64,000 nt of DNA from an uncultured Bacteroidia bacterium (GTDB lineage: Bacteria > Bacteroidota > Bacteroidia > Bacteroidales > F082). Position 1 is the stretch's first letter; each line of letters starts with the position of its first letter. The notes beneath the pieces are model-generated. The model had not been told where the DNA came from and made no database searches. It saw nothing but the letters and a program-made list of their open reading frames with translations. This document shows positions 1 through 64,000 of the stretch, one piece after another. A program made the position numbers and the translations under genes. The stretch lies in assembly GCA_902769875.1 (NCBI GenBank), contig CACXQV010000022.1, positions 24,159-88,158 of the forward strand, read 5' to 3'.

Positions 1-144
1 AAGGGACGACAGCGATATAGGCAGGCGGTGTAAACCCCTGCCCGAAGGGACGACAGCGATATAGGCAGGCGGTGTAAACCCCTGCCCGAAGGGACGACAA
101 ATCAATAAGCAGGCGACGTTAGTCCCTGCACTAACACACACAGC
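1..144. repeat. 44-bp palindromic repeat, two full copies and one diverged copy
   Basis: Two copies with a 44-bp period (1-44 and 45-88) are nearly identical, and a diverged third follows from 89. Each has a GGGACGAC segment followed by a hairpin with arms GGCAGG and CCTGCC. A further copy lies after the deaminase gene (631-677), and a related hairpin is at 51970-52000. It is an intergenic REP-like element; no coding function is seen. Confidence 0.8.
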
Positions 145-145
145 T

Positions 146-625
146 ATGAACATCACAGAACAAGATAAAACTTTTATGCGCGAGGCCATCCGCCTCGCCG
201 ACGAAAGCGTGAAAAACGGTGGCGGTCCCTTCGGGGCCGTCATCGTGAGGAACGGAGAAATCGTTGCAGGCAGCTCGAACAGCGTGACCCGCGACAACGA
301 CCCCACCGCCCATGCCGAAGTGAACACCATCCGTCAGGCTTGCCGCAAACTCGGCACTTTCGATCTCTCGGATTGCGTCATCTACACCTCTTGCGAGCCT
401 TGCCCGATGTGCCTCGGTGCCATCTATTGGGCGCATATCAAGCGCATCTACTATGGCAACACGAAAAAGGATGCCGCCGCCATCGACTTCGCCGATGATT
501 TCATTTACAAGGAGTTGGAGCAACATCAGGAATCGCGCACCGTGCCTGCCATTCCTTTGCTCCGCGACGAAGCCATTCGCACCTTCCGCGCTTGGGAAGC
601 GAAACAGGATAAGGTGGAGTATTGA
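146..625 (+). CDS. guaD: Guanine deaminase-type nucleoside deaminase
   Basis: The product is a 159-residue zinc-dependent deaminase of the cytidine deaminase-like fold. It probably hydrolyses guanine to xanthine and ammonia in purine salvage, in the cytosol. The zinc motifs are visible: THAE-type TAHAE with His56 and the catalytic Glu58, and CEPCPMC with Cys86 and Cys89. The C-terminal part (FIYKEL, then FRAWEAK and a terminal EY) follows the Bacillus GuaD pattern rather than TadA, which usually lacks this tail. The length matches the GuaD family. The gene stands alone between copies of a palindromic repeat. A tRNA-adenosine deaminase is the main alternative, but the tail argues against it. 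Confidence 0.85.
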   Translation: MNITEQDKTFMREAIRLADESVKNGGGPFGAVIVRNGEIVAGSSNSVTRDNDPTAHAEVNTIRQACRKLGTFDLSDCVIYTSCEPCPMCLGAIYWAHIKRIYYGNTKKDAAAIDFADDFIYKELEQHQESRTVPAIPLLRDEAIRTFRAWEAKQDKVEY

Positions 626-630
626 ATCAG

Positions 631-677
631 TCCCGCAGGGACGACAGAAATTAGGCAGGCGGTGTAAACCCCTGCCA
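631..677. repeat. Further copy of the 44-bp palindromic repeat
   Basis: The segment after the guaD stop repeats GGGACGACAG and the hairpin with arms GGCAGG and CCTGCC seen at 1-88. The gene is therefore bracketed by the same element. Confidence 0.75.
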
Positions 678-708
678 ACAAGCAAAAAATCCATATTAAT
701 CATATTAT

Positions 709-741
709 TTTGAACCATTTGTTCAAAAAATCGTAATTTTG
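709..741 (+). promoter_or_regulatory. Bacteroidota-type promoter for the hydrogenase-regulator/hydG unit
   Basis: TTTG at 709-712 is followed after 21 bp by TAATTTTG at 734-741. This fits the Bacteroides consensus (-33 TTTG, -7 TAnnTTTG, spacing 19-21). A GGAGGA ribosome-binding site sits near 825, just before the ATG at 841, leaving a leader of roughly 90 nt. Between 742 and 840 no gene is seen. Confidence 0.6.
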
Positions 742-840
742 CCGCCGCAAAATCAAGCCGCACCACGCTGAGATGAAGACAAAGCGTTGACATCAAGGCC
801 GCTGCGGGAATCATAATCATCTGATCCGGAGGACATTCAA

Positions 841-983
841 ATGGAAAGGAGAATAGGCTCAGTCCTTATTTATGTGGGAAACTTTTCGAAGGCACAACCG
901 ATGAGATTGGTTCCCTCACGGGTCAGTTGGGTCGCATCGAAGGCATCGAGGTGAAGTCGGCTTTGCTTAAAACTGCTCATTAA
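841..983 (+). pseudogene. Remnant of a TM1266-family iron-only hydrogenase system regulator
   Basis: The reading frame opening at 841 gives MERRIGSVLIYVGNFSK, the typical start of the small TM1266-like protein found in hydrogenase-maturation operons. From 891, in a different frame, the sequence reads GTTDEIGSLTGQLGRI and ends at the TAA at 981-983, which is the family's C-terminal half. The family is about 80 residues long, so about 100 bp of the middle is missing and the two ends are out of frame. The in-frame product from 841 would stop at about residue 37. A good ribosome-binding site and promoter remain, so hydG is probably still transcribed from here. Seen: the two family-like ends. Recalled: the family identity and its association with hyd genes. 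Confidence 0.75.
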
Positions 984-1003
984 ATTCTAAAAATCATAAA
1001 GTT

Positions 1004-2458
1004 ATGCAATTCCATCCCGAAAAATGCCGCATCCCCGACGAGCCGAACCGCCCGTTTATCTCCTCGGAAGAGATTTGGGACTACATCAACAACACGAAAA
1101 GCACGCCTGAGCGTGTGCGCGAAATCATCCAAAAGTCGTTGGACAAGAACCGCCTGACGATGGAGGAGACCGCCGTCCTCGTCAACACCACCGACCCCGC
1201 ATTGGTGGAGGAAATCAAGGAAGGCGCCCGCGAACTGAAACGCCGCATCTACGGCAACCGCATTGTGCTGTTTGCCCCCTTGTATGTGGGCAACTACTGC
1301 GTGAACAACTGCGTTTATTGCGGTTTCCGTTCCTCGAACAAGGAACAAATCCGTACCACTTTGACCGATGAGGAACTCATCCGCAATGTGGAGGCTCTCG
1401 AAGACGACGGCCAGAAGCGCCTCATCCTCGTCTATGGCGAGTCGCCGAAGTATTCGCCTGAGTATATTGCCCATACCGTGAAAGTTACCTACGCCACCAA
1501 GAAAGGCAAGGGCAGCATTCGCCGTGTGAACATTAATGCCGCACCGCTTGATGTGGAAGGTTTCCGCATCGTGAAAGAGGCGGGCATCGGCACCTATCAG
1601 ATTTTCCAAGAGACCTATTGCCCAGAGATTTATAATGAATACCACCCCGCCAACACCAAGAAAGGCGACTACAACTACCGCTTGACTTCTATGGACCGCG
1701 CCCAGCAGGCCGGCATCGACGACAACGGCTTGGGTATTCTTTTTGGCCTTTATGATTGGCGTTACGAGGTGCTGGCCATGATCCGCCACACCAACCACCT
1801 GGAGGCTTGCTTCAATGTGGGTCCGCACACCATCTCGTTCCCGCGCATCAAGGACGCATCGGGTCTGAACATCGACACGAAGTATTTTGTTGATGATGAG
1901 ACCTTTGAGAAAATTATCGCCATCTTCCGCTTGGCCGTGCCTTACACGGGTATGATTTTGACCGCCCGTGAGGATGCTGCTTTCCGCGCCAAGGCCATCG
2001 AATACGGCATTTCGCAAATCGACGGCGGCACCAACTTGCAGATTGGCGACTACAAATATCACCACGAGGAAGAGGAGAAGAACAGCGATAAGCAGGAGGA
2101 CCAGAACCTGCACCGAGAGCAGTTCAAGATCGGCGACGACCGCTCGTTGGGCGACATCATCGACAAGCTCCTCGACCACGACTTCATCCCGAGTTTCTGC
2201 ACCGCCTGCTACCGTCTGGGTCGCACGGGCGAGCACTTTATGGAATTCAGTGTGCCGGGCTTCATCAAGCGCTACTGCACGCCGAATGCCATCCTCACTT
2301 TGAGCGAATATTTGGTGGACTACGCCACTCCTGAAGTCGCTGCCAAAGGCTGGAAGTGCATCGAGAACAACTTCAAGAACGTCGCCCCGAAGTTCTTGGA
2401 TGAACTGAAGATCCGTATTGAGCGCATCAAGAACGGCGAGAGAGACCTGTATTTCTAA
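1004..2458 (+). CDS. hydG: [FeFe]-hydrogenase maturase HydG (radical SAM tyrosine lyase)
   Basis: HydG cleaves tyrosine to p-cresol and supplies the CO and cyanide ligands for the H-cluster of [FeFe]-hydrogenase. The 484-residue length fits the family. The radical SAM cluster motif CX3CX2C is at Cys99, Cys103 and Cys106 (NYCVNNCVYCGF). The HydG-specific C-terminal motif CX2CX22C is at Cys399, Cys402 and Cys425, and it separates HydG from the related ThiH. The ATG at 1004 lies 20 bp after the regulator remnant, so both probably share one transcript. HydE, HydF and the hydrogenase itself are not in this window. A diverged copy of the last 41 codons lies downstream at 3369-3491. Confidence 0.95.
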   Translation: MQFHPEKCRIPDEPNRPFISSEEIWDYINNTKSTPERVREIIQKSLDKNRLTMEETAVLVNTTDPALVEEIKEGARELKRRIYGNRIVLFAPLYVGNYCVNNCVYCGFRSSNKEQIRTTLTDEELIRNVEALEDDGQKRLILVYGESPKYSPEYIAHTVKVTYATKKGKGSIRRVNINAAPLDVEGFRIVKEAGIGTYQIFQETYCPEIYNEYHPANTKKGDYNYRLTSMDRAQQAGIDDNGLGILFGLYDWRYEVLAMIRHTNHLEACFNVGPHTISFPRIKDASGLNIDTKYFVDDETFEKIIAIFRLAVPYTGMILTAREDAAFRAKAIEYGISQIDGGTNLQIGDYKYHHEEEEKNSDKQEDQNLHREQFKIGDDRSLGDIIDKLLDHDFIPSFCTACYRLGRTGEHFMEFSVPGFIKRYCTPNAILTLSEYLVDYATPEVAAKGWKCIENNFKNVAPKFLDELKIRIERIKNGERDLYF

Positions 2459-2486
2459 CCGCTTTCAATTGCGATTAACTAATATT

Positions 2487-2523
2487 AAAAGAGGGGGAAA
2501 GAATGGATACCCCCTCTTTTTTT
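2487..2523 (+). terminator. Intrinsic terminator after hydG
   Basis: Arms AAAAGAGGGGG (2487-2497) and its complement (2510-2520) form an 11-bp stem followed by T residues. It lies 28 bp after the hydG stop, and it can also serve the converging gene on the other strand. Confidence 0.8.
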
Positions 2524-2541
2524 ATGTTGAGCCTTTAGTAA

Positions 2542-3312
2542 TCACAATCCTTGGATATACTCGTTCAATTCAAGTTTCGAACTATCGTGGTCAAATACGT
2601 CATAAAGTAGATAGTATTTGTTTTTCTCGATGCAATAGGGATAGGCGAACTTGGCAAATTCCAGCCGATTGTTCTCAAAAGAGAATAGTCTTGCTATTTG
2701 TGCTATCTGGTTGACCATCATCTTGTTGGTTACAACCACTTGTTTGGCAATTGTAAGGCGAGTGTCATCGAAACTCTCGCGCTGAATCATCGCATAGGCT
2801 TCGCCAAAGTCTTTGGGTGACATACCCATTGGTTCTGGCTGTATTGGTGGAACAGGTACAGGAATCACCATTTCTTCATGTGGCGTAGGGGGCATGGGTG
2901 GTTCTGGCATGATGTTGCCTATGTTCAGGTTCATAACTAACTCGGGACGGATGTCGCCTTGTGTAGGTTCCAAGCCATAAAAGCCGCGATGTTCGATGAT
3001 TCTGAAACCTTGGGGATAGTGCAAGTCGATGAATTGACCGAGGCAATTTTGCTCGCGATTGTCAAGTTCCACACGGATGTAAAACTCGTCAGGCCAAAGG
3101 TTGTTGATACGAATGGAGTGTACCGATTGCTCGTTTTGCAGCACATCATCGACGAAAAGCCAAAACGTTTGGTGATGGGGTGCGACAATGGTAAGTGACG
3201 AGGCTTGACCTTGATGATTATGACCATCATGTCCGTGACCTCCATGACCTCGGTATTGGGCCATTGCAGGAAGCGTAACAAAAACTAAGAGATAAAGCAA
3301 AAATCTTTTCAT
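2542..3312 (-). CDS. Secreted DUF4476 domain protein
   Basis: This 256-residue protein begins with a clear signal peptide (MKRFLLYLLVFVTLPAMAQ), which favours the start at 3312 over an upstream in-frame start at 3354. A short His/Gly-rich stretch (YRGHGGHGHDGHNHQ) follows, which might bind metal. The middle part resembles an extracellular beta-domain, then comes a proline-rich linker (PEPPMPPTPHEE). The last 95 residues or so match the DUF4476 helical domain (SPKDFGEAYAMIQRESFDD). DUF4476 is a common exported domain in Bacteroidota without a known function. The gene lies alone between the intact hydG and the displaced hydG 3' end, so it may have arrived with that rearrangement. Confidence 0.75.
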   Translation of the reverse strand: MKRFLLYLLVFVTLPAMAQYRGHGGHGHDGHNHQGQASSLTIVAPHHQTFWLFVDDVLQNEQSVHSIRINNLWPDEFYIRVELDNREQNCLGQFIDLHYPQGFRIIEHRGFYGLEPTQGDIRPELVMNLNIGNIMPEPPMPPTPHEEMVIPVPVPPIQPEPMGMSPKDFGEAYAMIQRESFDDTRLTIAKQVVVTNKMMVNQIAQIARLFSFENNRLEFAKFAYPYCIEKNKYYLLYDVFDHDSSKLELNEYIQGL

Positions 3313-3368
3313 AGCGTTAAATGTTTGGGATTGACTTGCTAAACAAAATAACAAAAATTATGCCATAA

Positions 3369-3491
3369 GTAGCCGCCAAAGGCTGGAAGTGCATCGAGAA
3401 CAACTTCAAGAACGTTGACCCGAAGTTCTTGGATGAATTGAAGAACCGCATAGAGCGGATAAAGAACGGCGAGCGTGATTTGTATTTCTAA
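3369..3491 (+). pseudogene. Displaced second copy of the hydG 3' end
   Basis: The 123 bp here match 2336-2458 of hydG at 109 positions by my count and end with the same TAA. Read in frame they give 39 codons (AAKGWKCIENNFKNV onward, ending RDLYF). Only two of these differ from HydG (Ala to Asp, Ile to Asn); the other changes are synonymous. That pattern means the copy diverged while still under selection as part of a working hydG, so it is not a recent local duplication. No start codon or upstream part of hydG is present. Confidence 0.9.
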
Positions 3492-3519
3492 AAGACTCAA
3501 ATTTGATTGTCTGATAATG

Positions 3520-3552
3520 TAGCCGAAGCCCTGGATTTCAGGGTTTCGGCTA
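3520..3552 (+). terminator. Intrinsic terminator after the hydG remnant
   Basis: Arms TAGCCGAAGCCCTG (3520-3533) and CAGGGTTTCGGCTA (3539-3552) pair over 14 bp with one G-T wobble, and TTTGTTTT follows. It overlaps the stop codon of the converging methyltransferase gene and can act on both strands. Confidence 0.8.
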
Positions 3553-4725
3553 TTTGTTTTCCTCAGCCTCGCGAGCTTTTTTGTCCTTGAGTGAGCCTTC
3601 GAAAATGTCGAAGCGGACGAAGCGGCATTCCAACGGGCCGTTCCAAACGGGGATTTTGGCTGTGGGCTTCAGGCCGACGTGGCGCAGGGCCACGGCATCG
3701 TCGGTGATGAGCCAACATTGGAAGCCTTGGAAGTTGTGTTTCAGCGTGTGTCCGATTTCCTCGTAGAGTTGGTCGATGTCGTCTTCTTCGAGGCGGTCGC
3801 CGTAGGGCGGGTTGATGATGAGGATGCCGCCGCCTTCGGGTGGGGTGATGTCGTGCATGTCCTTCTTCATCAGATGGATGTCGTGCTGTAAGTGGGCGTA
3901 GTTGATGTTGCCTTCGGCAATGGCGATGGCTTTCGGCGAATGGTCGGAAGCCCAGATTTCGTGGTCGAAGTCGCAGATGTTGGCATCGGCTTCGGTGCGG
4001 ATGCGCTGCCAAAGCTCGGCGTCGTAGTCGTCCCATTTCATGAAACCCCATTGTTTGCGGTAGTAGCCTGGCGGAATCTTCATTGCGTACATCGCCGCCT
4101 CGATGGGCAGGGTGCCCGAGCCGCACATGCAGTCGAGGAAATTGCAGTCGGCTTTCCAGCCCGAAAGTTGGATGAGGCCTGCCGCCAGCACCTCGTTCAT
4201 CGGTGCCTTGTCGACCTGCTTGCGGTAGCCACGGTGGTGCAACGATTCTCCCGAACTGTCGAAAAGGATGGTCACCTTGTCCTCGCGGATATGCAAATTA
4301 ATCCTCAAATCGGGATTCAAGGTGTTGACATTGGGTCGGAAACCGTACACATCGCGGAACTGGTCGACGATGGCATCTTTCATCGTCAGGCCGGCGTATT
4401 GCGAATGGGTGAAGAAACGCCCGCTCGTCACGGCATCGACGCAGAAAGTCTGGTCGGTGCGGAACAGTTCGCACCAGTTGATTTCTTTTACTTGTTTATA
4501 AAGGTCGTCGGGATTTTTGGCGAAGAAGTTCTTGAAAGGCTTCAAAACTTTCAGCGCGGTGCGCACCTCGTAATTAATGCGGTACATCAGTTCTTTGTTG
4601 CCTTCGCAAATGACGGCGCGGTGCATACAGCGCACGTTTTTGGCACCCAAGGCCTTGATTTCGCGGGCCAGCACGTCTTCAAGTCCGGCGGCGGTTTTCG
4701 TAATGAGTTGGTAATTGTCTTCCAT
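3550..4725 (-). CDS. THUMP-domain class I RNA methyltransferase (RlmL/YpsC-like)
   Basis: This cytosolic protein of 391 residues probably methylates guanine N2 in 23S rRNA, by analogy with the N-terminal half of RlmL. An N-terminal THUMP region (about residues 40-150, from LEDVLAREIKALGAKNV) precedes a UPF0020/Rossmann methyltransferase domain. The SAM-binding loop is CMCGSGTLPIEAAM near residue 200, and the N2-methyltransferase signature NPPYG is near residue 305. I chose the start at 4725 (MEDNYQLITK) because an upstream in-frame start at 4785 would overlap a promoter-like box and adds no family-like sequence. The exact target base cannot be told from the sequence. Confidence 0.88.
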   Translation of the reverse strand: MEDNYQLITKTAAGLEDVLAREIKALGAKNVRCMHRAVICEGNKELMYRINYEVRTALKVLKPFKNFFAKNPDDLYKQVKEINWCELFRTDQTFCVDAVTSGRFFTHSQYAGLTMKDAIVDQFRDVYGFRPNVNTLNPDLRINLHIREDKVTILFDSSGESLHHRGYRKQVDKAPMNEVLAAGLIQLSGWKADCNFLDCMCGSGTLPIEAAMYAMKIPPGYYRKQWGFMKWDDYDAELWQRIRTEADANICDFDHEIWASDHSPKAIAIAEGNINYAHLQHDIHLMKKDMHDITPPEGGGILIINPPYGDRLEEDDIDQLYEEIGHTLKHNFQGFQCWLITDDAVALRHVGLKPTAKIPVWNGPLECRFVRFDIFEGSLKDKKAREAEENK

Positions 4726-4741
4726 TTGGGGAAATTTTCGG

Positions 4742-4749
4742 CAAAGATA
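4742..4749 (-). promoter_or_regulatory. -7 box TATCTTTG for the RNA methyltransferase gene
   Basis: On the minus strand TATCTTTG lies 17 bp before the chosen start at 4725. Its position supports that start over the one at 4785. Confidence 0.5.
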
Positions 4750-4781
4750 AGGTTTCTTGTTGAATCGTAGGGCAAATTGTG

Positions 4782-6224
4782 TCATCCAAATAGCGCGTCC
4801 ATTGTGACCAACTGTTGGATTTGACCGAAATATTCGTTGTAGGTTAGGCCGTAAGTAGTTATCAATGTGAGATGTACGTTGCGGTTTCGGGGCAGGCGGT
4901 CAATCAAGGTTTGGGTGCGGTGGCGCAACTTCGCGTCGTAGGCCTTGTCGATGGTGAATTCGTCCTTGTAGAACTTCATCTCGCAGAGGTTCACCACGCG
5001 GTCGGCGCGGTCGATGAGCAGGTCGATTTGTGTGCCTTCGGTTTCGTCGTCGCCGCGCAAGCTCCACGCCGACTCGCTCGAAGTGACAGAGCCGATGCCT
5101 AAAGCGTTCTTAATCTGTTGGATATGGCTCAGGCAAACTTCCTCGAAGGCGATGCCTTTCCAAGCCGACAGCCTTTGCGCGTTTTGGTTCTTTTCCCAAA
5201 ATTCGGGGTCGGTGATGTCGCCATTGGCAACGAATTTCGAGTGGAACAGGCAGAAGTTGTCCACCAATTTGTAATGCTCTTCGCGTTTCGAGCAGCCGAA
5301 AGGCACATAGCGCGTGATGAAGTCGCTGGCTTCGAGGGCGGCCAGCATCTTTGAGAATCCGCCGCCTTTTTGGATGCCCGTTGCGCTGGCAATCTCGTCG
5401 CGGGTGAAGCCGCTATGCTTGGTGGCCAACAGACTGACGATTTTCTTGTAATCCGTTGGTTTCGTGAATAATGAGGCGAACAAACGGTTGAATTCGTTCT
5501 TCAGTTTGGCGTTTTTGGCGAAAAAGAGCAGGTCGAGGTTTTGCCCGAGGCTCAGGCCTTTGCGGAAGAAGCCCAAATAATAAGGTATGCCGCCGACGGC
5601 CATATAGGCTTGGATGATGTCGTAGCGGTTCAGCCGCAGGTCGTTGGCCTTGAAATAGGCCTCACATTCGCCCAAGGTGAAAGGATAGAGTTTGATTTCG
5701 TAAGTGAGCCGACCATAAAGCCCGCCGTAGTTGTTGATGAGGTTGTTCTCCATCCACGAGGTGGCGCTGCCGCACACGATGAGCATAAGGTTGTCGCGCC
5801 CCGACCCCCACGAGTTCCAGAAATATTCGAGCGCGGAGAGGAACCTTGAGCGCGGCGTGTCCATCCAAGGCAGTTCGTCGATGAAAACCACTTGACGTTT
5901 CTTATCAGCCTTGCTTTCAAGCAGTTTCATCAACATATAAAAGGCTTCGAGCCACGATTTGGGCGGTTCGGAAGGCTCCCAGCCGTAACTGACAAGCGAG
6001 TTGTAGAAACTTTTCAGTTGGTCTTGTAGGATGTTGGCGTTTTCGGTATCCATCGGCGACATTCCCGTGTGGTAAAAAGCCATTTTGTCCATAAACAATT
6101 CCTTGATGAGATAGGTTTTGCCCACCCTGCGGCGACCATAGACGGCGACAAATTCGGGCCTGCTGCCGCGATATAGACGCATAAGTTCCTCAATTTCAGT
6201 GCTTCTTCCAATAATATCACTCAT
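4782..6224 (-). CDS. AAA ATPase with C-terminal nuclease-like domain (Arch_ATPase/DUF234 type)
   Basis: This 480-residue P-loop ATPase has Walker A GRRRVGKT at residues 30-37 and a Walker B-like FIDELPW at 114-120. A helical, winged-helix-like middle (GFTRDEIASATGIQ) follows. The C-terminal region has TQIDLLIDR then CEMKF, like the D...ExK core of PDDEXK nucleases (DUF234). Such ATPases are widespread in archaea and Bacteroidota, and their role is not established. The start at 6224 (MSDIIGRSTE) fits the family; the longer open frame to 6437 only reads through upstream repeats. Those repeats overlap the likely promoter, which suggests self-regulation. A second member of the broader group, also with upstream repeats, is at 44252-45391. 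Confidence 0.85.
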   Translation of the reverse strand: MSDIIGRSTEIEELMRLYRGSRPEFVAVYGRRRVGKTYLIKELFMDKMAFYHTGMSPMDTENANILQDQLKSFYNSLVSYGWEPSEPPKSWLEAFYMLMKLLESKADKKRQVVFIDELPWMDTPRSRFLSALEYFWNSWGSGRDNLMLIVCGSATSWMENNLINNYGGLYGRLTYEIKLYPFTLGECEAYFKANDLRLNRYDIIQAYMAVGGIPYYLGFFRKGLSLGQNLDLLFFAKNAKLKNEFNRLFASLFTKPTDYKKIVSLLATKHSGFTRDEIASATGIQKGGGFSKMLAALEASDFITRYVPFGCSKREEHYKLVDNFCLFHSKFVANGDITDPEFWEKNQNAQRLSAWKGIAFEEVCLSHIQQIKNALGIGSVTSSESAWSLRGDDETEGTQIDLLIDRADRVVNLCEMKFYKDEFTIDKAYDAKLRHRTQTLIDRLPRNRNVHLTLITTYGLTYNEYFGQIQQLVTMDALFG

Positions 6225-6246
6225 TTTTTCTGTCTTTATTTTTCCG

Positions 6247-6254
6247 CAAAGGTA
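6247..6254 (-). promoter_or_regulatory. -7 box TACCTTTG for the AAA ATPase gene
   Basis: TACCTTTG on the minus strand lies 22 bp before the start at 6224. The expected -33 region falls inside the first dyad repeat (6265-6306). Confidence 0.6.
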
Positions 6255-6261
6255 CAAAAAA

Positions 6262-6390
6262 GTTCGTTCACGGATAAATAAACACCCCTTTATTTTTCCC
6301 TGAACGACAAAAAAGGTATTTCGGGGAGAAATAAGCACCCCTTTATTTGTCCCCGAAATGGGTAAAAAGTGCTTTCGGGGAGAAATAAGC
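6262..6390. repeat. Dyad repeats upstream of the first AAA ATPase gene
   Basis: Three units are spaced 53-54 bp apart. Unit 1 (6265-6306) and unit 2 (6319-6358) are long hairpins with outer arms GTTCA/TGAAC and TTTCGGGGA/TCCCCGAAA, inner arms AAATAA/TTATTT-like, and a shared ACCCC loop. Unit 3 (6373-6390) keeps only the left arm. Unit 1 has different arm bases from unit 2 but keeps the pairing. Confidence 0.8.
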
Positions 6391-6476
6391 GAAAATTTCG
6401 GGTGTTTTTCTGCGGCAATCCCATTATGCATTTGCACAAAAACACCATCTTCTTTCTTTTCAATCCTAAATTTTTG

Positions 6477-6484
6477 TAAATTTG
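6477..6484 (+). promoter_or_regulatory. -7 box TAAATTTG for the S46 peptidase gene
   Basis: TAAATTTG lies 63 bp before the ATG at 6548 in the divergent intergenic region. Confidence 0.5.
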
Positions 6485-6547
6485 CAGGCTCAAATCTGTT
6501 TTGATTAGAAACAATTATCTGAATTACAATAATTTAAACTCTACTCA

Positions 6548-8783
6548 ATGAAAAAAGTATTAGGAATCATCGCGATGGCCATCATGGTTTCGGTGGGTCG
6601 CGTGTATGCCGATGAAGGCATGTGGCTCCCGATGTTTGTCGAGCGCCTGAACTATGTTGACATGCAGAAGATGGGGCTGCAACTGACCCCTGAAGAGCTT
6701 TACAGCATCAACCACAGCAGTCTGAAAGACGCTATCGAGTCTGAAAGACGCTATCGTGGGCCTTGGCAGCGATGCCATGCCGCGCGGCTTCTTCTGCACG
6801 GGTGAAATCGTGAGCGAACACGGCTTGCTGTTCACCAACCACCACTGCGGCTACGGTGCCATCCAAAAGCTCAGCTCCGACCAGCACGACTACCTGAGAG
6901 ACGGCTTCTGGGCCAAGAACTACGGCGAGGAACTGCCCGCTCCCGAAATGACCGCCAGCTTCCTCATCCGCATGGAAGACGTGACCAAGGACATCCTCGG
7001 TGTGGTGACCGACGACATGGACTATCAAGACCAACAAGCCGCCATCCGCAAGAAAATCAAGGAGTTGGAAACTTCCGCTTCGGAAGATGGCAAGTACAAC
7101 CCCGTCATCAAAGGCTTCTTTGAGGGCAACGAGTATTATATGTTTGTCTATCAAGTGTTCCCCGATGTGCGTCTCGTGGGCGTGGCCAACTCTTCGATTG
7201 GCAAGTTCGGTGGCGACACCGACAACTGGATGTGGCCCCGCCACACTGGCGACTTCTCGATTTTCCGCGTCTATGCCGGCAAGGACGGTCAACCGGCCGC
7301 CTACAGCAAGGACAATGTGCCGCTGACGCCCAAGCACCACCTGCCCATCAGCCTTGACGGTGTGAAGAAGGACGACTTCACCATGATTTGGGGCTTCCCG
7401 GGCAGCACCGAGCGTTACATGTCGAGCTACGGCATCGACTATAATGTGGACACCTTCTATCCCGCCATCATCGACATCTTCGGCACGCAACTGGCTGCCA
7501 TGGAAGAATATATGAAAGTCGATGACCACATCAACCTGATGTATGCCGACAACCATGCCGGCTTGGCCAACACTTGGAAGAACTTCATCGGCCAGTGCAA
7601 GATGCTCCGCAAGAACAAGGTGAGCGAAAGCAAGGTGACCCTTGAAAAGGACTTCACCAATTGGGTGAACAAGAACAACAAGACCGAATACAAGGAAGCC
7701 CTCCCGAACCTCAAGAATGCTTACAAGACCATGGGCGAAGTGGCCAAATACATCTATTATCCCAACTTCGTTGCCGGTGCCGGTCCTGCTGGCATCGCTG
7801 CCCAGTTTGCCGCTTACTATCAAGCCTTCCAGAGCAAGGACAAGGAAGGCCAAGAAGCCGCTTTGACAATGTTGAAGGAAATGCCTGTCGAGAGCTTCTT
7901 CGAGGAGACCGACCCGCAAGTGGAAAAGAAAATCTTTGCCGAGCTGCTGAAGACCTACAAGAACGCTTTCAAGGGTGAGCAACTTCCTGAAATCTACTCG
8001 ATTATCGACAAGAAGTTCAAGGGCGACATCGACGCTTTCGCCGATGAGGTCTACACCAACTCCATCTTCGCCACGCCCGAAAACATCAAGGCTTTCTTGG
8101 AGAAACCCAACCCGAAGAAAATCGGCAAGGATTATGCCTACATCATGAACAACTCGATGATGGAAGTCATCATGAACCACATGGCCGACTATCGTGGTGC
8201 CATGCAAGCCGTGAGCGAGAACGACCACATCTTCGTGAAGGGCCTGCGTGAGTATTACGCCGCCACCCAACCCGGCAAGAGCCTCTATCCCGATGCCAAC
8301 TCGACGATGAGAATGAGCTATGGTTCTGTTCAGGACTATATGCCTGCCGATGCCGTGCATTACGACTACATCTGCACCGCCAACGGCATCCTCGAAAAGT
8401 ATGTGCCCGGCGACTATGAGTTTGACGCTCCCAAGCGCCTCATCGACCTCATCGAGAAGAAGGACTTCGGCGCCTACGCCGACGACAACGGCGAACTCGT
8501 CGTGTGCTTCCTTTCGACCAACGACATCACCGGCGGCAACTCAGGCAGCCCCATCATGAACGGCAAGGGCGAACTCATCGGCCTCGCCTTCGACGGCAAC
8601 TGGGAAGCCATGAGCGGCGACGTCAACTTTGAGCCGAAACTCCAGCGCACCATCAATGTGGATGTGCGTTATGTGCTCTTCATCATCGACAAGTATGCCG
8701 GCGCCACCAACCTGATCGACGAACTCGACATCCGCAAGGGCGAGCCCAAGCCGCTCCGCGTGGAAGAGGAAGTGGTGGAATAA
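6548..8783 (+). pseudogene. S46-family dipeptidyl-peptidase (DPP7-like), frameshifted
   Basis: S46 enzymes are periplasmic serine peptidases that remove dipeptides from peptide N-termini. The first frame (6548-6805) gives a signal peptide and the family start DEGMWLPMFVERLNYVDMQK, ending at SSLKDAI. The family continues in another frame from 6756 (GLGSDAMPRGFFCTGEIVSE). The switch is caused by a 19-bp tandem duplication (6719-6737 and 6738-6756); removing one copy restores one frame of about 740 residues. The catalytic His region (NHHCGYG) and catalytic Ser (GGNSGSPIMN) are intact. FDGNWE carries Gly where DPP11 enzymes have Arg, so DPP7-like specificity for hydrophobic residues is likelier than Asp/Glu specificity. 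An assembly error is possible. Confidence 0.9.
6719..6756 (+). repeat. 19-bp tandem duplication breaking the S46 gene
   Basis: AGTCTGAAAGACGCTATCG occurs at 6719-6737 and again, exactly, at 6738-6756. Nineteen is not a multiple of three, so the second copy shifts the frame. Confidence 0.95.
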
Positions 8784-8798
8784 TCGAAAGATCATCCC

Positions 8799-8840
8799 AA
8801 AACAAAAACGACCATCAAATCTGGTGGTCGTTTTTGTTTT
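8799..8840 (+). terminator. Intrinsic terminator after the S46 gene
   Basis: AACAAAAACGACCA and its complement TGGTCGTTTTTGTT form a long stem with a short loop, followed by T residues. It lies between two convergent genes and can serve both. Confidence 0.8.
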
Positions 8841-8858
8841 TCCAAAACCCATCTGTTT

Positions 8859-9290
8859 TCAACGTTTTCGCGTTCCGACGATTTGGTATTTCGTGTACAT
8901 GCCAGTCAAACCATTGGTGATGTCAAGGATAATGGAATCAGTGCCAACGTAATGTCCGGTGTAGTTGTTGTTGCCGCCCAAGTCGTATTCTGAGGCGGGG
9001 AACTCCAAGTTCCCGTTTTTGTTGATGATGGGGATTAAGGTCATTGACCCAACTTGGATTTTCACCCTGTCTGCATCCTGCTTGACCACATTGTAAGTGT
9101 AATAAGTGGTGTCAATTTGGCTTTCCATCCACCCGTCATTGCAGTCAGGAGAGGAGGGGTCTTGGCACATGCTCACGAGGCTTTTTCGGCACATGAAATC
9201 GAAAGAGCCCGTGTAGGGTTCGCGCCAATCGGTTTGCTTGCAGCCCATCAAAGTGGCTAACAACAAGGTAACAAAAGCTAATCTTTTCAT
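8859..9290 (-). CDS. Small lipoprotein of unknown function
   Basis: This 143-residue product starts with a lipoprotein signal (MKRLAFVTLLLATLMGCKQ, lipobox Cys17). The mature part is beta-rich and includes a Cys-containing stretch (MCRKSLVSMCQDPSSPDC) and several Gly/Asn turns (DLGGNNNYTGHYVG). This hints at a small beta-sandwich or lipocalin-like fold, but I do not recognise a family. It lies convergent to the S46 gene and divergent from the CotH gene. Confidence 0.65.
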   Translation of the reverse strand: MKRLAFVTLLLATLMGCKQTDWREPYTGSFDFMCRKSLVSMCQDPSSPDCNDGWMESQIDTTYYTYNVVKQDADRVKIQVGSMTLIPIINKNGNLEFPASEYDLGGNNNYTGHYVGTDSIILDITNGLTGMYTKYQIVGTRKR

Positions 9291-9391
9291 AATGTAATAG
9301 TTTTAGATATGTTGGAACTGCAAAAATAATATAAAAATGAGAATGTCAAGTATTCAAGTGGCTAAATTATGTTTCTTGTCATAAAAATTGC

Positions 9392-9399
9392 TATTTTTG
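9392..9399 (+). promoter_or_regulatory. -7 box TATTTTTG for the CotH-family gene
   Basis: The box lies 24 bp before the chosen ATG at 9424 and downstream of an in-frame upstream start at 9388. That supports the later start. Confidence 0.55.
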
Positions 9400-9423
9400 C
9401 AGGTCAAATCATTGGATACTGAA

Positions 9424-11286
9424 ATGAACAAAGGGTTGAAGGACATTATTTCAGGTTTTGGAATGAAGGAACTGCCGTTCATCATATTGACGTTGTTTTT
9501 TGTCGCCATTTCCGCAAAAGCCCAAAACGACACGGTTGTTTTCTCGGCCTCCGGCGGGTTCTACGAGGATGTTTTTTCGTTGGAGTTGTACAATTATTAT
9601 TCGCAAAACCACATTCGCTACACCACCAACGGCAACCGTCCGACGGCTGAGTCGCCGGTTTATGTGGAGCCTTTGCTGTTGGATGAAAACTTGTATTCAA
9701 AATCGGATATTTATACTATTATCAATTGTCCCGAGCAGGATTTTTATCTCCCCGATTCGGTTGGGCATTGCATCGTAATCCGTGCGGCAGTGTTCGACGA
9801 GAACGACAGCTGCATCAGTGGGGTGAGAACCAACAGTTATTTCATACGATCATTGGGCTGCGACACACACGGGCTGCCTGCCGTTTCGCTTTGCTCCGAC
9901 TCGTTGGCCTTGTTTGGTTATGAGACGGGGATTTTTGTGCCAGGATTCTATTTTGACTCACTGAATCCTTATTTCACGGGCAATTACTTTATGAAAGGTC
10001 GTGAATGGGAGCGTTTGAGCAACTTCGAGTTCTATGAGCTTGACAACAGTGGTGTCAATCAGCAAATAGGGCTGAGGACACATGGAAAACAATCACGGTG
10101 GCGTAGCCAAAAGGGATTGCAAATCTATGCCCGCGAGGAGTATGGTAAAAAACGGCTGAAGCATAGGTTTTTCGAGAACTTGCCTCTTGACAATTTCAAG
10201 CGTCTCTGCCTGAAGCCATACGGCGCAGCATGGAACGGTTCTGGTTGCAAGGATTACATTTGCAGCCGTATCGCACAGCATCTCAACATGGAGTTTCAAG
10301 CCTCCAGGCCTGTAGTGTTGTTCCTTAATGGTGAGTATTGGGGCGTTTATTATGTGGCTGAAAAAACGGATGAGCGGTTTCTGGAAGACCATTTTGGCAT
10401 CGACCCTGACGACGTGACCATTATCAACGCTTGGCATGAACTTGAATGTGGCGATATCAGCAATTACGATGCCCTTTTCGCATGGATGCAACAAGCCGAC
10501 CTCACCGATGAAGAACAATATGCCTACGCAATGGCACATATAGATATATCCAACTTCATTGACTATTACGTGTTTGAGCTGTTTGCCGCCAATATTGACT
10601 GGCCTGCCTCCAACACGAGGATGTGGCAACAGGGCGATAGCAAGTGGCGGTGGATTTTCTTTGATGGCGATGCTTGTCTTGAAATTCTGTCTTTCGATGT
10701 TTTTGCCAATGCCACTTACGATGGCGATGAAAGCTATCCTTCAAGCCGAATGGCAACTTTGTTTTTTAGGAAGTTGTTGGAGAACGAGCATTTCAAAGAA
10801 GAATTTGCGAGCCGGTTCAACCAGCTGGTGGCCACAACGTTTGCTTACGAGAACACTTGGCCTTACTATGATTATATCTATCGGACGTTGAGTGATGAGG
10901 TGCCGAATCAGATTGAACGTTTCAACAATCTGGAAAACTATCCTATATGGGAGAGTTATTGTATGCTTGTGATTGACTGGTTTTTGAGAGAAAGGCCTCT
11001 GTCCATCGTTGATGAATTGAATGCCTTTATGTTTGTTGATGAGCCGGAATTGAATGATTTCCAGTGTTATCCCAATCCGTTCTCTGACGAAATCCACATC
11101 GTTGTTGATGCCGGGTGTTTCGCCGCCACCGAAATCGCCGCTTATGATATGTTAGGCAGGAAAGTGTTCGTTGTGCCTTGCTTGCTTTCCGCCGGCGAAA
11201 ACAGGATGACCATCCATCCAAGTTTGCCGAAAGGGGTCTATTTGTTGAAGATTGGCGACTATACCCAAAGAATTGTGAGTTATTAG
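9424..11286 (+). CDS. Secreted CotH-family protein with T9SS sorting domain
   Basis: The 620-residue protein has a signal peptide ending near AISAKAQ. Next comes a chitobiase/FN3-like segment (YTTNGNRPTAESPVYVEP) and a CotH kinase-like domain (about residues 190-430) with LRTHGKQSRWRSQKGLQIY, FLNGEYWGVYYVAEKTDE and RWIFFDGD. The C-terminal 80 residues form a T9SS type A sorting domain (CYPNPFSDEIHI to KGVYLLKIGD). CotH proteins in spores phosphorylate coat proteins; the activity of secreted Bacteroidota members is unknown. The start at 9424 is preferred because the promoter box lies between it and the upstream candidate. It probably sits on the cell surface. Confidence 0.85.
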   Translation: MNKGLKDIISGFGMKELPFIILTLFFVAISAKAQNDTVVFSASGGFYEDVFSLELYNYYSQNHIRYTTNGNRPTAESPVYVEPLLLDENLYSKSDIYTIINCPEQDFYLPDSVGHCIVIRAAVFDENDSCISGVRTNSYFIRSLGCDTHGLPAVSLCSDSLALFGYETGIFVPGFYFDSLNPYFTGNYFMKGREWERLSNFEFYELDNSGVNQQIGLRTHGKQSRWRSQKGLQIYAREEYGKKRLKHRFFENLPLDNFKRLCLKPYGAAWNGSGCKDYICSRIAQHLNMEFQASRPVVLFLNGEYWGVYYVAEKTDERFLEDHFGIDPDDVTIINAWHELECGDISNYDALFAWMQQADLTDEEQYAYAMAHIDISNFIDYYVFELFAANIDWPASNTRMWQQGDSKWRWIFFDGDACLEILSFDVFANATYDGDESYPSSRMATLFFRKLLENEHFKEEFASRFNQLVATTFAYENTWPYYDYIYRTLSDEVPNQIERFNNLENYPIWESYCMLVIDWFLRERPLSIVDELNAFMFVDEPELNDFQCYPNPFSDEIHIVVDAGCFAATEIAAYDMLGRKVFVVPCLLSAGENRMTIHPSLPKGVYLLKIGDYTQRIVSY

Positions 11287-11318
11287 ACTGTTTTTTCCTT
11301 AGTTTGGGCGAAAATGCC

Positions 11319-11326
11319 TATTTTTG
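11319..11326 (+). promoter_or_regulatory. -7 box TATTTTTG for the GH16-like gene
   Basis: The box lies 18 bp before the ATG at 11345, so the GH16-like gene and the SGNH gene behind it probably form a separate transcript from the CotH gene. Confidence 0.55.
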
Positions 11327-11344
11327 TCCCTTAAAACCATCGTT

Positions 11345-13318
11345 ATGGATAATGACAACAAAAAATACTGGTGGCTCTTGCTTCTCTTGGGCTTCATACT
11401 GTTGAAAACCAACTATTTCCGACCAATGTCGAACTTCGGTTGCAGCCGTAGGGTCACGATGGATATGGACTTGGACAATGCCGTCCTTGAAGGTATCACC
11501 TTGCCTTCGGTGAACCAGACCAAAGACGGTTCGGGGATGTTCAAATTCCGATTTTTCACGCTGTCGCGGAAATACAAATACTACAAGATTTACTACCAAA
11601 ACGAGAGTTACAAGTTTGCCGACACCTCGGCCTTGGCCAACGAGAATTTTTACGGCAGCTGGGAGGACTTGAACATCGGTTTCAAGCCCATCGAGCGGCA
11701 TCGCACACGCGACGCTTTCCGCATCGTGGGCAACCCACGCGACGAAAAGCAATACTACGGCGCCGACCTCTCAGAAAACAGCTTCAGCGAGGCGCATATC
11801 CACAAGGTGATGGAATCCATTCGGAATCAGGAACTTTGGTACAACTCCATCATCGAGAAGGCCGAGAAAAATGGTTGCAGTGTGGACGAACAACTTTACA
11901 AAGACGCCCTTTGGGTCATCAACGACCAAAAGAACCAAGGCGACGTGAACCACCGCTGGAAACGCAACCCGCGCGTGGGCGAATACAGCTTTGTTTTGGT
12001 GCTTTGCGACGAGGAAGGCTTGAAAGAAATCCCTGAATATGTGCAATTTATTGGCAAAACCGACGAAAACGGCCAGTTTGTGAACCCTTACGGCTGGTTT
12101 GAACGGCACAAGTCGAAGCATATCAAGATGATACGCTCGAAACGCAAGCTGAAGACCCGCGCCGTGATTACCGTGGACAAGGGCGTTTTCATCGACGAGT
12201 CGAAGGTGAACCATATCGGCTACCATCTGGATAGCACCAACTGCCATTGCGGCACCGACGACAGCCTTTATCGCTCCGCCCTTTACGAGCAGTTTTTCAG
12301 CTCCGTGAGCCGACAATACACGCTTCGCAATATTCCCGTCATTCAGGATGTTGTGGGCGGCGACAATCTCTATACTCGCGAACAATACGAAGCCAACCGC
12401 AACCGCTTCGACAGCACAGAGTTGCAGATGAACTGGCCCGTGACCACCGAAACGCCTTGCCAAACCGTGCGCCTCGCCGACGATGGCAGCTATATCTCCC
12501 TCATCAATCCGGGCAACGACGACCCGAACAATTTGCACAAAGAATCGACAGGCATACGCACCCGCGTAGGCTTCACCTACGGCAAATTCCGTGGCAAAAT
12601 CAAGTTTCCCGTGATGCTCAACGAGGAGAACATCTGGAACGGCTTGACTTACGCTTTTTGGCTGATTTACAGCGACAACCACGCTTGGAACAACCGCCGT
12701 CACGACGAGGCCGAAGGCGGCTATGTGGAGAAGAACGACGACTCGGCTAATCCCTTGCGTCTGCCCGATTACCATTATTCCGAAATCGACATCGAAATCG
12801 TGAAGGCATCGCGGTTTTGGCCGAAGAACTACTATGGTCGCCGCGCCGACACGATTTGCGTGGAGCAAGACGAAACCCTGAACGACGACGTGATGTATTG
12901 CTGCACCAACTGGGACTTGGCCGTGCCTTCGCCCAAGTATTTCTCGTGGGGCATCGACAGCATCCCTTACGGCAAGGAACGCAAGTTTGAGACCCTGCGT
13001 TGGTATAAGCTCTACAAGGCCCTCACCGAGCGCGCCCCAATGAGCAACAAGGCCTTCAAAGAGCCGTGGTATTACTACGAAATCGAGTGGAGGCCCACAG
13101 AAATCATCTGGCGGCTCGGCCCCAGCCCCGACAAGATGCAGGTGATGGGCTATATGAACGACGAATTCACCTCGATTCCGAACAACCAAATGAAAGCCAT
13201 CGTCACGCAGGAATACCATTACAGCGAATGGTGGCCGCCCATCGTTTGGGAGCAGGGGCTGATACCCTACAACAAAACGGATATTGAAGGGAAGGTTTAT
13301 GAGATAGTGGTGGAATAA
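11345..13318 (+). CDS. Membrane-anchored GH16-like (concanavalin-fold) protein
   Basis: This 657-residue protein has an N-terminal membrane segment (YWWLLLLLGFILLKTNYF) that may act as a signal anchor. The C-terminal half shows GH16 features: YGKFRGKIKFP, then SEIDIEIVK containing the ExDxE catalytic motif (Glu480, Asp482, Glu484), and YYEIEWRPTEIIWRLG resembling the family's later core strand. Residues 30-350 match nothing I recognise. GH16 enzymes cut beta-1,3/1,4-glucans or galactans. Placed ahead of SGNH and MBOAT genes, it may trim or remodel the polysaccharide those proteins acetylate. That role is inferred; the fold call rests on the motif and context. It ends 7 bp before the next gene, so they are co-transcribed. 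Confidence 0.7.
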   Translation: MDNDNKKYWWLLLLLGFILLKTNYFRPMSNFGCSRRVTMDMDLDNAVLEGITLPSVNQTKDGSGMFKFRFFTLSRKYKYYKIYYQNESYKFADTSALANENFYGSWEDLNIGFKPIERHRTRDAFRIVGNPRDEKQYYGADLSENSFSEAHIHKVMESIRNQELWYNSIIEKAEKNGCSVDEQLYKDALWVINDQKNQGDVNHRWKRNPRVGEYSFVLVLCDEEGLKEIPEYVQFIGKTDENGQFVNPYGWFERHKSKHIKMIRSKRKLKTRAVITVDKGVFIDESKVNHIGYHLDSTNCHCGTDDSLYRSALYEQFFSSVSRQYTLRNIPVIQDVVGGDNLYTREQYEANRNRFDSTELQMNWPVTTETPCQTVRLADDGSYISLINPGNDDPNNLHKESTGIRTRVGFTYGKFRGKIKFPVMLNEENIWNGLTYAFWLIYSDNHAWNNRRHDEAEGGYVEKNDDSANPLRLPDYHYSEIDIEIVKASRFWPKNYYGRRADTICVEQDETLNDDVMYCCTNWDLAVPSPKYFSWGIDSIPYGKERKFETLRWYKLYKALTERAPMSNKAFKEPWYYYEIEWRPTEIIWRLGPSPDKMQVMGYMNDEFTSIPNNQMKAIVTQEYHYSEWWPPIVWEQGLIPYNKTDIEGKVYEIVVE

Positions 13319-13325
13319 TACGGCT

Positions 13326-14816
13326 ATGAAAAACAAGAATGTTGTATATATGGTGCTTTTCGCTGTTTTGATGGTGGTGCTTTTCGCGCCCCTCGTCCAG
13401 CAGAAGTTTCGCGTGTTTGATGTGAAAAAACTCGACGGGGCCACCGTTGAGGTCGAGGAGCCAGCATTGTCGTTCGACAATTATAAGGATGGCTCGTTCC
13501 AGAGGCAACTTGAGAGCTATGTGGCCACCCATTTCGGTTTTCACGAGCCAATAATCCGTTTCTACAACCAGTATCTGTTGCTGTTTCGGAAAACCTACGC
13601 GGCGGATGTGGCCATCGGAAAGGAGAAATGGCTTTATGGCAAGAACTCCGTCCTTGACCATTATGGGCAATTGAGCCGTTCATACGCCGACAACGATGCT
13701 GCCTTGGAGCAGAAATTCCAAAAAGACCTTCAACGGTTGAAAAAAGTGCAGGACCAGTTGGCCGCGCGAGGCACCCATCTGTTCGTGCTGATTTGTCCGT
13801 CCAAAGACGAGGTTTACCCTGAACATCTGCCAAGCCACGGGCAATACGTCAAGCGCGATGGATTGCGTGCCATCGACTATTACCCTCGCGCATTCGCCGA
13901 AAACGGTATTAACCACATCAATGTTTGCCAATGGTTCCGTCAAATCAAGGATACGGTGAGTTACCCGCTTTTCCCGAAACGAGGAATGCATTGGTCGAAT
14001 CTGGCCTGCGCCCACGCCTCCGATTCCATCATCCGTTATATGGAGCATCTGACGGGCATCAACGCGCCAAACATCAAGATTGGCCCTGCGTATCCTGATG
14101 ACATGCGCAATCCGGACGGCGATTTGGAGCAAAACCTGAACTTGGCTTGGGGAATGGTGCCCGCCGAGCAGAACTACTATGCCGACATAGAGGTTGTCCC
14201 CGACAGCACGGCCTCGAGGCTTCGCCTGATTACCATGGGCGACTCGTTCTTTTGGAACATGTGTTACACCTTGCCGATGGACGACATTTTCGAGACCTAC
14301 TATTACTGGTATTATTTCAACACGATCTTTTACGACCCCAACCACAATAATGTCAGCCAAATCAATCTGATGGAAGAGCTTGACTGGGCTGATGTGGTGA
14401 TGATTTCGCTTAGTGCCACACAGCTCTACGACATCAATCATGGACTGCTTTCGCAAGCATTGGCAAGGCTTTCGTCGACGAATCCCAGCCAGTTTGACGA
14501 CATCCTCCTGTCCATCAAAAGGCAGATGGAGACCAACGAAGAATGGTACGAAAGCCTGAAACAAAAGGCCGCCCAAAAAGGCAAGACCTTGGAAGAGGTG
14601 ATGGACGAGGACGCACGTTATGTGTATGGCCAAAATCCGGAGAAATACCTAATGGAAGCCGTTTTGGGACAAATCAAGCAGGCCATGCGCAACGATGCAT
14701 CGTGGCTTCAGGCCCTCGGCGAAAAAGCGGCGCAACAAGGCAAGTCGCTGGAACAGGTGATGGACGAGGATGCGCTTTATGTATTCAACCAAGACCCAGA
14801 GAAATACTTGGAATAA
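13326..14816 (+). CDS. AlgJ/AlgX-like SGNH polysaccharide O-acetyltransferase 1
   Basis: This 496-residue protein has one N-terminal membrane segment, so it should face the periplasm. A conserved RFYNQY region near residue 80 is followed by an SGNH-like fold with the nucleophile motif MGDSFFW (Ser307) and the histidine motif GMHW (His222). Relatives transfer acetyl groups onto exopolysaccharides, supplied by an MBOAT membrane protein. After residue 395 there are two 45-residue helical repeats (KAAQKGKTLEEVMDEDA and KAAQQGKSLEQVMDEDA), each ending in NPEKYL or DPEKYL. The gene follows the GH16-like gene by 7 bp and converges with SGNH 2, whose stop is 6 bp away. Confidence 0.8.
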   Translation: MKNKNVVYMVLFAVLMVVLFAPLVQQKFRVFDVKKLDGATVEVEEPALSFDNYKDGSFQRQLESYVATHFGFHEPIIRFYNQYLLLFRKTYAADVAIGKEKWLYGKNSVLDHYGQLSRSYADNDAALEQKFQKDLQRLKKVQDQLAARGTHLFVLICPSKDEVYPEHLPSHGQYVKRDGLRAIDYYPRAFAENGINHINVCQWFRQIKDTVSYPLFPKRGMHWSNLACAHASDSIIRYMEHLTGINAPNIKIGPAYPDDMRNPDGDLEQNLNLAWGMVPAEQNYYADIEVVPDSTASRLRLITMGDSFFWNMCYTLPMDDIFETYYYWYYFNTIFYDPNHNNVSQINLMEELDWADVVMISLSATQLYDINHGLLSQALARLSSTNPSQFDDILLSIKRQMETNEEWYESLKQKAAQKGKTLEEVMDEDARYVYGQNPEKYLMEAVLGQIKQAMRNDASWLQALGEKAAQQGKSLEQVMDEDALYVFNQDPEKYLE

Positions 14817-14822
14817 CTGTTT

Positions 14823-16814
14823 CTATTGGTTTTCATAGATCCATCTGATATCCCTGTTCATGGCCACCCTGAAAGGCAAGTCGTGTTCGAGGCGTTTTTT
14901 GTGGATGCTTTCCAACGACGGGGGATAACGTTTGATCTTGTTTTCGATAGTGTAGAATTCGAAAGCCTTGACGAGGGCGGCGGAATCAATGGAAACGGGC
15001 TTCTTTTCAAGGGTGTTGTAGCACCAAACGGCATCGTCGCGGAACATCTTGTCGATTGATACATGCCTCTCTTTTGCCTTGGCGCGAATCGACTGCAAGA
15101 GATTTTCGCTCTCAAGTCGGTTCACTATGGCATCCATCATCAAGGCCGCTCTCATCAGCGTGTCGTTGTCGAATTCATGATTGCACAAGCGTGTCTTCAG
15201 TTCCGCACATACGATGTCGACCAGCTCGTTCTCATTGGCGAACACCACGTTGTGCCGACACTTTTCGGCGGCGGCTTCTTCCACTATGAAGTCGAAGTAA
15301 TCGGTCGAGGTGAAGAAGGCATGGTCGCGGAGCAAAGGTTTGTGGTGCAGCATGTTGTAAGTGTCTTTTTCAAAGAGTTTTTTGGCATCGGTTGAGTCGT
15401 TGCGAGCCTTGGCCCAAAGCAGAAAGCTCCAAGTGCGGTCCTCGTGAAGGGCTCTTTCGGCCAACACATCGTTGATTCTTGGGTTGCGGCATGAAGGCAC
15501 GGCATCGCCTCGAAGCTCCTCGAAGAGTTCGGGGTTTTGTTGCAGTTTGACAAGGGCTTGCCAGCGGTACTTGATGCTGTCTTGGTGCGATTGGGCTCCC
15601 CATTCCCGAATCAGGCTGTCGGCGACCTCGTCGGTCTTCTCTTCAAGCCTTTCCTCGCTGATGCACAAACTGATGAGCGAATTGCCCGGAAACAGCACTC
15701 CTTTATGATACAATTGGGGGCCGTCCCTGAAAAAGACCACATAATCGTGTAGCAACAATTCGCGTAGGTGGTCGATGTCGCCCAAGGGAGAGGAAACCTT
15801 CTCCTTGTCAGAATAAAACAACACTTCATAAAAACTGAAGTCACGCGATTTGAACAAGGCTTCGAACGACACTCGACGTTTCATGTACCAATAGAACGAG
15901 GTGCCCACAAACCAAACCTTGGGGTAGAATGTGTTGTCATCGGTCACGATGTTGACCGGGTATTCGTAGATGGGTTCGTGCTTGAGGGGTCGCATCAAGT
16001 TGAGCAGGTTTTCCAAATCCTTGTCATCAGAAGGGATGACGGTGCTCGAATAAGGGGCACCGAATTGTAGTTTGGCCAAAGGCTTGCCGCCGATAAGCTC
16101 CATATACCTCAATATGGAGTCGACGGCGATAGATGCCCCTGCGGCCCAGTGGCTTCCTTTCGAATAGAAGAGGTCGAAGCCTGTGGTGTCTTGCATTTGC
16201 TTGAACCAAGGGGCCATGTTGATGTGAGGAACGTTTTTGGCTTCGAGTTCTTTCTGGAAAAAGGTGGCGGCATTGAAAGTGGTGTCGCCTGCTGGATGCC
16301 AGCTCAGGTGTTGGGGATAGACGAATGTTTTTGTGGGCAACGAAAAAGTGAGGAGGTGGACGCCATATTCTTTTAGTATGGCGTTGACCTTAGCCAAGGT
16401 TCGTGTACGGATGAGGAGCTCCTCTTTTACCTGTTGGTTGTTCAAGCCAAATAAAATTTCCATCGTGCCGAAATATTGTCCTATGCTTTCGGTATGGTAA
16501 AGCCAGCCGTCTTTTTCTATGGCAACGTCATTGTTGCTGGTGGTCCTAAACAAGTCGTAGGTGCATTGGTTGTACAGCCTGATGAGCGGTTCGCGGAAGC
16601 CGAAATAATCTTGAAGGTACTCTTCCATTTGCTTTTGGTAAGCCCCGCTTTGATACGATTCCGATGACAACAAAGGCTTTTCTGTCGGCTTTTCGTATCC
16701 CGTTAGTTGCTTGAAACTGAACAAATCCAGGTTTTGCTGAGCCATAGGGGCAAAAAGGATTAAAGCCGTAAATCCAAACAAAAGATACAAGATGATATGA
16801 CGCTTTTTTTTCAT
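14823..16814 (-). CDS. AlgJ/AlgX-like SGNH polysaccharide O-acetyltransferase 2
   Basis: At 663 residues this is the longest of the four SGNH paralogs in the locus. It has an N-terminal membrane anchor (HIILYLLFGFTALILFAP), the shared FGFREPLIRLYNQ segment, the histidine motif GSHW and the nucleophile motif VGTSFYW. The last 250 residues are mostly helical and charged and contain degenerate versions of the repeat seen in SGNH 1 (KAKERHVSIDKMFRDDAVW). Its start lies 2 bp after the MBOAT 1 stop, so translation is probably coupled to that gene. It is expected to act in the periplasm with MBOAT 1. Substrate and acetylation position cannot be read from the sequence. Confidence 0.78.
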   Translation of the reverse strand: MKKKRHIILYLLFGFTALILFAPMAQQNLDLFSFKQLTGYEKPTEKPLLSSESYQSGAYQKQMEEYLQDYFGFREPLIRLYNQCTYDLFRTTSNNDVAIEKDGWLYHTESIGQYFGTMEILFGLNNQQVKEELLIRTRTLAKVNAILKEYGVHLLTFSLPTKTFVYPQHLSWHPAGDTTFNAATFFQKELEAKNVPHINMAPWFKQMQDTTGFDLFYSKGSHWAAGASIAVDSILRYMELIGGKPLAKLQFGAPYSSTVIPSDDKDLENLLNLMRPLKHEPIYEYPVNIVTDDNTFYPKVWFVGTSFYWYMKRRVSFEALFKSRDFSFYEVLFYSDKEKVSSPLGDIDHLRELLLHDYVVFFRDGPQLYHKGVLFPGNSLISLCISEERLEEKTDEVADSLIREWGAQSHQDSIKYRWQALVKLQQNPELFEELRGDAVPSCRNPRINDVLAERALHEDRTWSFLLWAKARNDSTDAKKLFEKDTYNMLHHKPLLRDHAFFTSTDYFDFIVEEAAAEKCRHNVVFANENELVDIVCAELKTRLCNHEFDNDTLMRAALMMDAIVNRLESENLLQSIRAKAKERHVSIDKMFRDDAVWCYNTLEKKPVSIDSAALVKAFEFYTIENKIKRYPPSLESIHKKRLEHDLPFRVAMNRDIRWIYENQ

Positions 16815-16816
16815 AA

Positions 16817-18286
16817 TCAGAACCTAAAGTAAATGAACGGACTAAAGCCGCTGGCATTCAATGCGCCGAGGCAGAAGACGAAAGCGCAGATGCTGACCAC
16901 GAAGGCGATAATATGCTGCCGCTTGTTGTATTCCGTGAAATAGACCTTGTCCTGCACCTTGAGGCCGAATTTCGAGAGGGTGAAGAACGAGAAGAAGGCC
17001 GCCACAAGCATCGTGACATAGAGATGCGGATTGTCGCTGAAGTGGAACGGTGCAAACTCGAAGGCGAAGAGCCGCTTGATGAAGAGCCACGACAGGTCGA
17101 TGCGCTCGATGCGGAAGAAGCAGCGCGTCAATACGATGATGAGGAAAGTGAAAAACACGCTCGGAATCCTGCCTAATCGCTCGTTGAATTTCTTCAAAAA
17201 CAGCTTGTCAGCACAGATGAAGATACCTTGCAGCGCGCCGTAAACCACGAAGTTCCACGCCGCGCCGTGCCACAAACCGCTGATGAGGAAACAGAACCAC
17301 AGGTTGAAGTATTTTCGGCCTTCGGTCTTCACGCGGCTACCGCCCAAGGGGAAATACAGATAGTTCTTGATGAACACGCTGAAGGTCTGGTGCCAACGAC
17401 GCCAAAACTCAGAAATGGTGGTGGAAACGTATGGATTGTCGAAGTTTTCGGGGAACTTGAAGCCCATCATACGGCCCAAGCCGATGGCCATATCGCTGTA
17501 GCCTGCAAAGTCGAAATAGATTTGGAAGGTGAAGGCGAAGATGGCAATCCAGGCGGTGGTCGAGTCGATGGTGGCTATCTTGTTGGCAATGTCGGCGAGT
17601 TGAGCCGAAGTCAAAACATCATAGTTCGATGGCCCCAACACCTGATCGACTTGGAAACCAATCACGTCGGCAATCAAGACTTTCTTTGCCAAACCAATGA
17701 CGAAGCGGTAGAAACCTTGAAGCCTGTCAGTATAAAGCGACTCGCGGTTGCGGATTTGGTCGGCAATGTCGCAATAGCGCACGATGGGGCCGGCGATGAG
17801 CTGCGGAAACATCACGATATAAAGCATATAGTCGCTCAGCCGTTTCATCGGTTCGTTCACTTTGCGATAAGTGTCGAGGGTGTAGGTGACGCTTTGGAAC
17901 GAGAAGAAGGAAATACCTATTGGCAATAATATCTTGGTCCATTTGAGCGGTGCCGCACCCATCCAGCCCAATACGGCGTTGAGGTTGTTCATCGTGAAGT
18001 TGCCGTACTTGAAGTAGAACAGCAGCCCGATGCTGATGGCAATGCTGATGCCGCAGAGCAGTTTCTTCAGCCCGGGTTTTTCCGTCTTGTTCATCCATCT
18101 TACCAAGTAGAAGTTGGCGATGACCGAAACGATGAGGTGGATGATGAACTCGGGTGCGCCATAGGCGTAGAAGACCAACGAGGCCAACAGCAGGAAATAG
18201 TTGCGCGTTTTCCTCGGCAGGATGAAATACACGAGGAAGAAAACCGGCATAAAGTAGAGGAGGAATACGTTGCTGCTGAAGACCAT
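16817..18286 (-). CDS. MBOAT-family O-acyltransferase 1 (AlgI-like)
   Basis: This 489-residue polytopic membrane protein belongs to the MBOAT family. It moves acyl groups, usually acetyl, across the inner membrane for polysaccharide O-acetylation, as AlgI does for alginate. Visible family marks are the start VFSSNVFLLYFMP, the core FPENFDNPY with FWRRWH, and the catalytic-histidine region SGLWHGAAWNFVVYG. It is closely similar to MBOAT 2 along its whole length, so the two [SGNH-MBOAT] units probably arose by duplication. A promoter-like box lies just before it (18307-18314). Partner SGNH 2 follows with a 2-bp gap. Confidence 0.9.
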   Translation of the reverse strand: MVFSSNVFLLYFMPVFFLVYFILPRKTRNYFLLLASLVFYAYGAPEFIIHLIVSVIANFYLVRWMNKTEKPGLKKLLCGISIAISIGLLFYFKYGNFTMNNLNAVLGWMGAAPLKWTKILLPIGISFFSFQSVTYTLDTYRKVNEPMKRLSDYMLYIVMFPQLIAGPIVRYCDIADQIRNRESLYTDRLQGFYRFVIGLAKKVLIADVIGFQVDQVLGPSNYDVLTSAQLADIANKIATIDSTTAWIAIFAFTFQIYFDFAGYSDMAIGLGRMMGFKFPENFDNPYVSTTISEFWRRWHQTFSVFIKNYLYFPLGGSRVKTEGRKYFNLWFCFLISGLWHGAAWNFVVYGALQGIFICADKLFLKKFNERLGRIPSVFFTFLIIVLTRCFFRIERIDLSWLFIKRLFAFEFAPFHFSDNPHLYVTMLVAAFFSFFTLSKFGLKVQDKVYFTEYNKRQHIIAFVVSICAFVFCLGALNASGFSPFIYFRF

Positions 18287-18306
18287 ATTTCAATTGTTTG
18301 AGGGTG

Positions 18307-18314
18307 CAAAATTA
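18307..18314 (-). promoter_or_regulatory. -7 box TAATTTTG for MBOAT 1 and SGNH 2
   Basis: The box sits in the 32-bp gap between SGNH 3 and MBOAT 1. It would let the second half of the cluster be transcribed separately. Confidence 0.5.
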
Positions 18315-18318
18315 ATAA

Positions 18319-20064
18319 TTATTCCAATAAGAAGTCGGGAGGCAAAGGTATTTTGGCATCGGGGTCGTCGATGAGGCGGCACTGGTCGAGGCGGTATTTC
18401 TGTCGGATGAGCCAGATGGCGTCGTCCTCAAGGGCTTTATCAAGGGTCTTGCCGTATTTTTCGGCTTTTTCTTTCACCTTTTCCATTGTTTCAGGATTGC
18501 CCCTCATTCGTTCCATCAGGGCTTTCGTTTCCTGCTGGCAGCGGAGCGAGAATTGTATTTCGGCCTGTTGGTCGCGGTAGAACGACTTGCCGGCTCGCAG
18601 TCGGTCCACTTCGGCGTGGAGCATCGTTTTCATCGTTGCCGAGCGCAAAAAGGCTTGTGCTTCAAGGGCTTGCATCCAAAGGCTGTCTTTGCGGATGTCC
18701 TTGGTGTGGCGGGCGTATGGGATTTCATCGTTGCGCAAGGCGGGCAGGCTGTCGCCGCGCAATTCGGGGATGACTTCGGGGTGGTGTTTGATGTAGTTGG
18801 TGGCCATCCATAGTGCCGACTTCAGTGTGCCGTCAGGCAGGGTGTCGGGGCGAATCGTGTCGGCGATGGGACGGGCGTAGGCCATCATCAGGCTGTCGCC
18901 GATGGTGAGTGCGACCAAGGCGTTTTCGGCAAAACCCAAAGTGCCTTTATAGAGCTGTTTGCCTGTGGTGAACCAAACCACATAGTCGAAGTCGAGCAGC
19001 TTTTCCAGCAGATTGTATTTCAACACTTTTTCTGTCTTGCTCAGGCCTTCGCCAAAATAGGCTGTGGAATAGTAATACCAAAACTCGACGTCGCCGAAAA
19101 CCTGTTCCAAGGGAATGTAATGCGCGATGCGCCAGAAAAACGAATTGCCGATGAAAAGCACCTTGGGCTTTGAGCACGAGGTGTCGCTTTTGATGCCGAC
19201 CTCGGCCTCAGGAGTCATCGGTTGCCTAAGTCGAATGGGGCGGGCCAAGTTGAGGGTCTGCTCCAAGTCGGTTTCGGCTTCGTAGGCGTATTTGTCGCTC
19301 GTGTGCAGCTTCCCGATTTCGATTTGCGGCAACCGGATGCCTTTCAAGGTTTCCATATAACGGAACAGCGAATCAGCGGCATAAACCGAGGAGAAGTTCC
19401 AATGCCCGCCGGTCTGGGGTATCAAGAGATGGTTGGCCGTGTCTTTCATCTGTTGGAACCAGCGCGTCATCTCGATATGCGGGAAATCCATAGCGGTCAA
19501 TTGCTCGTCGAAATATTCACGGGCGTTGAATATTGCCGTATCGTGTTGGCGTTCAGGAAGATATTCCGGATAAAGGAAGCCTTTTTCGGGCGCGATGAAA
19601 GCCATCAGTTCGATGCCGTTTTCCTTCAACAGTGTGCGCACCCAGTCCAGATACTTAGCTTCGTTTTGGAGAAATTGGCGTGCCTCGCTGGCCGAATGAT
19701 GCCAATGGTACAGTTCGGTGCCATAATAATCCTCGACGCTTTGTGGGTAATAGAGCCAACCGTTTTTGCCTGCCACCACATCGTGAGCGTAGGTTTTCTT
19801 GTAGCAATCCCAAAGATATTGGTTATACAGCCTGACGACAGGCTCGCGGAAGCCGAAATGCTGGCTCAGGTAGGCCTCTTGTTGCTTGGCATAAGTCCCT
19901 GAACGATAGGATTCAAAATCAAACTTGGGCCGTTCCGTTTCGATGGCGACGCCATTCAAAGGCTTCAAGGGGATGTGCAAGAAATGGGCTTGCAGCATAG
20001 GCAGGAAGAGCAACGCCATCAAGATGGCGAACAGGATGATGTCGTATGTGTTTTTCCTCTTCAT
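18319..20064 (-). CDS. AlgJ/AlgX-like SGNH polysaccharide O-acetyltransferase 3
   Basis: This 581-residue paralog has an N-terminal membrane segment (YDIILFAILMALLFLP), the HFGFREPVVRLYNQYLW segment, the histidine motif GGHW and the nucleophile motif IGNSFFW. The C-terminal 170 residues are helical and end in a degenerate copy of the locus repeat (KAEKYGKTLDKALEDDAIW). It begins 20 bp after the MBOAT 2 stop. Relatives are periplasmic acetyltransferases that work with an MBOAT protein; whether this one is active is not shown by sequence. Confidence 0.78.
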   Translation of the reverse strand: MKRKNTYDIILFAILMALLFLPMLQAHFLHIPLKPLNGVAIETERPKFDFESYRSGTYAKQQEAYLSQHFGFREPVVRLYNQYLWDCYKKTYAHDVVAGKNGWLYYPQSVEDYYGTELYHWHHSASEARQFLQNEAKYLDWVRTLLKENGIELMAFIAPEKGFLYPEYLPERQHDTAIFNAREYFDEQLTAMDFPHIEMTRWFQQMKDTANHLLIPQTGGHWNFSSVYAADSLFRYMETLKGIRLPQIEIGKLHTSDKYAYEAETDLEQTLNLARPIRLRQPMTPEAEVGIKSDTSCSKPKVLFIGNSFFWRIAHYIPLEQVFGDVEFWYYYSTAYFGEGLSKTEKVLKYNLLEKLLDFDYVVWFTTGKQLYKGTLGFAENALVALTIGDSLMMAYARPIADTIRPDTLPDGTLKSALWMATNYIKHHPEVIPELRGDSLPALRNDEIPYARHTKDIRKDSLWMQALEAQAFLRSATMKTMLHAEVDRLRAGKSFYRDQQAEIQFSLRCQQETKALMERMRGNPETMEKVKEKAEKYGKTLDKALEDDAIWLIRQKYRLDQCRLIDDPDAKIPLPPDFLLE

Positions 20065-20084
20065 TCAACATTCCACGTTCATAA

Positions 20085-21542
20085 TCAGAACCTAAAATAG
20101 ATGAACGGACTGAAGCTGGTGGCGTTGAGCGCGGCCACACAAAAGACGAAGGCGATGATGGCCACAATCCACACCCAGATGTGCTGGCGGTCGCTGTAGT
20201 CGGTGTAATAAACCTTTTGCTCCAATTTCTTGCCCCAGCCGGTCAAAGTGAGGAACGAGAACACAGCGGCGATGACCATTATGGTATAGACTTGGGCATT
20301 GCCCGCGAAAGCGAAACCGCTGAAGTCGAAGGCGAACATTCGGGTGACCAAGGTCCAGGCCATACCAATGTTCTCGATGCGGAAAAAGACCCAAATGACA
20401 TTGACCGTGATGAAGGTGAGCAGCACCGAAGGAACCGTCCCGATTTTCTTCATCAGCTTGCCTAGGAAGAGCTTGTCGGCGCAGATGAAAAAGCCGTGCA
20501 ATGCACCCCAAACGACAAAGTTCCAGCTGGCGCCGTGCCACAGTCCCGAAAGGAGGAAACAAATCCAAAGGTTCAGATAAGTGCGTGCTTGGCCTTTGCG
20601 GTTGCCGCCGAGCGGGATGTAGAGGTAGTTCATAATGAACGTGCCCAAAGTCTTGTGCCAACGGCGCCAAAACTCGGTGATGGAGCGCGAGGTGTAGGGA
20701 TTGTCGAAGTTTTCGGGAAACTTGAAGCCCATAATCCTGCCCAAGCCGATGGCCATATCGCTGTAGCCGGCAAAGTCGAAATAGATTTGGAAGGTGTAGG
20801 CCAAGGCGACGAGCCAAGCCGAGCCAGTGTCCATCACGCTGATTCGGGCCATAAAGTCGCCGACGCTTGAAGGGTCGAGAGCGGCGGCTCCCAACATTTG
20901 ATCGACACGCGCTCCAAGCACATCGGCGATGAGGATTTTCTTGCTCAAACCGATGACGAAGCGGTAGAAGCCTTGCAGGCGGTCGGCCATCGTCGATTCG
21001 CGCTCACGGATTTGCTGGGTCACGTCGCAGTAGCGCACAATAGGTCCCGCGATGAGTTGCGGGAACATCGTGATATAGAGCATATAGTCGCTCAAACGCT
21101 TCAAGGGCTGGTTGATGCCCCGGTAGGTGTCCAAGGTGTAGGTGACGCTTTGGAACGAGAAGAACGAGATGCCGATAGGCAGTATGATACGTTTCCACGT
21201 CAAAGGCGCGTGTCCCGTGAGGCCGATTAGGGCGTTGAGGTTCTGCATCGTGAAGTTGCCGTATTTGTAGAAAAACAGCAGCCCCATACTGATGCAGATG
21301 GACAAGCCGCAAAGCCATTTCCGTGCGCTGGGTTTCTCGGTCTTGCACATCCATCTGACGATGAAGAAGTTGGCGATGAGCGAGGCGATGAGCTGCATGA
21401 CAAACTCAGGGGCGCCCCAAGCGTAGAAAACCAACGAAGCCAGCAAAAGCACATAGTTCCTCGTTTTTTTCGGCATAAGGAAATAGACCAGGAAAAAGGC
21501 TGGCATGAAGTAGAGTAGGAATACGTTGCTGCTGAATACCAT
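20085..21542 (-). CDS. MBOAT-family O-acyltransferase 2 (AlgI-like)
   Basis: This 485-residue polytopic inner-membrane acyltransferase is a close paralog of MBOAT 1. It shares VFSSNVFLLYFMP at the N-terminus, FPENFDNPY with FWRRWHKT in the core, and SGLWHGASWNFVVWG at the catalytic histidine. Both paralogs end in SPFIYFRF. It sits between SGNH 4 and SGNH 3 with 20-bp gaps on each side, which indicates one operon. Two MBOAT copies with several SGNH partners suggest either two acetylation positions or two polymers. Confidence 0.9.
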   Translation of the reverse strand: MVFSSNVFLLYFMPAFFLVYFLMPKKTRNYVLLLASLVFYAWGAPEFVMQLIASLIANFFIVRWMCKTEKPSARKWLCGLSICISMGLLFFYKYGNFTMQNLNALIGLTGHAPLTWKRIILPIGISFFSFQSVTYTLDTYRGINQPLKRLSDYMLYITMFPQLIAGPIVRYCDVTQQIRERESTMADRLQGFYRFVIGLSKKILIADVLGARVDQMLGAAALDPSSVGDFMARISVMDTGSAWLVALAYTFQIYFDFAGYSDMAIGLGRIMGFKFPENFDNPYTSRSITEFWRRWHKTLGTFIMNYLYIPLGGNRKGQARTYLNLWICFLLSGLWHGASWNFVVWGALHGFFICADKLFLGKLMKKIGTVPSVLLTFITVNVIWVFFRIENIGMAWTLVTRMFAFDFSGFAFAGNAQVYTIMVIAAVFSFLTLTGWGKKLEQKVYYTDYSDRQHIWVWIVAIIAFVFCVAALNATSFSPFIYFRF

Positions 21543-21562
21543 TTTTTGTCAGTTTATAGTTT

Positions 21563-22756
21563 TTAGTTTACAGTTGTCAGTTCTTGTTTTTGTTTCATCT
21601 CCCGCAACAATGCCTCGCTAAAGCCGTTGCTCATGTTGTAGAGGCTGACCGTAGAGTAGGAGAGCATGACGAAGTCGGCATCGATGACCTCTTGAAGCAC
21701 GTCCAATTCGCTGGTATGATGAGTCACCATAAGGTCGTCGTCGTTGAAATAGGCGGTGCTGTAATAATACCAGTAAGGGACGCCCTTGAACACATCCCAC
21801 ACGGGAGTGAAGTTGAGGATGTTCCAATAGAACGAGTCGCCAATGGTGAGCAGTCGCGGCATGACGGCGGTTGTGTCGGGGATGCTGAAGGCCTTGGCCA
21901 ACATGTTGGGTTTCTTACGGATGGGCCAAATCAGGTTCATCAGGCTTTCGAGGTCGTTGTCGGGCTTCAGGGTTCGTTGAAACGTGGAGCCCACCAACAG
22001 GTTGACCATGTTGGAGTCGCTCAGCCATTCCATATATCGGATGAGGGTGTCGGCGGCGTGAATGGCGGCCAAGTTGCTCCAATGCGTTCCCGTTTGGGGA
22101 AAGAGGGGGAAGTCGGCCGCGTCTTTCATCTGCATGAAGTATCGGGCCAAGTTGATGTTGTTGATGCCCAACTCGTCAAGCCGTTTCGAGTAGAAATCGT
22201 ATGCCGTGGTTTTCTTTTCCTTGAAATATCGGGTGTTCTTGGGCAGGTGTTCGGCGCAGAGCTGTTCCTTGCCCGGAAGCAAAGCGACGAAAAGATGTGT
22301 GCCGTAGGGCTCTAACAGCTTTTGGATTTGCAGCAGCCTTTGAGCCTCGGCTTCAAAGTGTTCCAATAGATGGTCTGCGAAATATTCGCCATTGCAATAG
22401 GCGCGTCCCTCGTAGTATTCTTCCACGGTCCACGGCTCGAAAATCCAGTTGTCGTCGGTAATGACAATGCGTTGGTCTTCCACCACTTGGGCATAACGGA
22501 AAAAGGCCCATTGCGTTTGGTTGTAGAGGCGGGTCAAAGGCTCACGGAAGCCATAGTTTTGCTTGAGATAGGGCTCTATGGAGTCTTGGAAACTTCGGTG
22601 GCAGAAACTTTCCGCATTGAATGTGGGTCTTGGGGCGGTCTCAACTACGCCTTCCAACTTGTTGAAATGAAAGAGTCCCGTCGCTTGCTGTAGTGTGAAG
22701 GCAAAAAGCAAGACGGCGGTCAGGGCGAACAATATGGCTTGCGTGCGACTTTTCAT
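21563..22756 (-). CDS. AlgJ/AlgX-like SGNH polysaccharide O-acetyltransferase 4
   Basis: At 397 residues this is the shortest SGNH paralog and the first gene of the minus-strand unit. It has an N-terminal membrane segment (AILFALTAVLLFAFTL), the YGFREPLTRLYNQTQW segment, the histidine motif GTHW and the nucleophile motif IGDSFYW. It stops soon after the conserved FVMLSYSTVSLYNMSNG region and lacks the C-terminal helical repeats of its paralogs, so it may be the basic form of the family. It is transcribed from a promoter shared back-to-back with the U32 gene. Confidence 0.78.
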   Translation of the reverse strand: MKSRTQAILFALTAVLLFAFTLQQATGLFHFNKLEGVVETAPRPTFNAESFCHRSFQDSIEPYLKQNYGFREPLTRLYNQTQWAFFRYAQVVEDQRIVITDDNWIFEPWTVEEYYEGRAYCNGEYFADHLLEHFEAEAQRLLQIQKLLEPYGTHLFVALLPGKEQLCAEHLPKNTRYFKEKKTTAYDFYSKRLDELGINNINLARYFMQMKDAADFPLFPQTGTHWSNLAAIHAADTLIRYMEWLSDSNMVNLLVGSTFQRTLKPDNDLESLMNLIWPIRKKPNMLAKAFSIPDTTAVMPRLLTIGDSFYWNILNFTPVWDVFKGVPYWYYYSTAYFNDDDLMVTHHTSELDVLQEVIDADFVMLSYSTVSLYNMSNGFSEALLREMKQKQELTTVN

Positions 22757-22775
22757 TTCCGATGAAAATAACCTG

Positions 22776-22783
22776 CAAAATTA
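22776..22783 (-). promoter_or_regulatory. -7 box TAATTTTG for the SGNH/MBOAT operon
   Basis: The box lies 19 bp upstream of the SGNH 4 start and would drive the minus-strand cluster. Confidence 0.6.
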
Positions 22784-22814
22784 GAAAAATATTCTGCATC
22801 CTGCCGAAAAAGCG

Positions 22815-22822
22815 TACCTTTG
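22815..22822 (+). promoter_or_regulatory. -7 box TACCTTTG directly before the U32 gene
   Basis: The box ends 4 bp before the ATG at 22827. Transcription would start at or very near the start codon, so the mRNA may be leaderless. Confidence 0.55.
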
Positions 22823-22826
22823 CAAG

Positions 22827-24773
22827 ATGAAAACGACAAAAATAGAACTGCTTTCCCCTGCCAAAGATTGCGAAGTGGGCATGGCCGCCGTCAATCACGG
22901 TGCCGATGCCGTTTATATCGGAGGCCCCGACTTCGGCGCCCGCGAAAAGGCTTGCAACTCGATTCAAGACATTGATAGGCTGTGCCGACACGCCGCCTTG
23001 TATGATGCCAAGGTGTACGTTACGTTGAATACCTTGCTGTATGACAGTGAGTTGGAACGTGCTCGAAAAATGGCCTACGACTGCTGGAATGCGGGTGTGG
23101 ATGCCCTCATCGTGCAGGACACGAAACTGCTGCAACTCGACCTGCCCCCCATTCCTTTGCACGCCAGCACGCAATGCGACAACCTGACCGTAGAGAAAGT
23201 GCAATTGCTTGAAAGCCTTGGGTTTAGTCAAGTGGTTTTGGGCCGCGAACTCTCAATTAGCCAAATTCGCGAAATCCGTCGGCAGACCACCGTGCCGTTG
23301 GAGTTTTTCGTACACGGCTCGCTCTGCGTCAGCCATAGCGGACAGTGCTATTTGAGTCAATACATAGGCAACCGCAGCGCCAACCGGGGTGCTTGCGCCC
23401 AACCTTGCCGATTGCCTTGGGACTTGCTCGATGCCGACGGGAAGGTGCTGATGAAGAACCGTTACCTGCTTTGCCTCAAAGACCTCAACAACAGCGCGCA
23501 TCTCGAAGAACTGATGGACGCGGGCATAACGAGTTTCAAGATCGAAGGCCGAATGAAAGAGGCTGATTATGTGAAGAATGTGACGGCCTACTATCGCCAA
23601 AAATTGGATGAAATATTATGCCGTCGGCCAGATTTGGAGCAGACCTCGATAGGCCATCCCCGTAGAGACGGTGCATGCACCGTCTCAGCGTTCGAAATCA
23701 ATCCCGAAAAATCCTTCAACCGTGGTTTCACCGATTATTTCATCCACGGCAGGCAGAAGGGCATAGGATCGCCTTTCACCCCGAAATCGATGGGCGAGTA
23801 CATTGGCGAGGTTGTTTGGTGCAACCCGCTCCGTATGGAAATCGAAACCGACAAGGTTTTGCACAACGGTGATGGCCTGTGTTTTTTGAATCAGGACAAC
23901 GAATTGGTGGGTTTGCGAGCCGACCGCATTGTCGCCGACTGCGTCCCCGCAGTCGGGAAAAAAAGCCTTTCAAGCAGCAGCGTCCCCGCAGTCGGGAAAC
24001 CCAAACGGACTGTCAACTGCGGGGACGCGGTTGTCGACAAACGCTTTTCTGGCAACTGCGGGGACGCAGTTGTCGACAAACGCCTTTCTGGCAACTGCGG
24101 AGACGCAGTTGTTGACAATGTAATTGTTTCCACAAACCGTCCTCATGAAGCCTTCCGTGGCGCAAGAATCTACCGAAACCTCGACATCGAATGGCAGAAA
24201 CAGGTGGATGCCTCGAAGGGCAACCGCAAAATCGACATTGATCTGGTGTTGGCAGAAACCGAATCGGGTTATGATTTTTCCGCATTTATCTGTAGCGACA
24301 CACGGCCGTGCGTCTTTACCAACATCCAATGCGACAAAATCACCGCCAACAACCCCGAAAAGGCCACCGAAAACATCCGAAAAAAGGCCTTGCAATGGGG
24401 CGACACGGTGTTCAATCCCGTCAATTTGGAATTGAAATTCAACGAACCGCGTCTCATCCCTGCCTCCGTCATCGGCGAGATGAAACGCGAATTGGTGGCG
24501 AAATTAACAGAGGAATTGATTGAAAATCATAAGAATAACCGTGAATGCCGTAGAGACGGTGTATGCACCGTCTCTACAATGGTCGCAAATCCCGACGAAA
24601 TCCCCGCCGCATTAATGACCTGCCATCATTGCATCCGTTACGCCAACGGGATGTGCAGCAGAGAAACGGGGCAGAAGGCCACGCCGTTGTTCATCCGCAA
24701 TGGCGCGAACACCTTCCGCCTCGAATTTGATTGCCGAAATTGCCTGATGCGTGTTTTGGCAGTCGCGGATTGA
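22827..24773 (+). CDS. U32-family protein (RlhA-like rRNA hydroxylation factor) with inserted repeats
   Basis: E. coli RlhA, of similar length, is needed for hydroxylation of a cytidine in 23S rRNA. This 648-residue protein has the U32 signature (FVHGSLCVSHSGQCYLS), conserved cysteines (RGACAQPC) and a Cys-rich end (CHHCIRYANGMC). Three segments look foreign: RRDGACTVS near residue 280, a run near residues 370-430 with three 13-residue repeats (NCGDAVVDK and similar), and RRDGVCTVS near residue 575. All three are encoded by palindromic repeats and keep the frame. They fall in the linker before and the domain after the catalytic part, so function may survive. The ATG is the first codon after a promoter box. 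Confidence 0.85.
   Translation: MKTTKIELLSPAKDCEVGMAAVNHGADAVYIGGPDFGAREKACNSIQDIDRLCRHAALYDAKVYVTLNTLLYDSELERARKMAYDCWNAGVDALIVQDTKLLQLDLPPIPLHASTQCDNLTVEKVQLLESLGFSQVVLGRELSISQIREIRRQTTVPLEFFVHGSLCVSHSGQCYLSQYIGNRSANRGACAQPCRLPWDLLDADGKVLMKNRYLLCLKDLNNSAHLEELMDAGITSFKIEGRMKEADYVKNVTAYYRQKLDEILCRRPDLEQTSIGHPRRDGACTVSAFEINPEKSFNRGFTDYFIHGRQKGIGSPFTPKSMGEYIGEVVWCNPLRMEIETDKVLHNGDGLCFLNQDNELVGLRADRIVADCVPAVGKKSLSSSSVPAVGKPKRTVNCGDAVVDKRFSGNCGDAVVDKRLSGNCGDAVVDNVIVSTNRPHEAFRGARIYRNLDIEWQKQVDASKGNRKIDIDLVLAETESGYDFSAFICSDTRPCVFTNIQCDKITANNPEKATENIRKKALQWGDTVFNPVNLELKFNEPRLIPASVIGEMKRELVAKLTEELIENHKNNRECRRDGVCTVSTMVANPDEIPAALMTCHHCIRYANGMCSRETGQKATPLFIRNGANTFRLEFDCRNCLMRVLAVAD
23662..23686. repeat. 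Intragenic GTAGAGACG-type palindrome
   Basis: A perfect 22-bp palindrome (23665-23686) starts GAGACGGTGC and lies inside the U32 coding sequence, adding RRDGACTVS. The same element type occurs at 24550-24577 and 30825-30852. Confidence 0.85.
23937..24111. repeat. Intragenic GCGGGGACGC hairpin array
   Basis: Five hairpins share a GCGGGGACGC or GCGTCCCCGC core. Two lie in one orientation (about 23937-23954 and 23977-23993). Three lie in the other orientation, with starts at 24014, 24053 and 24092, an exact 39-bp period. A copy with different but still paired arms lies at 51806-51825. Confidence 0.85.
24550..24577. repeat. Second intragenic GTAGAGACG-type palindrome
   Basis: A 28-bp near-palindrome with arms GTAGAGACGGTG and TGCACCGTCTCTAC lies inside the U32 gene and keeps the frame. 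Confidence 0.85.
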
Positions 24774-24775
24774 GT

Positions 24776-25249
24776 TCATTGTTCGCGGACGAACATCAGA
24801 TTCGTTTCAGGCCCAAAAGTGACCTCGAACTGGAAATAGTCGCGCTCGTCCTTCTTGATGCTGACGGAGTAGGTTTGTCCCAACTTCAGGTTTTCGATGA
24901 TGATGTCCAAATGGCGACCGCACAAGCAATCGGCCCACGAATCTTCGTAGAGCAGTTCGATGGAGATGTTTTGTTCCTGCGTTTGGATTTCAGGTCGGAT
25001 GGTGTCAACGCCGCAACTGAATGGCGTGTTTGTAGTGCTGATTTTCAACTTCGTGTCGTCAACGGCAGTAACGTAAATCGTGTCATTCAGTTCATTGTCG
25101 CGATGGAGAACGATGTCGTTGCATCCCGAAACGAAGAAGCCGGAAACTTTGGGCTGCTTGGCCTCTTTCTTGTTGCATCCCTCCAAGGCGAGGAATCCGA
25201 TGACGAAAAGCGCCGTCAGGGCGATGATGGTTTTGATTGATTTGTTCAT
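24776..25249 (-). CDS. Lipoprotein of unknown function
   Basis: This 157-residue protein has a lipoprotein signal (ALFVIGFLALEGCNKKE) with the lipidated Cys25. The mature part is beta-rich and holds four further cysteines (SGCNDIVLH, FSCGVD, DCLCGRH), which may form disulphides. It ends with an immunoglobulin-like strand pattern (LKLGQTYSVSIKKDERDY). I do not recognise a family. Its stop is 2 bp from the U32 stop (convergent), and it lies downstream of a T9SS protein gene on the same strand. Confidence 0.65.
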   Translation of the reverse strand: MNKSIKTIIALTALFVIGFLALEGCNKKEAKQPKVSGFFVSGCNDIVLHRDNELNDTIYVTAVDDTKLKISTTNTPFSCGVDTIRPEIQTQEQNISIELLYEDSWADCLCGRHLDIIIENLKLGQTYSVSIKKDERDYFQFEVTFGPETNLMFVREQ

Positions 25250-25268
25250 AACGATTTGATTTTAATTG

Positions 25269-26726
25269 TTATATACTGTTTTTCAGTTTTTTACGATTTT
25301 CCGTATGAAACGCTCCTTGTTTTCCGTGATGATGGAAACGAAGTAAACGCCTTGCTTCAAGTTGCTGATGTTGATTTCTTGTGCCCTGCACGGTCTTCAC
25401 CAATTGGCCAAGGACATCGTAAACCTTCACTTCTTTGGCTTCAACTCCCTCAATGTAAACCGTTTGCGAAGCAGGATTAGGCCATAGTGAAAAGTTTTTC
25501 CCTCCCGTATCTTCCACAGCTTCAATGCTAACGAAATGTGCTGTAATTTGTCCGCCCCTTGCAATCATGTGGGCATATTCGGCCTCGTTGGAAATGGTAT
25601 CGCCATCTTGGTTAGTCCATCCAACAAATTGGTAGTTTTCATTGGCCGTGGCGGAAAGATTGGCAAACTCGCCAAAACGGTATGTACCCGAACCAATGGC
25701 CGTACCGCCATTTTCGGGACACGCCACAACATCGATTTCAAACTCATCATACACCGACTTGCGACTACGGTAGATTTGATTGTCGTATCGGCCAAAAGCA
25801 TACAGATAACCATTATTGGAAAGGTGCAAACCATTTACCATCTTGTTTGGCATCCCCATATCCAGTGACTCCCAAGTCTCTCCATTGTCGGCAGAGCGAT
25901 AAACGCCCCAAGGCATACCCCAACCGTCGCAATACAAATTGACATACACCACATCATTATTATCAACGTCTATCCCTTGAACGCATTGATTAAGCAAAAA
26001 CTGCTGCCATGTCGCACCATAATCAGTTGACCTAAATAGTCCAGAAGTAAAATCAACATTGCAACCTGCATAAATAACATCTTGGGAATTTTTAGCCAAA
26101 CAGAGTATTGCAGCATCTGTCAATCCAATGTTTTCCCATGTATCTCCATTATCTGTAGATTGAAGCAGACCTCCTAGACCCTCCCCGATATGATCGAAAA
26201 CAGAAGCCAACATTGTACCGTTATTAAGTTTCAGAAGGGCTGTCACCGCACAAACCATGCTATGGTCCTCATAGACATTGGTCCAAGTCGAATCCCAGTC
26301 CGTTGATTTGTAGATGCCTTCCCAAGTGCCTAAAATCAAGGAGTTGTCGGGAGTAATTCCAATTGATACACCATTCATAATGGTAGGAACGGGCAGAGGC
26401 TGCCATTCCGTGCTACCAGCCGCTCTTTTGTACAAGGGATAGTATCCACCCGTGCCGGCCAACAAAGTCCCGTCTGTGTGCTCGTAAAGGCATTGCGCTC
26501 CTATGTCATCCAAGCCGATAAGGTTCCAAGTTGCTCCTCCGTCTGAAGAAATATACACGCCTCTTGCGCCTACAATGATGTTCCCTTCGGCATCCTCTAT
26601 AAGTGAGTAAACACCTGTAGTCGGAGGGTTAATTCCCATCCAAAAGTCATCTTCAGTCTGCGCTTTCATTGTGCCTCCCGCCACCAACAGGAGAGCAAAC
26701 AGCGCGTAAATTTTTGTTGTTTTCAT
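25269..26726 (-). CDS. Secreted BNR/sortilin-type beta-propeller with frameshifted T9SS domain
   Basis: The signal peptide ends near GGTMKAQ. At least five S-x-D-x-G-x-T-W repeats (SSDGGATW, STDNGDTW, STDYGATW, SADNGETW and similar) mark a BNR or Vps10-like beta-propeller over residues 40-330. An InlB-like bacterial repeat (AIGSGTYRFGEFANLSATA) and a T9SS sorting domain (LWPNPASQTVYIEGVEAK) follow. After VKTVQG the annotated frame is nonsense (HHHGKQGAFH). In the neighbouring frame the expected end NISNLKQGVYFVSI to KIVKN reads on to a TGA at 25283-25285. One extra G in the GGG at 25384-25386 explains this. The protein as encoded would lack a working sorting signal; sequencing error is possible. 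Confidence 0.8.
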   Translation of the reverse strand: MKTTKIYALFALLLVAGGTMKAQTEDDFWMGINPPTTGVYSLIEDAEGNIIVGARGVYISSDGGATWNLIGLDDIGAQCLYEHTDGTLLAGTGGYYPLYKRAAGSTEWQPLPVPTIMNGVSIGITPDNSLILGTWEGIYKSTDWDSTWTNVYEDHSMVCAVTALLKLNNGTMLASVFDHIGEGLGGLLQSTDNGDTWENIGLTDAAILCLAKNSQDVIYAGCNVDFTSGLFRSTDYGATWQQFLLNQCVQGIDVDNNDVVYVNLYCDGWGMPWGVYRSADNGETWESLDMGMPNKMVNGLHLSNNGYLYAFGRYDNQIYRSRKSVYDEFEIDVVACPENGGTAIGSGTYRFGEFANLSATANENYQFVGWTNQDGDTISNEAEYAHMIARGGQITAHFVSIEAVEDTGGKNFSLWPNPASQTVYIEGVEAKEVKVYDVLGQLVKTVQGTRNQHQQLEARRLLRFHHHGKQGAFHTENRKKLKNSI

Positions 26727-26756
26727 TGTTCTATGGGTTTTATAGTCATCATAGTA

Positions 26757-27245
26757 TCATTCTTGTTGTTGAGCCGCGTTATGGTAGTCCTCTTCGGTAA
26801 AAGTATATCGCAGGCAGCCGTCCCAACTGTTTTCGGCGGCAAGCACTTCGTAGTTTTCCATCAAGATGGGATTGAACCTGCTTCTGTCTCCTTTTGAAAA
26901 CACAATTTGGACCGAATCGTTGAAAACAATCCTCATCGAATCGCATTGGTTGTCGTCAAAGTATTGGGGATAATTGATCTGATAACGATAATCCCAAACC
27001 ACCGAAACCTCTCCTTGTGGCGGAATTGTAATCGTCTGCGATGGGTGATAGGATGAATCCTGTGTGGTCACAAAACAGCAATCCTTTGTCTTGATGGTCA
27101 GTTCCATTGGCAAGCTGTTTTTCATCACGACTTCCAAATGGCAAAGACGATCAACGGAGCACGACACCGAAATGAATGTCACCCCAACGAGCATTGCCGT
27201 CAAAACCACAAGCAGCCTTCTGAAATTGGTTTTTTTGTTGTTCAT
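26757..27245 (-). CDS. Exported protein of unknown function, probable lipoprotein
   Basis: This 162-residue product has a charged N-terminus and a hydrophobic segment (LLVVLTAMLVGVTFISVSC), with a plausible lipobox Cys near residue 29. The mature part looks like a beta-sandwich (LEVVMKNSLPMELTIKTKD, IPPQGEVSVVWDY). I do not recognise a family. It lies between two T9SS substrate genes on the same strand and has its own promoter-like box. Confidence 0.6.
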   Translation of the reverse strand: MNNKKTNFRRLLVVLTAMLVGVTFISVSCSVDRLCHLEVVMKNSLPMELTIKTKDCCFVTTQDSSYHPSQTITIPPQGEVSVVWDYRYQINYPQYFDDNQCDSMRIVFNDSVQIVFSKGDRSRFNPILMENYEVLAAENSWDGCLRYTFTEEDYHNAAQQQE

Positions 27246-27292
27246 AATGCTTTAATTTTAGGTGTTAGTTTTTCGTCTTGAAATTCATGCCG

Positions 27293-27300
27293 CAAAAGTA
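27293..27300 (-). promoter_or_regulatory. -7 box TACTTTTG for the exported protein at 26757-27245
   Basis: The box lies 47 bp upstream of the start at 27245. Confidence 0.5.
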
Positions 27301-27404
27301 TAGAAAAATATCGCCATTTTTTCAAGTCCAACGGGCATTACAAACTTTTGAAAACCTACTTATTTGAGTATTAGCGTATTACTGTTTTATTTTACAACTT
27401 TTTC

Positions 27405-28289
27405 TTACTCTTTCATCATTCGTGCCACATGTCTTATCCCTTCAATATCAGTAATCCACAACAGGTACAAGCCTTCGGGCAAATCAGCCGCACTGATCTC
27501 GTTTGAGTATTGCAAGGTCTTCACCAACTGCCCAAGGGCGTTGTAGACCTGAACTTCGGCTGCTTCAACTCCCTCAATATGGACCACATCGGAAGTCGGA
27601 TTTGGGTAAAGGGAAATCGGTGAAATGTCCATTTCTTCCACGGCATCAATCATGCAGGTGCCGTAATACTCGTTTTGCCAAAGCAACTCGCCGTTTTGGT
27701 GGAAACACAGGGCACGGTAGTAGCCTCCAGTGACATAATACCATCCGCTGAAGAGCAACCCCATGTCGCTGCCAATGCCTTCTGTCCAAGTCTCGATGGC
27801 AACAGGCTCTCCCGTAATGTCATATTCCAATCCGAACCAGAACTTCTTTCTGTCAACCCCTCCGATTTGTTCGATGCTGATGGAATCGACAATCCAATAG
27901 TCAAATTCTTGGAAATCGCCGAATCGCAAGGTGTCGCCGACTTGGGCGGTGAAATCGTAAATCAAAATGTCGGTCGCCGATTTTCTTTTCCATACTTTGC
28001 CGTTTTCTTCCCTCAACAGGGTGGCTAATCGCGGCGTGCCTTCACCATTTCTGGTCTCCAACACTTTTGTGTATCGAATGCCATCAACGAGCGTGTCGTC
28101 CGAAATCCAATGGATCAAAGTGCTGTAATGATGATTCGGCGGAAAGCCAGGGTTCACAATGACATCAAGGGTGTGCCATTCGTTGCCTTCCTGAATAATC
28201 GGTTCGTAGTCTTGCGCCTTCGCCGTGCCCGCCACTGCCAGCGACAGGAGGAGAAGGACTTTTGCCTTTGCGTTGGTTGATTTGTTCAT
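27405..28289 (-). CDS. Secreted protein with T9SS type A sorting domain
   Basis: This 294-residue protein has a signal peptide (VLLLLSLAVAGTAKAQ). The middle part is beta-rich and Trp/Tyr-rich without a domain I can name (EGNEWHTLDVIVNPGF, LIYDFTAQVGDTLRFGD). This pattern is frequent in small Bacteroidota T9SS substrates. The last 75 residues are an intact type A sorting domain (LYPNPTSDVVHIEGVEAA to GLYLLWITD). Its CTD is very similar to that of the frameshifted protein at 25269-26726 and shows what that one should look like. It is probably surface-attached or released. Confidence 0.75.
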   Translation of the reverse strand: MNKSTNAKAKVLLLLSLAVAGTAKAQDYEPIIQEGNEWHTLDVIVNPGFPPNHHYSTLIHWISDDTLVDGIRYTKVLETRNGEGTPRLATLLREENGKVWKRKSATDILIYDFTAQVGDTLRFGDFQEFDYWIVDSISIEQIGGVDRKKFWFGLEYDITGEPVAIETWTEGIGSDMGLLFSGWYYVTGGYYRALCFHQNGELLWQNEYYGTCMIDAVEEMDISPISLYPNPTSDVVHIEGVEAAEVQVYNALGQLVKTLQYSNEISAADLPEGLYLLWITDIEGIRHVARMMKE

Positions 28290-28317
28290 TGTATTGTTGT
28301 TTTGGAATTGTCGACAG

Positions 28318-28325
28318 CAAAACTA
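28318..28325 (-). promoter_or_regulatory. -7 box TAGTTTTG for the T9SS protein at 27405-28289
   Basis: The box lies 28 bp upstream of the start at 28289. Confidence 0.5.
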
Positions 28326-28442
28326 TAGAAAAAAATTCCATAAAAATCAACCTCCAAGCCCAACTACAGATTTTTATTGGCTTGAAAAATTGCAAAACAT
28401 TGAAATGCAACAGACTATAAAAGAAAAACTACAGATTTTTGT

Positions 28443-29951
28443 TTAGCCCAACAGGTCGGAAACGGGGCTTTTCCCCACTTTTTTGATGAGGTCGGAGCGG
28501 TATTTCATCACCGTGTTTTGGCTTAGTTCCAAAATCTCGGCTTCTTCCTTGATGCGGAATTTGAGAAAGTTGAGCACAAGCAAATCGCGTTCTTGCTCGG
28601 TCAGGTCGGGATGGGTGGATTTCAGTTTTTCGTAAACGTCGGGGTATGTCTTGTTGAAGGCTTCCAAGATGCCCTCGCGCGGATGGCCGCCTTTGCCGTA
28701 AAGGGGCTTCACTTCCTTCAGCAAGTCCTCAAAAGTCTTTTCCTTCAAGGCAGTTTGTGCCTCGGTCAATTGTTGGCTGAAGGCTTCGCGCTGCTGGTCG
28801 AAAGTTTCGCGCTGTTGTTGGTGCTCTTCGCGGAGGTCGGCTTCGGCTTGCTTGTGCCGCTTGTGGATAAGCATGAGCAAAAGCCCAAGAGCCAAAACCG
28901 CCAATACGACCAATGCAACCACCAAAATGTTTTGTCGTTCCGATTGTTGCTTTTTCAGTTGGGCTTCGGCTTCTTGTTTTTTCAGCATATAGTTGTTGAA
29001 CAATGCGGTAAGTTCTGATGTTACGGGTGCGAAAGCCTCTTTTGCGTGAGGATATTGCGCCAAAAGATGGGCACATTCGTTCATCTTCTCGGTCTCGCCC
29101 AAGGCTTCATAAACCTCATGCAAATACTCTGTCGTTTGTGATTTTGCTGTCGTGTTCAAAGGCTCCGATTGCTCAAATCCATCGAAAGCCCGATTCAGGT
29201 ACACCAGCGCCGAATCAAATTGTTTCTCCTCTTTGTAAATCCAACCGATGGTCAATTCAACGTCGTGGTTGTCAGTTTCATCGCAATGCGGAAGCAGTGC
29301 TTTCAGGTCGCGGATGATGGGTTCTGCATCGTGATGAAGTTTGTAGTCGATGATACCTTTCCTTGAGACCGACATCCTGAAATTGAGTTCGGAAGAATCG
29401 TTGTCGAAGCATCTTATTGCGCTGTCGTAGTAATGGCAAGCACTGTCGAAACGATCGCAAATGTCGAATCCATAGGCAATCAAAAACAATGTGCCCCCAA
29501 ATGATTTGCGCGAGTTGGAATATTTCTTGTTGATGGCCAAGGCTTGACGGTAGAAATAAGAGGTTGGTTCCGGCAACAAGGAAATCGAATATTGGGTCCC
29601 TTGGCCTTTATAAGTTCTCTGAAGGAGATTAATTATACTTCTATCTGGTTTTGTAAGCTGCTCTTTTTCAGGAAGATTGTCAACAGAAAAGCGTTCCTCC
29701 AAAAGTCCCAACACTTGGTAGAATTCTTTGCAACAAGCAACAGTGCTATCCATATCCCAATAATGCAGGGCATTTTGGTAGAGGGTATTGGCCATGTTAT
29801 ATAGGGAATCGGCACGAAGGCTGTCGGCGGTTGCATCCACTTGTGAAGGCTCTTCAACCCTTCGACCGGCCTCAGCGGTTGGCTCAGGTTTGCCGCAAGC
29901 AGCCAATAGTATGGCGCAAACGGATGTTGCTATGATATGATGGATTTTCAT
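28443..29951 (-). CDS. TPR-containing membrane regulator with C-terminal HTH
   Basis: This 502-residue protein starts with a lipoprotein-like signal (HHIIATSVCAILLAACGK). Helical TPR-like repeats fill roughly residues 40-310 (FDSALVYLNRAFDGF, YEALGETEKMNECAHLL). A membrane segment (ILVVALVVLAVLALGLLLML) lies near residues 345-365. A Gln/Glu-rich coiled coil (EHQQQRETFDQQREAF) and a C-terminal LuxR-like helix-turn-helix (LTEQERDLLVLNFLKFRIKE then ILELSQNTVMKYRSDLI) follow. This layout, with periplasmic TPRs, one TM and a cytosolic HTH, is common among Bacteroidota one-component regulators. Target genes are unknown. The start at 29951 is preferred over 29978 because it begins the signal peptide directly. 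Confidence 0.8.
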   Translation of the reverse strand: MKIHHIIATSVCAILLAACGKPEPTAEAGRRVEEPSQVDATADSLRADSLYNMANTLYQNALHYWDMDSTVACCKEFYQVLGLLEERFSVDNLPEKEQLTKPDRSIINLLQRTYKGQGTQYSISLLPEPTSYFYRQALAINKKYSNSRKSFGGTLFLIAYGFDICDRFDSACHYYDSAIRCFDNDSSELNFRMSVSRKGIIDYKLHHDAEPIIRDLKALLPHCDETDNHDVELTIGWIYKEEKQFDSALVYLNRAFDGFEQSEPLNTTAKSQTTEYLHEVYEALGETEKMNECAHLLAQYPHAKEAFAPVTSELTALFNNYMLKKQEAEAQLKKQQSERQNILVVALVVLAVLALGLLLMLIHKRHKQAEADLREEHQQQRETFDQQREAFSQQLTEAQTALKEKTFEDLLKEVKPLYGKGGHPREGILEAFNKTYPDVYEKLKSTHPDLTEQERDLLVLNFLKFRIKEEAEILELSQNTVMKYRSDLIKKVGKSPVSDLLG

Positions 29952-29956
29952 GGGGG

Positions 29957-29964
29957 CAAAAGTA
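29957..29964 (-). promoter_or_regulatory. -7 box TACTTTTG for the TPR regulator gene
   Basis: The box lies 5 bp upstream of the start at 29951, so the leader would be extremely short. Confidence 0.5.
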
Positions 29965-29982
29965 GGGAATTTTTCCAAATCA

Positions 29983-30963
29983 TCACCTCACAAGGTCGTT
30001 ATACCCGAAAACCACCTCCAAGCCCTTCCCTTTGAAATATTCTCTCACCTGATTTTCGTCCCATCCCGTAGCAGCCAAAATAAAATCGCCACCCCAAGCC
30101 CCCAATGATTTCAAAACGCCCTCGAAGTCGGGGAAACGCTTTTGAACGGGTTCCTGCCCGATGCAACGGGCGATGATGCGCTCGTGGCATTGCAAGAGCA
30201 TGGCGAACTCGTCCAAACTTTCGCATTTCGGCAAGGCACGGCAGATTTCCGAAACGGTTTTAATATCATTCTGTAAATCAGAGGGATTAGCCTTTGCCAA
30301 AAACGCCTTGATTTCCTTTGACGAACTTTGCTTTTGTCCTTGATAGACGAAAAACAGATGCTCAGCGAAAGTCGGGTTAAAATCGACGATTTCAACCATT
30401 GGTGTCGGCGTTTCGACAGACTCAACGGCCTTAATTTGTTGAGGTCCCTGAGCCTGTCGAAGGGCCGATTCTAAATTAACAAGTTGATAATAAATAGGTC
30501 CTTCCGCCGTGGCGCAAGCAATGTCGTAGCCCGAGCCGCCGAAGGTCAGTTTCAGCAATTCGTAAGGATTCACGTTGGCCCACCTTGCAAGGTTGGCAAT
30601 CAATGTGGAACTGCTGCCAAAACCCCAGTTGGGGTCGAAATCGAGGCGGGTGGTAAACTTTATGTCATTTCCTTCAAACGCCTTGGGATTCAGCTGCTTG
30701 ACGGATTTCAGGATTTGCGACAGTTTTTCGGCCTTGGGCTGGTCGTCGCAGTCGATGATTTCGAGGTTTTCCGGATTCAGGGAAACCGAAAACCAAGGGC
30801 CATCAGGCTTGTGGGCATTCCATTGTAGAGACGTTTCGGGAATCGTCTCTACTGTCAAGGTTTGTCCCAATTTCAATGGCAAGGCCAAGGCCAAGGCACC
30901 TTTCAAGACGAGGTATTCGCCTGTCAGGAGGAATTTTCCGTGGGAATGGTAATGTTTGTTCAT
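29983..30963 (-). CDS. GYDIA-family GHMP kinase (mevalonate pathway)
   Basis: This 326-residue kinase of the GHMP superfamily probably phosphorylates mevalonate or phosphomevalonate in isoprenoid synthesis. The N-terminal SHGKFLLTGEYLVLKGALAL and the signature motif GSGYDIACA (from which the family takes its name) are present. The GHMP glycine-rich loop appears as FGSSSTLIANLA. Two palindromic repeats lie inside the gene: one encodes ALRQAQGPQQ and KAVESVET near the middle, the other TVETIPETSLQ near residue 45. Both keep the frame. The HMG-CoA reductase gene lies 670 bp upstream on the same strand, separated by a toxin-antitoxin pair. The start at 30963 (MNKHYHSHGK) fits the family. Confidence 0.85.
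   Translation of the reverse strand: MNKHYHSHGKFLLTGEYLVLKGALALALPLKLGQTLTVETIPETSLQWNAHKPDGPWFSVSLNPENLEIIDCDDQPKAEKLSQILKSVKQLNPKAFEGNDIKFTTRLDFDPNWGFGSSSTLIANLARWANVNPYELLKLTFGGSGYDIACATAEGPIYYQLVNLESALRQAQGPQQIKAVESVETPTPMVEIVDFNPTFAEHLFFVYQGQKQSSSKEIKAFLAKANPSDLQNDIKTVSEICRALPKCESLDEFAMLLQCHERIIARCIGQEPVQKRFPDFEGVLKSLGAWGGDFILAATGWDENQVREYFKGKGLEVVFGYNDLVR
30411..30466. repeat. Palindromic CCTGAGCCTGTCGAAGGG-type element inside the GHMP kinase gene
   Basis: Arms TTCGACAGACTCA and TGAGCCTGTCGAA flank a 25-bp middle. The translated product ALRQAQGP is a typical signature of this dispersed repeat. A related copy ends the asd gene (36156-36225). Confidence 0.85.
30825..30852. repeat. GTAGAGACG-type palindrome inside the GHMP kinase gene
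   Basis: A 28-bp element with outer arms GTAGAGACG and CGTCTCTAC has the same length and outer arms as the copy at 24550-24577, but a different centre. Confidence 0.85.
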
Positions 30964-30982
30964 ATACGACATAATTGGATTG

Positions 30983-30990
30983 CAAAATTA
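30983..30990 (-). promoter_or_regulatory. -7 box TAATTTTG for the GHMP kinase gene
   Basis: The box lies 19 bp before the start at 30963 and supports that start. Confidence 0.55.
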
Positions 30991-31031
30991 GTTTTTTTGG
31001 CTGAAAAGATGGCGATTTGTGGAAATTGTGC

Positions 31032-31039
31032 TAATTTTG
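31032..31039 (+). promoter_or_regulatory. -7 box TAATTTTG for the YafQ toxin-antitoxin pair
   Basis: The box lies 20 bp before the antitoxin ATG at 31060. Confidence 0.55.
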
Positions 31040-31059
31040 CAACCGAAAAACAAAACAAA

Positions 31060-31329
31060 ATGAATGTTGCAATTCCAACATCGGCACAGTTTGACACGTT
31101 CACCTTGAGCATCCCCAAGGATGAGGTTTCATTCTTCAAGAAAATGGCAAAGAAAATGGGCTGGAGCATCGAAAAAAAGAAGAAAGAAAAACCGCTTATG
31201 TACGACCCTGAAACAGGAGAATACCTCAACGATGAGACGGTGAAAGTTATCGAGGATTCTATGAATGGGAAAGGCATTGTTTGGACTGGGACAGCCGAGG
31301 AGTTTAAGGAATGGGCCAAAGCACTTTGA
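31060..31329 (+). CDS. Antitoxin partner of YafQ-like toxin
   Basis: This 89-residue protein starts MNVAIPTSAQFDTFTLSIPK. It contains a helix with KKMAKKMGWSIEKKKKEK and an acidic C-terminal half (DPETGEYLNDETVKVIED). The first 25 residues look like a short DNA-binding or dimerisation element and the tail like a toxin-binding arm. I do not place it in a named antitoxin family; its identity rests on the downstream toxin, which begins 2 bp after its stop. The long upstream open frame (from 30862) is rejected because the promoter box lies inside it. Confidence 0.7.
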   Translation: MNVAIPTSAQFDTFTLSIPKDEVSFFKKMAKKMGWSIEKKKKEKPLMYDPETGEYLNDETVKVIEDSMNGKGIVWTGTAEEFKEWAKAL

Positions 31330-31331
31330 CA

Positions 31332-31625
31332 ATGGCAAAGTTTCTCCTTTCCTCAACAGGCCGATTCAAGAAAGACTTGAAATTGGCTAAAAAAAGAGGT
31401 CTCTCGATAGACGACCTTACTTTCATCACAGACCTTTTGGAAGAAGATAAGCCACTTCCTGAAAGATGCAGAAACCATCAGATTCATGGACAATATGAGG
31501 GTTGTTGGGAATGTCATATCAACCCTGACTGGCTACTGATTTACATTAAAGACACCGAAATCCGAATCATTTCCCTCCAGCGGACGGGAACCCATTCGGA
31601 TTTGTTCGGAAAAAACAGGAATTAA
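31332..31625 (+). CDS. YafQ/RelE-family mRNA interferase toxin
   Basis: This 97-residue toxin should cleave mRNA on the ribosome when released from its antitoxin. Diagnostic features are TGRFKKDLKLAKKRG at the N-terminus, LPERCRNHQIHGQYEGCWEC in the middle, and HINPDWLLIYIKD with LQRTGTHSDLF at the end. The conserved His and Asp residues of YafQ (HxL-like NHQIHG, PDWLLIY, GTHSDLF) are present. It follows its antitoxin by 2 bp. The pair lies between two mevalonate-pathway genes that run on the other strand. Confidence 0.88.
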   Translation: MAKFLLSSTGRFKKDLKLAKKRGLSIDDLTFITDLLEEDKPLPERCRNHQIHGQYEGCWECHINPDWLLIYIKDTEIRIISLQRTGTHSDLFGKNRN

Positions 31626-31631
31626 GCGTTA

Positions 31632-32957
31632 TTATTTTCGTAGCCCTTCCAAAAACTGCTCCACCGCCGCATACGACACCGTCTTGTCCTTAAAGTATTC
31701 CCGTGCCTTTTTCTTGTCTTCTTCACTGGCGTTCAGTTGGTTGAGGATGTTGTTCAAGTGCATCTTCATGTGGCCGGCTTGGATGCCCTTGGTGGTCAGG
31801 GAGCGCACGGCGGAGAAATTGTTGGCCAAACCCATCGTGGCGGCAATCATCATCAGTTCCTTGGCGGTGGGATTGCCCAACAATTCAAGGGTTTTCTTGG
31901 CCAAGGGGTGCAAACTCGTCAGGCCTCCAATGGTGCCCAAAGCCATCGGCACCTCCAACTCGAAGTGGAAAATGCCGTTTTCAATCGTGACTGATGACAG
32001 GCTCTCATAATGCCCGTTGCGCGAGGCGAAAGTGTGTCCTGCGGCTTCCACGGCGCGGAAGTCGTTGCCTGTGGCAATGACCACCGCATCAATGCCGTTG
32101 TAAATGCCTTTGTTGTGTGTGGTGGCGCGGTCGGTGTCGATGTGGGCAATGTCAACGGCCTTCTTGAATTTCTTGGCGTATTCTTCGCCCGAAAGGTGTT
32201 CGTCGATGCCATCCAATTGGTTGACAGGACATTCCACCCAAACCTTCACGCGGCAGTCGGGCGTGTTGTTCGAGAGGATAGTCATAATGATTTCCACTTT
32301 GCGGAGGTCTTCGGGCAAGTCGTTTTGCTCGGCGAAGAAGTCTTGCAGGCTATGGCCAAACTGCTCCAAAACCGAATTGATGAAGTTGGCGCCCATCGCA
32401 TCGCCCGTGCCAAACTCTACGCGAATTTGGTAATAGTCAGGGATTTGTGCGCTGTAGTCGATGAGGCGCATCCCAAGGATGCCGCCGCCGCGCTTGCGCA
32501 TTTTCTCTGTCATACTGTCGGTGTCGGCCAACAGGCGTTTCTCGATTTCGGGGAACAAGGCAAAGAGTCTTTCCTTGTCGCCGCTCCAGCCGAAATGCAC
32601 CTGCCCGACTTTGCGCACATCAATCACTTCGGCATGGAAACCGCCTCTTTCGCCCCAAAACTTGGCCGCAGCCGAGGCCGCAGCCACGACCGAACTTTCC
32701 TCGATGACCATCGGCACGATGTAGTCCTTACCATTGATGGTCACGTTGGGCGAAATGCCGTAAGGGATGAAGAAATTGGTGATGGTGTTCTCGCTAAACT
32801 CGTCAAAAAGTTGCTGCTGCTTCGAGTCGGAGTGCCAGTAGCTTTTCAGCAAATTGACGACCTCTCCGGGGTTCTCGAAGTAGTTGGCTATCAGTTTCAA
32901 CTTCTCTTCCTTGAGAAGTTTCGAGAAGCCTTTTTTTATGCGTTCGCGAGTTGCCAT
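31632..32957 (-). CDS. mvaA: Hydroxymethylglutaryl-CoA reductase, class II
   Basis: HMG-CoA reductase interconverts HMG-CoA and mevalonate with NAD(P)H. The 441-residue length, the absence of a membrane domain and motifs such as GDAMGANFIN, VEESSVVAAASAAAKFW and IYNGIDAVVIATGNDFRAVE fit the bacterial class II enzymes. With the GHMP kinase nearby, a mevalonate route to isoprenoids is likely, whereas Bacteroides species are generally thought to use the DXP route. The start lies 6 bp after the stop of the DUF4468 gene, so they share a transcript. The 3' end converges with the YafQ toxin gene. Confidence 0.92.
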   Translation of the reverse strand: MATRERIKKGFSKLLKEEKLKLIANYFENPGEVVNLLKSYWHSDSKQQQLFDEFSENTITNFFIPYGISPNVTINGKDYIVPMVIEESSVVAAASAAAKFWGERGGFHAEVIDVRKVGQVHFGWSGDKERLFALFPEIEKRLLADTDSMTEKMRKRGGGILGMRLIDYSAQIPDYYQIRVEFGTGDAMGANFINSVLEQFGHSLQDFFAEQNDLPEDLRKVEIIMTILSNNTPDCRVKVWVECPVNQLDGIDEHLSGEEYAKKFKKAVDIAHIDTDRATTHNKGIYNGIDAVVIATGNDFRAVEAAGHTFASRNGHYESLSSVTIENGIFHFELEVPMALGTIGGLTSLHPLAKKTLELLGNPTAKELMMIAATMGLANNFSAVRSLTTKGIQAGHMKMHLNNILNQLNASEEDKKKAREYFKDKTVSYAAVEQFLEGLRK

Positions 32958-32963
32958 TTCAGT

Positions 32964-33488
32964 TTACCATTCCTCTTCTTCAATGACTTTTTCGGGTTCA
33001 AGACTCTCCTCAAACTTTTGACCCCAATCTTCCGCAAAGGCGGCCATTTGCTCCAAATAATTGTCCCAAACGGGCTGATAATTCGGGTCTTCCTTGTTCA
33101 TCCATTCCTCGCAAGGATGGTTGCTTTGGGTTTTCTGCATGAAGTCGGTGAGGGTGTAGCGCACGCGGCCTTCGCGCACTTCGATGATGAAACGGTAGGT
33201 GATCCACGGCCATTTCGACTTCACGGGGTCGCCGTTGTCCAATTGGAGTTGGTGTTTGCCCTTCATCGTGCGCCCGTCGTTTTGCTGGAGCAAGGTGGCG
33301 GGACTCTTGTAATACTTGTTCATAAACCCACTGAAAATGCGGTTATAAACCTCGTCTTCAGAGCCTTGTGTGGGGATGACCTTGCGGAAGCAGATTCTCT
33401 CCGTCTTAGGGTCGATCGGCAGGTTGGTTTGGGCAAAAGTGACGGTCGCGAACAAGACGGCGACGAATAACAATGCTACTTTTTTCAT
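32964..33488 (-). CDS. Exported DUF4468-like protein
   Basis: This 174-residue protein has a signal peptide (KVALLFVAVLFATVTFAQ). A DUF4468-type domain follows (ERICFRKVIPTQGSEDEVYN, then YRFIIEVREGRVRYTLTDF), a TBP-like fold common in Bacteroidota exported proteins of unknown function. The tail is acidic (EPEKVIEEEEW). It is the first gene of a two-gene unit with HMG-CoA reductase, though a functional link is not obvious. Confidence 0.8.
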   Translation of the reverse strand: MKKVALLFVAVLFATVTFAQTNLPIDPKTERICFRKVIPTQGSEDEVYNRIFSGFMNKYYKSPATLLQQNDGRTMKGKHQLQLDNGDPVKSKWPWITYRFIIEVREGRVRYTLTDFMQKTQSNHPCEEWMNKEDPNYQPVWDNYLEQMAAFAEDWGQKFEESLEPEKVIEEEEW

Positions 33489-33504
33489 TGGCTTAAATTT
33501 TTGA

Positions 33505-33512
33505 CAAAATTA
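33505..33512 (-). promoter_or_regulatory. -7 box TAATTTTG for the DUF4468/mvaA operon
   Basis: The box lies 16 bp upstream of the start at 33488. Confidence 0.55.
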
Positions 33513-33572
33513 GTAATAATTTGGTTTGATTTTGAAAATACTGCCCAATACCTGCAAATTTCAGGCCAAAAA

Positions 33573-34418
33573 TCAGAATGGGATGAGTTGCGAGTCGTCG
33601 GAACACTCGACATCAATCTGCGGATGGCCCTTGTAATACAGGGTGGAACCCGATAAAAGGAAGCCGTTCATGGTTTCTGTGACATTCACGGTGGCCTCCG
33701 ACGCACCATCCAAATAAACGCTCATGTCTTTAACTTCGGCCTGAACCATATTAATGGTGCTTGCCTCCTTGACCTCAATGGACGCCGAGGGTATCGAGCC
33801 GCCAAAAACGATAAGTTGCGAGGAAATACCCACACCTGTGGTGAAAGATTGCTCGACATTGAAATAGCCCTTGCAGGATGACCCTTTATGTGCATAGACG
33901 GTGCAATTTGCTCCGTTAAAGTTTACGCCATAAATGTGCGAACCGTAGGTTAAAGTGATGTCACACAATTGGGTAGTAATTGCAAAGCCGTTGCAAACCG
34001 AACCGTTGTGCAACTCAAGATTTATGCCCTCTTCCAGTTCGAAAAGCCCTTCCATAGTGATGACAGAGGCGTTATCGGACTTGATGTAAAGATGTTCTCT
34101 TTCTGAAGTATGCACTTTTGCCTTGAAAACCGACCCGGGCTGTTTGTAAACCGCCCCTTTGAACCCGATGTCCAGCCAACCGTTTGTATCCCAGACCGAA
34201 ACGAGTTCTTCCAAATAGGCGGAATATTCCAGTTCCACGTATGATTTCAGGCTGTCATAGACGAAAGTGACGTCCCATGCGTCATCGATGTGAAACAGTG
34301 AGATGTCGGTGTTTTCATAGACGGTTTTCTGCACAAGGGTCATATCGACCTCCTTCTTGCAGGAAACGAAGCAACATATTGTTGCACAAATGATTAGAAT
34401 GGTTTTTAATGCTTTCAT
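33573..34418 (-). CDS. Lipoprotein with GIN (DUF2807) adhesin-head domain
   Basis: This 281-residue lipoprotein has the signal ALKTILIICATICCFVSCKK (lipidated Cys near residue 20). The mature part is a beta-helix-like run of short strands typical of the putative autotransporter adhesin head GIN domain. It ends in the family's usual pattern of a YYKGHP turn (GSTLYYKGHPQIDVE) followed by a Ser-rich close. GIN proteins are probably surface-exposed, with unknown partners. The start at 34418 is preferred over 34445 because it begins the signal peptide. Confidence 0.75.
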   Translation of the reverse strand: MKALKTILIICATICCFVSCKKEVDMTLVQKTVYENTDISLFHIDDAWDVTFVYDSLKSYVELEYSAYLEELVSVWDTNGWLDIGFKGAVYKQPGSVFKAKVHTSEREHLYIKSDNASVITMEGLFELEEGINLELHNGSVCNGFAITTQLCDITLTYGSHIYGVNFNGANCTVYAHKGSSCKGYFNVEQSFTTGVGISSQLIVFGGSIPSASIEVKEASTINMVQAEVKDMSVYLDGASEATVNVTETMNGFLLSGSTLYYKGHPQIDVECSDDSQLIPF

Positions 34419-34577
34419 GGTTTTCTTTTTTATGTAACAGCTCAAAATTACACTACATTTTTTAAACGGGACATATATTACTGAACATCTGAAGAAACGG
34501 AAGAACCGGAAAATGTGTTTCCGAGATTTCTGGTTTTTTCGATGTTGATATTATGTAAACTCAATTTGCTCATGTAC

Positions 34578-35051
34578 TTATTGATGATGATAGGGTTCAC
34601 CCTTCAGGATGGTGAAGGCGCGGTAAAGTTGCTCAACAAAGATGAGTCGCACCATCTGGTGGCTGAAGGTCATGGGCGAGAGCGACATTTTGGCGTTGGC
34701 ACGGTCGTACACCTCTTGCGCGAAGCCGTAAGGCCCGCCGATGATAAAAACCAAGCGTTTCGCGCCCGAGGCCATTTGTTTTTCAAGGCTTTCGGCGAAG
34801 TTTACCGAGGTGAACTGCTTGCCGTTTTCGTCCAAAAGAATGACTTGGTCGGAAGGCTGCAACTGGCTCATGATCAGGAAACTTTCGGCGGTTTTCTGCT
34901 GCTCCTCGCTAAGAGCCTTGCGGTTGCGCGGGTCGGGGATTTCCTTCATCTCAAACGAGGCATAATGCCCAATCCGCCCGACATATTTCTTGATGCCGGT
35001 GATGAGGTAGTCTTCATCAGTTTTTCCTATGACGAGCAGTAGAATTTTCAT
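34578..35051 (-). CDS. rlmH: 23S rRNA pseudouridine-1915 N3-methyltransferase RlmH
   Basis: RlmH methylates pseudouridine 1915 in helix 69 of 23S rRNA, on the assembled ribosome. The 157-residue length and SPOUT-fold motifs match the family: LLVIGKTDEDYL at the start, DPRNRKALSEEQQKTAE, the SAM-binding FIIGGPYGFA and the C-terminal SLSPMTFSHQMVRLIFVEQL knot. A 135-bp element with terminal inverted repeats begins 10 bp upstream of the start codon and probably supplies or interferes with its leader. Confidence 0.95.
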   Translation of the reverse strand: MKILLLVIGKTDEDYLITGIKKYVGRIGHYASFEMKEIPDPRNRKALSEEQQKTAESFLIMSQLQPSDQVILLDENGKQFTSVNFAESLEKQMASGAKRLVFIIGGPYGFAQEVYDRANAKMSLSPMTFSHQMVRLIFVEQLYRAFTILKGEPYHHQ

Positions 35052-35060
35052 TTTCTTTTG

Positions 35061-35195
35061 TCACAAAACCTACAAAACTTTCAAAACTCTGATTTTAGCT
35101 GTGGGAAGTATGCCAACCGGCGGCTTTTCGGCGGCAAGCGGTTGCGTGCCGCCAGCCTTACAAATGTGGTTTTGTGGGTTTTGCAAGTTCTGTGA
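35061..35195. mobile_element. 135-bp terminal-inverted-repeat element (MITE-like), copy A
   Basis: It begins TCACAAAAC and ends in the near-complementary GTTCTGTGA, with an inner GCCAACCGGCGGC stem-forming centre. Copy B at 52372-52507 has almost the same length and layout, and likewise sits just upstream of a minus-strand gene. No transposase is encoded. Confidence 0.65.
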
Positions 35196-35199
35196 TAAT

Positions 35200-36144
35200 T
35201 TATAAGTTAATGTTTTCCAATAGTTTATAAGCGTTATCTCGGTCTTGTTCAAGTTGGGCTTTCAGTTCCTCCAAGCTGTCAAATTTTTCCTCGTCGCGGA
35301 TGCGGTCGATGAATCTGACGCGGATTCGCTTGCCGTAGAGGTCGTCGTCGAAGTCGAACAGGTTGACCTCGATGATGGGTTGGTCCTTGCTGCGGTCGCC
35401 GATGGTGGGCCGGTGCCCGATGTTGGCCATGGCTTTGTAGGTCTTGCCGTCGTAATCCACCGTGCAGACATACACGCCGCCGTTGAGGAGCATGTATTCG
35501 CGAGGCAGCTCCAAATTGGCCGTCGGGAAGCCCAACGTGCGACCTATTTTGTTGCCTGCCACCACTTCGGCGGCGACGCTGTAAGTGTAGCCTAACAAAC
35601 GGTTGGCGCTTTTCACGTTGCCCACGGCTAAGGCGTTCCTAATCTTTGTGGAGCTGATGGCGATGTTCTCAACATCTTGTGCAGCAATGCGTTCCACTTG
35701 GAAATTGTATTTTTTCTTCAAGTCGCTGAGCAGCCCGAAATCGCCCATGCGGTTCTTGCCGAAATGATGGTCGTAGCCCACCACGATATAGGCAGGCTTG
35801 ATGTGGTCGATGATGTAGTCCTTGATGAATACCTCGGAGGGCGTGCGCGAAAACTCCTTGGTGAAGTTGATGATCAGCACATTGTCGATGCCAAACGCTT
35901 CGAATTTAGCCAATTTCTCTTCGGGCGTGGTGAGGAAGCGCAGGTGAGAGCTGTCGATGTTGAGCACTTGACGCGGATGGGGCTCAAAGGTGACGACAAC
36001 GGTTTGTCCTCCAATGTTTTTGGCTATGCTCTTCATCTTGTTGAAGATGGCTTGATGCCCAAGATGGACGCCATCGAAGGTGCCGATGGTGACCACGGCC
36101 TTCGGGATGTTGCGGGCTTCTATGATATTGCGAAAGACTTTCAT
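35200..36144 (-). CDS. ribF: Bifunctional riboflavin kinase / FAD synthetase
   Basis: RibF converts riboflavin to FMN and then FAD. The 314-residue protein has the N-terminal nucleotidyltransferase motif VVTIGTFDGVHLGH, the second adenylylation motif region KIRNALAVGNV (ISSTKIR) and the C-terminal riboflavin kinase domain with GRTLGFPTANL and NIGHRPTIG. The asd stop lies 27 bp upstream within a palindromic repeat, so asd and ribF may share a transcript. The MITE-like copy A lies just beyond its 3' end. Confidence 0.95.
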   Translation of the reverse strand: MKVFRNIIEARNIPKAVVTIGTFDGVHLGHQAIFNKMKSIAKNIGGQTVVVTFEPHPRQVLNIDSSHLRFLTTPEEKLAKFEAFGIDNVLIINFTKEFSRTPSEVFIKDYIIDHIKPAYIVVGYDHHFGKNRMGDFGLLSDLKKKYNFQVERIAAQDVENIAISSTKIRNALAVGNVKSANRLLGYTYSVAAEVVAGNKIGRTLGFPTANLELPREYMLLNGGVYVCTVDYDGKTYKAMANIGHRPTIGDRSKDQPIIEVNLFDFDDDLYGKRIRVRFIDRIRDEEKFDSLEELKAQLEQDRDNAYKLLENINL

Positions 36145-36155
36145 GATTTTAAAAC

Positions 36156-36225
36156 GGGGCCTTCGACTGGCTCAGGCACCCTTGACTTCTGAACAAACTA
36201 TGGGCCCTGAGCCTGTCGAAGGGCC
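36156..36225. repeat. Palindromic repeat spanning the asd stop codon
   Basis: Arms GGCCTTCGACTGGCTCAGG and CCCTGAGCCTGTCGAAGG flank a 30-bp middle. It has supplied the last 18 or so codons of asd (reading FGPSTGSGP) and its stop codon. Confidence 0.85.
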
Positions 36226-37257
36226 GAACTTTTGTGTGTTTATCAAGTATTGCGCAATCTGCACGGCATTCGTGGCGGCACCCTTGCGGATGTTGTCGCT
36301 GACAATCCAGAGGTTCAAGCCATTTTCCACGCTGAAATCACGGCGGATGCGTCCCACAAAGACCTCGTCCTTGTCGTAGGCGGTGAGGGCCATGGGATAA
36401 AGATTGTTGGCGGGGTCGTCTTGGACGATGATGCCTTGCGTGGCGGCAAGCATTTTTCGCACTTCTTCAAGGTCGAAGGGGCGCAGGGTCTCCACATTGA
36501 CGGCCTCGCTATGTCCGCCCGTGACTGGCACGCGACACACCGTGGCGGTGATGGCAATGCTGTTGTCCCTCAATATTTTGCGGGTTTCGTTCACCAATTT
36601 TTCTTCTTCGGTGGTGTAGCCGTTGTCGCAAAAGTCGCCGCCGTGGGGGAGAACGTTGCGGTAGATTTGGTGGGGATAAGCGGGGGGTAGTTGAGAGTTG
36701 AGAGTTGAGAGTTGAGGGTTGAGAGTTGGGAGTTTAGAGTATTTTGTTTCCTCACAGTTCAATTGATTAATGCCTTTCAATCCGCTGCCGCTTACGCTTT
36801 GGTAGGTCGAAATCACCAAACGTTTGATGCCGAAGGCCTTATGGATGGGTGCCAAGGCCATCACCATCTGGATGGTGGAGCAGTTGGGGTTGGCGATGAT
36901 TTTGGTGTCGTTGGTGATTGTGTCGGCGTTGATTTCGGGGACGACCAACGGCACATCCTTTTCCATGCGCCATGCCGAGCTGTTGTCGATGACGAAGGTG
37001 CCTTGTGCTGCAAACCTTGGCGCATATTGCTTCGAAGCCGCGCCGCCCGCCGAAAAAATGGCGATGTCGGGGCGTTGCTTGATGGCCTCGTCCACGCTGA
37101 CCACTTTATGTGCCTTGCCTTTGAAAACGATTTCCTTGCCTACGGAACGTTCCGAGGCTGCCACAATCAGCTCGTCCATCTGAACTTGTTGTTCGTCAAG
37201 CACTTGAAGCATCTTCGAGCCGACCAGTCCGGTGGCTCCCACCACTGCGATTTTCAT
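36172..37257 (-). CDS. asd: Aspartate-semialdehyde dehydrogenase
   Basis: Asd reduces aspartyl phosphate to aspartate semialdehyde for lysine/diaminopimelate, threonine and methionine synthesis. The 361-residue core starts MKIAVVGATGLVGSKML (NADP-binding), with the active-site cysteine in NPNCSTIQM and the substrate region VPVTGGHSEAVNVE. Two foreign pieces are present: an insertion TLNPQLSTLNSQL before PHQIYRNVLPH, from a 7-bp tandem repeat, and a C-terminal extension FGPSTGSGP from a palindromic repeat. The reading frame continues unbroken upstream into a ParE-like toxin gene, so part of the protein may be made as a fusion. The internal ATG at 37257 is the normal family start. Confidence 0.9.
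   Translation of the reverse strand: MKIAVVGATGLVGSKMLQVLDEQQVQMDELIVAASERSVGKEIVFKGKAHKVVSVDEAIKQRPDIAIFSAGGAASKQYAPRFAAQGTFVIDNSSAWRMEKDVPLVVPEINADTITNDTKIIANPNCSTIQMVMALAPIHKAFGIKRLVISTYQSVSGSGLKGINQLNCEETKYSKLPTLNPQLSTLNSQLPPAYPHQIYRNVLPHGGDFCDNGYTTEEEKLVNETRKILRDNSIAITATVCRVPVTGGHSEAVNVETLRPFDLEEVRKMLAATQGIIVQDDPANNLYPMALTAYDKDEVFVGRIRRDFSVENGLNLWIVSDNIRKGAATNAVQIAQYLINTQKFGPSTGSGPIVCSEVKGA
36689..36737. repeat. Seven-copy 7-bp tandem repeat inside asd
   Basis: Four exact AGTTGAG units (36689-36716) are followed by three variants (GGTTGAG, AGTTGGG, AGTTTAG). On the coding strand it reads as Leu/Asn/Ser-rich sequence. A gain or loss of one unit would shift the asd frame. Confidence 0.9.
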
Positions 37258-37569
37258 TGTTTTTGTTTTAATCTTCTTTAAACGATTAATATCACGTCGG
37301 TTTTGCCAAACAGCAATGATATTTATCGTTTCGCCTTCGATACAATAAATCAGTTGGTTCAATTTTGAGGGCAAAGTGCGGTATTCTATCTGGAGTTCTT
37401 CATCTTTTACGAAACTCTTGCCCAGCATTGGAAAGTTTTTCAGCAACTCAGCCGAACCACGAATTTCGTCAAACACTTCTTTTGCTTTCCTTTGGCCAAA
37501 CGAATTTCCAACATACGACACTATTTCTCGTAAGTCATCACGGGACTGTTCGCTCCAATTAATCTGCAT
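37258..37569 (-). CDS. ParE/RelE-family toxin, reading in frame into asd
   Basis: The 104 codons from 37569 encode a complete-looking ParE/RelE toxin: INWSEQSRDDLREIVSYVGN, then IRGSAELLKNFPMLGKSF, then the closing strand TINIIAVWQNRRDINRL. There is no stop codon. After KKIKTKT the frame continues directly into the asd start MKIAVVGATG, giving one open frame of 465 codons down to 36172. The start overlaps the antitoxin gene by 11 bp. Either the toxin stop was lost, giving a toxin-Asd fusion, or asd is re-initiated at its own ATG. The toxin part keeps the family's conserved C-terminal residues, so it may be active. Confidence 0.8.
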
Positions 37570-37834
37570 AGCTGGCTATCAATTGTTCAATCTCTTTCAT
37601 TACATCGTCATGTGGGATTAGCTTGGCCCGTCCAGCCTTGATATCACGCCCTCGCTGTATGGTCATTGCTTTTGCCTCTTCGACTGAATATACATGCGGA
37701 AACTTCACGGTATCATCAACTTGCGTTTCTTTGCCAATCAATTTCAACGCTATTTGAGTCAAAATCCGCGTAAGTTCTGCTGGTTCGTATTTGCCATAAT
37801 CAGGCAGATGAACTTGTAAACTAACTCCGTCCAT
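37559..37834 (-). CDS. Antitoxin of the ParE-asd operon
   Basis: This 91-residue acidic protein starts MDGVSLQVHLPDYGKYEPAE and ends in helices (HDDVMKEIEQLIASYAD). It overlaps the toxin start by 11 bp, the usual layout of type II modules. No named antitoxin family is recognised. The start at 37834 is chosen because a -7 box lies just upstream (37856-37863) and would sit inside the longer open frame. If the antitoxin represses its promoter, the linked asd gene would fall under the same control. Confidence 0.7.
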   Translation of the reverse strand: MDGVSLQVHLPDYGKYEPAELTRILTQIALKLIGKETQVDDTVKFPHVYSVEEAKAMTIQRGRDIKAGRAKLIPHDDVMKEIEQLIASYAD

Positions 37835-37855
37835 ATCTTTTTTGTTTTGCAACTG

Positions 37856-37863
37856 CAAAATTA
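37856..37863 (-). promoter_or_regulatory. -7 box TAATTTTG for the antitoxin-ParE-asd operon
   Basis: The box lies 21 bp upstream of the antitoxin start at 37834. Confidence 0.55.
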
Positions 37864-37901
37864 CAAAAATTCTCTGATTGCTTTTCTTACTTCTCGAAAA
37901 A

Positions 37902-38009
37902 TCATCTATGCCTCAGTTGACCGCCATCAGCCACTGTGATGCTGACGCCTTCCAAGCTGACTTCATTGGCTATGGTGGTGTAGCCTGCGGGAACGACTGC
38001 ATTGGCCAT
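37902..38009 (-). pseudogene. Short relic of an exported Bacteroidota protein
   Basis: A 35-codon frame reads VVPAGYTTIANEVSLEGVSI followed by TVADGGQL. This strand pattern with DGGQL is common in the middle of T9SS-exported proteins with repeated beta modules. There is no signal peptide, and the flanks show nothing more. It lies in the 340-bp gap before the porin gene, which otherwise holds two promoter boxes and no gene. Confidence 0.4.
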
Positions 38010-38115
38010 AATTAACACATCGCTTAATAATGCGTGTTTTCAGTATTTATGAGGGCAATAATTGGTAATAATCTCAAAAAAAACTTCCATTTTCCTTTGC
38101 AATTCACATTTTTTC

Positions 38116-38123
38116 TACTTTTG
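38116..38123 (+). promoter_or_regulatory. -7 box TACTTTTG for the porin gene
   Basis: The box lies 50 bp before the ATG at 38174. Confidence 0.55.
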
Positions 38124-38173
38124 CCTTTCGTAAAAAGTTAATTCACCTGATTTAATAACAAAAACTTTTCAAA

Positions 38174-39565
38174 ATGAAAAAGACTGTATTCATTATGGCC
38201 GCCCTCTTGTTGGGGTCGATGGCCTTCGCACAGACTGAAGACAAGGAAAAAGCTGTCGATCAGTATGGCAACACAGTGAACATCAAGTCGTTGGGCACTT
38301 CGAGCCGCGACGGTATCTTGGTGTTCGAGTCGAAAGACAAAGACTATAAATTCTGGTTCGATACCAGGGTTCAAGTCGATTTCGGGCATTACTTTGGTGC
38401 CCAGGAATGGGCCGACCCGATTGGCTCAGGCGCCAGCATCCGCCGGGCACGCTTCGCCGTCAAGGCGCAAATCACCAAGGACTGGTATGGTGAGGTCGAT
38501 ATGGAATTGGCCAACGGCTCCTTCGAGCTGAAAGACGCTCTCGTGCGCTACAACGGCCTGAAAAATTTCCAGTTCAGCGTGGGTAGCATGAAGCCCGACT
38601 TCTCCATCTCGCGCAACACCTCCTCTCGTTACACCGAGTTTATGGAACGCCCGATGGTGGTCAACGCATTTGCTCCCAGTCGTCATCTTGGCATCTTCGC
38701 CAAGTACACCAACAAGTATTTCTTCGGCAGTGCCAGTGTGCTGTTCCAAGAGATTGAAGGCCAAGAGACCCGCACTTTCGTGGAAGACAACAACAAGAGC
38801 TACGGCATGGACGAAGGCCTTTCCTACATCGGCAAAATCGTGGTACGTCCCGTCAACGAAGCCGACTATGGCCTTCACATCGGTGGTGCCGTGATGTACG
38901 ACTCGCCCAAGACCTCCGACGAGATGGGCGTTTATGCCGGCACCCGTTTCAGCTGCCGCAACTCCACCAACATCAGCCGCAAGAAGTACATCGACACCGA
39001 CGACATCAAAAACACGCATCACAACTTGATTGCCACGGCTGAACTTGCCGGTCATGTCCAAGGCCTTCGTCTTGAAGGCGCTTGGATGTCGGACTGGACT
39101 TATATGAAACCCGAAGTCGGCATCGACAAGCCTTATCATTTCCAAGGCTGGTATGTGGAAGGCGGCTGTCTCCTTCTCGGCGGCAAGCAAAGCTACGACT
39201 CCGACGGCGCCAAGTTCAACCGCGTGCGCGCTGGCCGCAGCTGGGGCGACATCGAACTCGTTGCCAAATATGAGTTCCTCGACATGAACGACTACGAAGG
39301 TCGTGCAGCCGAGCAAGCCATCTACGGCGGCTCTGCCGAGCTCTATGGCGCCGGCCTCAACTTCTACTTCGCGAAAAACGTGAAGATCGCCTTGAACTAC
39401 CAGTATGTCAACAACGACCGCTACGCCAACGGCAAGGGCAAGCTCTATGTGGGCCTCGATGCCGACGGCAACCCGACCAAAGACTTCACCAAGGTTACGG
39501 CTGCCGATGGCAAGGCTGGCGTGAACTACCACATGCTGCTGGCCCGTTTCCAAATCGCTTTCTAA
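38174..39565 (+). CDS. OprP/OprO-like phosphate-type porin
   Basis: This 463-residue outer-membrane protein starts with a signal peptide (KKTVFIMAALLLGSMAFAQ). Alternating beta-strands fill the rest (FWFDTRVQVDFGHYFG, RARFAVKAQITKDWYGEVDM, FQFSVGSMKPDFSISRNTSS), and it ends in an aromatic residue (LLARFQIAF), as barrel proteins do. The layout resembles the phosphate-selective porin O/P family. Downstream genes with CYTH domains and a DASS transporter make phosphate, pyrophosphate or a related anion plausible substrates. That link is inferred; selectivity cannot be read from the sequence. Confidence 0.8.
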   Translation: MKKTVFIMAALLLGSMAFAQTEDKEKAVDQYGNTVNIKSLGTSSRDGILVFESKDKDYKFWFDTRVQVDFGHYFGAQEWADPIGSGASIRRARFAVKAQITKDWYGEVDMELANGSFELKDALVRYNGLKNFQFSVGSMKPDFSISRNTSSRYTEFMERPMVVNAFAPSRHLGIFAKYTNKYFFGSASVLFQEIEGQETRTFVEDNNKSYGMDEGLSYIGKIVVRPVNEADYGLHIGGAVMYDSPKTSDEMGVYAGTRFSCRNSTNISRKKYIDTDDIKNTHHNLIATAELAGHVQGLRLEGAWMSDWTYMKPEVGIDKPYHFQGWYVEGGCLLLGGKQSYDSDGAKFNRVRAGRSWGDIELVAKYEFLDMNDYEGRAAEQAIYGGSAELYGAGLNFYFAKNVKIALNYQYVNNDRYANGKGKLYVGLDADGNPTKDFTKVTAADGKAGVNYHMLLARFQIAF

Positions 39566-39612
39566 AGATATGGGCAAATTTAATGTACATTTTGGATGCG
39601 AGAATTTGTTGT

Positions 39613-39696
39613 TTGGCTATTGGCTATTGGCTATTGGCTTTCGGCAATCGGCTTTCAGCAATCAGCAATCAGCAATCGGCTTTCGGCTTTCAGCAG
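39613..39696. repeat. Twelve-unit 7-bp tandem array
   Basis: Twelve consecutive heptamers fit TYRGCWW or close variants: three TTGGCTA, TTGGCTT, TCGGCAA, TCGGCTT, three TCAGCAA, two TCGGCTT and TCAGCAG. The array is intergenic, between the porin and lipoprotein genes. Unit length matches the array inside asd. Confidence 0.9.
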
Positions 39697-39820
39697 AGAA
39701 GCAAACGAGCTTATGGCTTATAGCCATCAACATCAAAAAGTCTTGTGTCTTATGTAGAGTTAAAGAGATGTAATAAAAACCTTAATTATAATTGTATAAC
39801 CCTTTAAAATTGAGAATAAT

Positions 39821-41152
39821 ATGAAAAAGATAATGTTTGTGGCATTAGCCCTTTTGATGGGTCTTGCTTCTTGTGTCAAGGATAAGCAATATCCGGGCAT
39901 CACCATCTCCAATGTCAAATATACTCCCACGGCTGTTCAGGCTGACGATGAGGTCACGGTGACGGCTACGATAACCAGTTTCCAAAAAATTCTTGAAGCA
40001 AAAGTGGTTTATTCCATCAACGGTGAAAGCTTGGCATTGGCGATGACTGAAGGCACCGATAACCTTTATAAAGCTGTTATCCCCGCCTTTGCCGACGGAA
40101 CGAAGGTCAGTTTCTATATTGAAGCTGACAATAATGCAGTTACGGCCACTTCTCCTGCCATGGAATACACTGTCGGTGCCGTGGCCATCGACTATAGCGT
40201 GCTCCGCCTCAACGAACTTAACGGTAACGACAAGTTCATCGAAATCTACAACTCGGGTGCCGATGCCATCAACTTGAATGGCGTTTACATTGAGAAGGAT
40301 GGTACGCAAAACTGGTTGGCCGACAACACGGTGAAAATCGAGGCCGGTGGTTATGTGCTGCTTTACAGCGAAGACGTCACGATAGATGGTGCCGCCCAAG
40401 CCGGCTATCCCGAGAGCCTCACTTTCCACAGCGGCCTCTCCGCCAAGAAGAACGTCCGCATCCAGCTCTTCACGCCCGCCGGCGAAAGCATCGACGACTT
40501 CAACTTGGTTGACATCGACCAAAACGACCCCGCCTACATTCCCGCCCCGGCTTCCTACAGCCTCAATGCCGATGGCAACTGGTATTATGCCGATGCCACT
40601 CCGGGTGCAGCCAATGCGGAAGGCACGGTGGCCGTCCTCGGTCTCGAAGGTGGTGTCACGCCTGAGCCTCCCACACCTGATGAGCCCGACTACAGCAACA
40701 TCGTCCTCAACGAGCTGAATGGCGATACCAAGTTTATTGAGTTCTACAATAAAGGCAATCTTGACCTTTCTATGGAAGGTATGTACCTTACTAAGAACGG
40801 AGTGGAAGATAATCCAATTTGGACAGGTGACGCTACCATTGTAGTTCCTGCCCATGGTTATGTGATTTTGTACAGCAATAAGGTCTTAGCTGATCATCCA
40901 GAACTGGATCCTATCTATTTCTTTGATGGGGGACTTTCCGCAAAACAAACACTTCGTATCGCTCTCTATATGCCTGACGGCAACGAGAGAGATTTGTTTA
41001 CTAGAGGTTCAACTGGCGAATGGGGTCAGACCATTTCTGACGTGGCTCCCCAATCCTATGCCCGCACTCCCGACGGCGGCGACTGGAAACTTGCCGAAGC
41101 CACTCCTGGTGCTGCCAACCCCGCCACTGGCGATGATATTCCGCAGGAATAA
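39821..41152 (+). CDS. Lipoprotein with two lamin-tail domains
   Basis: This 443-residue lipoprotein has a signal ending in LMGLASC (Cys18). An Ig-like domain (residues 27-115, GITISNVKYTPTAVQADDEV) is followed by two lamin-tail domains at about 125-260 and 290-430. Each begins LNELNGNDKFIEIYN or LNELNGDTKFIEFYN and has a SGLSAKK or GGLSAKQ turn. A Pro/Glu linker (TPEPPTPDEPD) separates them. Bacterial lamin-tail domains are usually on exported proteins and may bind nucleic acids or anchor enzymes. It follows the porin gene and may be surface-exposed. Confidence 0.8.
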   Translation: MKKIMFVALALLMGLASCVKDKQYPGITISNVKYTPTAVQADDEVTVTATITSFQKILEAKVVYSINGESLALAMTEGTDNLYKAVIPAFADGTKVSFYIEADNNAVTATSPAMEYTVGAVAIDYSVLRLNELNGNDKFIEIYNSGADAINLNGVYIEKDGTQNWLADNTVKIEAGGYVLLYSEDVTIDGAAQAGYPESLTFHSGLSAKKNVRIQLFTPAGESIDDFNLVDIDQNDPAYIPAPASYSLNADGNWYYADATPGAANAEGTVAVLGLEGGVTPEPPTPDEPDYSNIVLNELNGDTKFIEFYNKGNLDLSMEGMYLTKNGVEDNPIWTGDATIVVPAHGYVILYSNKVLADHPELDPIYFFDGGLSAKQTLRIALYMPDGNERDLFTRGSTGEWGQTISDVAPQSYARTPDGGDWKLAEATPGAANPATGDDIPQE

Positions 41153-41159
41153 TGGTGCT

Positions 41160-41239
41160 CGTCATTGCGAGGAGGAACGACGAAGCAATCCAGAGAAACA
41201 ACTTAATCCCTGGATTGCTTCGCTTCGCTCGCAATGACG
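41160..41239. repeat. Long CGTCATTGCGAG palindrome
   Basis: Arms CGTCATTGCGAG and CTCGCAATGACG, with inner arms GAAGCAATCCAG and CTGGATTGCTTC, form an 80-bp hairpin between two genes. It is a dispersed repeat type seen in many bacteria, and it could also stop transcription on both strands. Confidence 0.85.
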
Positions 41240-41298
41240 TTTACCCTTCAAAACAACAATTAAACATTTAAACAATCAACAATTCAACATCATAAACG

Positions 41299-41943
41299 AT
41301 GGCAAAAGAAGAAATGAAAATCGGCGAAGTGTCGAAGCCGAGATTTGAGTTCCGCTCCTTCGGACAGTGCTTCTGCGAGGCCCACAAACGCATGGCCCGC
41401 CTGTCGATGCCCGTCCCCGAAAAGGTTTGGGAGCGCCTCAGCGACGAGATTTACATCATCTCCCGCAAAAACGACATCAACAACACCAAGATTCGCGACG
41501 GCAAGATGGACATCAAGACCTTTGTGCAGAGCGTCGACGGCCTCGAACAATGGAATCCCCTGATGAAAGGCGAATTCCCCATCAGCCGCGAGGTGCTCGA
41601 AAAGGAAGTGTTTCCCGCTTTCATGGTCGAAATGCCCAAGCTGACCAAAGACACCTACACCTACGATGAGTTCATCGCCATGGTGAAGGCCAACCCCGAC
41701 TTGGCTGCCGTGCGCGTCCACAAGCGCCGCTTCGGCTATATGGTCAACGACACCATCTGCGAGTTTGGTGAGGTGCTTATCAACGGCGCCAAGGTGGTGA
41801 CCATCAACTCGGAGTCGACCGAGATCGAGGACATCAAAAAGACCATCAAGGACTGCGGCCTCGAAGGTGTCGAAAACATCAACTATTTACAGGCTATCAA
41901 GCGTGTCATCGGTATGTCCGACAAGCCGCTTGCAAACGAATAA
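41299..41943 (+). CDS. Divergent CYTH-like protein
   Basis: This 214-residue cytosolic protein shows a CYTH-like order of motifs: FEFRSFG near the start, ISRKNDINNTKIRDGKMDIK, WNPLMKGEFPI, then AAVRVHKRRFGYM, EFGEVLINGAKVVTINSEST and a closing NINYLQAIKRVIGM. CYTH enzymes hydrolyse tripolyphosphate, nucleoside triphosphates or thiamine triphosphate in a tunnel of charged residues. The clear CYTH protein begins 6 bp downstream, so the two may form a pair. The family call is from pattern alone and is tentative. Confidence 0.55.
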   Translation: MAKEEMKIGEVSKPRFEFRSFGQCFCEAHKRMARLSMPVPEKVWERLSDEIYIISRKNDINNTKIRDGKMDIKTFVQSVDGLEQWNPLMKGEFPISREVLEKEVFPAFMVEMPKLTKDTYTYDEFIAMVKANPDLAAVRVHKRRFGYMVNDTICEFGEVLINGAKVVTINSESTEIEDIKKTIKDCGLEGVENINYLQAIKRVIGMSDKPLANE

Positions 41944-41949
41944 ACGACT

Positions 41950-42426
41950 ATGGCACAAGAGATTGAAAAAAAGTTTTTGGTAAAGGGTGACTTCAAGGCC
42001 GAGGCTTTCAAGGCCACGCGCATCACCCAAGGCTACCTCAGCAGCGTGCCCGAGCGCACCGTCCGCGTGCGAGTGAAGGGCGACAAGGGCTTCATCACCA
42101 TCAAGGGCATCGGCAACGCCTCCGGCGCGGCCCGCTTCGAGTGGGAAAAGGAAATCCCTGTCGAGGAGGTGCAGCAACTCCTTGAAATCTGCGAACCCGG
42201 TGTCATCGACAAGACCCGCTATCTTGTGAAAAACACCGACGGCAAGCACACTTGGGAAGTGGATGAATTCTATGGCGACAACGACGGCCTCATCGTTGCC
42301 GAAGTGGAGCTGTCCGACGAGAACGAGCCCTTTGACAAGCCCGAATGGCTCGGCGAAGAGGTCACCGGCGACCCCAAGTATTTCAACTCCATGTTGATGA
42401 AGAACCCTTATAAGAACTGGAAATAA
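41950..42426 (+). CDS. CYTH-domain triphosphatase
   Basis: This 158-residue protein has the CYTH hallmark ExExK at Glu4, Glu6 and Lys8 (MAQEIEKKFLV). The expected tunnel residues follow (VRVRVKGDKGFITIKG, RFEWEKEIPVEE, IDKTRYLV, WEVDEFYGDNDGLIVAEVEL). Small bacterial CYTH proteins with this start are inorganic tripolyphosphatases or close relatives and need Mg or Mn. It is preceded by a divergent CYTH-like gene and followed by a repeat and a DASS transporter gene. A role in handling imported or stored polyphosphate is inferred from this context. Confidence 0.88.
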   Translation: MAQEIEKKFLVKGDFKAEAFKATRITQGYLSSVPERTVRVRVKGDKGFITIKGIGNASGAARFEWEKEIPVEEVQQLLEICEPGVIDKTRYLVKNTDGKHTWEVDEFYGDNDGLIVAEVELSDENEPFDKPEWLGEEVTGDPKYFNSMLMKNPYKNWK

Positions 42427-42440
42427 CTGGCACGAGACTA

Positions 42441-42602
42441 CGGGACACAGGACGGTGAGACCGAGCCTTGACCCGTCATTGCGGGCTTGACCCGCAATCT
42501 CCTGAGCAGAAGGGCTTCGTCTTCGCGTTCAGGAGATGGTGGATGCCCCTCCGCCATGACGGTAAAGGGCGTTAGAATGGTTCTTCCCAGTTCAGTGTCC
42601 CG
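42441..42602. repeat. 162-bp nested palindromic element
   Basis: Outer ends CGGGACAC and GTGTCCCG flank inner arms built on CGTCAT and ATGACG and a GCGGGCTTGACCCGC hairpin. It fills the gap between the CYTH and DASS transporter genes. Confidence 0.75.
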
Positions 42603-42620
42603 CAGTCAAAAAACAAACCT

Positions 42621-44213
42621 ATGAGCACATTCGACCCGCTTGACATGAACAACTACAGGATCGAGAAACTGCCCAAGATGCAGAAATCGTCCTTCGAGAT
42701 TTGGATGGCACGCCTTGGCGGCCCTTTGGCCATCATCGCCTTCATCGTTATCTATTGGTGCTGCCATATCGGCTTCATCGACAACCTGAACACCGAAACG
42801 CTGACCGCCAAAGCCCTGAAACGCTGCAGCGAAATCGGCTTCGATGAGTTCCTGCGCACCAACTACGCCATGCTTGCCATCTTCGTCGCGGGTCTCATCC
42901 TCTGGATGACCGAAGCCATCCCCAACTACCTCACTTCGCTGCTCATCATCCTCGGCATTGTGCTCTGCAACGTCACCACGCAAAAGGATGCCTTGGCCCA
43001 ACTCGGTCACCCCGTGATGTGGCTCAACATCCTTTCCTTCGTCTTGGCCAGTATGTTGGTCAAGACGCAATTCGCCAAACGTTTGGCCTTGGCTTTCGTC
43101 ATCAAGTTCGGCAAGAGCGCCAAAGGTGTGCTTTGGAGTTTCTTGATTATCAACTTGGTGCTGTCGGCTTTCATTTCGGCCACCACGGTGAAGGCCACCA
43201 TCATGCTGCCCATCTTTATGACGGTTTGCGCCATCTATGGAGCCTCCAACGGCAACCGCAACAACTTTGGCCGTAACCTCGTCATTCAGAATCTTTTCCA
43301 AGTGAATATCGGCGCCAATGCCTTCTATACGGGCAGCGGTGCCCACTTGCTTGCCATTTCGCTCATCGCCGGCTTCGTCGGCAGCTGCGACTTCGGCTAT
43401 GCCGACTGGCTCATCTCTTGCGGCCCGATGAGTGTGCTTATCCTCGTCATCGGCCTACTGCTCGGCATTCACGTTTTCTTCCCGATGAAAAAGGAGGAGC
43501 AAAAGCCCCAAATCGAAGGCGGCTTGGAGCGACTGAAAGAGGAACTGCAAGCCATGGGCAAGATGAAGGCCGAAGAATACAAAGCCGTGGGCATCTTCGT
43601 GTTGGTGCTTTTCCTGTGGGTCACCAAAGGCACTTTCCACAACATTGACGAGACCATCGTCGCTTTGTTGGGTGCCGTCCTTGCATTGTTGCCGGGCATC
43701 GGCGTGGTGAAATGGAACGATGTCGACATTCCGTGGCACCTGATGCTGTTCTCGGCGGGTGCTTATACCCTTGGTTCGGGCCTCAATGCCACCGACCTGC
43801 CCAACACTATGGTCAATGCCGCCTTCGACAGCCTTGGCATCACGGCCAACACGCCTTTCTGGGTGTTGTATGTCATTCTCACCTTCTTGATGATGTATTC
43901 GGGTTTGGTTTTCCAAAGCAAAACCATCCGCACTATGGTTTTCGTGCCCATCGCATTGGGCGTGGAGGCGCGTTTCGGCTTTCCCGTGATGAGCCTCAGC
44001 CTGCCCGTGGCCATGCTCATCGAGCACTGCTATGTGTTGCCCTTCAACAGCAAACCCGCCGCCTTGCTTTACAACACCAACCAATACAGCCAGACTGATG
44101 CTTTCAAGTTCGGCATCACCATGATGACCATTTCGTGGGTGCTCATCCTCGTTTGGGGCGAGACGGTTTTGCGCTGGTTGGACATCACGCCGGGGTTGTT
44201 TTTTGTGAAGTAG
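42621..44213 (+). CDS. DASS/SLC13-family sodium-dependent anion transporter
   Basis: This 530-residue inner-membrane protein has about 11-12 hydrophobic segments and the SLC13 layout. WMTEAIPNYLTSLLIILGIV matches the family's early conserved helix, and SAFISATTVKATIMLPI occupies the first substrate hairpin, where most members have SNT. The second hairpin region is CYVLPFNSKPAALLYNTN. Family members import di- or tricarboxylates, sulfate or phosphate. The altered SNT motif means substrate cannot be assumed. A cytosolic insert (KKEEQKPQIEGGLERLKEEL) lies mid-protein. Its place after a porin and two CYTH-like genes suggests an anionic phosphate compound, but carboxylates remain possible. Confidence 0.85.
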   Translation: MSTFDPLDMNNYRIEKLPKMQKSSFEIWMARLGGPLAIIAFIVIYWCCHIGFIDNLNTETLTAKALKRCSEIGFDEFLRTNYAMLAIFVAGLILWMTEAIPNYLTSLLIILGIVLCNVTTQKDALAQLGHPVMWLNILSFVLASMLVKTQFAKRLALAFVIKFGKSAKGVLWSFLIINLVLSAFISATTVKATIMLPIFMTVCAIYGASNGNRNNFGRNLVIQNLFQVNIGANAFYTGSGAHLLAISLIAGFVGSCDFGYADWLISCGPMSVLILVIGLLLGIHVFFPMKKEEQKPQIEGGLERLKEELQAMGKMKAEEYKAVGIFVLVLFLWVTKGTFHNIDETIVALLGAVLALLPGIGVVKWNDVDIPWHLMLFSAGAYTLGSGLNATDLPNTMVNAAFDSLGITANTPFWVLYVILTFLMMYSGLVFQSKTIRTMVFVPIALGVEARFGFPVMSLSLPVAMLIEHCYVLPFNSKPAALLYNTNQYSQTDAFKFGITMMTISWVLILVWGETVLRWLDITPGLFFVK

Positions 44214-44251
44214 GAAGCTGATTTCTGGCCGATTTGGCCCGACTTTGCCAG

Positions 44252-45391
44252 TTAAATGATTTCGTCATTCCATAACGCCTTGAAGAAATCCGTAACGTAA
44301 TACAAATCGACATCTCCGCTGCGGCGGCTGATTCTGTCGCGCGACACAAGGATTTGCTTCACATTCGGATGTTCCTTGGCAAATGCTGCAAGACCTTTTT
44401 TATGGTTGGCTTGGATTGTGTCGGCCGATTTGATTTCGATGGCCACACGCGCATCTCCAATAACGGCATCCACCTCGATGTCATCGTAGGTGTGCCAATA
44501 AGTCAACTTTTCTTCGCTGTCTTTGTAGCCAAGATAAGCCACAATCTCCTGCATCACGAGATGCTCGAAAGCGTGTCCGTATTCAGGGGTCTTGGGCGCA
44601 AGATGATGACGACCGGTCAAATAATTGGCAATGCCCACGTCAAAGAAGTAGAATCGGGAGGCTTTGACAAGTTTTCGCTTGATGACTTTCCTGTAGGCAG
44701 GCACTTCAAACCCCAACAGCGTATCACAAAGTATCTTATAATATGCCTTGACTGTGTTGGCCGAAACGCCGCAATCGGTGGCCACATTCTCATAATTGAG
44801 CATTTCGCCGTCTGAGATGGCAGCCACTTCCAAAAAACGGACAAAGTCGTCCGCTTTTTGCACGGCAGCTTCCTCTACGATTTCTTCCTTCAGATAGAGT
44901 TCGATATAGGATTTGATTCGGTTGCGGGCGTTGGCCACCATATAATGCCTCGGAATCATGCCGTTCTGTATGGCGTGGTCAAGATCAAAGTCTGGGATTT
45001 CTGCACTGACCAAAGGGAACAGTGTCTCTGGGATGGCACGACCTCCGAGATTGTTGGCTTCCCGTTTCTTCAACTTGCGCGCACTGGAGCCGCTGAGGAT
45101 GAAGAACAGGCTTTTGTTCACCATCAGCCAGTGGACTTCGTCCAAAAGGTCGGGCACTTTCTGGATTTCGTCCACAATGACCAGCGTCTCCGAAGGATAG
45201 CGCAGCAAACTCTCCCGAAACTCCTCGGGATGCTGTTGGAAACGATTCCGCAGTTCGGAATTTAAAAGGTCGATGTAAACGGCATCGGGGAAACGTTCTT
45301 TCAACAGGGTCGATTTGCCCACCTGACGACCGCCAAACAAGAGCATTGCTTCATCTAATCTGTTCTCAATGTCAAATATTCTATGGTACAT
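44252..45391 (-). CDS. AAA_14/DUF4143 ATPase
   Basis: This 379-residue P-loop protein has Walker A GGRQVGKST at residues 20-28 and Walker B LVIVDEIQ near 70-77, then ILSGSSARKLKK (sensor-1-like). A winged-helix-like part (VATDCGVSANTVKAYYKIL) leads to the DUF4143 domain with FYFFDVGIANYL. At the end IEVDAVIGD and VAIEIKSAD form a D...ExK nuclease-like core. These ATPases are abundant in Bacteroidota and archaea; their role is not settled. Four 32-bp dyad repeats begin 28 bp upstream of the start codon. Confidence 0.88.
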   Translation of the reverse strand: MYHRIFDIENRLDEAMLLFGGRQVGKSTLLKERFPDAVYIDLLNSELRNRFQQHPEEFRESLLRYPSETLVIVDEIQKVPDLLDEVHWLMVNKSLFFILSGSSARKLKKREANNLGGRAIPETLFPLVSAEIPDFDLDHAIQNGMIPRHYMVANARNRIKSYIELYLKEEIVEEAAVQKADDFVRFLEVAAISDGEMLNYENVATDCGVSANTVKAYYKILCDTLLGFEVPAYRKVIKRKLVKASRFYFFDVGIANYLTGRHHLAPKTPEYGHAFEHLVMQEIVAYLGYKDSEEKLTYWHTYDDIEVDAVIGDARVAIEIKSADTIQANHKKGLAAFAKEHPNVKQILVSRDRISRRSGDVDLYYVTDFFKALWNDEII

Positions 45392-45418
45392 AACAAACTT
45401 TTATTTCCTTAAAATGAC

Positions 45419-45546
45419 TGCGGAAATCTTTGAAAAATCCGCAACGTGATTGCGGATATTCTTGGAAAATCCGCAACGTGATTGCGGATATTCTTGGAAA
45501 ATCCGCAACGTGATTGCGGAAATTCACGAAAAATCCGCAACGATGC
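45419..45546. repeat. Four 32-bp dyad repeats upstream of the second AAA ATPase gene
   Basis: Four abutting 32-bp units start at 45419, 45451, 45483 and 45515. Units 2 and 3 are identical. Each unit holds an inverted repeat with arms TGCGGA and TCCGCA around a variable A/T-rich centre, and each of the first three ends in ACGTGAT. There are no spacers, so this is not a CRISPR array. Confidence 0.95.
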
Positions 45547-45621
45547 TGCAAAAATAACAAGGTTTATTCGAATAGCAACCATTTTGTTTCAAGTTTTTTT
45601 GCCAAAAGCCGCAAAAATCCC

Positions 45622-45629
45622 TATTTTTG
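45622..45629 (+). promoter_or_regulatory. -7 box TATTTTTG for the large secreted protein gene
   Basis: The box lies 23 bp before the ATG at 45653 and downstream of earlier in-frame starts. Confidence 0.55.
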
Positions 45630-45652
45630 TCCTCTCCAAAATTGCTAATGCC

Positions 45653-48232
45653 ATGAAAAAGACCCTATTAATATTGTTCTTGCTCCCTTTTTCGCTTTTC
45701 GCGCAAGTCGCTGACGACTTCTCTGACGGCGACATCACCCAAAATCCCGCTTGGACGGGAACGGTTGGCAAATATCTTGTGAACAGCAACTTGCAACTGC
45801 AACTCAACGCGGAAGGCGAAGGAACGGCTTATCTTTCCCTGCCTTTTACGGAGTTTGAGACGATGGAATGGCAGTTTTGGATTCGGGAGGCTTTTGCGCC
45901 TTCGGGCAACAACTACACGGATGTTTGGCTCAGTGCCGACAACGCCGATTTGTCGCAAACCGCGCAAGGCTATTTCCTCCGTTTCGGCGAAGGCGGCAGC
46001 AACGATGCCATCGAACTTTTCCGCAAGGATGCCGACGGACAGCAGAGCATTTGCCGGGGCAACGAAGGCAACATTGCGGCCTCGTTTGCGGTTTCAGTCA
46101 AGGTGGTTTGCGACCGCGAGGGGAATTGGATGATTCAGACCTGTTACGACAATTCATGGATTTATCTCACTGAAGCACAAGGCGTTGATGATACCTACGG
46201 GCGTGGCGGCTTCTTCGGCTTTTGGTCGAAGTTCACTTCGAGCAACGCCACGAAAGTGTATTTCGACAACATCTATGTGGGCCCGCGCATCCTTGACCAC
46301 GAGCCGCCCGTCCTGTTGAATTGCGGAGTCCTCGACTTGACACATCTTCAACTTGCTTTCGATGAGGCTCTCGATGAGGCAACGACACTCCATCCGGCTA
46401 ATTATTCGATAGATAATGGTCTCGGTCATCCCGTTTCGGTCGGCTTTGGCGAAAATCTCGCTTCGGTCGTGCTCGAACTGGAGCGCGAAATCGGCAATGG
46501 CGTGAATTACACACTGACAATCAGTGGAATAAAGGATTTGTGGAACAATGTGATGGAACCGACTTCAACGGTTTTTTCGATTTATGAAGCCTCGGAATAC
46601 GACATCGTGATTAATGAAATCATGGCCGACCCCAATCCCGTGGTGGGGCTGCCCGAATGGGAGTATGTGGAACTCTACAACACCACTGGCTTTGGCATCG
46701 ACCTGAAAGACTGGCAGATACAAATTGGCGCCAACGACTTGACTTTGGGGAGTTTCGTCCTCGCGCCTTACGATTATGTGATTCTTTGCCACAATGATGC
46801 CGTGCCCGAATTGCGGCAATACGCAGACTGCATCGGCTTTGGCAGTTTCTCGGTGGGCAACAGCGCTTCGGCGATGTATCTTTACAGCAAGTCGGGTCTA
46901 TTGGTTTCGCATGTCGATTTCAGCAGCACTTGGTACCACGACCCCGACAAGGACGACGGCGGCTGGTCGGTGGAGCAAATCGACCCGCTGAACCCTTGCG
47001 CGGGTGCCTCCAACTGGACGGCCTCGATGGACGCTTCGGGCGGCACGCCGGGCCGACTCAATTCGGTGAACGGCGAAAACAACGCACTGCCCAAAGTGGA
47101 GCGCGTGGGCTTGTTCGGCAATTATATCGTCCAGATTTGGTTTGACCAGCAAATGGACGCGGCAAGCCTGTTGCAAACGCAAAACTACCTTGTGGATGAG
47201 TTGGGCGAACATCCCGACCAAGTGGAAATCAATCCGATAGACCCCAATTACGTTGGCCTCATCTTCGACCACGGCTTCGAAACGGGCGTGGTTTACACTT
47301 TGTGGATTAATGACGTGACCAACTGCGTGGGCAAGCCCGTGGAGGCCGACACCCGCGTGAAGTTTGGCATCCCCAACGAGATTGCCGAGGGCGAAATCCT
47401 GATTAATGAGATACTTTTCGACCCCATCGCGCCGGGCGTGGACTATGTGGAGCTCTACAACAACACCGACAAGACCTTCGACCTCAGCGCGTTGATGCTC
47501 GGCGTCATTCGGGAGAGCTTCCCCAACCCTGCCGACACCACCTTGAAGGAAATCGCCGCCGACAACCGGCTGTTTTTGCCCCAAACTTACGTCTTGCTTT
47601 CCACCAACAGCGAAATCGTTGGCCGGCAATACGGCTGCCCGACCGACAACTTTGTGCAGATGGCTTCCTTCCCAAGCTATGCCAACGCGGGCGGCACGGC
47701 CATCCTGATAGGCAAGAACGGCGTCACCATCGACCAAATGTATTTCTCGGAAAAGATGCACCATCCGTTGCTCAAGCTGACCAAGGGCGTGGCGTTGGAG
47801 CGTGTCAGTTTCGGCCAACCCTCGATGGCTGCCGACAATTGGCATTCAGCCGCCGAAAGGGTGCATTTTGGCACACCCGGCCAGCCCAATTCCATGATGC
47901 AAGCGGCTGAGCCTTCGCAAGATGAAATCTCCATCAGCCCCGACGTCTTCTCGCCCGACGGCGACGGCTTCGACGATGCCTGCTTCGTGAACTACCGCTT
48001 CGACGAGGCCGGCTACACGATGAACGTCTACATCTTCAATGCGGCGGGACAATTGATGCGCCATTTGGCCAAAGGCGAGTTGGTGGGGCAGGAGGGAAGC
48101 GTGCTTTGGAACGGCCTCGACGGCAACGGCAACCGCGTCCCCGTGGGCGTGTATGTCGTAGTGACCGAGGTCTTCAACTTCGGCGGCAAGGTGAAGCAGT
48201 TCAAGAACGCCGTAATAGTGGCCACGCGATGA
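45653..48232 (+). CDS. Large secreted protein with lamin-tail domains and FlgD/CHU_C-like C-terminus
   Basis: This 859-residue protein has a signal peptide (KKTLLILFLLPFSLFAQ). A jelly-roll region covers roughly residues 20-210 (DDFSDGDITQNPAWTGTVGK), an SbsA-like Ig domain follows, and a lamin-tail domain starts near 316 (INEIMADPNPVVGLPEWEYV). A second Ig-like domain comes before a second lamin-tail domain near 580 (INEILFDPIAPGVDYVELYN). The C-terminal 100 residues (SPDVFSPDGDGFDDACF to NGNRVPVGVYVVVTEVFN) resemble FlgD-Ig/CHU_C modules that serve in T9SS export. It is probably cell-surface; the function is unknown. The start at 45653 follows a promoter box and begins the signal peptide. 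Confidence 0.8.
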   Translation: MKKTLLILFLLPFSLFAQVADDFSDGDITQNPAWTGTVGKYLVNSNLQLQLNAEGEGTAYLSLPFTEFETMEWQFWIREAFAPSGNNYTDVWLSADNADLSQTAQGYFLRFGEGGSNDAIELFRKDADGQQSICRGNEGNIAASFAVSVKVVCDREGNWMIQTCYDNSWIYLTEAQGVDDTYGRGGFFGFWSKFTSSNATKVYFDNIYVGPRILDHEPPVLLNCGVLDLTHLQLAFDEALDEATTLHPANYSIDNGLGHPVSVGFGENLASVVLELEREIGNGVNYTLTISGIKDLWNNVMEPTSTVFSIYEASEYDIVINEIMADPNPVVGLPEWEYVELYNTTGFGIDLKDWQIQIGANDLTLGSFVLAPYDYVILCHNDAVPELRQYADCIGFGSFSVGNSASAMYLYSKSGLLVSHVDFSSTWYHDPDKDDGGWSVEQIDPLNPCAGASNWTASMDASGGTPGRLNSVNGENNALPKVERVGLFGNYIVQIWFDQQMDAASLLQTQNYLVDELGEHPDQVEINPIDPNYVGLIFDHGFETGVVYTLWINDVTNCVGKPVEADTRVKFGIPNEIAEGEILINEILFDPIAPGVDYVELYNNTDKTFDLSALMLGVIRESFPNPADTTLKEIAADNRLFLPQTYVLLSTNSEIVGRQYGCPTDNFVQMASFPSYANAGGTAILIGKNGVTIDQMYFSEKMHHPLLKLTKGVALERVSFGQPSMAADNWHSAAERVHFGTPGQPNSMMQAAEPSQDEISISPDVFSPDGDGFDDACFVNYRFDEAGYTMNVYIFNAAGQLMRHLAKGELVGQEGSVLWNGLDGNGNRVPVGVYVVVTEVFNFGGKVKQFKNAVIVATR

Positions 48233-48233
48233 A

Positions 48234-48680
48234 AAATGACAAACACGAATTGCCATTGAATTAATCGTGTAGAAGGAAAAACACGAATTGCCATTGAATT
48301 GAATCACGAAATCGCAGATTCAACGGAGTTAATTTTCCATTAATTCAAATTCTTGATAATTTGTGATATATTCTTGGAAATTCGTGTAAAAGAGAAACAC
48401 GAATTATCATTGAATCAAGCCACGAATTTTCCATAAATTGAAATTCTTGATAATTGACTTCGTCGAATCTTCGATTTCGTGTCCAATTGATGGTAATTCG
48501 TGTAAAAGAAAAAAGGAAAAACACGAATTATCATTGAATTAAGCCACGAATTGGTTCATAAATTTTTATTTTTGATAATTCGTGATATATTCTTGGAAAT
48601 TCGTGTGAAAGAAAAAAGGAAAACACGAATTGCCATTGAATTAATCCGCGAATTGTTCCATAAATTCTTGTTTTTGTAAT
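48234..48680. repeat. ACACGAATT repeat array
   Basis: Five forward copies of ACACGAATTRYCATTGAAT start at 48243, 48281, 48397, 48521 and 48623. Between them are inverted TTCGTGT pieces and similar ATAAATTG-type links, so each unit can fold on itself. The region from 48233 to 48842 holds no convincing gene. From 48681 to 48842 I see only short open frames built partly on repeat sequence. Confidence 0.85.
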
Positions 48681-48842
48681 TCAAGAACAGCATCGACGCC
48701 TCGGCTCGGAGCTGGAACTTCGAGAAGATTGCTCGGACAATTGGTGATGAAAAGGTTTGAGAACCGACAGTTCAATTCTTTCCCATCGCATACAGCGGCA
48801 CAATGCGCACCTGGCTTTTTTTTCCTGATTTTCAAAAAAACC

Positions 48843-48850
48843 TATTTTTG
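48843..48850 (+). promoter_or_regulatory. -7 box TATTTTTG for the small-anchor/lipoprotein genes
   Basis: The box lies 137 bp before the ATG at 48988. The long leader contains no obvious hairpin or known riboswitch. Confidence 0.5.
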
Positions 48851-48987
48851 TAGGTCGTTTCGGAGAAACCGGATCGGACAGAGAAAGCACATTCAAAAAA
48901 GAGTTTGTGAGGCTCCGCTCTGTGGGTTATTACAGTGTCGTCCATTGAGCCCAGACGACGAAAAGAAAAAACAGTTCTATTATTAAA

Positions 48988-49326
48988 ATGAAGCTTAAAT
49001 TAAAAAAGAAAGCCTTTGTGCTTACGCTTGGGTTGTCAGCGTTGGTGCTCCCACTTGATGCCCAAGTTATCAATCACGGGCAGCAGCACCTTGATCGGGA
49101 GAAAATTAGCGCTGAAGGATTGTTTAATCGCAGCTCGCAAGGCGGAGGTGGCTACTTCATCCACCCCCAGCAGTTTTTTGACGGCGAAAATTATGGCTAC
49201 AACCTCTACAACGGAACCTTTGAGGATGTCACGCCTGAGGCGCCCTTAGGCAGCGGGCTCTTCATCATGGCTGCGGCTGGCGTGGGCTATGCACTCAAGA
49301 AAAGAAAAAACAACAAAAAACATTGA
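48988..49326 (+). CDS. Small exported protein with possible C-terminal membrane anchor
   Basis: This 112-residue protein has a signal peptide (KAFVLTLGLSALVLPLDAQ). A short mature part rich in Gly, Asn and Tyr follows (FDGENYGYNLYNGTFEDV). The C-terminus has the three-part form of a sorting signal: a PLGSG motif, a hydrophobic stretch (LFIMAAAGVGYAL) and a basic end (KKRKNNKKH). This resembles LPXTG- or PEP-CTERM-style anchors, and similar PLGSG tails occur on small Bacteroidales proteins as I recall them. It lies 31 bp before a lipoprotein gene and is probably co-transcribed. No enzyme that would process the tail is seen nearby. Confidence 0.65.
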   Translation: MKLKLKKKAFVLTLGLSALVLPLDAQVINHGQQHLDREKISAEGLFNRSSQGGGGYFIHPQQFFDGENYGYNLYNGTFEDVTPEAPLGSGLFIMAAAGVGYALKKRKNNKKH

Positions 49327-49357
49327 AAAGAAACCATCAAAACAAAAGACATCCATC

Positions 49358-50146
49358 ATGAAGAAAATTGGCACATTTATCATGGCATTGGCATTGGTGC
49401 TCGGACTGAGCCAGTGCAAGAAACAGGAAACGCCCGCCACGCCCGATGCCGAGGACGACATGGTTTACATCTCCGTGAAGGCTAACGACGGCGACCGTGA
49501 CGCCTTCTATCCCAATACGGGAGCGTTGGTGTATGGCAATGGCGACAAAATCTATGTTGGTGACGGCTCGAAGTGTCTCGGCTTTTTGACATACAATACA
49601 GGCGCGTTCGCTGGCGGTATCACAAGGCCCGCAACAGGTCAATTTCTTTACTTCTATTTCATTGGCGGCGAATATGAAATTCCGTGGCAACAAGCACCAG
49701 GACTAACATCTTGGGACTTTAACCTTTCCGGCCAGCTTTATAGTCTTCCCGTTGTGTCGTTTGGCAAATCGACCACACCCTATTCCGGACCCAACGTCAC
49801 CTATTCCTGCACTTTGAGGAACCAGTGCGCTTTGGTGCATTTCGACTACACAGGAACACGCCCGGTAATTGCTTTGGGCAACGTCCCTACCGTGGTCACC
49901 TTCGATTTCACCGACACGGAAAATGGCATCAAGCCTAAGGAAGGGAGCGATAATGGCAGCATCACCCTCTATCGAGAGAACATTGCCTCGAGGTGGGCCA
50001 TCATGCTCCCTGGAACCAACCTTGGCGAAGCCGTTGTTGAGAATGGTGAAATCCGTTGTTATTACGAAGACGGACTGCCTACATTAGGCGCAAATGAATT
50101 ATATAAGACCGGCATTACGATAAACGACGACACGAGTGGTAAGTAA
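49358..50146 (+). CDS. Fimbrillin-like lipoprotein, shorter paralog
   Basis: This 262-residue lipoprotein has a lipobox in LGLSQCKK. The mature part contains beta-rich modules (YISVKANDGD, KIYVGDGSKCLGFLTY, FLYFYFIGGEYEI), a pattern like the N-terminal half of fimbrillin/Mfa-like proteins. It ends abruptly at ITINDDTSGK, where its neighbour continues for a further 140 residues, so it may be C-terminally truncated. The first 100 bp, including part of the leader, are nearly identical to the start of the next gene, which points to a recent tandem duplication. The start at 49358 begins the signal peptide. Confidence 0.7.
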   Translation: MKKIGTFIMALALVLGLSQCKKQETPATPDAEDDMVYISVKANDGDRDAFYPNTGALVYGNGDKIYVGDGSKCLGFLTYNTGAFAGGITRPATGQFLYFYFIGGEYEIPWQQAPGLTSWDFNLSGQLYSLPVVSFGKSTTPYSGPNVTYSCTLRNQCALVHFDYTGTRPVIALGNVPTVVTFDFTDTENGIKPKEGSDNGSITLYRENIASRWAIMLPGTNLGEAVVENGEIRCYYEDGLPTLGANELYKTGITINDDTSGK

Positions 50147-50184
50147 GAAGACGCAGAAGTAACTAAAAACAAAAGACATCAATC

Positions 50185-51426
50185 ATGAAGAAAATTAGCA
50201 CATTTATAATGGCATTGGCATTGGTGCTCGGACTGAGCCAGTGCAAGAAACAGGAAACTCCCGCCACGCCCGATGCCGAGGGCAACAAGGTTTACATCTC
50301 CGTGAAGGCTAACGGCAGCAACGGCGGCAACCGTTACGAAGTCTATGGCGAAACGGGAGGCAGGGTGTATGAAGATTACGACAAAATCTATGTCGGCAAC
50401 GGCTCCCAGTATCTCGGCACTTTGACATACTATGAAGGCATGTTCGGCGGCGAAATCACCGAACCCGAACAAGGTGAATTTCTTTACTTCTATTTCATTG
50501 GCGGCGGCCATGAACTTTCGATCCAACCAGGACAAACATCTTATGACGTTGACATTTCCGACCAGCGTAGTGACGACAGGGGGTCTATGAATCTTCCCGT
50601 TTTGGCGTTTGGCCAATCGACCACAACCTATTCCGGACCCAACTCCACCTATGAATGCACTATGTTGAACAAGTGCGCTTTGGTGTGTTTCCACTACACA
50701 GGAGAAATAGAAGAACGCGAGAACGGCCTTGCTGTGGGCAACATCCCTTACATGGCCACCATCGATTTCAGTGACCCGACCAATGGCATCAAGCCGAAGA
50801 ATACCATCGGCAGCATCACCCTCTATGAAGAGAACTATAACACTTTTTGGGCCATCATGCTCCCTGGAACCAACCTTGCAACAGCCACTGTTGATTTTGG
50901 CGAAATCGAGTTTGATATGGAACCACCTACGTCGTTACTCGCAAATACCTTTATTAGGCAGAGCATTACGATAAACGACGTCACCTTTGAAAGGGCGTGG
51001 GAAGAAGGCGCTTATGTGACTATTTACTTTAATCACCAGTATGGAGCGAACCAAAGTTGCACTTTCTATAACACGGGAGACTACGGAGAAGACATGTTTG
51101 TGTGGGAGAGTGGTGAAGGGTATATTGGCTCAGACGGCAACATAGGCAGGTCGTTGATGATAGATGAAGACGACGAAAACTTGTTGGTCTTCAAGCAGAA
51201 CTGGGGAGAGGGATACGTGGACATTGATGACAATTGGGATGAAAATGGTTTCCAAGTCACCTTTAACAAGGAAACCAAAGAATGTACCCAGTGGTATGGC
51301 CCAGGGGTGGCACAGATATTTCAAGACCACTGGTATGATCCTTATGGCCCTCCTGCTTTCACCCGTCTCGTAATAAACGGCGTTGATTTTACCGACCAAC
51401 TGATCATACTACCAGTAGACGAGTGA
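50185..51426 (+). CDS. Fimbrillin-like lipoprotein, longer paralog
   Basis: This 413-residue lipoprotein shares the lipobox and the whole N-terminal 260 residues' layout with the preceding protein (YVGNGSQYLGTLTYYEG, FLYFYFIGGGHEL, FWAIMLPGTNLA). After ITINDVTFERAWEEG it has an additional beta-rich module, Trp/Tyr-rich and acidic (EDMFVWESGEGYIGSDG, VDIDDNWDENGFQ). It is probably a surface lipoprotein. Whether it assembles into fimbriae cannot be told; no minor fimbrillin or anchor gene is nearby. Confidence 0.7.
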   Translation: MKKISTFIMALALVLGLSQCKKQETPATPDAEGNKVYISVKANGSNGGNRYEVYGETGGRVYEDYDKIYVGNGSQYLGTLTYYEGMFGGEITEPEQGEFLYFYFIGGGHELSIQPGQTSYDVDISDQRSDDRGSMNLPVLAFGQSTTTYSGPNSTYECTMLNKCALVCFHYTGEIEERENGLAVGNIPYMATIDFSDPTNGIKPKNTIGSITLYEENYNTFWAIMLPGTNLATATVDFGEIEFDMEPPTSLLANTFIRQSITINDVTFERAWEEGAYVTIYFNHQYGANQSCTFYNTGDYGEDMFVWESGEGYIGSDGNIGRSLMIDEDDENLLVFKQNWGEGYVDIDDNWDENGFQVTFNKETKECTQWYGPGVAQIFQDHWYDPYGPPAFTRLVINGVDFTDQLIILPVDE

Positions 51427-51478
51427 TCATACAACAATAATCACCGTTTTTGGCCTTGTCAAAGGTCAAGCGACAGTT

Positions 51479-51521
51479 TATGCAGAAGGCGGCCTTCGTT
51501 TTGAGGGTCGCCTTCTGCATA
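51479..51521. terminator. Hairpin downstream of the lipoprotein genes
   Basis: Arms TATGCAGAAGGCG and CGCCTTCTGCATA form a 13-bp stem. A T-run is lacking, so it may be a repeat or mRNA-stabilising structure rather than a true terminator. Confidence 0.5.
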
Positions 51522-51579
51522 TCATCGAGGTTTACTATGAGGTCAATTGAGGCAAATACTGGCACAGACGAAGACATGG

Positions 51580-52002
51580 CGTAGGGCTGTCGCATTGCGG
51601 CAGCCGCGTAGGGAGTCCGTATGCCTGTCGGGGTGCTGCCGCAGACGAGGCCGTCTGCTAACCCGTTGGTGTTGCCCCCATCATTTCGCAAAAGCGGAAT
51701 CCACGCGCCCATCATTGCGGGCTTGACCCTGTGCCTCCTCATTGCGGGCTTGACCCGCAATCCCTACGCCTATGTACATTCCCACCCTCCAAGACATCGA
51801 CTATGCATTTGCGGGGACGCAAATGACGACAATGCCAGTCAGGGTGCTGCCGCAGACGAGGCCGTCTGCTAACCCGTTGGGGGTAAAATGACGACAATGA
51901 AAAATTCGTTTAATTCGCATAATTCGCCGTTGTTTATCCTTCGCCGCAGGGTTGCATTGCATTCCATCTGGCAGGGGTTTCATTGCATTCCACCCCTGCC
52001 TA
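51580..52002. repeat. Island of mixed palindromic repeats
   Basis: The 600-bp gap before the mazG-like gene holds no gene. It contains GGCTGTCGCATTGCGGCAGCC-type and CAGACGAGGCCGTCTG hairpins; the latter lies in a 38-bp unit present twice (about 51632 and 51843). It also has two GCGGGCTTGACC-type pieces, a GCGGGGACGC hairpin at 51806-51825 like those inside the U32 gene, and a GGCAGGGG/CCCCTGCC hairpin (51970-52000) like the one at the window start. Confidence 0.8.
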
Positions 52003-52025
52003 ATATCCTACGTCACTCCGTGACT

Positions 52026-52352
52026 TCATTTCAACTTCTCGTTATTCCGATGCCGCTCCCCATCCCGTTGCGTCTTTTTCTCCATGTTTTTGGCGAAGGC
52101 ATCGGTGAGGTCGACGCCGGTTTGGTTGGCCAAGCAGAGCAGCACCCATAGGATGTCGGCCATTTCGTCGCCGAGGTCGCGGTTCTTGTCCGATTCCTTG
52201 AAGGATTGCTCGCCGTATGTGCGGGCGATGATGCGGGCCAATTCGCCGACTTCCTCGGTCAGCAAGGCCATGTTGGTCAGTTCGTTGAAATAACGCACGC
52301 CGTAGGTCTTGATCCATTCGTCGACGGCGGCTTGGGCTTCTTTTATCGTCAT
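52026..52352 (-). CDS. MazG-like nucleotide pyrophosphohydrolase
   Basis: This 108-residue all-alpha NTP pyrophosphohydrolase has the metal-binding pattern EEVGELARI followed by DLGDEMADILW (EExxE...ExxD). Small single-domain members hydrolyse damaged or non-canonical (d)NTPs to the monophosphate. The start at 52352 (MTIKEAQAAV) is the family start; the longer frame to 52382 runs into a MITE-like element whose end lies 20 bp upstream. The C-terminal tail is basic (RDGERHRNNEKLK). Confidence 0.85.
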   Translation of the reverse strand: MTIKEAQAAVDEWIKTYGVRYFNELTNMALLTEEVGELARIIARTYGEQSFKESDKNRDLGDEMADILWVLLCLANQTGVDLTDAFAKNMEKKTQRDGERHRNNEKLK

Positions 52353-52371
52353 AATGATAGTTCCTTTTTTG

Positions 52372-52507
52372 TCACAAAACAAGCGAAACCCTCAAAACCT
52401 TTTGTCGGGTAAGGGAAACAAGCCAACCGGCTGCTTCCCAGCGGCGTCAAGGTTGTGGAGCCGCCCGCGTTTTCATTATGGTTTTGCATGTTTTGTAGGT
52501 TTTGTGA
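52372..52507. mobile_element. 136-bp terminal-inverted-repeat element (MITE-like), copy B
   Basis: It begins TCACAAAAC and ends GTTTTGTGA, with a GCCAACCGGCTGC centre, like copy A at 35061-35195. As there, it lies just upstream of a minus-strand gene. The middle differs in sequence, while length and ends are conserved. Confidence 0.65.
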
Positions 52508-52572
52508 TGCGATTTCGTTGCGTCAAAATTAGATGTTTTTTCGTTTCCTTCGCCCAATTCGGACAATAATCG

Positions 52573-52580
52573 TAATTTTG
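52573..52580 (+). promoter_or_regulatory. -7 box TAATTTTG for the OstA-like gene
   Basis: The box lies 17 bp before the ATG at 52598. Confidence 0.6.
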
Positions 52581-52597
52581 CGGCATTAATTGAAGTG

Positions 52598-54277
52598 ATG
52601 AAAGCCAAGTTGTTGCTCATAGCGTCGTTTTTCCTCCTGTTGTCGCAAATCGTTGTGGCTCAGGAGCAAGACAGCGTGCAGCGCAAGAAAACCCGCATCC
52701 ATGTCGAACATTACGATGTGGCCACTTTCTCCAAAAGCAAGGGCGACATGCAGCGGCTGATCGGCAACGTCAGGATGCGCCACGACTCGGCCTATTTCTT
52801 CTGCGACTCGGCCTATTTCTTCGAGAAGACCAACAGCTTCAACGCTTTCCAGAATGTGCATATCATCGTCAACGACAGCGTTGAAATCTTCAGCGATCTG
52901 CTTGACTATGATGGCAATACGCGCTTTGCCGAGTTTTTCGACCATGTGAAACTGATGGACGACTCCACGACCTTGCTCACCGAATACCTCACCTATGACC
53001 GCAACCTGCATTTGGCCTGCTACCCCGACAGCGCTACCACCTATCGCGGCGACAAGACCCTCATCAGTTGCATCGGCTACTACCGCGATGACCTCAAGGA
53101 GTTCTCGTTTTTCGAAAACGTGGAGGTCACCAGCCCGAAATACCAAATGTTCACCGACACCTTATATTATAATACCAGCATTGAGAAAATGTGGTTTGAA
53201 GGGCCGACAATCATTATCAACGAGGAGAACACCTTGAACGGCGAGCATGGCTATTACCTTGTGGATGAGGATATAGCATTCTTGGACAAAAGGCCGGTGA
53301 TGCGCAACGAAACCCAGCGGATGACGTCGGACTCGATGTATTACAACCGCAATCTGGGCTTGGCCAAGGCCTACGAACATGTCGATATGGTTGACACCTC
53401 CTACAAGGTAGTCATGCGTGGCAACTATATGGAAATGTGGGAGAACCGAGGCCTCAGCTTCGCCACCGATAGCGCATACGCCATCAGCTACGACACCGAC
53501 AACAGCGACTCGCTTTTCATCCACGGCGACACGCTGTTCATGCACTTCAACAAGCAAAAGGAAGAGGTCGAGAAACTCATTGCGAGGCGCAATGTGCGTT
53601 TTTTCAAGAGCGATATGCAAGGCAAATGCGACACCTTGACCTATTTGATGACCGACTCCATCATCAGGATGCGCGTCAATCCCATACTTTGGGCCGAGGA
53701 CAGCCAAATGAGCGGCACCGACATCGACATCAAGCTCAAGGACCAAAGCATAAATTGGGTGCTGCAAAAGGGCAACGCCTTCATCATCTCTGAGGACTCG
53801 ATTGAAGGATACAACCAAATAAAAGGCACTGACATCACTTCGCGGTTCAAGAACGGCAGCATCCACCGCGTCAACGTTGACGGCACCAAGGCCGAGACCA
53901 TCTATTGGATTCGCGACGACGACGGCTCGCTCATCGGCATCGATGTGTCGAACTCCGAGACGATGGTCATCGAAATGGAGAACCAAAGCATCTCAATCAT
54001 CAAAGGGTTCAAGGCAATCAATGAAACGATGTATCCGGAGGATGACCTGAAGGAGTCGTCGCGCTATCTGCAAGGCTTCAAGTGGCACGACGAGGCCCGT
54101 CCCCGCGACAAAGACGACATTTTCCGCCGCATTGAGGCCGAAATGCCCAAGGCTGCACCTGTTGAAACGCCTCGGAAGGAGGAAGTTGAAAATGAGGCCA
54201 ATGCAGAAGAAAAGGTGGAGGAACCGAAAGAGGAAACCCAGCTGAAACGGCATCGGGAGAGAAAGAATCCGGAATAA
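52598..54277 (+). CDS. OstA/LptA-like periplasmic protein
   Basis: This 559-residue protein has a signal peptide (KLLLIASFFLLLSQIVVAQ) and many beta-strands of the OstA (LptA/LptD N-terminal) jelly-roll type. Repeated phrases such as RLIGNVRMRHDSAYFFCDSA, LLTEYLTYDRNLHLACYPDS and MTSDSMYYNRNLGLAKAYEH mark at least three OstA-like modules. In Bacteroidota such proteins are thought to bridge lipopolysaccharide transport across the periplasm. The C-terminus is Glu/Lys-rich and probably unstructured (EEVENEANAEEKVEEPKEE). I use the ATG at 52598 rather than the adjacent GTG. Confidence 0.82.
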   Translation: MKAKLLLIASFFLLLSQIVVAQEQDSVQRKKTRIHVEHYDVATFSKSKGDMQRLIGNVRMRHDSAYFFCDSAYFFEKTNSFNAFQNVHIIVNDSVEIFSDLLDYDGNTRFAEFFDHVKLMDDSTTLLTEYLTYDRNLHLACYPDSATTYRGDKTLISCIGYYRDDLKEFSFFENVEVTSPKYQMFTDTLYYNTSIEKMWFEGPTIIINEENTLNGEHGYYLVDEDIAFLDKRPVMRNETQRMTSDSMYYNRNLGLAKAYEHVDMVDTSYKVVMRGNYMEMWENRGLSFATDSAYAISYDTDNSDSLFIHGDTLFMHFNKQKEEVEKLIARRNVRFFKSDMQGKCDTLTYLMTDSIIRMRVNPILWAEDSQMSGTDIDIKLKDQSINWVLQKGNAFIISEDSIEGYNQIKGTDITSRFKNGSIHRVNVDGTKAETIYWIRDDDGSLIGIDVSNSETMVIEMENQSISIIKGFKAINETMYPEDDLKESSRYLQGFKWHDEARPRDKDDIFRRIEAEMPKAAPVETPRKEEVENEANAEEKVEEPKEETQLKRHRERKNPE

Positions 54278-54300
54278 CGCCCCGAATCCAAAAAAGTTTG

Positions 54301-54308
54301 TAATTTTG
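54301..54308 (+). promoter_or_regulatory. -7 box TAATTTTG for the toxin-antitoxin pair at 54325
   Basis: The box lies 16 bp before the antitoxin ATG. Confidence 0.6.
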
Positions 54309-54324
54309 CGGAAATTTACGAGTT

Positions 54325-54492
54325 ATGGCAACTACCCAAACAAAGAAAATCAACTGGCTTTTCCCCGACCCTGACGTGGAAGTGACACTGGAGGACTATC
54401 GAAACAAAATTCGTGAAGACGAGAAATCGGGCGACATGAGCATCAATGAGTTTTTGCGCAAATTAGATTTATGGCTGGCGGAAAATATATGA
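54325..54492 (+). CDS. Small antitoxin (55 residues)
   Basis: This short frame begins MATTQTKKINWLFPDPDVEV and has an acidic helix (LEDYRNKIREDEKSGDM) followed by FLRKLDLWLAENI. Its stop overlaps the toxin start as ATGA (54489-54492), a typical coupled type II layout. No DNA-binding domain is obvious. The call rests on size, charge, its own promoter box and its toxin neighbour. Confidence 0.75.
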   Translation: MATTQTKKINWLFPDPDVEVTLEDYRNKIREDEKSGDMSINEFLRKLDLWLAENI

Positions 54493-54818
54493 TGTCGGGC
54501 CAACAAAAACCTAAACTGGTTGTTACACAAAACTTTCTGAAAGAGTTGGAAACCGTAATCATATACGGTCAAACGGTTTTTGGTGATAAAGTTTGTGAGA
54601 AATTCCGAAAAGGAGTTATTGCAAGAATCCTTGCGCTGCCCTCGATGCCTCATGCCAATCCAATAAACCGATTCGTTGAAAGCACAGAAAGAAAAGTTTA
54701 TAGAACCATCATCTATGAAAAATACTATGTGATTTATTCCGTCACAAAAACCAAAATCCGGGTGATTTCTATTGTTCATCAAGCCACAAGCCCCAAGAAA
54801 CTAAGCAAAATCAAATAA
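54489..54818 (+). CDS. ParE/RelE-family toxin
   Basis: This 109-residue protein matches the type II toxin fold: VVTQNFLKELETVIIYGQTV (helices 1-2), then LALPSMPHANPINRFVESTE, then strands KVYRTIIYEKYYVIYSVTKT and IRVISIVHQATSP. It may act on mRNA or gyrase; the sequence does not decide. The start is coupled to the antitoxin stop by a 4-bp overlap. The gene ends 8 bp before gpmA, so read-through into gpmA is likely. Confidence 0.75.
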   Translation: MMSGQQKPKLVVTQNFLKELETVIIYGQTVFGDKVCEKFRKGVIARILALPSMPHANPINRFVESTERKVYRTIIYEKYYVIYSVTKTKIRVISIVHQATSPKKLSKIK

Positions 54819-54826
54819 TAGAAAAA

Positions 54827-55573
54827 ATGAAAAAACTGATTTTAATCCGTCACGGTGAAAGTGAATGGAACAAATTGAACCTCTTTACGGGGTGGACCAA
54901 TGTCGACCTCTCGGAAAAAGGAGTACAAGAAGCCATCGAAGCAGGCAAAACGCTGAAAGAAAACGGCTACAAGCCTGAAATCTGCTTCACCTCTTACCTC
55001 AAACGCGCCATCAAGACCTTGAACTTGGCCCTCGAAGCCATGGACATGGACTGGCTGCCCGTCTACAAGTCGTGGCGGCTCAACGAGAAGTCGTATGGCC
55101 AGCTGCAAGGCTTGGACAAGAAGATGACCGCCGAGAAATACGGCGACGAGCAAGTGCGCCTGTGGCGTCGCGCCTTCGACGTGCGCCCGCCCGCGCTCGA
55201 CATGAACGACCCCAAAAGTCCGCGCATGGACCCGCGCTATGCCGAGCTCACCGATGACCAAATCCCGCTCACCGAAGCCCTTTGCGACACCATCGATCGT
55301 GTGATGCCTTACTATGAGAACAACATCATGAAGGCCTTCGAGACCCACGACCAAGTGTTGGTGGTGGCCCATGGCAACAGCCTTCGTGGCGTGGTCAAGG
55401 TGCTGAAGGGAATGAGCAACGACGAAATCATCGCCTTCAACATCCCGACGGGAATCCCATACGTCTTCGAGTTCGACGACCAGATGAAGTTGCAGAAAGA
55501 CTTCTTCCTCGGCGACCCCGAAAAGGTGGCCGCATTGATGGCCGCCGTCGCCAACCAAGGCAAGGCGAAATAA
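54827..55573 (+). CDS. gpmA: 2,3-bisphosphoglycerate-dependent phosphoglycerate mutase
   Basis: GpmA interconverts 3- and 2-phosphoglycerate in glycolysis, using a phosphohistidine. The 248-residue protein has the RHGE motif with the phosphorylated His (LIRHGESEWN), FTGWTNVDLSEKG, RLNEKSYGQLQGLDK, RRAFDVRPPALD and the second His in VAHGNSLRGVVK. The length and motifs are textbook. It lies 8 bp after a toxin gene and may be partly transcribed with that module. A 19-bp perfect inverted repeat follows. Confidence 0.97.
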   Translation: MKKLILIRHGESEWNKLNLFTGWTNVDLSEKGVQEAIEAGKTLKENGYKPEICFTSYLKRAIKTLNLALEAMDMDWLPVYKSWRLNEKSYGQLQGLDKKMTAEKYGDEQVRLWRRAFDVRPPALDMNDPKSPRMDPRYAELTDDQIPLTEALCDTIDRVMPYYENNIMKAFETHDQVLVVAHGNSLRGVVKVLKGMSNDEIIAFNIPTGIPYVFEFDDQMKLQKDFFLGDPEKVAALMAAVANQGKAK

Positions 55574-55590
55574 TTGGTATTTGCTACGCA

Positions 55591-55659
55591 AAGAAATCTG
55601 TCAAAAATCATATAAATAGATTTTGAATGATTTTATAAAAGATTTTTGACAGATTTCTT
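55591..55659. terminator. 19-bp inverted repeat after gpmA
   Basis: AAGAAATCTGTCAAAAATC (55591-55609) and its exact complement (55641-55659) flank a 31-bp A/T-rich loop between convergent genes. It could stop transcription from both sides, though no pure T-run follows. Confidence 0.65.
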
Positions 55660-55678
55660 GCCCGTTAGGGCAGTCCCA

Positions 55679-57022
55679 TTAGAAAATGTAATTGAATCCG
55701 ACAAACGTCTTCAGTTTCTCGCCGTCGCGGTTGTCCAAAGCACGTCCTAAGTCGACGGAAACGACGAGGTTGCGGTTCATGATAAGCTTGAGGCCGCAGC
55801 CTGCGCTCATGTGGACACTTTCTTTGTCGCCGCTATAATACATCGATTCGTTTCCTGGCAAAGGGTCAAGAACTGCTTCGGCATCCATCATTTCCTTTTC
55901 GCGGAATTTTTGTGTCACCATACCTGCATCGAAGAAGGGATTCAAAGCCACTATCCAGTTCTGGTTAATGAACTGGAAACCTACGATGCGCCAACGCATT
56001 TCCAAATTGGCGAAAGCGAAGCCTTCGCCGAGCACGCCGTTACGATTCACGCCGCGCATGGTCACGCTGCCGCCCAAGCCCTCGGTGTACATCTTTTGGA
56101 AGAACATGGTGTTCAGGTTGTTGATCATATACCAAGGCGTTTTGCCCGCGATGCGGTTTTGGGCACCCAAGCGATAGGCGAAGGTCAGCTTGTCTTTATA
56201 GACTGGGATGTAATGTCTCCAAAGGAAGGTGAACGACAGGTTGCTGTAATCCTTGCGGTCGATGAAGTCGGGAGCGCCCACTAATGTGGCTTCAGCATAA
56301 ATGCCTTTGGTCGGGTCGCTATTGTGGTCGCGGCTGTCGTACAACATGCCGAGACGGATTTGGGTGGTGTTGCCGCCATGGGCCTCATCTTTCTTGATGA
56401 CATTGGCATCTTTATAATATTCATACAGCGTTACTTGATTTTCATAGCCTTCCAAGTTGATGCGGTCGACTTTGGTGTTATAGTATGCCAAGCCTGCCGT
56501 CCAATAGAGGTTAGGCACGCCAAAGAAAGGCCTCTGCATACTACCCACAAAACGGAATTGGTTGCGGTTGATGAAGTGATAGCCGCTCTTGACTCCTTCA
56601 ATGCCTGCGTATGGGTCGAAGGTGCTGGCCTCGAAGCCGTTGAAGCCAAAGAACTCGTATTTCTTGGCGTAGAAATAAGTCACGTCGAAGAAGAGTTTGG
56701 TGTTTTTCACGACGTAAGGTATGTCGCTGTAGAAGCGGAACACGCCTGAGCCTTTGGTGTAGCGCGAGGCTTCCACATTGAACTTGTAGTTGTAGCGAGG
56801 ATAGCGTGAGCCGTCGCCGAAGTTGAAGATGTCGCAAGTCACGCCGTACTGGAAGCCCAAGTCGGCATCATAGCCCACCACGGGCAACGGACCGAAGTTC
56901 CAGCCTTTCTTGATGATTTCGCCTTTTTCGTTGTAGGTCTTTTCTTTCTTGGCTTTCTTTTCTTGAGCTATGCCGCCTACAGCCAACAGCAGGGCGAGCA
57001 TTAATAAAATCGACTTTTTCAT
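55679..57022 (-). CDS. BamA/TamA-like outer-membrane beta-barrel (DUF5982-type)
   Basis: This 447-residue outer-membrane protein begins with a signal peptide (KSILLMLALLLAVGGIAQ) and a Lys-rich stretch (EKKAKKEKTYNEKGEII). A 16-strand-type barrel follows with GWNFGPLPVVGYDADLGFQY, MLYDSRDHNSDPTKGIYAEA (matching the usual BamA motif for strand-turn regions) and GSVTMRGVNRNGV. It ends in Phe (FVGFNYIF). POTRA domains are absent, so it may be a channel or surface antigen rather than the assembly factor. The start at 57022 begins the signal peptide. Confidence 0.8.
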   Translation of the reverse strand: MKKSILLMLALLLAVGGIAQEKKAKKEKTYNEKGEIIKKGWNFGPLPVVGYDADLGFQYGVTCDIFNFGDGSRYPRYNYKFNVEASRYTKGSGVFRFYSDIPYVVKNTKLFFDVTYFYAKKYEFFGFNGFEASTFDPYAGIEGVKSGYHFINRNQFRFVGSMQRPFFGVPNLYWTAGLAYYNTKVDRINLEGYENQVTLYEYYKDANVIKKDEAHGGNTTQIRLGMLYDSRDHNSDPTKGIYAEATLVGAPDFIDRKDYSNLSFTFLWRHYIPVYKDKLTFAYRLGAQNRIAGKTPWYMINNLNTMFFQKMYTEGLGGSVTMRGVNRNGVLGEGFAFANLEMRWRIVGFQFINQNWIVALNPFFDAGMVTQKFREKEMMDAEAVLDPLPGNESMYYSGDKESVHMSAGCGLKLIMNRNLVVSVDLGRALDNRDGEKLKTFVGFNYIF

Positions 57023-57050
57023 ATTGGTTATTTTTATTGTCGGTTTGCGT

Positions 57051-57112
57051 GGCTGTCGTACCACGGCAGCCTTTATTGGTCGTTTTATTGCGGCTGTCAC
57101 CATGTGACAGCC
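57051..57112. repeat. Two GGCTGTC-type hairpins
   Basis: GGCTGTCG/CGGCAGCC (57051-57071) and GGCTGTCAC/GTGACAGCC (57092-57112) are short hairpins in the divergent intergenic region. A related one lies near 51585. Arm bases vary together, so pairing is kept. Confidence 0.7.
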
Positions 57113-57161
57113 CTACAAAACGCAAAAATAGCATTTTTATCAATTCGGTGGAAAAATGTGT

Positions 57162-57169
57162 TATTTTTG
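57162..57169 (+). promoter_or_regulatory. -7 box TATTTTTG for mntP
   Basis: The box lies 18 bp before the ATG at 57188. Confidence 0.55.
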
Positions 57170-57187
57170 TCGCTCAAAATAATCGCC

Positions 57188-57757
57188 ATGACCTTCCTCG
57201 AGCTTTTGTTCATTGCCATTGCCCTTTCGATGGACGCCTTTTCGGTTTCGGTATGCAAGGGATTGACTACCAAGAAGTTCTCTTGGCGTATGGCTTTGAC
57301 TTGTGCCCTTTGGTTCGGTGGTTTCCAGGCCTTGATGCCCGTCGTCGGGTATTTTTTGGGTGCTCAATTTGAGGGCTTTATCGATGCTTATGCACATTGG
57401 ATTGCCTTCGGTTTGCTCTTTTTGATAGGGGTCAATATGATTCGCGAGGCGGTTTCCGACAAGGAAAGTGATAGGCAGACGAGTTCCCTCGACTTTCATA
57501 CGATGTTTCTTTTGGCCGTGGCCACCAGCATCGATGCCTTGGCCGTGGGCGTTTCGTTTGCTTGTGTGCAGGTGGAGTTGTGGTCGTCGGTGGCGCTCAT
57601 CGGGGTGGTTACCTTCGTTTTCTCCGTTTTGGGCGTGAGAATCGGAAATGCCTTTGGCTCGAAATTCAAGAAAAATGCAGAGGTTTTTGGAGGTATCATA
57701 TTGATTATCATTGGGCTGAAAATTATGTTGGAACATATAGGCTCGTTTTCGGTTTGA
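57188..57757 (+). CDS. mntP: Manganese efflux protein MntP
   Basis: MntP exports Mn(II) across the inner membrane. The 189-residue protein has six hydrophobic segments in two repeated halves, each carrying the family's aspartate motif ([14 protein letters not shown] near residue 16, [14 protein letters not shown] near residue 110). The start at 57188 ([14 protein letters not shown]) is the normal MntP start; the longer open frame runs through the promoter box. In other bacteria mntP is controlled by MntR and the yybP-ykoY riboswitch; neither can be seen here. Confidence 0.93.
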
Positions 57758-57808
57758 TGAAAATGAAAAAACTGACAAACAATTTGCACATCATATTGAA
57801 AAAATGTG

Positions 57809-57816
57809 TAATTTTG
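57809..57816 (+). promoter_or_regulatory. -7 box TAATTTTG for tRNA-Pro and the U32 gene
   Basis: The box lies 16 bp before the tRNA 5' end. The U32 gene starts 47 bp after the tRNA, so both may be on one transcript. Confidence 0.55.
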
Positions 57817-57831
57817 CAGCGCAAAACGGTT

Positions 57832-57905
57832 CGGGATGTAGCGCAGCCCGGTAGCGCGCTTCGTTCGGGACGAAGAGGCCGCAAGTTCGAATCTTGTCCT
57901 TGGTT
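57832..57905 (+). tRNA. tRNA-Pro(CGG) with degenerate 3' acceptor strand
   Basis: The 5' strand CGGGATG (57832-57838), D arm with GCGC/GCGC, anticodon arm CTTCG/CGAAG with loop TTCGGGA (anticodon CGG) and T arm GCAAG-TTCGAAT-CTTGT are all good. The 3' acceptor strand should read CATCCCG but reads CCTTGGT, so only a few of the seven pairs form and no CCA-like end is present. The gene may be a pseudogene or may have had its 3' end replaced. GCAAAAC at 57821 and GTTTTGC at 57903 could pair outside the normal tRNA. Confidence 0.65.
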
Positions 57906-57951
57906 TTGCAGGTCTTTGTGCCCGTCGAAAGGCCGACTTAAAGAGTAGAAG

Positions 57952-59196
57952 ATGAAACAAAACATCGAGATAATGGCTCCAGTAGGCTCATACGAAGCCC
58001 TCGCAGCCGCCATACAAGCTGGTGCAGGAAGCGTTTATTTCGGCATCGGCAAACTCAACATGCGCTCGCGCTCGGCGAAAAACTTCACCCTCGATGACCT
58101 GCGCCAATTGGCCGAAACCTGCAACGAAAACGGCGTAAAGAGTTATGTCACAGTGAATACCGTGATTTACGACGAGGAAATGGAGGAAATGCACCAATTG
58201 CTCGACGCGATTAAGGCCAACGGCATTTCGGCCATCATCGCCTCCGACCAAAGCGTCATCCAATATGCCCGGCAAATCGGCGTTGAGGTACACATGTCCA
58301 CGCAATGCAACATCACCAACCTTGAGGCCGTGCGTTATTATTCGCAGTTCGCCGACGTGATGGTGACTGCCCGTGAGTTGAACATCGACCAAGTTCGTTA
58401 TATCACGGAACAGATTGAAAAACAGCAGATTCGCGGCCCAAAGGGAGAATTGGTGCGCATCGAGGTGTTTTGCCACGGGGCTTTGTGTATGGCCATTTCG
58501 GGCAAGTGCAACCTCAGCCAAGACCTGTTCAATTCTTCTTCCAACCGTGGCGCTTGTTTGCAACTATGCAGGCGTGGCTACGATGTGCGCGAGCGCGAGG
58601 AAGGCTACGAGTTGACCCTTGACAATGAATACATTATGTCGCCGAAAGACCTTTGCACCTTGCCGTTCTTGGACCGGGTTTTGGATGCAGGCGTAGAAGT
58701 GTTGAAAATCGAAGGCCGTGGCCGCTCGGCTGAATACACCAAAATGACGGTTTCGGTCTACAGCGAGGCGGTGAAGGCCATCCGCGAAGGCGCATTCACG
58801 CAAGAGAAAATCGACGCTTGGATGGAACGGCTGAAAAGCGTTTATAACCGTGGCTTCTGGGACGGCTATTATTTGGGCCGGCGCACCTTCGAGTGGTCGA
58901 AGCAATACGGTTCGCAAGCCACCCAAACCAAGGAATATATCGGCTTGATTACCAACTATTACAGCAAGTTGGGCGTGGCCGAAATCCGAATGGACAGCCA
59001 CGACCTCAAACTTGGCGAACAAATCATGATTATCGGGCCGACCACCGGCGTTTATGAGGACACTTTGAGCGAAATCCGCGTGGATTTAGGCTCGGTTGAG
59101 CAAACCGTCAAAGGCGATTTTTGCTCCATTCCCGTGAAGTCGTTGGTGAGGCGAGGGGATAAGGTTTATAAAGTGGTAAAAGTTGAAATGATGTAA
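57952..59196 (+). CDS. U32-family protein (TrhP/YegQ-like tRNA hydroxylation factor)
   Basis: This 414-residue protein resembles TrhP-type U32 members, needed for 5-hydroxyuridine formation at the tRNA wobble position. It has [20 protein letters not shown] at the start, [20 protein letters not shown], the U32 signature [19 protein letters not shown] and [10 protein letters not shown] with conserved cysteines. [12 protein letters not shown] and a small C-terminal beta-barrel follow. A second U32 gene (22827-24773) is RlhA-like. It has no repeat insertions, unlike that one. Confidence 0.85.
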
Positions 59197-59267
59197 ATTT
59201 TGTGGCATTGTTGTGACCACAATTGAAAAATTGTGTTCTTGTTTCTTCAAAAACCAGATGAAATGTA

Positions 59268-59275
59268 TATTTTTG
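59268..59275 (+). promoter_or_regulatory. -7 box TATTTTTG for the toxin-antitoxin pair at 59296
   Basis: The box lies 20 bp before the antitoxin ATG. Confidence 0.6.
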
Positions 59276-59295
59276 CAGCATAAAATGTTTGAGAG

Positions 59296-59436
59296 ATGGA
59301 AGATGTCTTGACAAAAAAAAGAAAAAGCCAATTGCATTTGAAATCCGAAGAGTTTGAACTTACTCCTCCTGAGAGGCTTCATACTGTTCAAGAATTTATG
59401 ACCAAATTGGAACAGGCAGTTCTTGAAAGATTATGA
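59296..59436 (+). CDS. Small antitoxin (46 residues)
   Basis: This short frame begins MEDVLTKKRKSQLHLKSEEF and ends in a helix (VQEFMTKLEQAVLERL). Its TGA overlaps the toxin start as ATGA (59433-59436), and a promoter box precedes it. No named family is recognised. Layout and size parallel the pair at 54325. Confidence 0.7.
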   Translation: MEDVLTKKRKSQLHLKSEEFELTPPERLHTVQEFMTKLEQAVLERL

Positions 59437-59741
59437 AGGAATATAAAGTCAAGATTCACGATACTGCGTTTGCCGACATAGATGATATTGCGGATTTCAT
59501 CGTTAAAGTCAGCACCCCAGAACACACTCTTGAATTTACAAAACGTTTGGGTGCAGAGATAATGTCATTAAGTTACCTCGCTGATGTAATCCCGGAAAGT
59601 CATTGGTTGTCGGTGCGGAGATACCATCCACACGCCAAACAAATGAGGACGCACAACAAAAAATTAACCATTATCTTTCATATTGAGAATGATACGGTAA
59701 TTGTTGATAGAATTGTCGCTTCGTCAACAATTGGGTCATAA
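59433..59741 (+). CDS. ParE/RelE-family toxin
   Basis: This 102-residue protein has the ParE-type order: YKVKIHDTAFADIDDIADFI (helix pair), LGAEIMSLSYLADVIPESHW, then RYHPHAKQMRTHNKKLTIIF and the last strand DTVIVDRIVASS. The core Arg and His residues of RelE/ParE strands are plausible but not decisive for target choice. Its end lies 16 bp before the PHP phosphatase start, so the two may be co-transcribed. Confidence 0.78.
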   Translation: MKEYKVKIHDTAFADIDDIADFIVKVSTPEHTLEFTKRLGAEIMSLSYLADVIPESHWLSVRRYHPHAKQMRTHNKKLTIIFHIENDTVIVDRIVASSTIGS

Positions 59742-59757
59742 CCATTCAATTTTTGAT

Positions 59758-60606
59758 ATGCAAAACTTCAATCTACATACCCATAGCATTTATTCCGACG
59801 GCAAATCGCAGCCTCGCGAAATCGTGGAAGAGGCTGTCCGTCAGGGCTTGACGACATTGGGCTTTTCCGAGCATAGCCCTTTGCCTTTCGACAACAATTT
59901 CTCAGTAAAGGAGGCCGATATGCCCAAATATGTAGCCGAAATTGCCCAACTGAAAGCGGAATTCAAAGGCAAAATCAACATTTATTGCGGTTTGGAGGCC
60001 GATTACCTCACGGGCGTTTCCGAGCCTTTCGCCGTGACCAAAGAAAAGTATCACCTTGATTATCTGATTGGTGGCGTGCATTTGGTCGGCCAGTCGGCCA
60101 ATCCAGACGAAATCTGGTTCATCGACGGACCGAAATGGGAAGTTTACGACGAAGGCCTGCAAAAGTTCTTCGATGGCGACATCCGTCGCGCCGTGCGCCG
60201 ATTTTTCGAGCAGTCGAATGAAATGATTGAAAACGAGCCGTTTGACATCATCGCCCACTTCGACAAAATCAAGATGCACAACCGTGACCGCTATTTCCAC
60301 GAGGACGAGCCTTGGTATCGCAAGTTAGCTTTAGAAACCCTCGACCTCATTCGCGAGAAAGGCTTGATAATGGAAATCAACACGCGCGGCATCTACAAGA
60401 AACGCTATAACGGCTTCTATCCTTCGCCTTGGCTGATGGAGGAGGCCTGCAAGATGGGCGTCCCCGCCATCATCTCCGCCGACGCGCACCATTTCAGCGA
60501 AATCACCCTCGAATTTTCCGCCGCCGAGGAAGCCTTGAAGAAAGCGGGGTATCGCAGTGTGGTGAATTTCAAGGATGGACGATGGGTTGAGGTGGCGATT
60601 TCGTGA
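59758..60606 (+). CDS. PHP-domain histidinol-phosphatase-like protein
   Basis: This 282-residue metal-dependent phosphoesterase of the PHP family has the expected motifs in order: HTHSIYSDG (motif I), GFSEHSP (motif II), GLEADY (acidic metal ligand), IAHFDKIK (motif III) and SADAHH (motif IV). HisJ-type members dephosphorylate histidinol phosphate in histidine synthesis; other PHP proteins act on other phosphoesters, and no his genes are nearby. The start at 59758 (MQNFNLHTHS) puts motif I at the N-terminus as usual. A diverged copy of its last 15 codons lies at 62085-62132. Confidence 0.88.
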   Translation: MQNFNLHTHSIYSDGKSQPREIVEEAVRQGLTTLGFSEHSPLPFDNNFSVKEADMPKYVAEIAQLKAEFKGKINIYCGLEADYLTGVSEPFAVTKEKYHLDYLIGGVHLVGQSANPDEIWFIDGPKWEVYDEGLQKFFDGDIRRAVRRFFEQSNEMIENEPFDIIAHFDKIKMHNRDRYFHEDEPWYRKLALETLDLIREKGLIMEINTRGIYKKRYNGFYPSPWLMEEACKMGVPAIISADAHHFSEITLEFSAAEEALKKAGYRSVVNFKDGRWVEVAIS

Positions 60607-60645
60607 AATATTGCTGTGAAGACGATTGGTTTTCGGGATTTTTGC

Positions 60646-60653
60646 TATTTTTG
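60646..60653 (+). promoter_or_regulatory. -7 box TATTTTTG for the HicB-like gene
   Basis: The box lies 25 bp before the ATG at 60679. Confidence 0.55.
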
Positions 60654-60678
60654 CGGATGGAAATAACGAAGCAAAGTT

Positions 60679-60876
60679 ATGAATAGGACATACAAAATCA
60701 ACTTAAGGAAAGAGGAGGAAGGAGGATATACGGTGTTTGTGCCTTCGTTGCCGGGTTGCATCACATACGGGGAAACCGTCGATGAAGCCATAGATATGGC
60801 CAAGGAAGCCATTGAACTTTATATAGAGGAATTGCAAGATAGGGGTGAATACGTTCTTGAAACAGGCTGGAATTGA
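60679..60876 (+). CDS. HicB-like antitoxin without HicA
   Basis: This 65-residue protein matches the HicB partial RNase H-like fold: INLRKEEEGGYTVFVPSLPG, then CITYGETVDEAIDMAKEAIE and a short helix (LYIEELQDRGE). HicB proteins bind and block the HicA RNA-cutting toxin. No HicA-like frame (about 60 residues, dsRBD-like, Gly-x-His) lies up- or downstream. It may act alone as an orphan antitoxin, or the toxin was lost. The 190 bp that follow (60877-61067) are A/T-rich, and I see no gene there. Confidence 0.8.
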   Translation: MNRTYKINLRKEEEGGYTVFVPSLPGCITYGETVDEAIDMAKEAIELYIEELQDRGEYVLETGWN

Positions 60877-61073
60877 ATAACACCTTTTGTTTAGACCATA
60901 ATATTTGAATTCAATAAGTGGAAATCATAATATACAAAACAAACAGCACATATATCAAAGAACAACTAAAACAGACACATAATCATTTAGAATAGCATTT
61001 CAAAAACGAATTCTTAGCCCTAAATTTCCACATAGTCTCGTTAGAGACGGCTCAACAAGAAAACGTTATGAAA

Positions 61074-61159
61074 CGCCATTATTTGGCGTGGAATAACTTG
61101 AAGTTGAGCGGGCGTGGAAACCCTAGGGCTGACAAGTTGATCAAATTCCACGCTTTTTT
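61074..61159 (+). ncRNA. Possible structured leader or attenuator before the HTH gene
   Basis: GCGTGGAAT (61086-61094) pairs with ATTCCACGC (61145-61153), and inside it AACTTG (61095-61100) pairs with CAAGTT (61133-61138). Six T residues then run directly into the ATG at 61160. A competing hairpin CGCCA...TGGCG (61074-61088) overlaps the left arm. The strong outer stem plus T-run looks like an intrinsic terminator, and no ribosome-binding site is free. Confidence 0.5.
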
Positions 61160-61369
61160 ATGCACATCGGGCAACATATCAAAGAGGTCATGCGACAGCA
61201 AGGTGTTACGGCCACAAAGTTGGCTGAGGACATTTGTTGTGCTCGCCCGCATATCCATAGGATTTTCCGTAAGGAGAATATGGATATTGCCCTGCTTGAG
61301 CGTATTTCCAAGGCATTGAATTATGACTTCTTCCGCGACCTTTCCGAAGAGTTTCAAGGGAAAGTGTAA
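61160..61369 (+). CDS. Small XRE-type helix-turn-helix regulator
   Basis: This 69-residue protein is a single HTH_3 domain: IGQHIKEVMRQQGVTATKLA (helices 1-2), EDICCARPHIHRIFRKENMD (recognition helix) and IALLERISKALNYDFFRDLS. The start at 61160 gives the usual N-terminus. A terminator-like hairpin ends one base before the ATG, so expression may depend on read-through or refolding of that leader. It lies in the small accessory segment between the PHP gene and its displaced 3' end. Confidence 0.82.
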   Translation: MHIGQHIKEVMRQQGVTATKLAEDICCARPHIHRIFRKENMDIALLERISKALNYDFFRDLSEEFQGKV

Positions 61370-61432
61370 CCAATGAGGTTACTGTAACTGAATTGGTTAC
61401 TTGGAAAAATGCTTTGAAACAAATGGAGATAG

Positions 61433-61440
61433 TATTTTTG
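61433..61440 (+). promoter_or_regulatory. -7 box TATTTTTG for the lipocalin-like lipoprotein gene
   Basis: The box lies 24 bp before the ATG at 61465. Upstream at about 61376-61402 are GGTTAC/GTAAC pieces that could serve as a regulator site. Confidence 0.5.
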
Positions 61441-61464
61441 CTTTCAATTATAAACAAAGAAAAA

Positions 61465-61923
61465 ATGAAGAAAACAGTAAAAATCTTTGCCTTAGTGCTA
61501 TTGGTAGTAACAACAATGGTATCTTGCACTAAAAACAATGGAAATAAAAATGCTAACTTGATTGTTGGCAAATGGAAATGTGTGAGTTATAATGTGAATT
61601 ATACCGATTATTTTGATTCCGATTATTTTAAATGGACAAAAGTTGGTGATTTTTGGAACTTTTCAAAAGATGGAACACTGAATTTTGTGGCGTATGGAGC
61701 TCCAAAACATATTGAAGGACAACATATGCCAATTGTTGAGATACCCGTTTCGACAAATTACAATATTTCTGAAAAATGGCTCACTTTTTCTTGTGTTTAT
61801 TGCGGCAATTATTTGGGGGGGGATTCTTTTCCATTTGAAATTATGGAGATTTCAAAAGACAAACTAATTATAGAGTTGGATAGAATGTGTCATTTCCATA
61901 TTGAATTTGAGAAAGAAGACTAA
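61465..61923 (+). CDS. Lipocalin-like lipoprotein
   Basis: This 152-residue lipoprotein has the lipobox TTMVSCTK. IVGKWKCVSYNVNY is the typical opening strand of small lipocalin-like domains (W in GxW), and the end alternates strands (FEIMEISKDKLIIELDRM). It is probably periplasmic or surface; the ligand is unknown. The start at 61465 begins the signal peptide. Base composition is A/T-richer than in the housekeeping genes, as expected for recently gained DNA. Confidence 0.7.
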   Translation: MKKTVKIFALVLLVVTTMVSCTKNNGNKNANLIVGKWKCVSYNVNYTDYFDSDYFKWTKVGDFWNFSKDGTLNFVAYGAPKHIEGQHMPIVEIPVSTNYNISEKWLTFSCVYCGNYLGGDSFPFEIMEISKDKLIIELDRMCHFHIEFEKED

Positions 61924-61942
61924 AGTATCATCTTATGACAAC

Positions 61943-61980
61943 AAAAACACTCTCGTCTAACCATTGGCGAGAGTGTTTTT
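61943..61980 (+). terminator. Intrinsic terminator after the lipoprotein gene
   Basis: Arms AAAAACACTCTCG (61943-61955) and CGAGAGTGTTTTT (61968-61980) pair perfectly over 13 bp, and T residues follow. Confidence 0.85.
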
Positions 61981-61988
61981 TTGTCCTT

Positions 61989-62060
61989 TTGTGAAAAATA
62001 TGCATCTTTACCCTAAAAAAGTGCCGAAAAATATGCATTATTTTTGCATATTTTTCACAA
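61989..62060. repeat. Third dyad-repeat site (AAAATATGCA type)
   Basis: TTGTGAAAAATATGCA (61989-62004) and its exact complement (62045-62060) flank another direct copy of GAAAAATATGCAT (62026-62038), which itself pairs with the right arm. The two direct copies are 33 bp apart. The layout resembles the dyad arrays upstream of the two AAA ATPase genes, but no ATPase is next to it. Confidence 0.7.
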
Positions 62061-62084
62061 CTTCAAGTAATACACTATATTAAA

Positions 62085-62132
62085 AGTGCTGTGAATTTCA
62101 AGAACGGGCAATGTGTTGAGGTGGCGATTTGA
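62085..62132 (+). pseudogene. Displaced second copy of the PHP phosphatase 3' end
   Basis: The 45 bp from 62085 match 60556-60600 at 38 positions by my count and read SAVNFKNGQCVEVAI, then stop; the intact gene reads SVVNFKDGRWVEVAIS. The two copies enclose the HicB, HTH and lipocalin genes. No upstream part of the gene is present. Confidence 0.85.
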
Positions 62133-62173
62133 TGAAAAATTCAATGATAATTCCTTTTTTTGAAGTTTTTTGC

Positions 62174-62181
62174 TATTTTTG
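62174..62181 (+). promoter_or_regulatory. -7 box TATTTTTG for the DUF3791/DUF3990 operon
   Basis: The box lies 18 bp before the ATG at 62200. Confidence 0.55.
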
Positions 62182-62199
62182 CCACGGAATTAGTGTCTT

Positions 62200-62421
62200 A
62201 TGTCAAAACGAACATTGGATATTATCGAGTACACGATTGCTTTGGTGAACGAGTTTGCCAAGCGTTTCGGCCTTTCCGAGGCAGATTCTTTCAGGTATAT
62301 TGACCGCTACGATGGAATGAAACTTATAGAGCAATGCTATGGAGTTATGCACACGCTTTCGTTTGCCGACAGTGTTGATGGTATGGCCTCATATTGCAGA
62401 AGACACGGAGGGTCGCTATAA
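62200..62421 (+). CDS. DUF3791-like protein, first copy
   Basis: This 73-residue helical protein reads IIEYTIALVNEFAKRFGLSE, then ADSFRYIDRYDGMKLIEQCY. DUF3791 proteins are small partners of DUF3990 proteins, probably antitoxin-like. Its stop overlaps the next start (TAATG at 62419-62423), so translation is coupled. Confidence 0.7.
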   Translation: MSKRTLDIIEYTIALVNEFAKRFGLSEADSFRYIDRYDGMKLIEQCYGVMHTLSFADSVDGMASYCRRHGGSL

Positions 62422-62888
62422 TGCTTCTTCATCACGGCTCAAATATAATGATTGAGGAGATTGACCTTGCCAAATCCCGTCCAAATAAGGATTTTGGGAA
62501 GGCTTTCTATCTTTCGGCGGACGAAGAACAAGCCCGAGAAATGGCCAAGTTCAAAGTGCTGACAGGTGGAGGAGATGTTTGTGTCTCCGTTTTCGAGTTT
62601 GACGAGCAAGATTTGGATATGTTGAAAATCAAACGCTTCGAGAACTATACCGAAGAATGGGCAGAATTTGTTTACAATAATCGCGACGAGAAGCAGGATT
62701 TCCAGCACGATTTTGATTTGGTCTATGGACCGATTGCCAATGATACAGTTGGTGTTCAGATTCGTGACTTGAGGGAAAGGAAGATTTCTTTTGATGCGTT
62801 CCTCAAAAACCTTGAATATTATAAAGGTATCACTTTCCAATATGCTTTTTGCACACCTTTGGCCATCTCAAAACTGAAGAAAGTATGA
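62421..62888 (+). CDS. DUF3990-like protein (ADP-ribosyltransferase-fold candidate toxin)
   Basis: This 155-residue protein starts MLLHHGSNIMIEEIDLAKSR and continues with NKDFGKAFYLSADEEQAREM, which matches the DUF3990 N-terminal pattern (H-G-S, D-F-G-x-G/A-F-Y). That pattern corresponds to the NAD-binding strands of ADP-ribosyltransferase folds. VYGPIANDTVGVQIRDL and QYAFCTPLAISKLKK complete the family. It sits between two DUF3791-type genes with overlapping start and stop codons. Most likely it is a toxin or effector held by one or both partners; the target is unknown. Confidence 0.75.
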   Translation: MLLHHGSNIMIEEIDLAKSRPNKDFGKAFYLSADEEQAREMAKFKVLTGGGDVCVSVFEFDEQDLDMLKIKRFENYTEEWAEFVYNNRDEKQDFQHDFDLVYGPIANDTVGVQIRDLRERKISFDAFLKNLEYYKGITFQYAFCTPLAISKLKKV

Positions 62889-63115
62889 ATGTAACGCCAG
62901 CCGAATTCCGATATTTGAAAGAAACCCTATCGAAAGATTTAATAGCGATGCTGATGGAGCGCAAGGGTATGAGTATGGACGAAGCCTTCAGATGCTACTA
63001 TGAATCAACGACTTTCCAAAAGATAGCCAATCCAGAAACGGGATTGTTCTTCCAAAGTCCTGGTTATGTGTATTCGTATTTGGAAGAAGAGTTTAAACTA
63101 AATAAAAAATCATAA
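62885..63115 (+). CDS. DUF3791-like protein, second copy
   Basis: This 76-residue protein reads TPAEFRYLKETLSKDLIAML, then ERKGMSMDEAFRCYYES and SPGYVYSYLEEEF. The layout resembles the first DUF3791-like gene in helix placement. It begins within the stop codon of the DUF3990-like gene (ATGA overlap at 62885-62888) and ends 1 bp before the S8 protease start. Confidence 0.65.
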   Translation: MNVTPAEFRYLKETLSKDLIAMLMERKGMSMDEAFRCYYESTTFQKIANPETGLFFQSPGYVYSYLEEEFKLNKKS

Positions 63116-64000
63116 ATGAAACCATCAATCATCAAATCAACAATCGTTTTGGCGATGGCGTTGCTGCCTTTGTTTTCTTTGGGGCAAGAACGAATCAACA
63201 AGACCGAAAACGAGACTTTCGTGGAAAACGAATTCATCATTTGGTTGGAGCAAGGCGTGGATGCCGCTACTTTTTCCGCCAACTCAAATGTGGGGATTTT
63301 GCCCAAAAGAATGTTGTCCAAAAGGCTGAATATCTGGCTTTTCGAAATCACTGACAAGGCTGAATCACGAGAAGTGAAGATGGAGCGGCTTTGGAAAGAT
63401 CCCAATGTCCGTGTCATCCAAAACAACCATACGAACATCACGCTACGCGAGGCGATTCCCGACGACCCCTATTTCGGCCAACAATGGGCACCGGCCATTA
63501 TGAGCCTGCCGCAGGCTTGGGAAGAGTTCACCACGGGCGGTGTCACGGCGACAGGCGACACCATCGTGGTGGCCGTCATCGACGGCGGTGCCGATTGGGG
63601 CCACGAAGACCTGAATTGCTGGATAAACACCCGCGAAATCCCCAACAACGGCATCGATGACGACGGCAACGGTTATGTGGATGACTATCGTGGCTGGAAT
63701 GCCTACAACCACAATGGAAATGTCGGCGCCAACCATCACGGCACCCATGTTTCAGGCATCATCGGAGCGGTTGGCGACAATGGAAAGGGCGTTTGTGGCG
63801 TGAACTGGAACGTGAAGGTCCTGTCCATTTGCGGGAGTTCGAGCAACGAATCCATCGTGGTGGAGGCCTATTCCTACGCTTTGGAAATGCGTGCCCGCTA
63901 CAATGAAACCAACGGCGAGGAAGGCGCTTTCATCGTGGCCACCAATTCATCCTTTGGCGTCGATTACGGCAATCCCGATGATTATCCCATCTGGTGCTCG
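63116..64000 (+). CDS. S8-family (subtilisin-like) secreted serine protease, 3' end outside the window
   Basis: This open frame of 295 codons has no stop before the window edge. A signal peptide (STIVLAMALLPLFSLGQ) is followed by a propeptide-like region (NEFIIWLEQGVDAATFSANS), then the S8 catalytic domain with the Asp motif VVAVIDGGADWGHEDL and the His motif HHGTHVSGIIG. The Ser motif (GTSxA) must lie beyond the window. Bacteroidota members often carry a T9SS sorting domain at the end, which cannot be checked here. It starts 1 bp after the second DUF3791-like gene, though a functional link is unlikely. Confidence 0.9.
   Translation, partial: MKPSIIKSTIVLAMALLPLFSLGQERINKTENETFVENEFIIWLEQGVDAATFSANSNVGILPKRMLSKRLNIWLFEITDKAESREVKMERLWKDPNVRVIQNNHTNITLREAIPDDPYFGQQWAPAIMSLPQAWEEFTTGGVTATGDTIVVAVIDGGADWGHEDLNCWINTREIPNNGIDDDGNGYVDDYRGWNAYNHNGNVGANHHGTHVSGIIGAVGDNGKGVCGVNWNVKVLSICGSSSNESIVVEAYSYALEMRARYNETNGEEGAFIVATNSSFGVDYGNPDDYPIWCS

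What the first reader, a model, noticed from the sequence alone, without database searches (positions are those of the whole stretch)
60556..62132. PHP phosphatase 3' end also duplicated around an accessory segment
The last 45 bp or so of the PHP gene recur at 62085 (38 of 45 positions equal by my count). HicB-like, HTH and lipocalin-like genes lie between. This is the same architecture as at hydG: intact gene, cargo, then a diverged 3' remnant. Two cases in 64 kb suggest a repeated process of 3'-end-targeted insertion of small cargo, comparable to integration at tRNA ends but into protein genes and without a local integrase.
Basis: partly seen in the sequence, partly recalled or inferred. Interest (0 to 1): 0.72.

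Follow-up and report, generated by a model that had tools for sequence, protein, structure and literature searches.

The report
Two stacked gene islands after php
The repeated tail of a housekeeping gene is a scar left where two alternative sets of small accessory genes, each found alone between the same two housekeeping genes in related bacteria, were joined end to end, apparently by recombination rather than by a dedicated insertion enzyme.

Summary
The php 3' end (60556-60612) recurs at 62085-62141 (47 of 57 bases; best of 200 controls 33) and similarity continues over a promoter to 62182.

The interpretation changes. php and purC (just past the window end) are convergent neighbours; the DNA between them is a variable island in this gut/rumen Bacteroidales genus. 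Of 48 php loci mapped, 13 have purC directly behind php and 4 have the DUF3791/DUF3990 genes directly behind php and its promoter. So 62085-62182 is the usual left end of a second island. Immediately left of it, 62055-62081 is a remnant of the purC 3' end (22 of 27 bases; 0 of 2,000 controls), preceded by a hairpin found before 11 of 38 purC ends. Two complete islands are joined head to tail: php-HicB-HTH-lipoprotein-hairpin-purC' / php'-promoter-DUF3791-DUF3990-subtilase-...-purC. Two other genomes share the joint.

Best mechanism: recombination between congeners, homologous in php, illegitimate at the other end (inferred). No 3'-end targeting was found; breakpoints differ and a genome sample gave no further case.

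The parts
59758..60606 (+). php: intact PHP-domain phosphoesterase, left core flank of the island
   Evidence: Pfam PHP E 1.8e-24; a match in 97 of 99 genus genomes, G000 counted
60607..60656 (+). leader with promoter-like sequence of island 1 (-7 TATTTTTG at 60646-60653)
   Evidence: TAnnTTTG at +36..+42 after the php stop in 23 of 48 loci; the promoter type is recalled
60679..60876 (+). HicB-like antitoxin, 65 aa against 75 aa in relatives, no hicA found behind it
   Evidence: HicB_lk_antitox E 8.5e-15; relatives with HicA
61160..61369 (+). small HTH protein, a recurrent gene of these islands
   Evidence: HTH_3 E 6.5e-6; matches in many loci
61465..61923 (+). putative lipoprotein, weak lipocalin similarity
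   Evidence: Lipocalin_4 E 0.003, below cut-off
61943..61980 (+). terminator-like hairpin behind the lipoprotein gene
   Evidence: 15-pair stem plus T run
61987..62057 (.). AT-rich palindrome (hairpin); in 11 of 38 purC ends aligned it lies, whole or in part, directly before the purC end
   Evidence: -21.3 kcal/mol, z -6.4; three copies in G000, all at this locus
62055..62081 (-). purC 3' remnant (last codons and stop), right end of island 1
   Evidence: 22 of 27 bases equal to own purC end and to six other purC ends; control maximum 20, 0 of 2000 reach 22; alignment
62085..62141 (+). php 3' remnant, left end of island 2 (stop 62130-62132)
   Evidence: 47 of 57 bases to own php, 50 of 57 to G098 php
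62142..62182 (+). promoter-like sequence of island 2 (-7 TATTTTTG at 62174-62181)
62200..62421 (+). DUF3791 protein
   Evidence: Pfam DUF3791 E 5.1e-20; PADLOC PDC-M13A E 4.2e-20
62421..62888 (+). DUF3990 protein
   Evidence: Pfam DUF3990 E 2.4e-43; PADLOC PDC-M13B E 1.6e-43
62885..63115 (+). 76-aa third protein of the DUF3791/3990 module
   Evidence: PADLOC PDC-M13C E 9.6e-16
63116..64000 (+). subtilase with Por secretion tail, continues past the window; then hairpin, AAA/DUF4143 ATPase, hairpin and purC on L037
   Evidence: Peptidase_S8 E 2.9e-27; map

Best explanation
The segment is a fusion of two alternative alleles of one accessory-gene island. In this genus php and purC point towards each other, and the DNA between them holds either nothing or a set of genes, in many genomes with a promoter-like sequence right behind the php stop codon. 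Shown: the window has island 1 (php tail, promoter, HicB, HTH, lipoprotein, hairpin, purC tail) joined at 62081/62085 to island 2 (php tail, promoter, DUF3791, DUF3990, 76-aa protein, subtilase, hairpin, ATPase, hairpin, purC). Inferred: DNA from a congener carrying island 1 paired with the resident php by ordinary homologous recombination, while its other end, broken inside purC, was joined without long homology to the resident php 50 bases before its stop. The resident island was pushed downstream with its own php tail and promoter. The joint, or the block around it, then passed between species by recombination.
For: purC remnant and php remnant abut. 4 of 48 loci have php-promoter-DUF3791-DUF3990 with no scar (G111, G114, G066, G082) and 13 of 48 have purC 75 to 111 bases behind php. 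Islands of the other kind stand alone between php and purC elsewhere, e.g. G100 php-DUF4160-DUF2442-HTH-(640 bases, content not identified)-hairpin-purC. The joint is shared by G097 (3 differences over 62042-63139) and G094 (2 over 61991-63153), while the subtilase behind differs by about 5% and parts of island 1 by up to 17%. A separate php scar in G022 is joined to an HTH leader at roughly 6-8 shared bases, by eye, and a full HTH gene follows further down, as if that locus were stacked too. Slot content does not follow the php+purC tree: 18 changes on 33 leaves against 15-22 in 500 shuffles.
Against: At the window joint I see at most 1-2 bases of microhomology (by eye), and no left crossover point in php was located. 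The hairpin of island 1 is 95-97% identical to the one before the resident purC while the purC remnant is 81% identical, so the parts have unequal ages or have been converted. No relative was found with island 1 exactly as in the window (HicB-HTH-lipoprotein-hairpin-purC) standing alone. A tandem duplication of one island followed by replacement of cargo would give the same joint. The near-identity of the block around the joint in three species shows later exchange, so the order of events is blurred. I made no search for natural competence in this genus.
Confidence: 0.72

Rival explanations
1. Site-specific or 3'-end-targeted insertion of cargo into protein genes, as integrases do at tRNA ends, here without a local integrase.
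For: Intact gene, cargo, then 3' remnant is the layout after att-type integration; hydG shows a similar layout in six genomes, in three different downstream contexts among the four where enough sequence was held.
Against: The scar starts at php -50 here, about php -75 in G022 and hydG -125: no fixed crossover. It abuts purC'. Other cargo-bearing loci show no scar. No further case among 275 sampled genes at 30 nt or more.
Confidence: 0.08
2. Tandem duplication of one php-purC island by an illegitimate joint purC'/php', followed by replacement of the cargo of one copy by recombination with congeners.
For: Exactly this joint is expected from a head-to-tail duplication; the hairpins of both halves are 95-97% alike.
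Against: The two halves share only tail, promoter and hairpin at DNA level (self-comparison); the maps of 48 loci show no tandem of like islands.
Confidence: 0.15
3. An excised circle carrying island 2 with a purC'/php' joint integrated into the hairpin of island 1 by a single crossover.
For: The hairpin occurs in both islands and would offer the homology; linear DNA can circularise and integrate by single crossover in E. coli (abstract of PMC3240628).
Against: No circle, enzyme or read evidence was available; it needs two rare steps.
Confidence: 0.04
4. Assembly chimera.
For: G000 is a fragmented draft (138 contigs, contamination 5.71) and holds a second php copy on contig C104.
Confidence: 0.01

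Closest known systems
Hotspots of gene exchange without mobile elements, recombining at flanking core genes (Oliveira et al. 2017, PMC5635113; passages seen)
   Same: Variable genes between two conserved genes, no integrase found, content that does not follow the tree of the flanks
   Different: Here two alleles are stacked instead of exchanged, leaving remnants of both core genes at the joint; and in many loci a promoter at fixed spacing behind php serves whatever module follows
Displacement arrays of type VI effector-immunity modules in Vibrio cholerae, and orphaned Rhs 3' regions (Kirchberger et al. 2017, PMC5361080; passages seen)
   Same: A new module enters through homology on one side; the older module is kept downstream with a 3' fragment; the mechanism proposed there is akin to homology-facilitated illegitimate recombination
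   Different: The anchor is a gene whose protein end is unchanged; the displaced module keeps its own promoter; the joint carries a remnant of the opposite flank gene too
Homology-facilitated illegitimate recombination (abstract of PMC3240628)
   Same: One homologous end, one illegitimate end
   Different: Here inferred from sequence only
Genomic islands at gene 3' ends with att repeats, including integrase-less CIMEs (recalled, no call)
   Same: Intact gene, cargo, 3' remnant
   Different: No fixed crossover, no integrase found, opposite-flank remnant inside

Membership tests
Integrase-less hotspot between core genes | Different accessory genes between the same two core genes in related genomes | tested here: met
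   48 php loci: at least 4 module types, 13 empty; purC seen behind php in 37 of the 48 fetched stretches plus the second G094 contig
Integrase-less hotspot between core genes | No integrase or transposase inside | tested here: met
   8 island proteins scanned with Pfam, none called; the ATPase has a TniB-like match of 22.3 bits, cut-off 22.4. A REP-type transposase-like ORF lies beyond purC (by eye)
Integrase-less hotspot between core genes | Raised recombination in the flanking core genes | not tested
   no genome-wide comparison made
Homology-facilitated illegitimate recombination product | One joint without long homology | tested here: met
   purC' to php' joint, at most 1-2 bases shared by eye; G022 joint roughly 6-8 bases by eye
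Homology-facilitated illegitimate recombination product | Other end a homologous crossover with a visible ancestry switch | tested here: inconclusive
   php compared in BLAST pieces with relatives; no clear switch
att-type integration at a gene 3' end | Same crossover position in independent events | tested here: not met
   php -50 against about php -75; only two php events known
att-type integration at a gene 3' end | Integrase in the element | tested here: not met
HicAB toxin-antitoxin | hicA and hicB both present | tested here: not met
   no HicA in the window island by tblastn at E 1e-4; present in G106, G021, G016 and G108, and in two pieces in G095
DUF3791/DUF3990 candidate defence module (PADLOC PDC-M13) | All proteins of one named system present | tested here: inconclusive
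   Best models PDC-M13A, PDC-M13B, PDC-M13C (E 4.2e-20, 1.6e-43, 9.6e-16); whether the letters are components or separate systems was not looked up; activity not testable
REP element for the hairpin | Dispersed copies across the genome | tested here: not met
   three copies found in G000, all at this locus (E up to 0.001)

The most novel reading that the evidence does not exclude
Core-gene 3' ends carried on accessory modules act as portable homology arms: a php (or hydG) tail, with its promoter in the php case, lets toxin-antitoxin or defence-like modules be stacked and spread between these Bacteroidales by the cell's own recombination, an integrase-free cassette system in which each newcomer takes the first slot and older modules keep their own promoter.
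Probability: 0.3. Interest if true: 0.65.

Novelty: new variant of a known kind. Interest (0 to 1): 0.45.

Why it matters
The joint with remnants of both flanking genes is an unusually direct record of how integrase-less hotspots can grow: by adding one allele to another rather than only swapping them. It also suggests how an older module can stay expressed after being displaced, since its promoter travels with the core-gene tail. If general, gene tails downstream of intact genes, abutting tails of the opposite flank gene, would be a searchable mark of such events in genomes without mobile elements.

Tried and rejected
Rejected: plain chance; full tandem php duplication; plasmid or phage origin of the 2,509 bases 60607-63115 (plasmids: two records of Marivirga tractuosa with a 121-base HicB match; phages: no match); a known RNA family (Rfam gathering thresholds, 59000-64000: none); the hairpin as a dispersed REP element. 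At first I read the hairpin copies as recombination sites bounding the modules; the alignment showed instead that the first hairpin continues into the purC end. One six-word paper search (intergenic, hotspot, toxin-antitoxin, displaced, illegitimate recombination, Bacteroid) and one for DUF3990 with DUF3791 returned no paper; no wider claim about print is made.

Limits: the genome-wide test is a sample (381,798 of 3,502,815 bases, outside the window). The 48 loci are 47 genomes plus contig C104 of G000, out of 97 genomes with any php match; eight more distant php loci (L027-L034), looked at without a php-tail copy being recognised, were dropped from later counts, and the rest were not fetched, so scars there could be missed. 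Some of the 48 stretches end soon behind php. A first map used a wrong reading frame for php and was replaced. The tree used the 33 loci with both php and purC of sufficient length; labels were set by me. The purC remnant was noticed by eye before it was tested. The lax rescan also showed 27-base 3'-end copies for two sampled genes, one of them the start of a 32-base tandem array, and several copies inside other ORFs (paralogues).
Full report
What was checked. The window is G000:C22:24159-88158, in a draft genome of 3.5 Mb in 138 contigs. The php 3' end recurs as reported: 47 of 57 bases, 38 of the first 45, against at most 33 of 57 in 200 controls. Similarity goes on beyond the stop to 62182.

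What surrounds it. php runs rightwards; purC (SAICAR synthetase, Pfam E 7.2e-72) runs leftwards at window-equivalent 66721-67665 on locus L037. I mapped 48 php loci: 47 genomes, of 97 with a php match among 99 searched, plus a second php copy on contig C104 of G000, which is probably a contaminant. In 13 of 48 purC begins 75 to 111 bases behind the php stop. In others different genes lie between; in some the fetched stretch or contig ends before purC.

The slot behind php. In 23 of 48 loci a TAnnTTTG box lies 36 to 42 bases behind the php stop (27 of 48 if any place from +15 to +80 is counted). The first gene then starts about 51 to 77 bases behind the stop in most of these, and it differs: HicB with HicA in G106, G021, G016, G108 (HicA in two pieces in G095); DUF4160/DUF2442 in two versions; DUF3791/DUF3990 plus a 76-aa protein in G111, G114, G066 and G082. 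DUF4160/DUF2442 is listed as a toxin-antitoxin pair in a table of PMC12654330 (one passage seen); the DUF3791/3990 trio matches PADLOC PDC-M13 models. On a php+purC protein tree of 33 loci these labels change 18 times, within the range of shuffled labels (15 to 22), so content turns over fast or the flanks recombine too.

What the remnant is. In G111, G114, G066 and G082 the php 3' end is followed by promoter, DUF3791 and DUF3990; for example window 62085-63091 aligns without a break with the end of intact php and what follows it in G082, and 62091-63090 in G111. So the remnant is the usual left end of that island. To its left, 62055-62081 aligns with the last codons and stop of purC, minus strand: 22 of 27 bases with seven purC ends including its own; the best of 2,000 controls is 20. 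Left of that is the AT-rich hairpin (z -6.4) which lies directly before purC, whole or in part, in 11 of 38 purC ends aligned: G000, G094, G018, G022, G024, G071, G082, G097, G098, G100 and G101. The hairpin also occurs in front of the ATPase gene and, in G012 and G024, right behind php, so by itself it does not mark purC; the purC codons do. Both remnants together mean that the right end of one island has been fused to the left end of another.

Shared joint. G097 and G094 have the same joint. Over 62042-63139 G097 differs at 3 sites and over 61991-63153 G094 at 2, while the subtilase behind differs by about 5% and parts of the first island by up to 17%. The joint thus most likely arose once, and the block around it moved recently. 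The first module differs: HicB in the window, DUF2442 in G097, DUF4160/DUF2442 in G094. G094 has php and the joint on two contigs.

Second php scar. G022 has a php tail from about -75 onwards, 797 bases behind php, joined to the leader of the HTH gene where both partners share roughly 6-8 bases by eye, and followed by a DUF4476 gene; a complete HTH gene follows further down. This is a separate event with a different breakpoint.

hydG. hydG tails lie behind cargo in G000, G094, G098, G022, G003 and G101 of 21 loci compared (20 fetched plus the window); in G114 and G018 only a decayed piece is visible by eye, and G002 has the DUF4476 gene without a recognised tail. Where enough sequence was held, the gene after the hydG remnant differs: one ORF in G000, another in G094, a third family in G098 and G101; 12 loci without DUF4476 or remnant have one of several families directly after hydG. 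This fits insertion of a hydG-tail-plus-cargo unit into different resident loci by recombination in hydG. No remnant of the opposite flank was seen there (self-comparison). The two cases share a principle, a new arrival leaves the resident gene tail behind it, but not a target site.

Genome-wide. In 20 sampled stretches outside the window (275 genes of at least 400 nt) no 3' end recurs at 30 nt or more in intergenic DNA; in the window 2 of 44 do; 5' ends gave 5 intergenic hits, mid-gene pieces none. This is 11% of the genome, so rare further cases are not excluded.

Mechanism. Exchange of islands through the flanking core genes is described (PMC5635113, passages), and stacking with displaced older modules has been proposed for type VI effector modules through homology-facilitated illegitimate recombination (PMC5361080, passages). 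I think the same happened here: a homologous crossover in php and an illegitimate end joining donor purC to resident php. Shown are the anatomy, the alternative alleles and the joint; inferred are the direction and order of events. Tandem duplication followed by cargo replacement remains possible.

State of the modules. In the window HicB is 65 aa, against 75 aa in relatives, and no hicA was found, so island 1 may hold only an orphan antitoxin. Island 2 keeps its promoter-like sequence and open DUF3791 and DUF3990 frames.

Noticed in passing
window 1004-2458 and 3367-3491: hydG tail copy behind a DUF4476 gene; in relatives the copy is followed by different genes, suggesting insertion of one unit into several resident backgrounds.
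   Followed up: partly
L040 (G022) about 938-1703 bases behind the php stop: A DUF4476 gene, of the family of the hydG cargo of the window, sits next to the php scar of G022: the same cargo family lies beside core-gene tails at two loci.
   Followed up: partly
G000 contigs C104 and C101: Second copies of php (about 85%) and hydG (92%); C104 is a 4.7 kb contig. Probably contamination from a congener.
   Followed up: no
G098:C9:6240-6266, G097:C20:280-306, G104:C5:2506-2571: Copies of the php promoter region away from the php 3' end (27 bases at 96% in G098 and G097, upstream of php; 66 bases at 76% on another contig of G104).
   Followed up: no
L037, window-equivalent 68195-68656, minus strand: ORF resembling a REP-type (Y1) transposase between purC and phoH, present or absent among relatives; identified by eye, not scanned.
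   Followed up: no
window 59296-59741: Small ORF pair just upstream of php that resembles a ParE-type toxin-antitoxin pair; by eye only.
   Followed up: no
window 45406-45565 and L136 6037-6191: 32-base tandem repeats; in L136 the array begins with the last 27 bases of the gene before it.
   Followed up: no
window 60679-60876: HicB is 10 residues shorter than in relatives and hicA was not found.
   Followed up: partly
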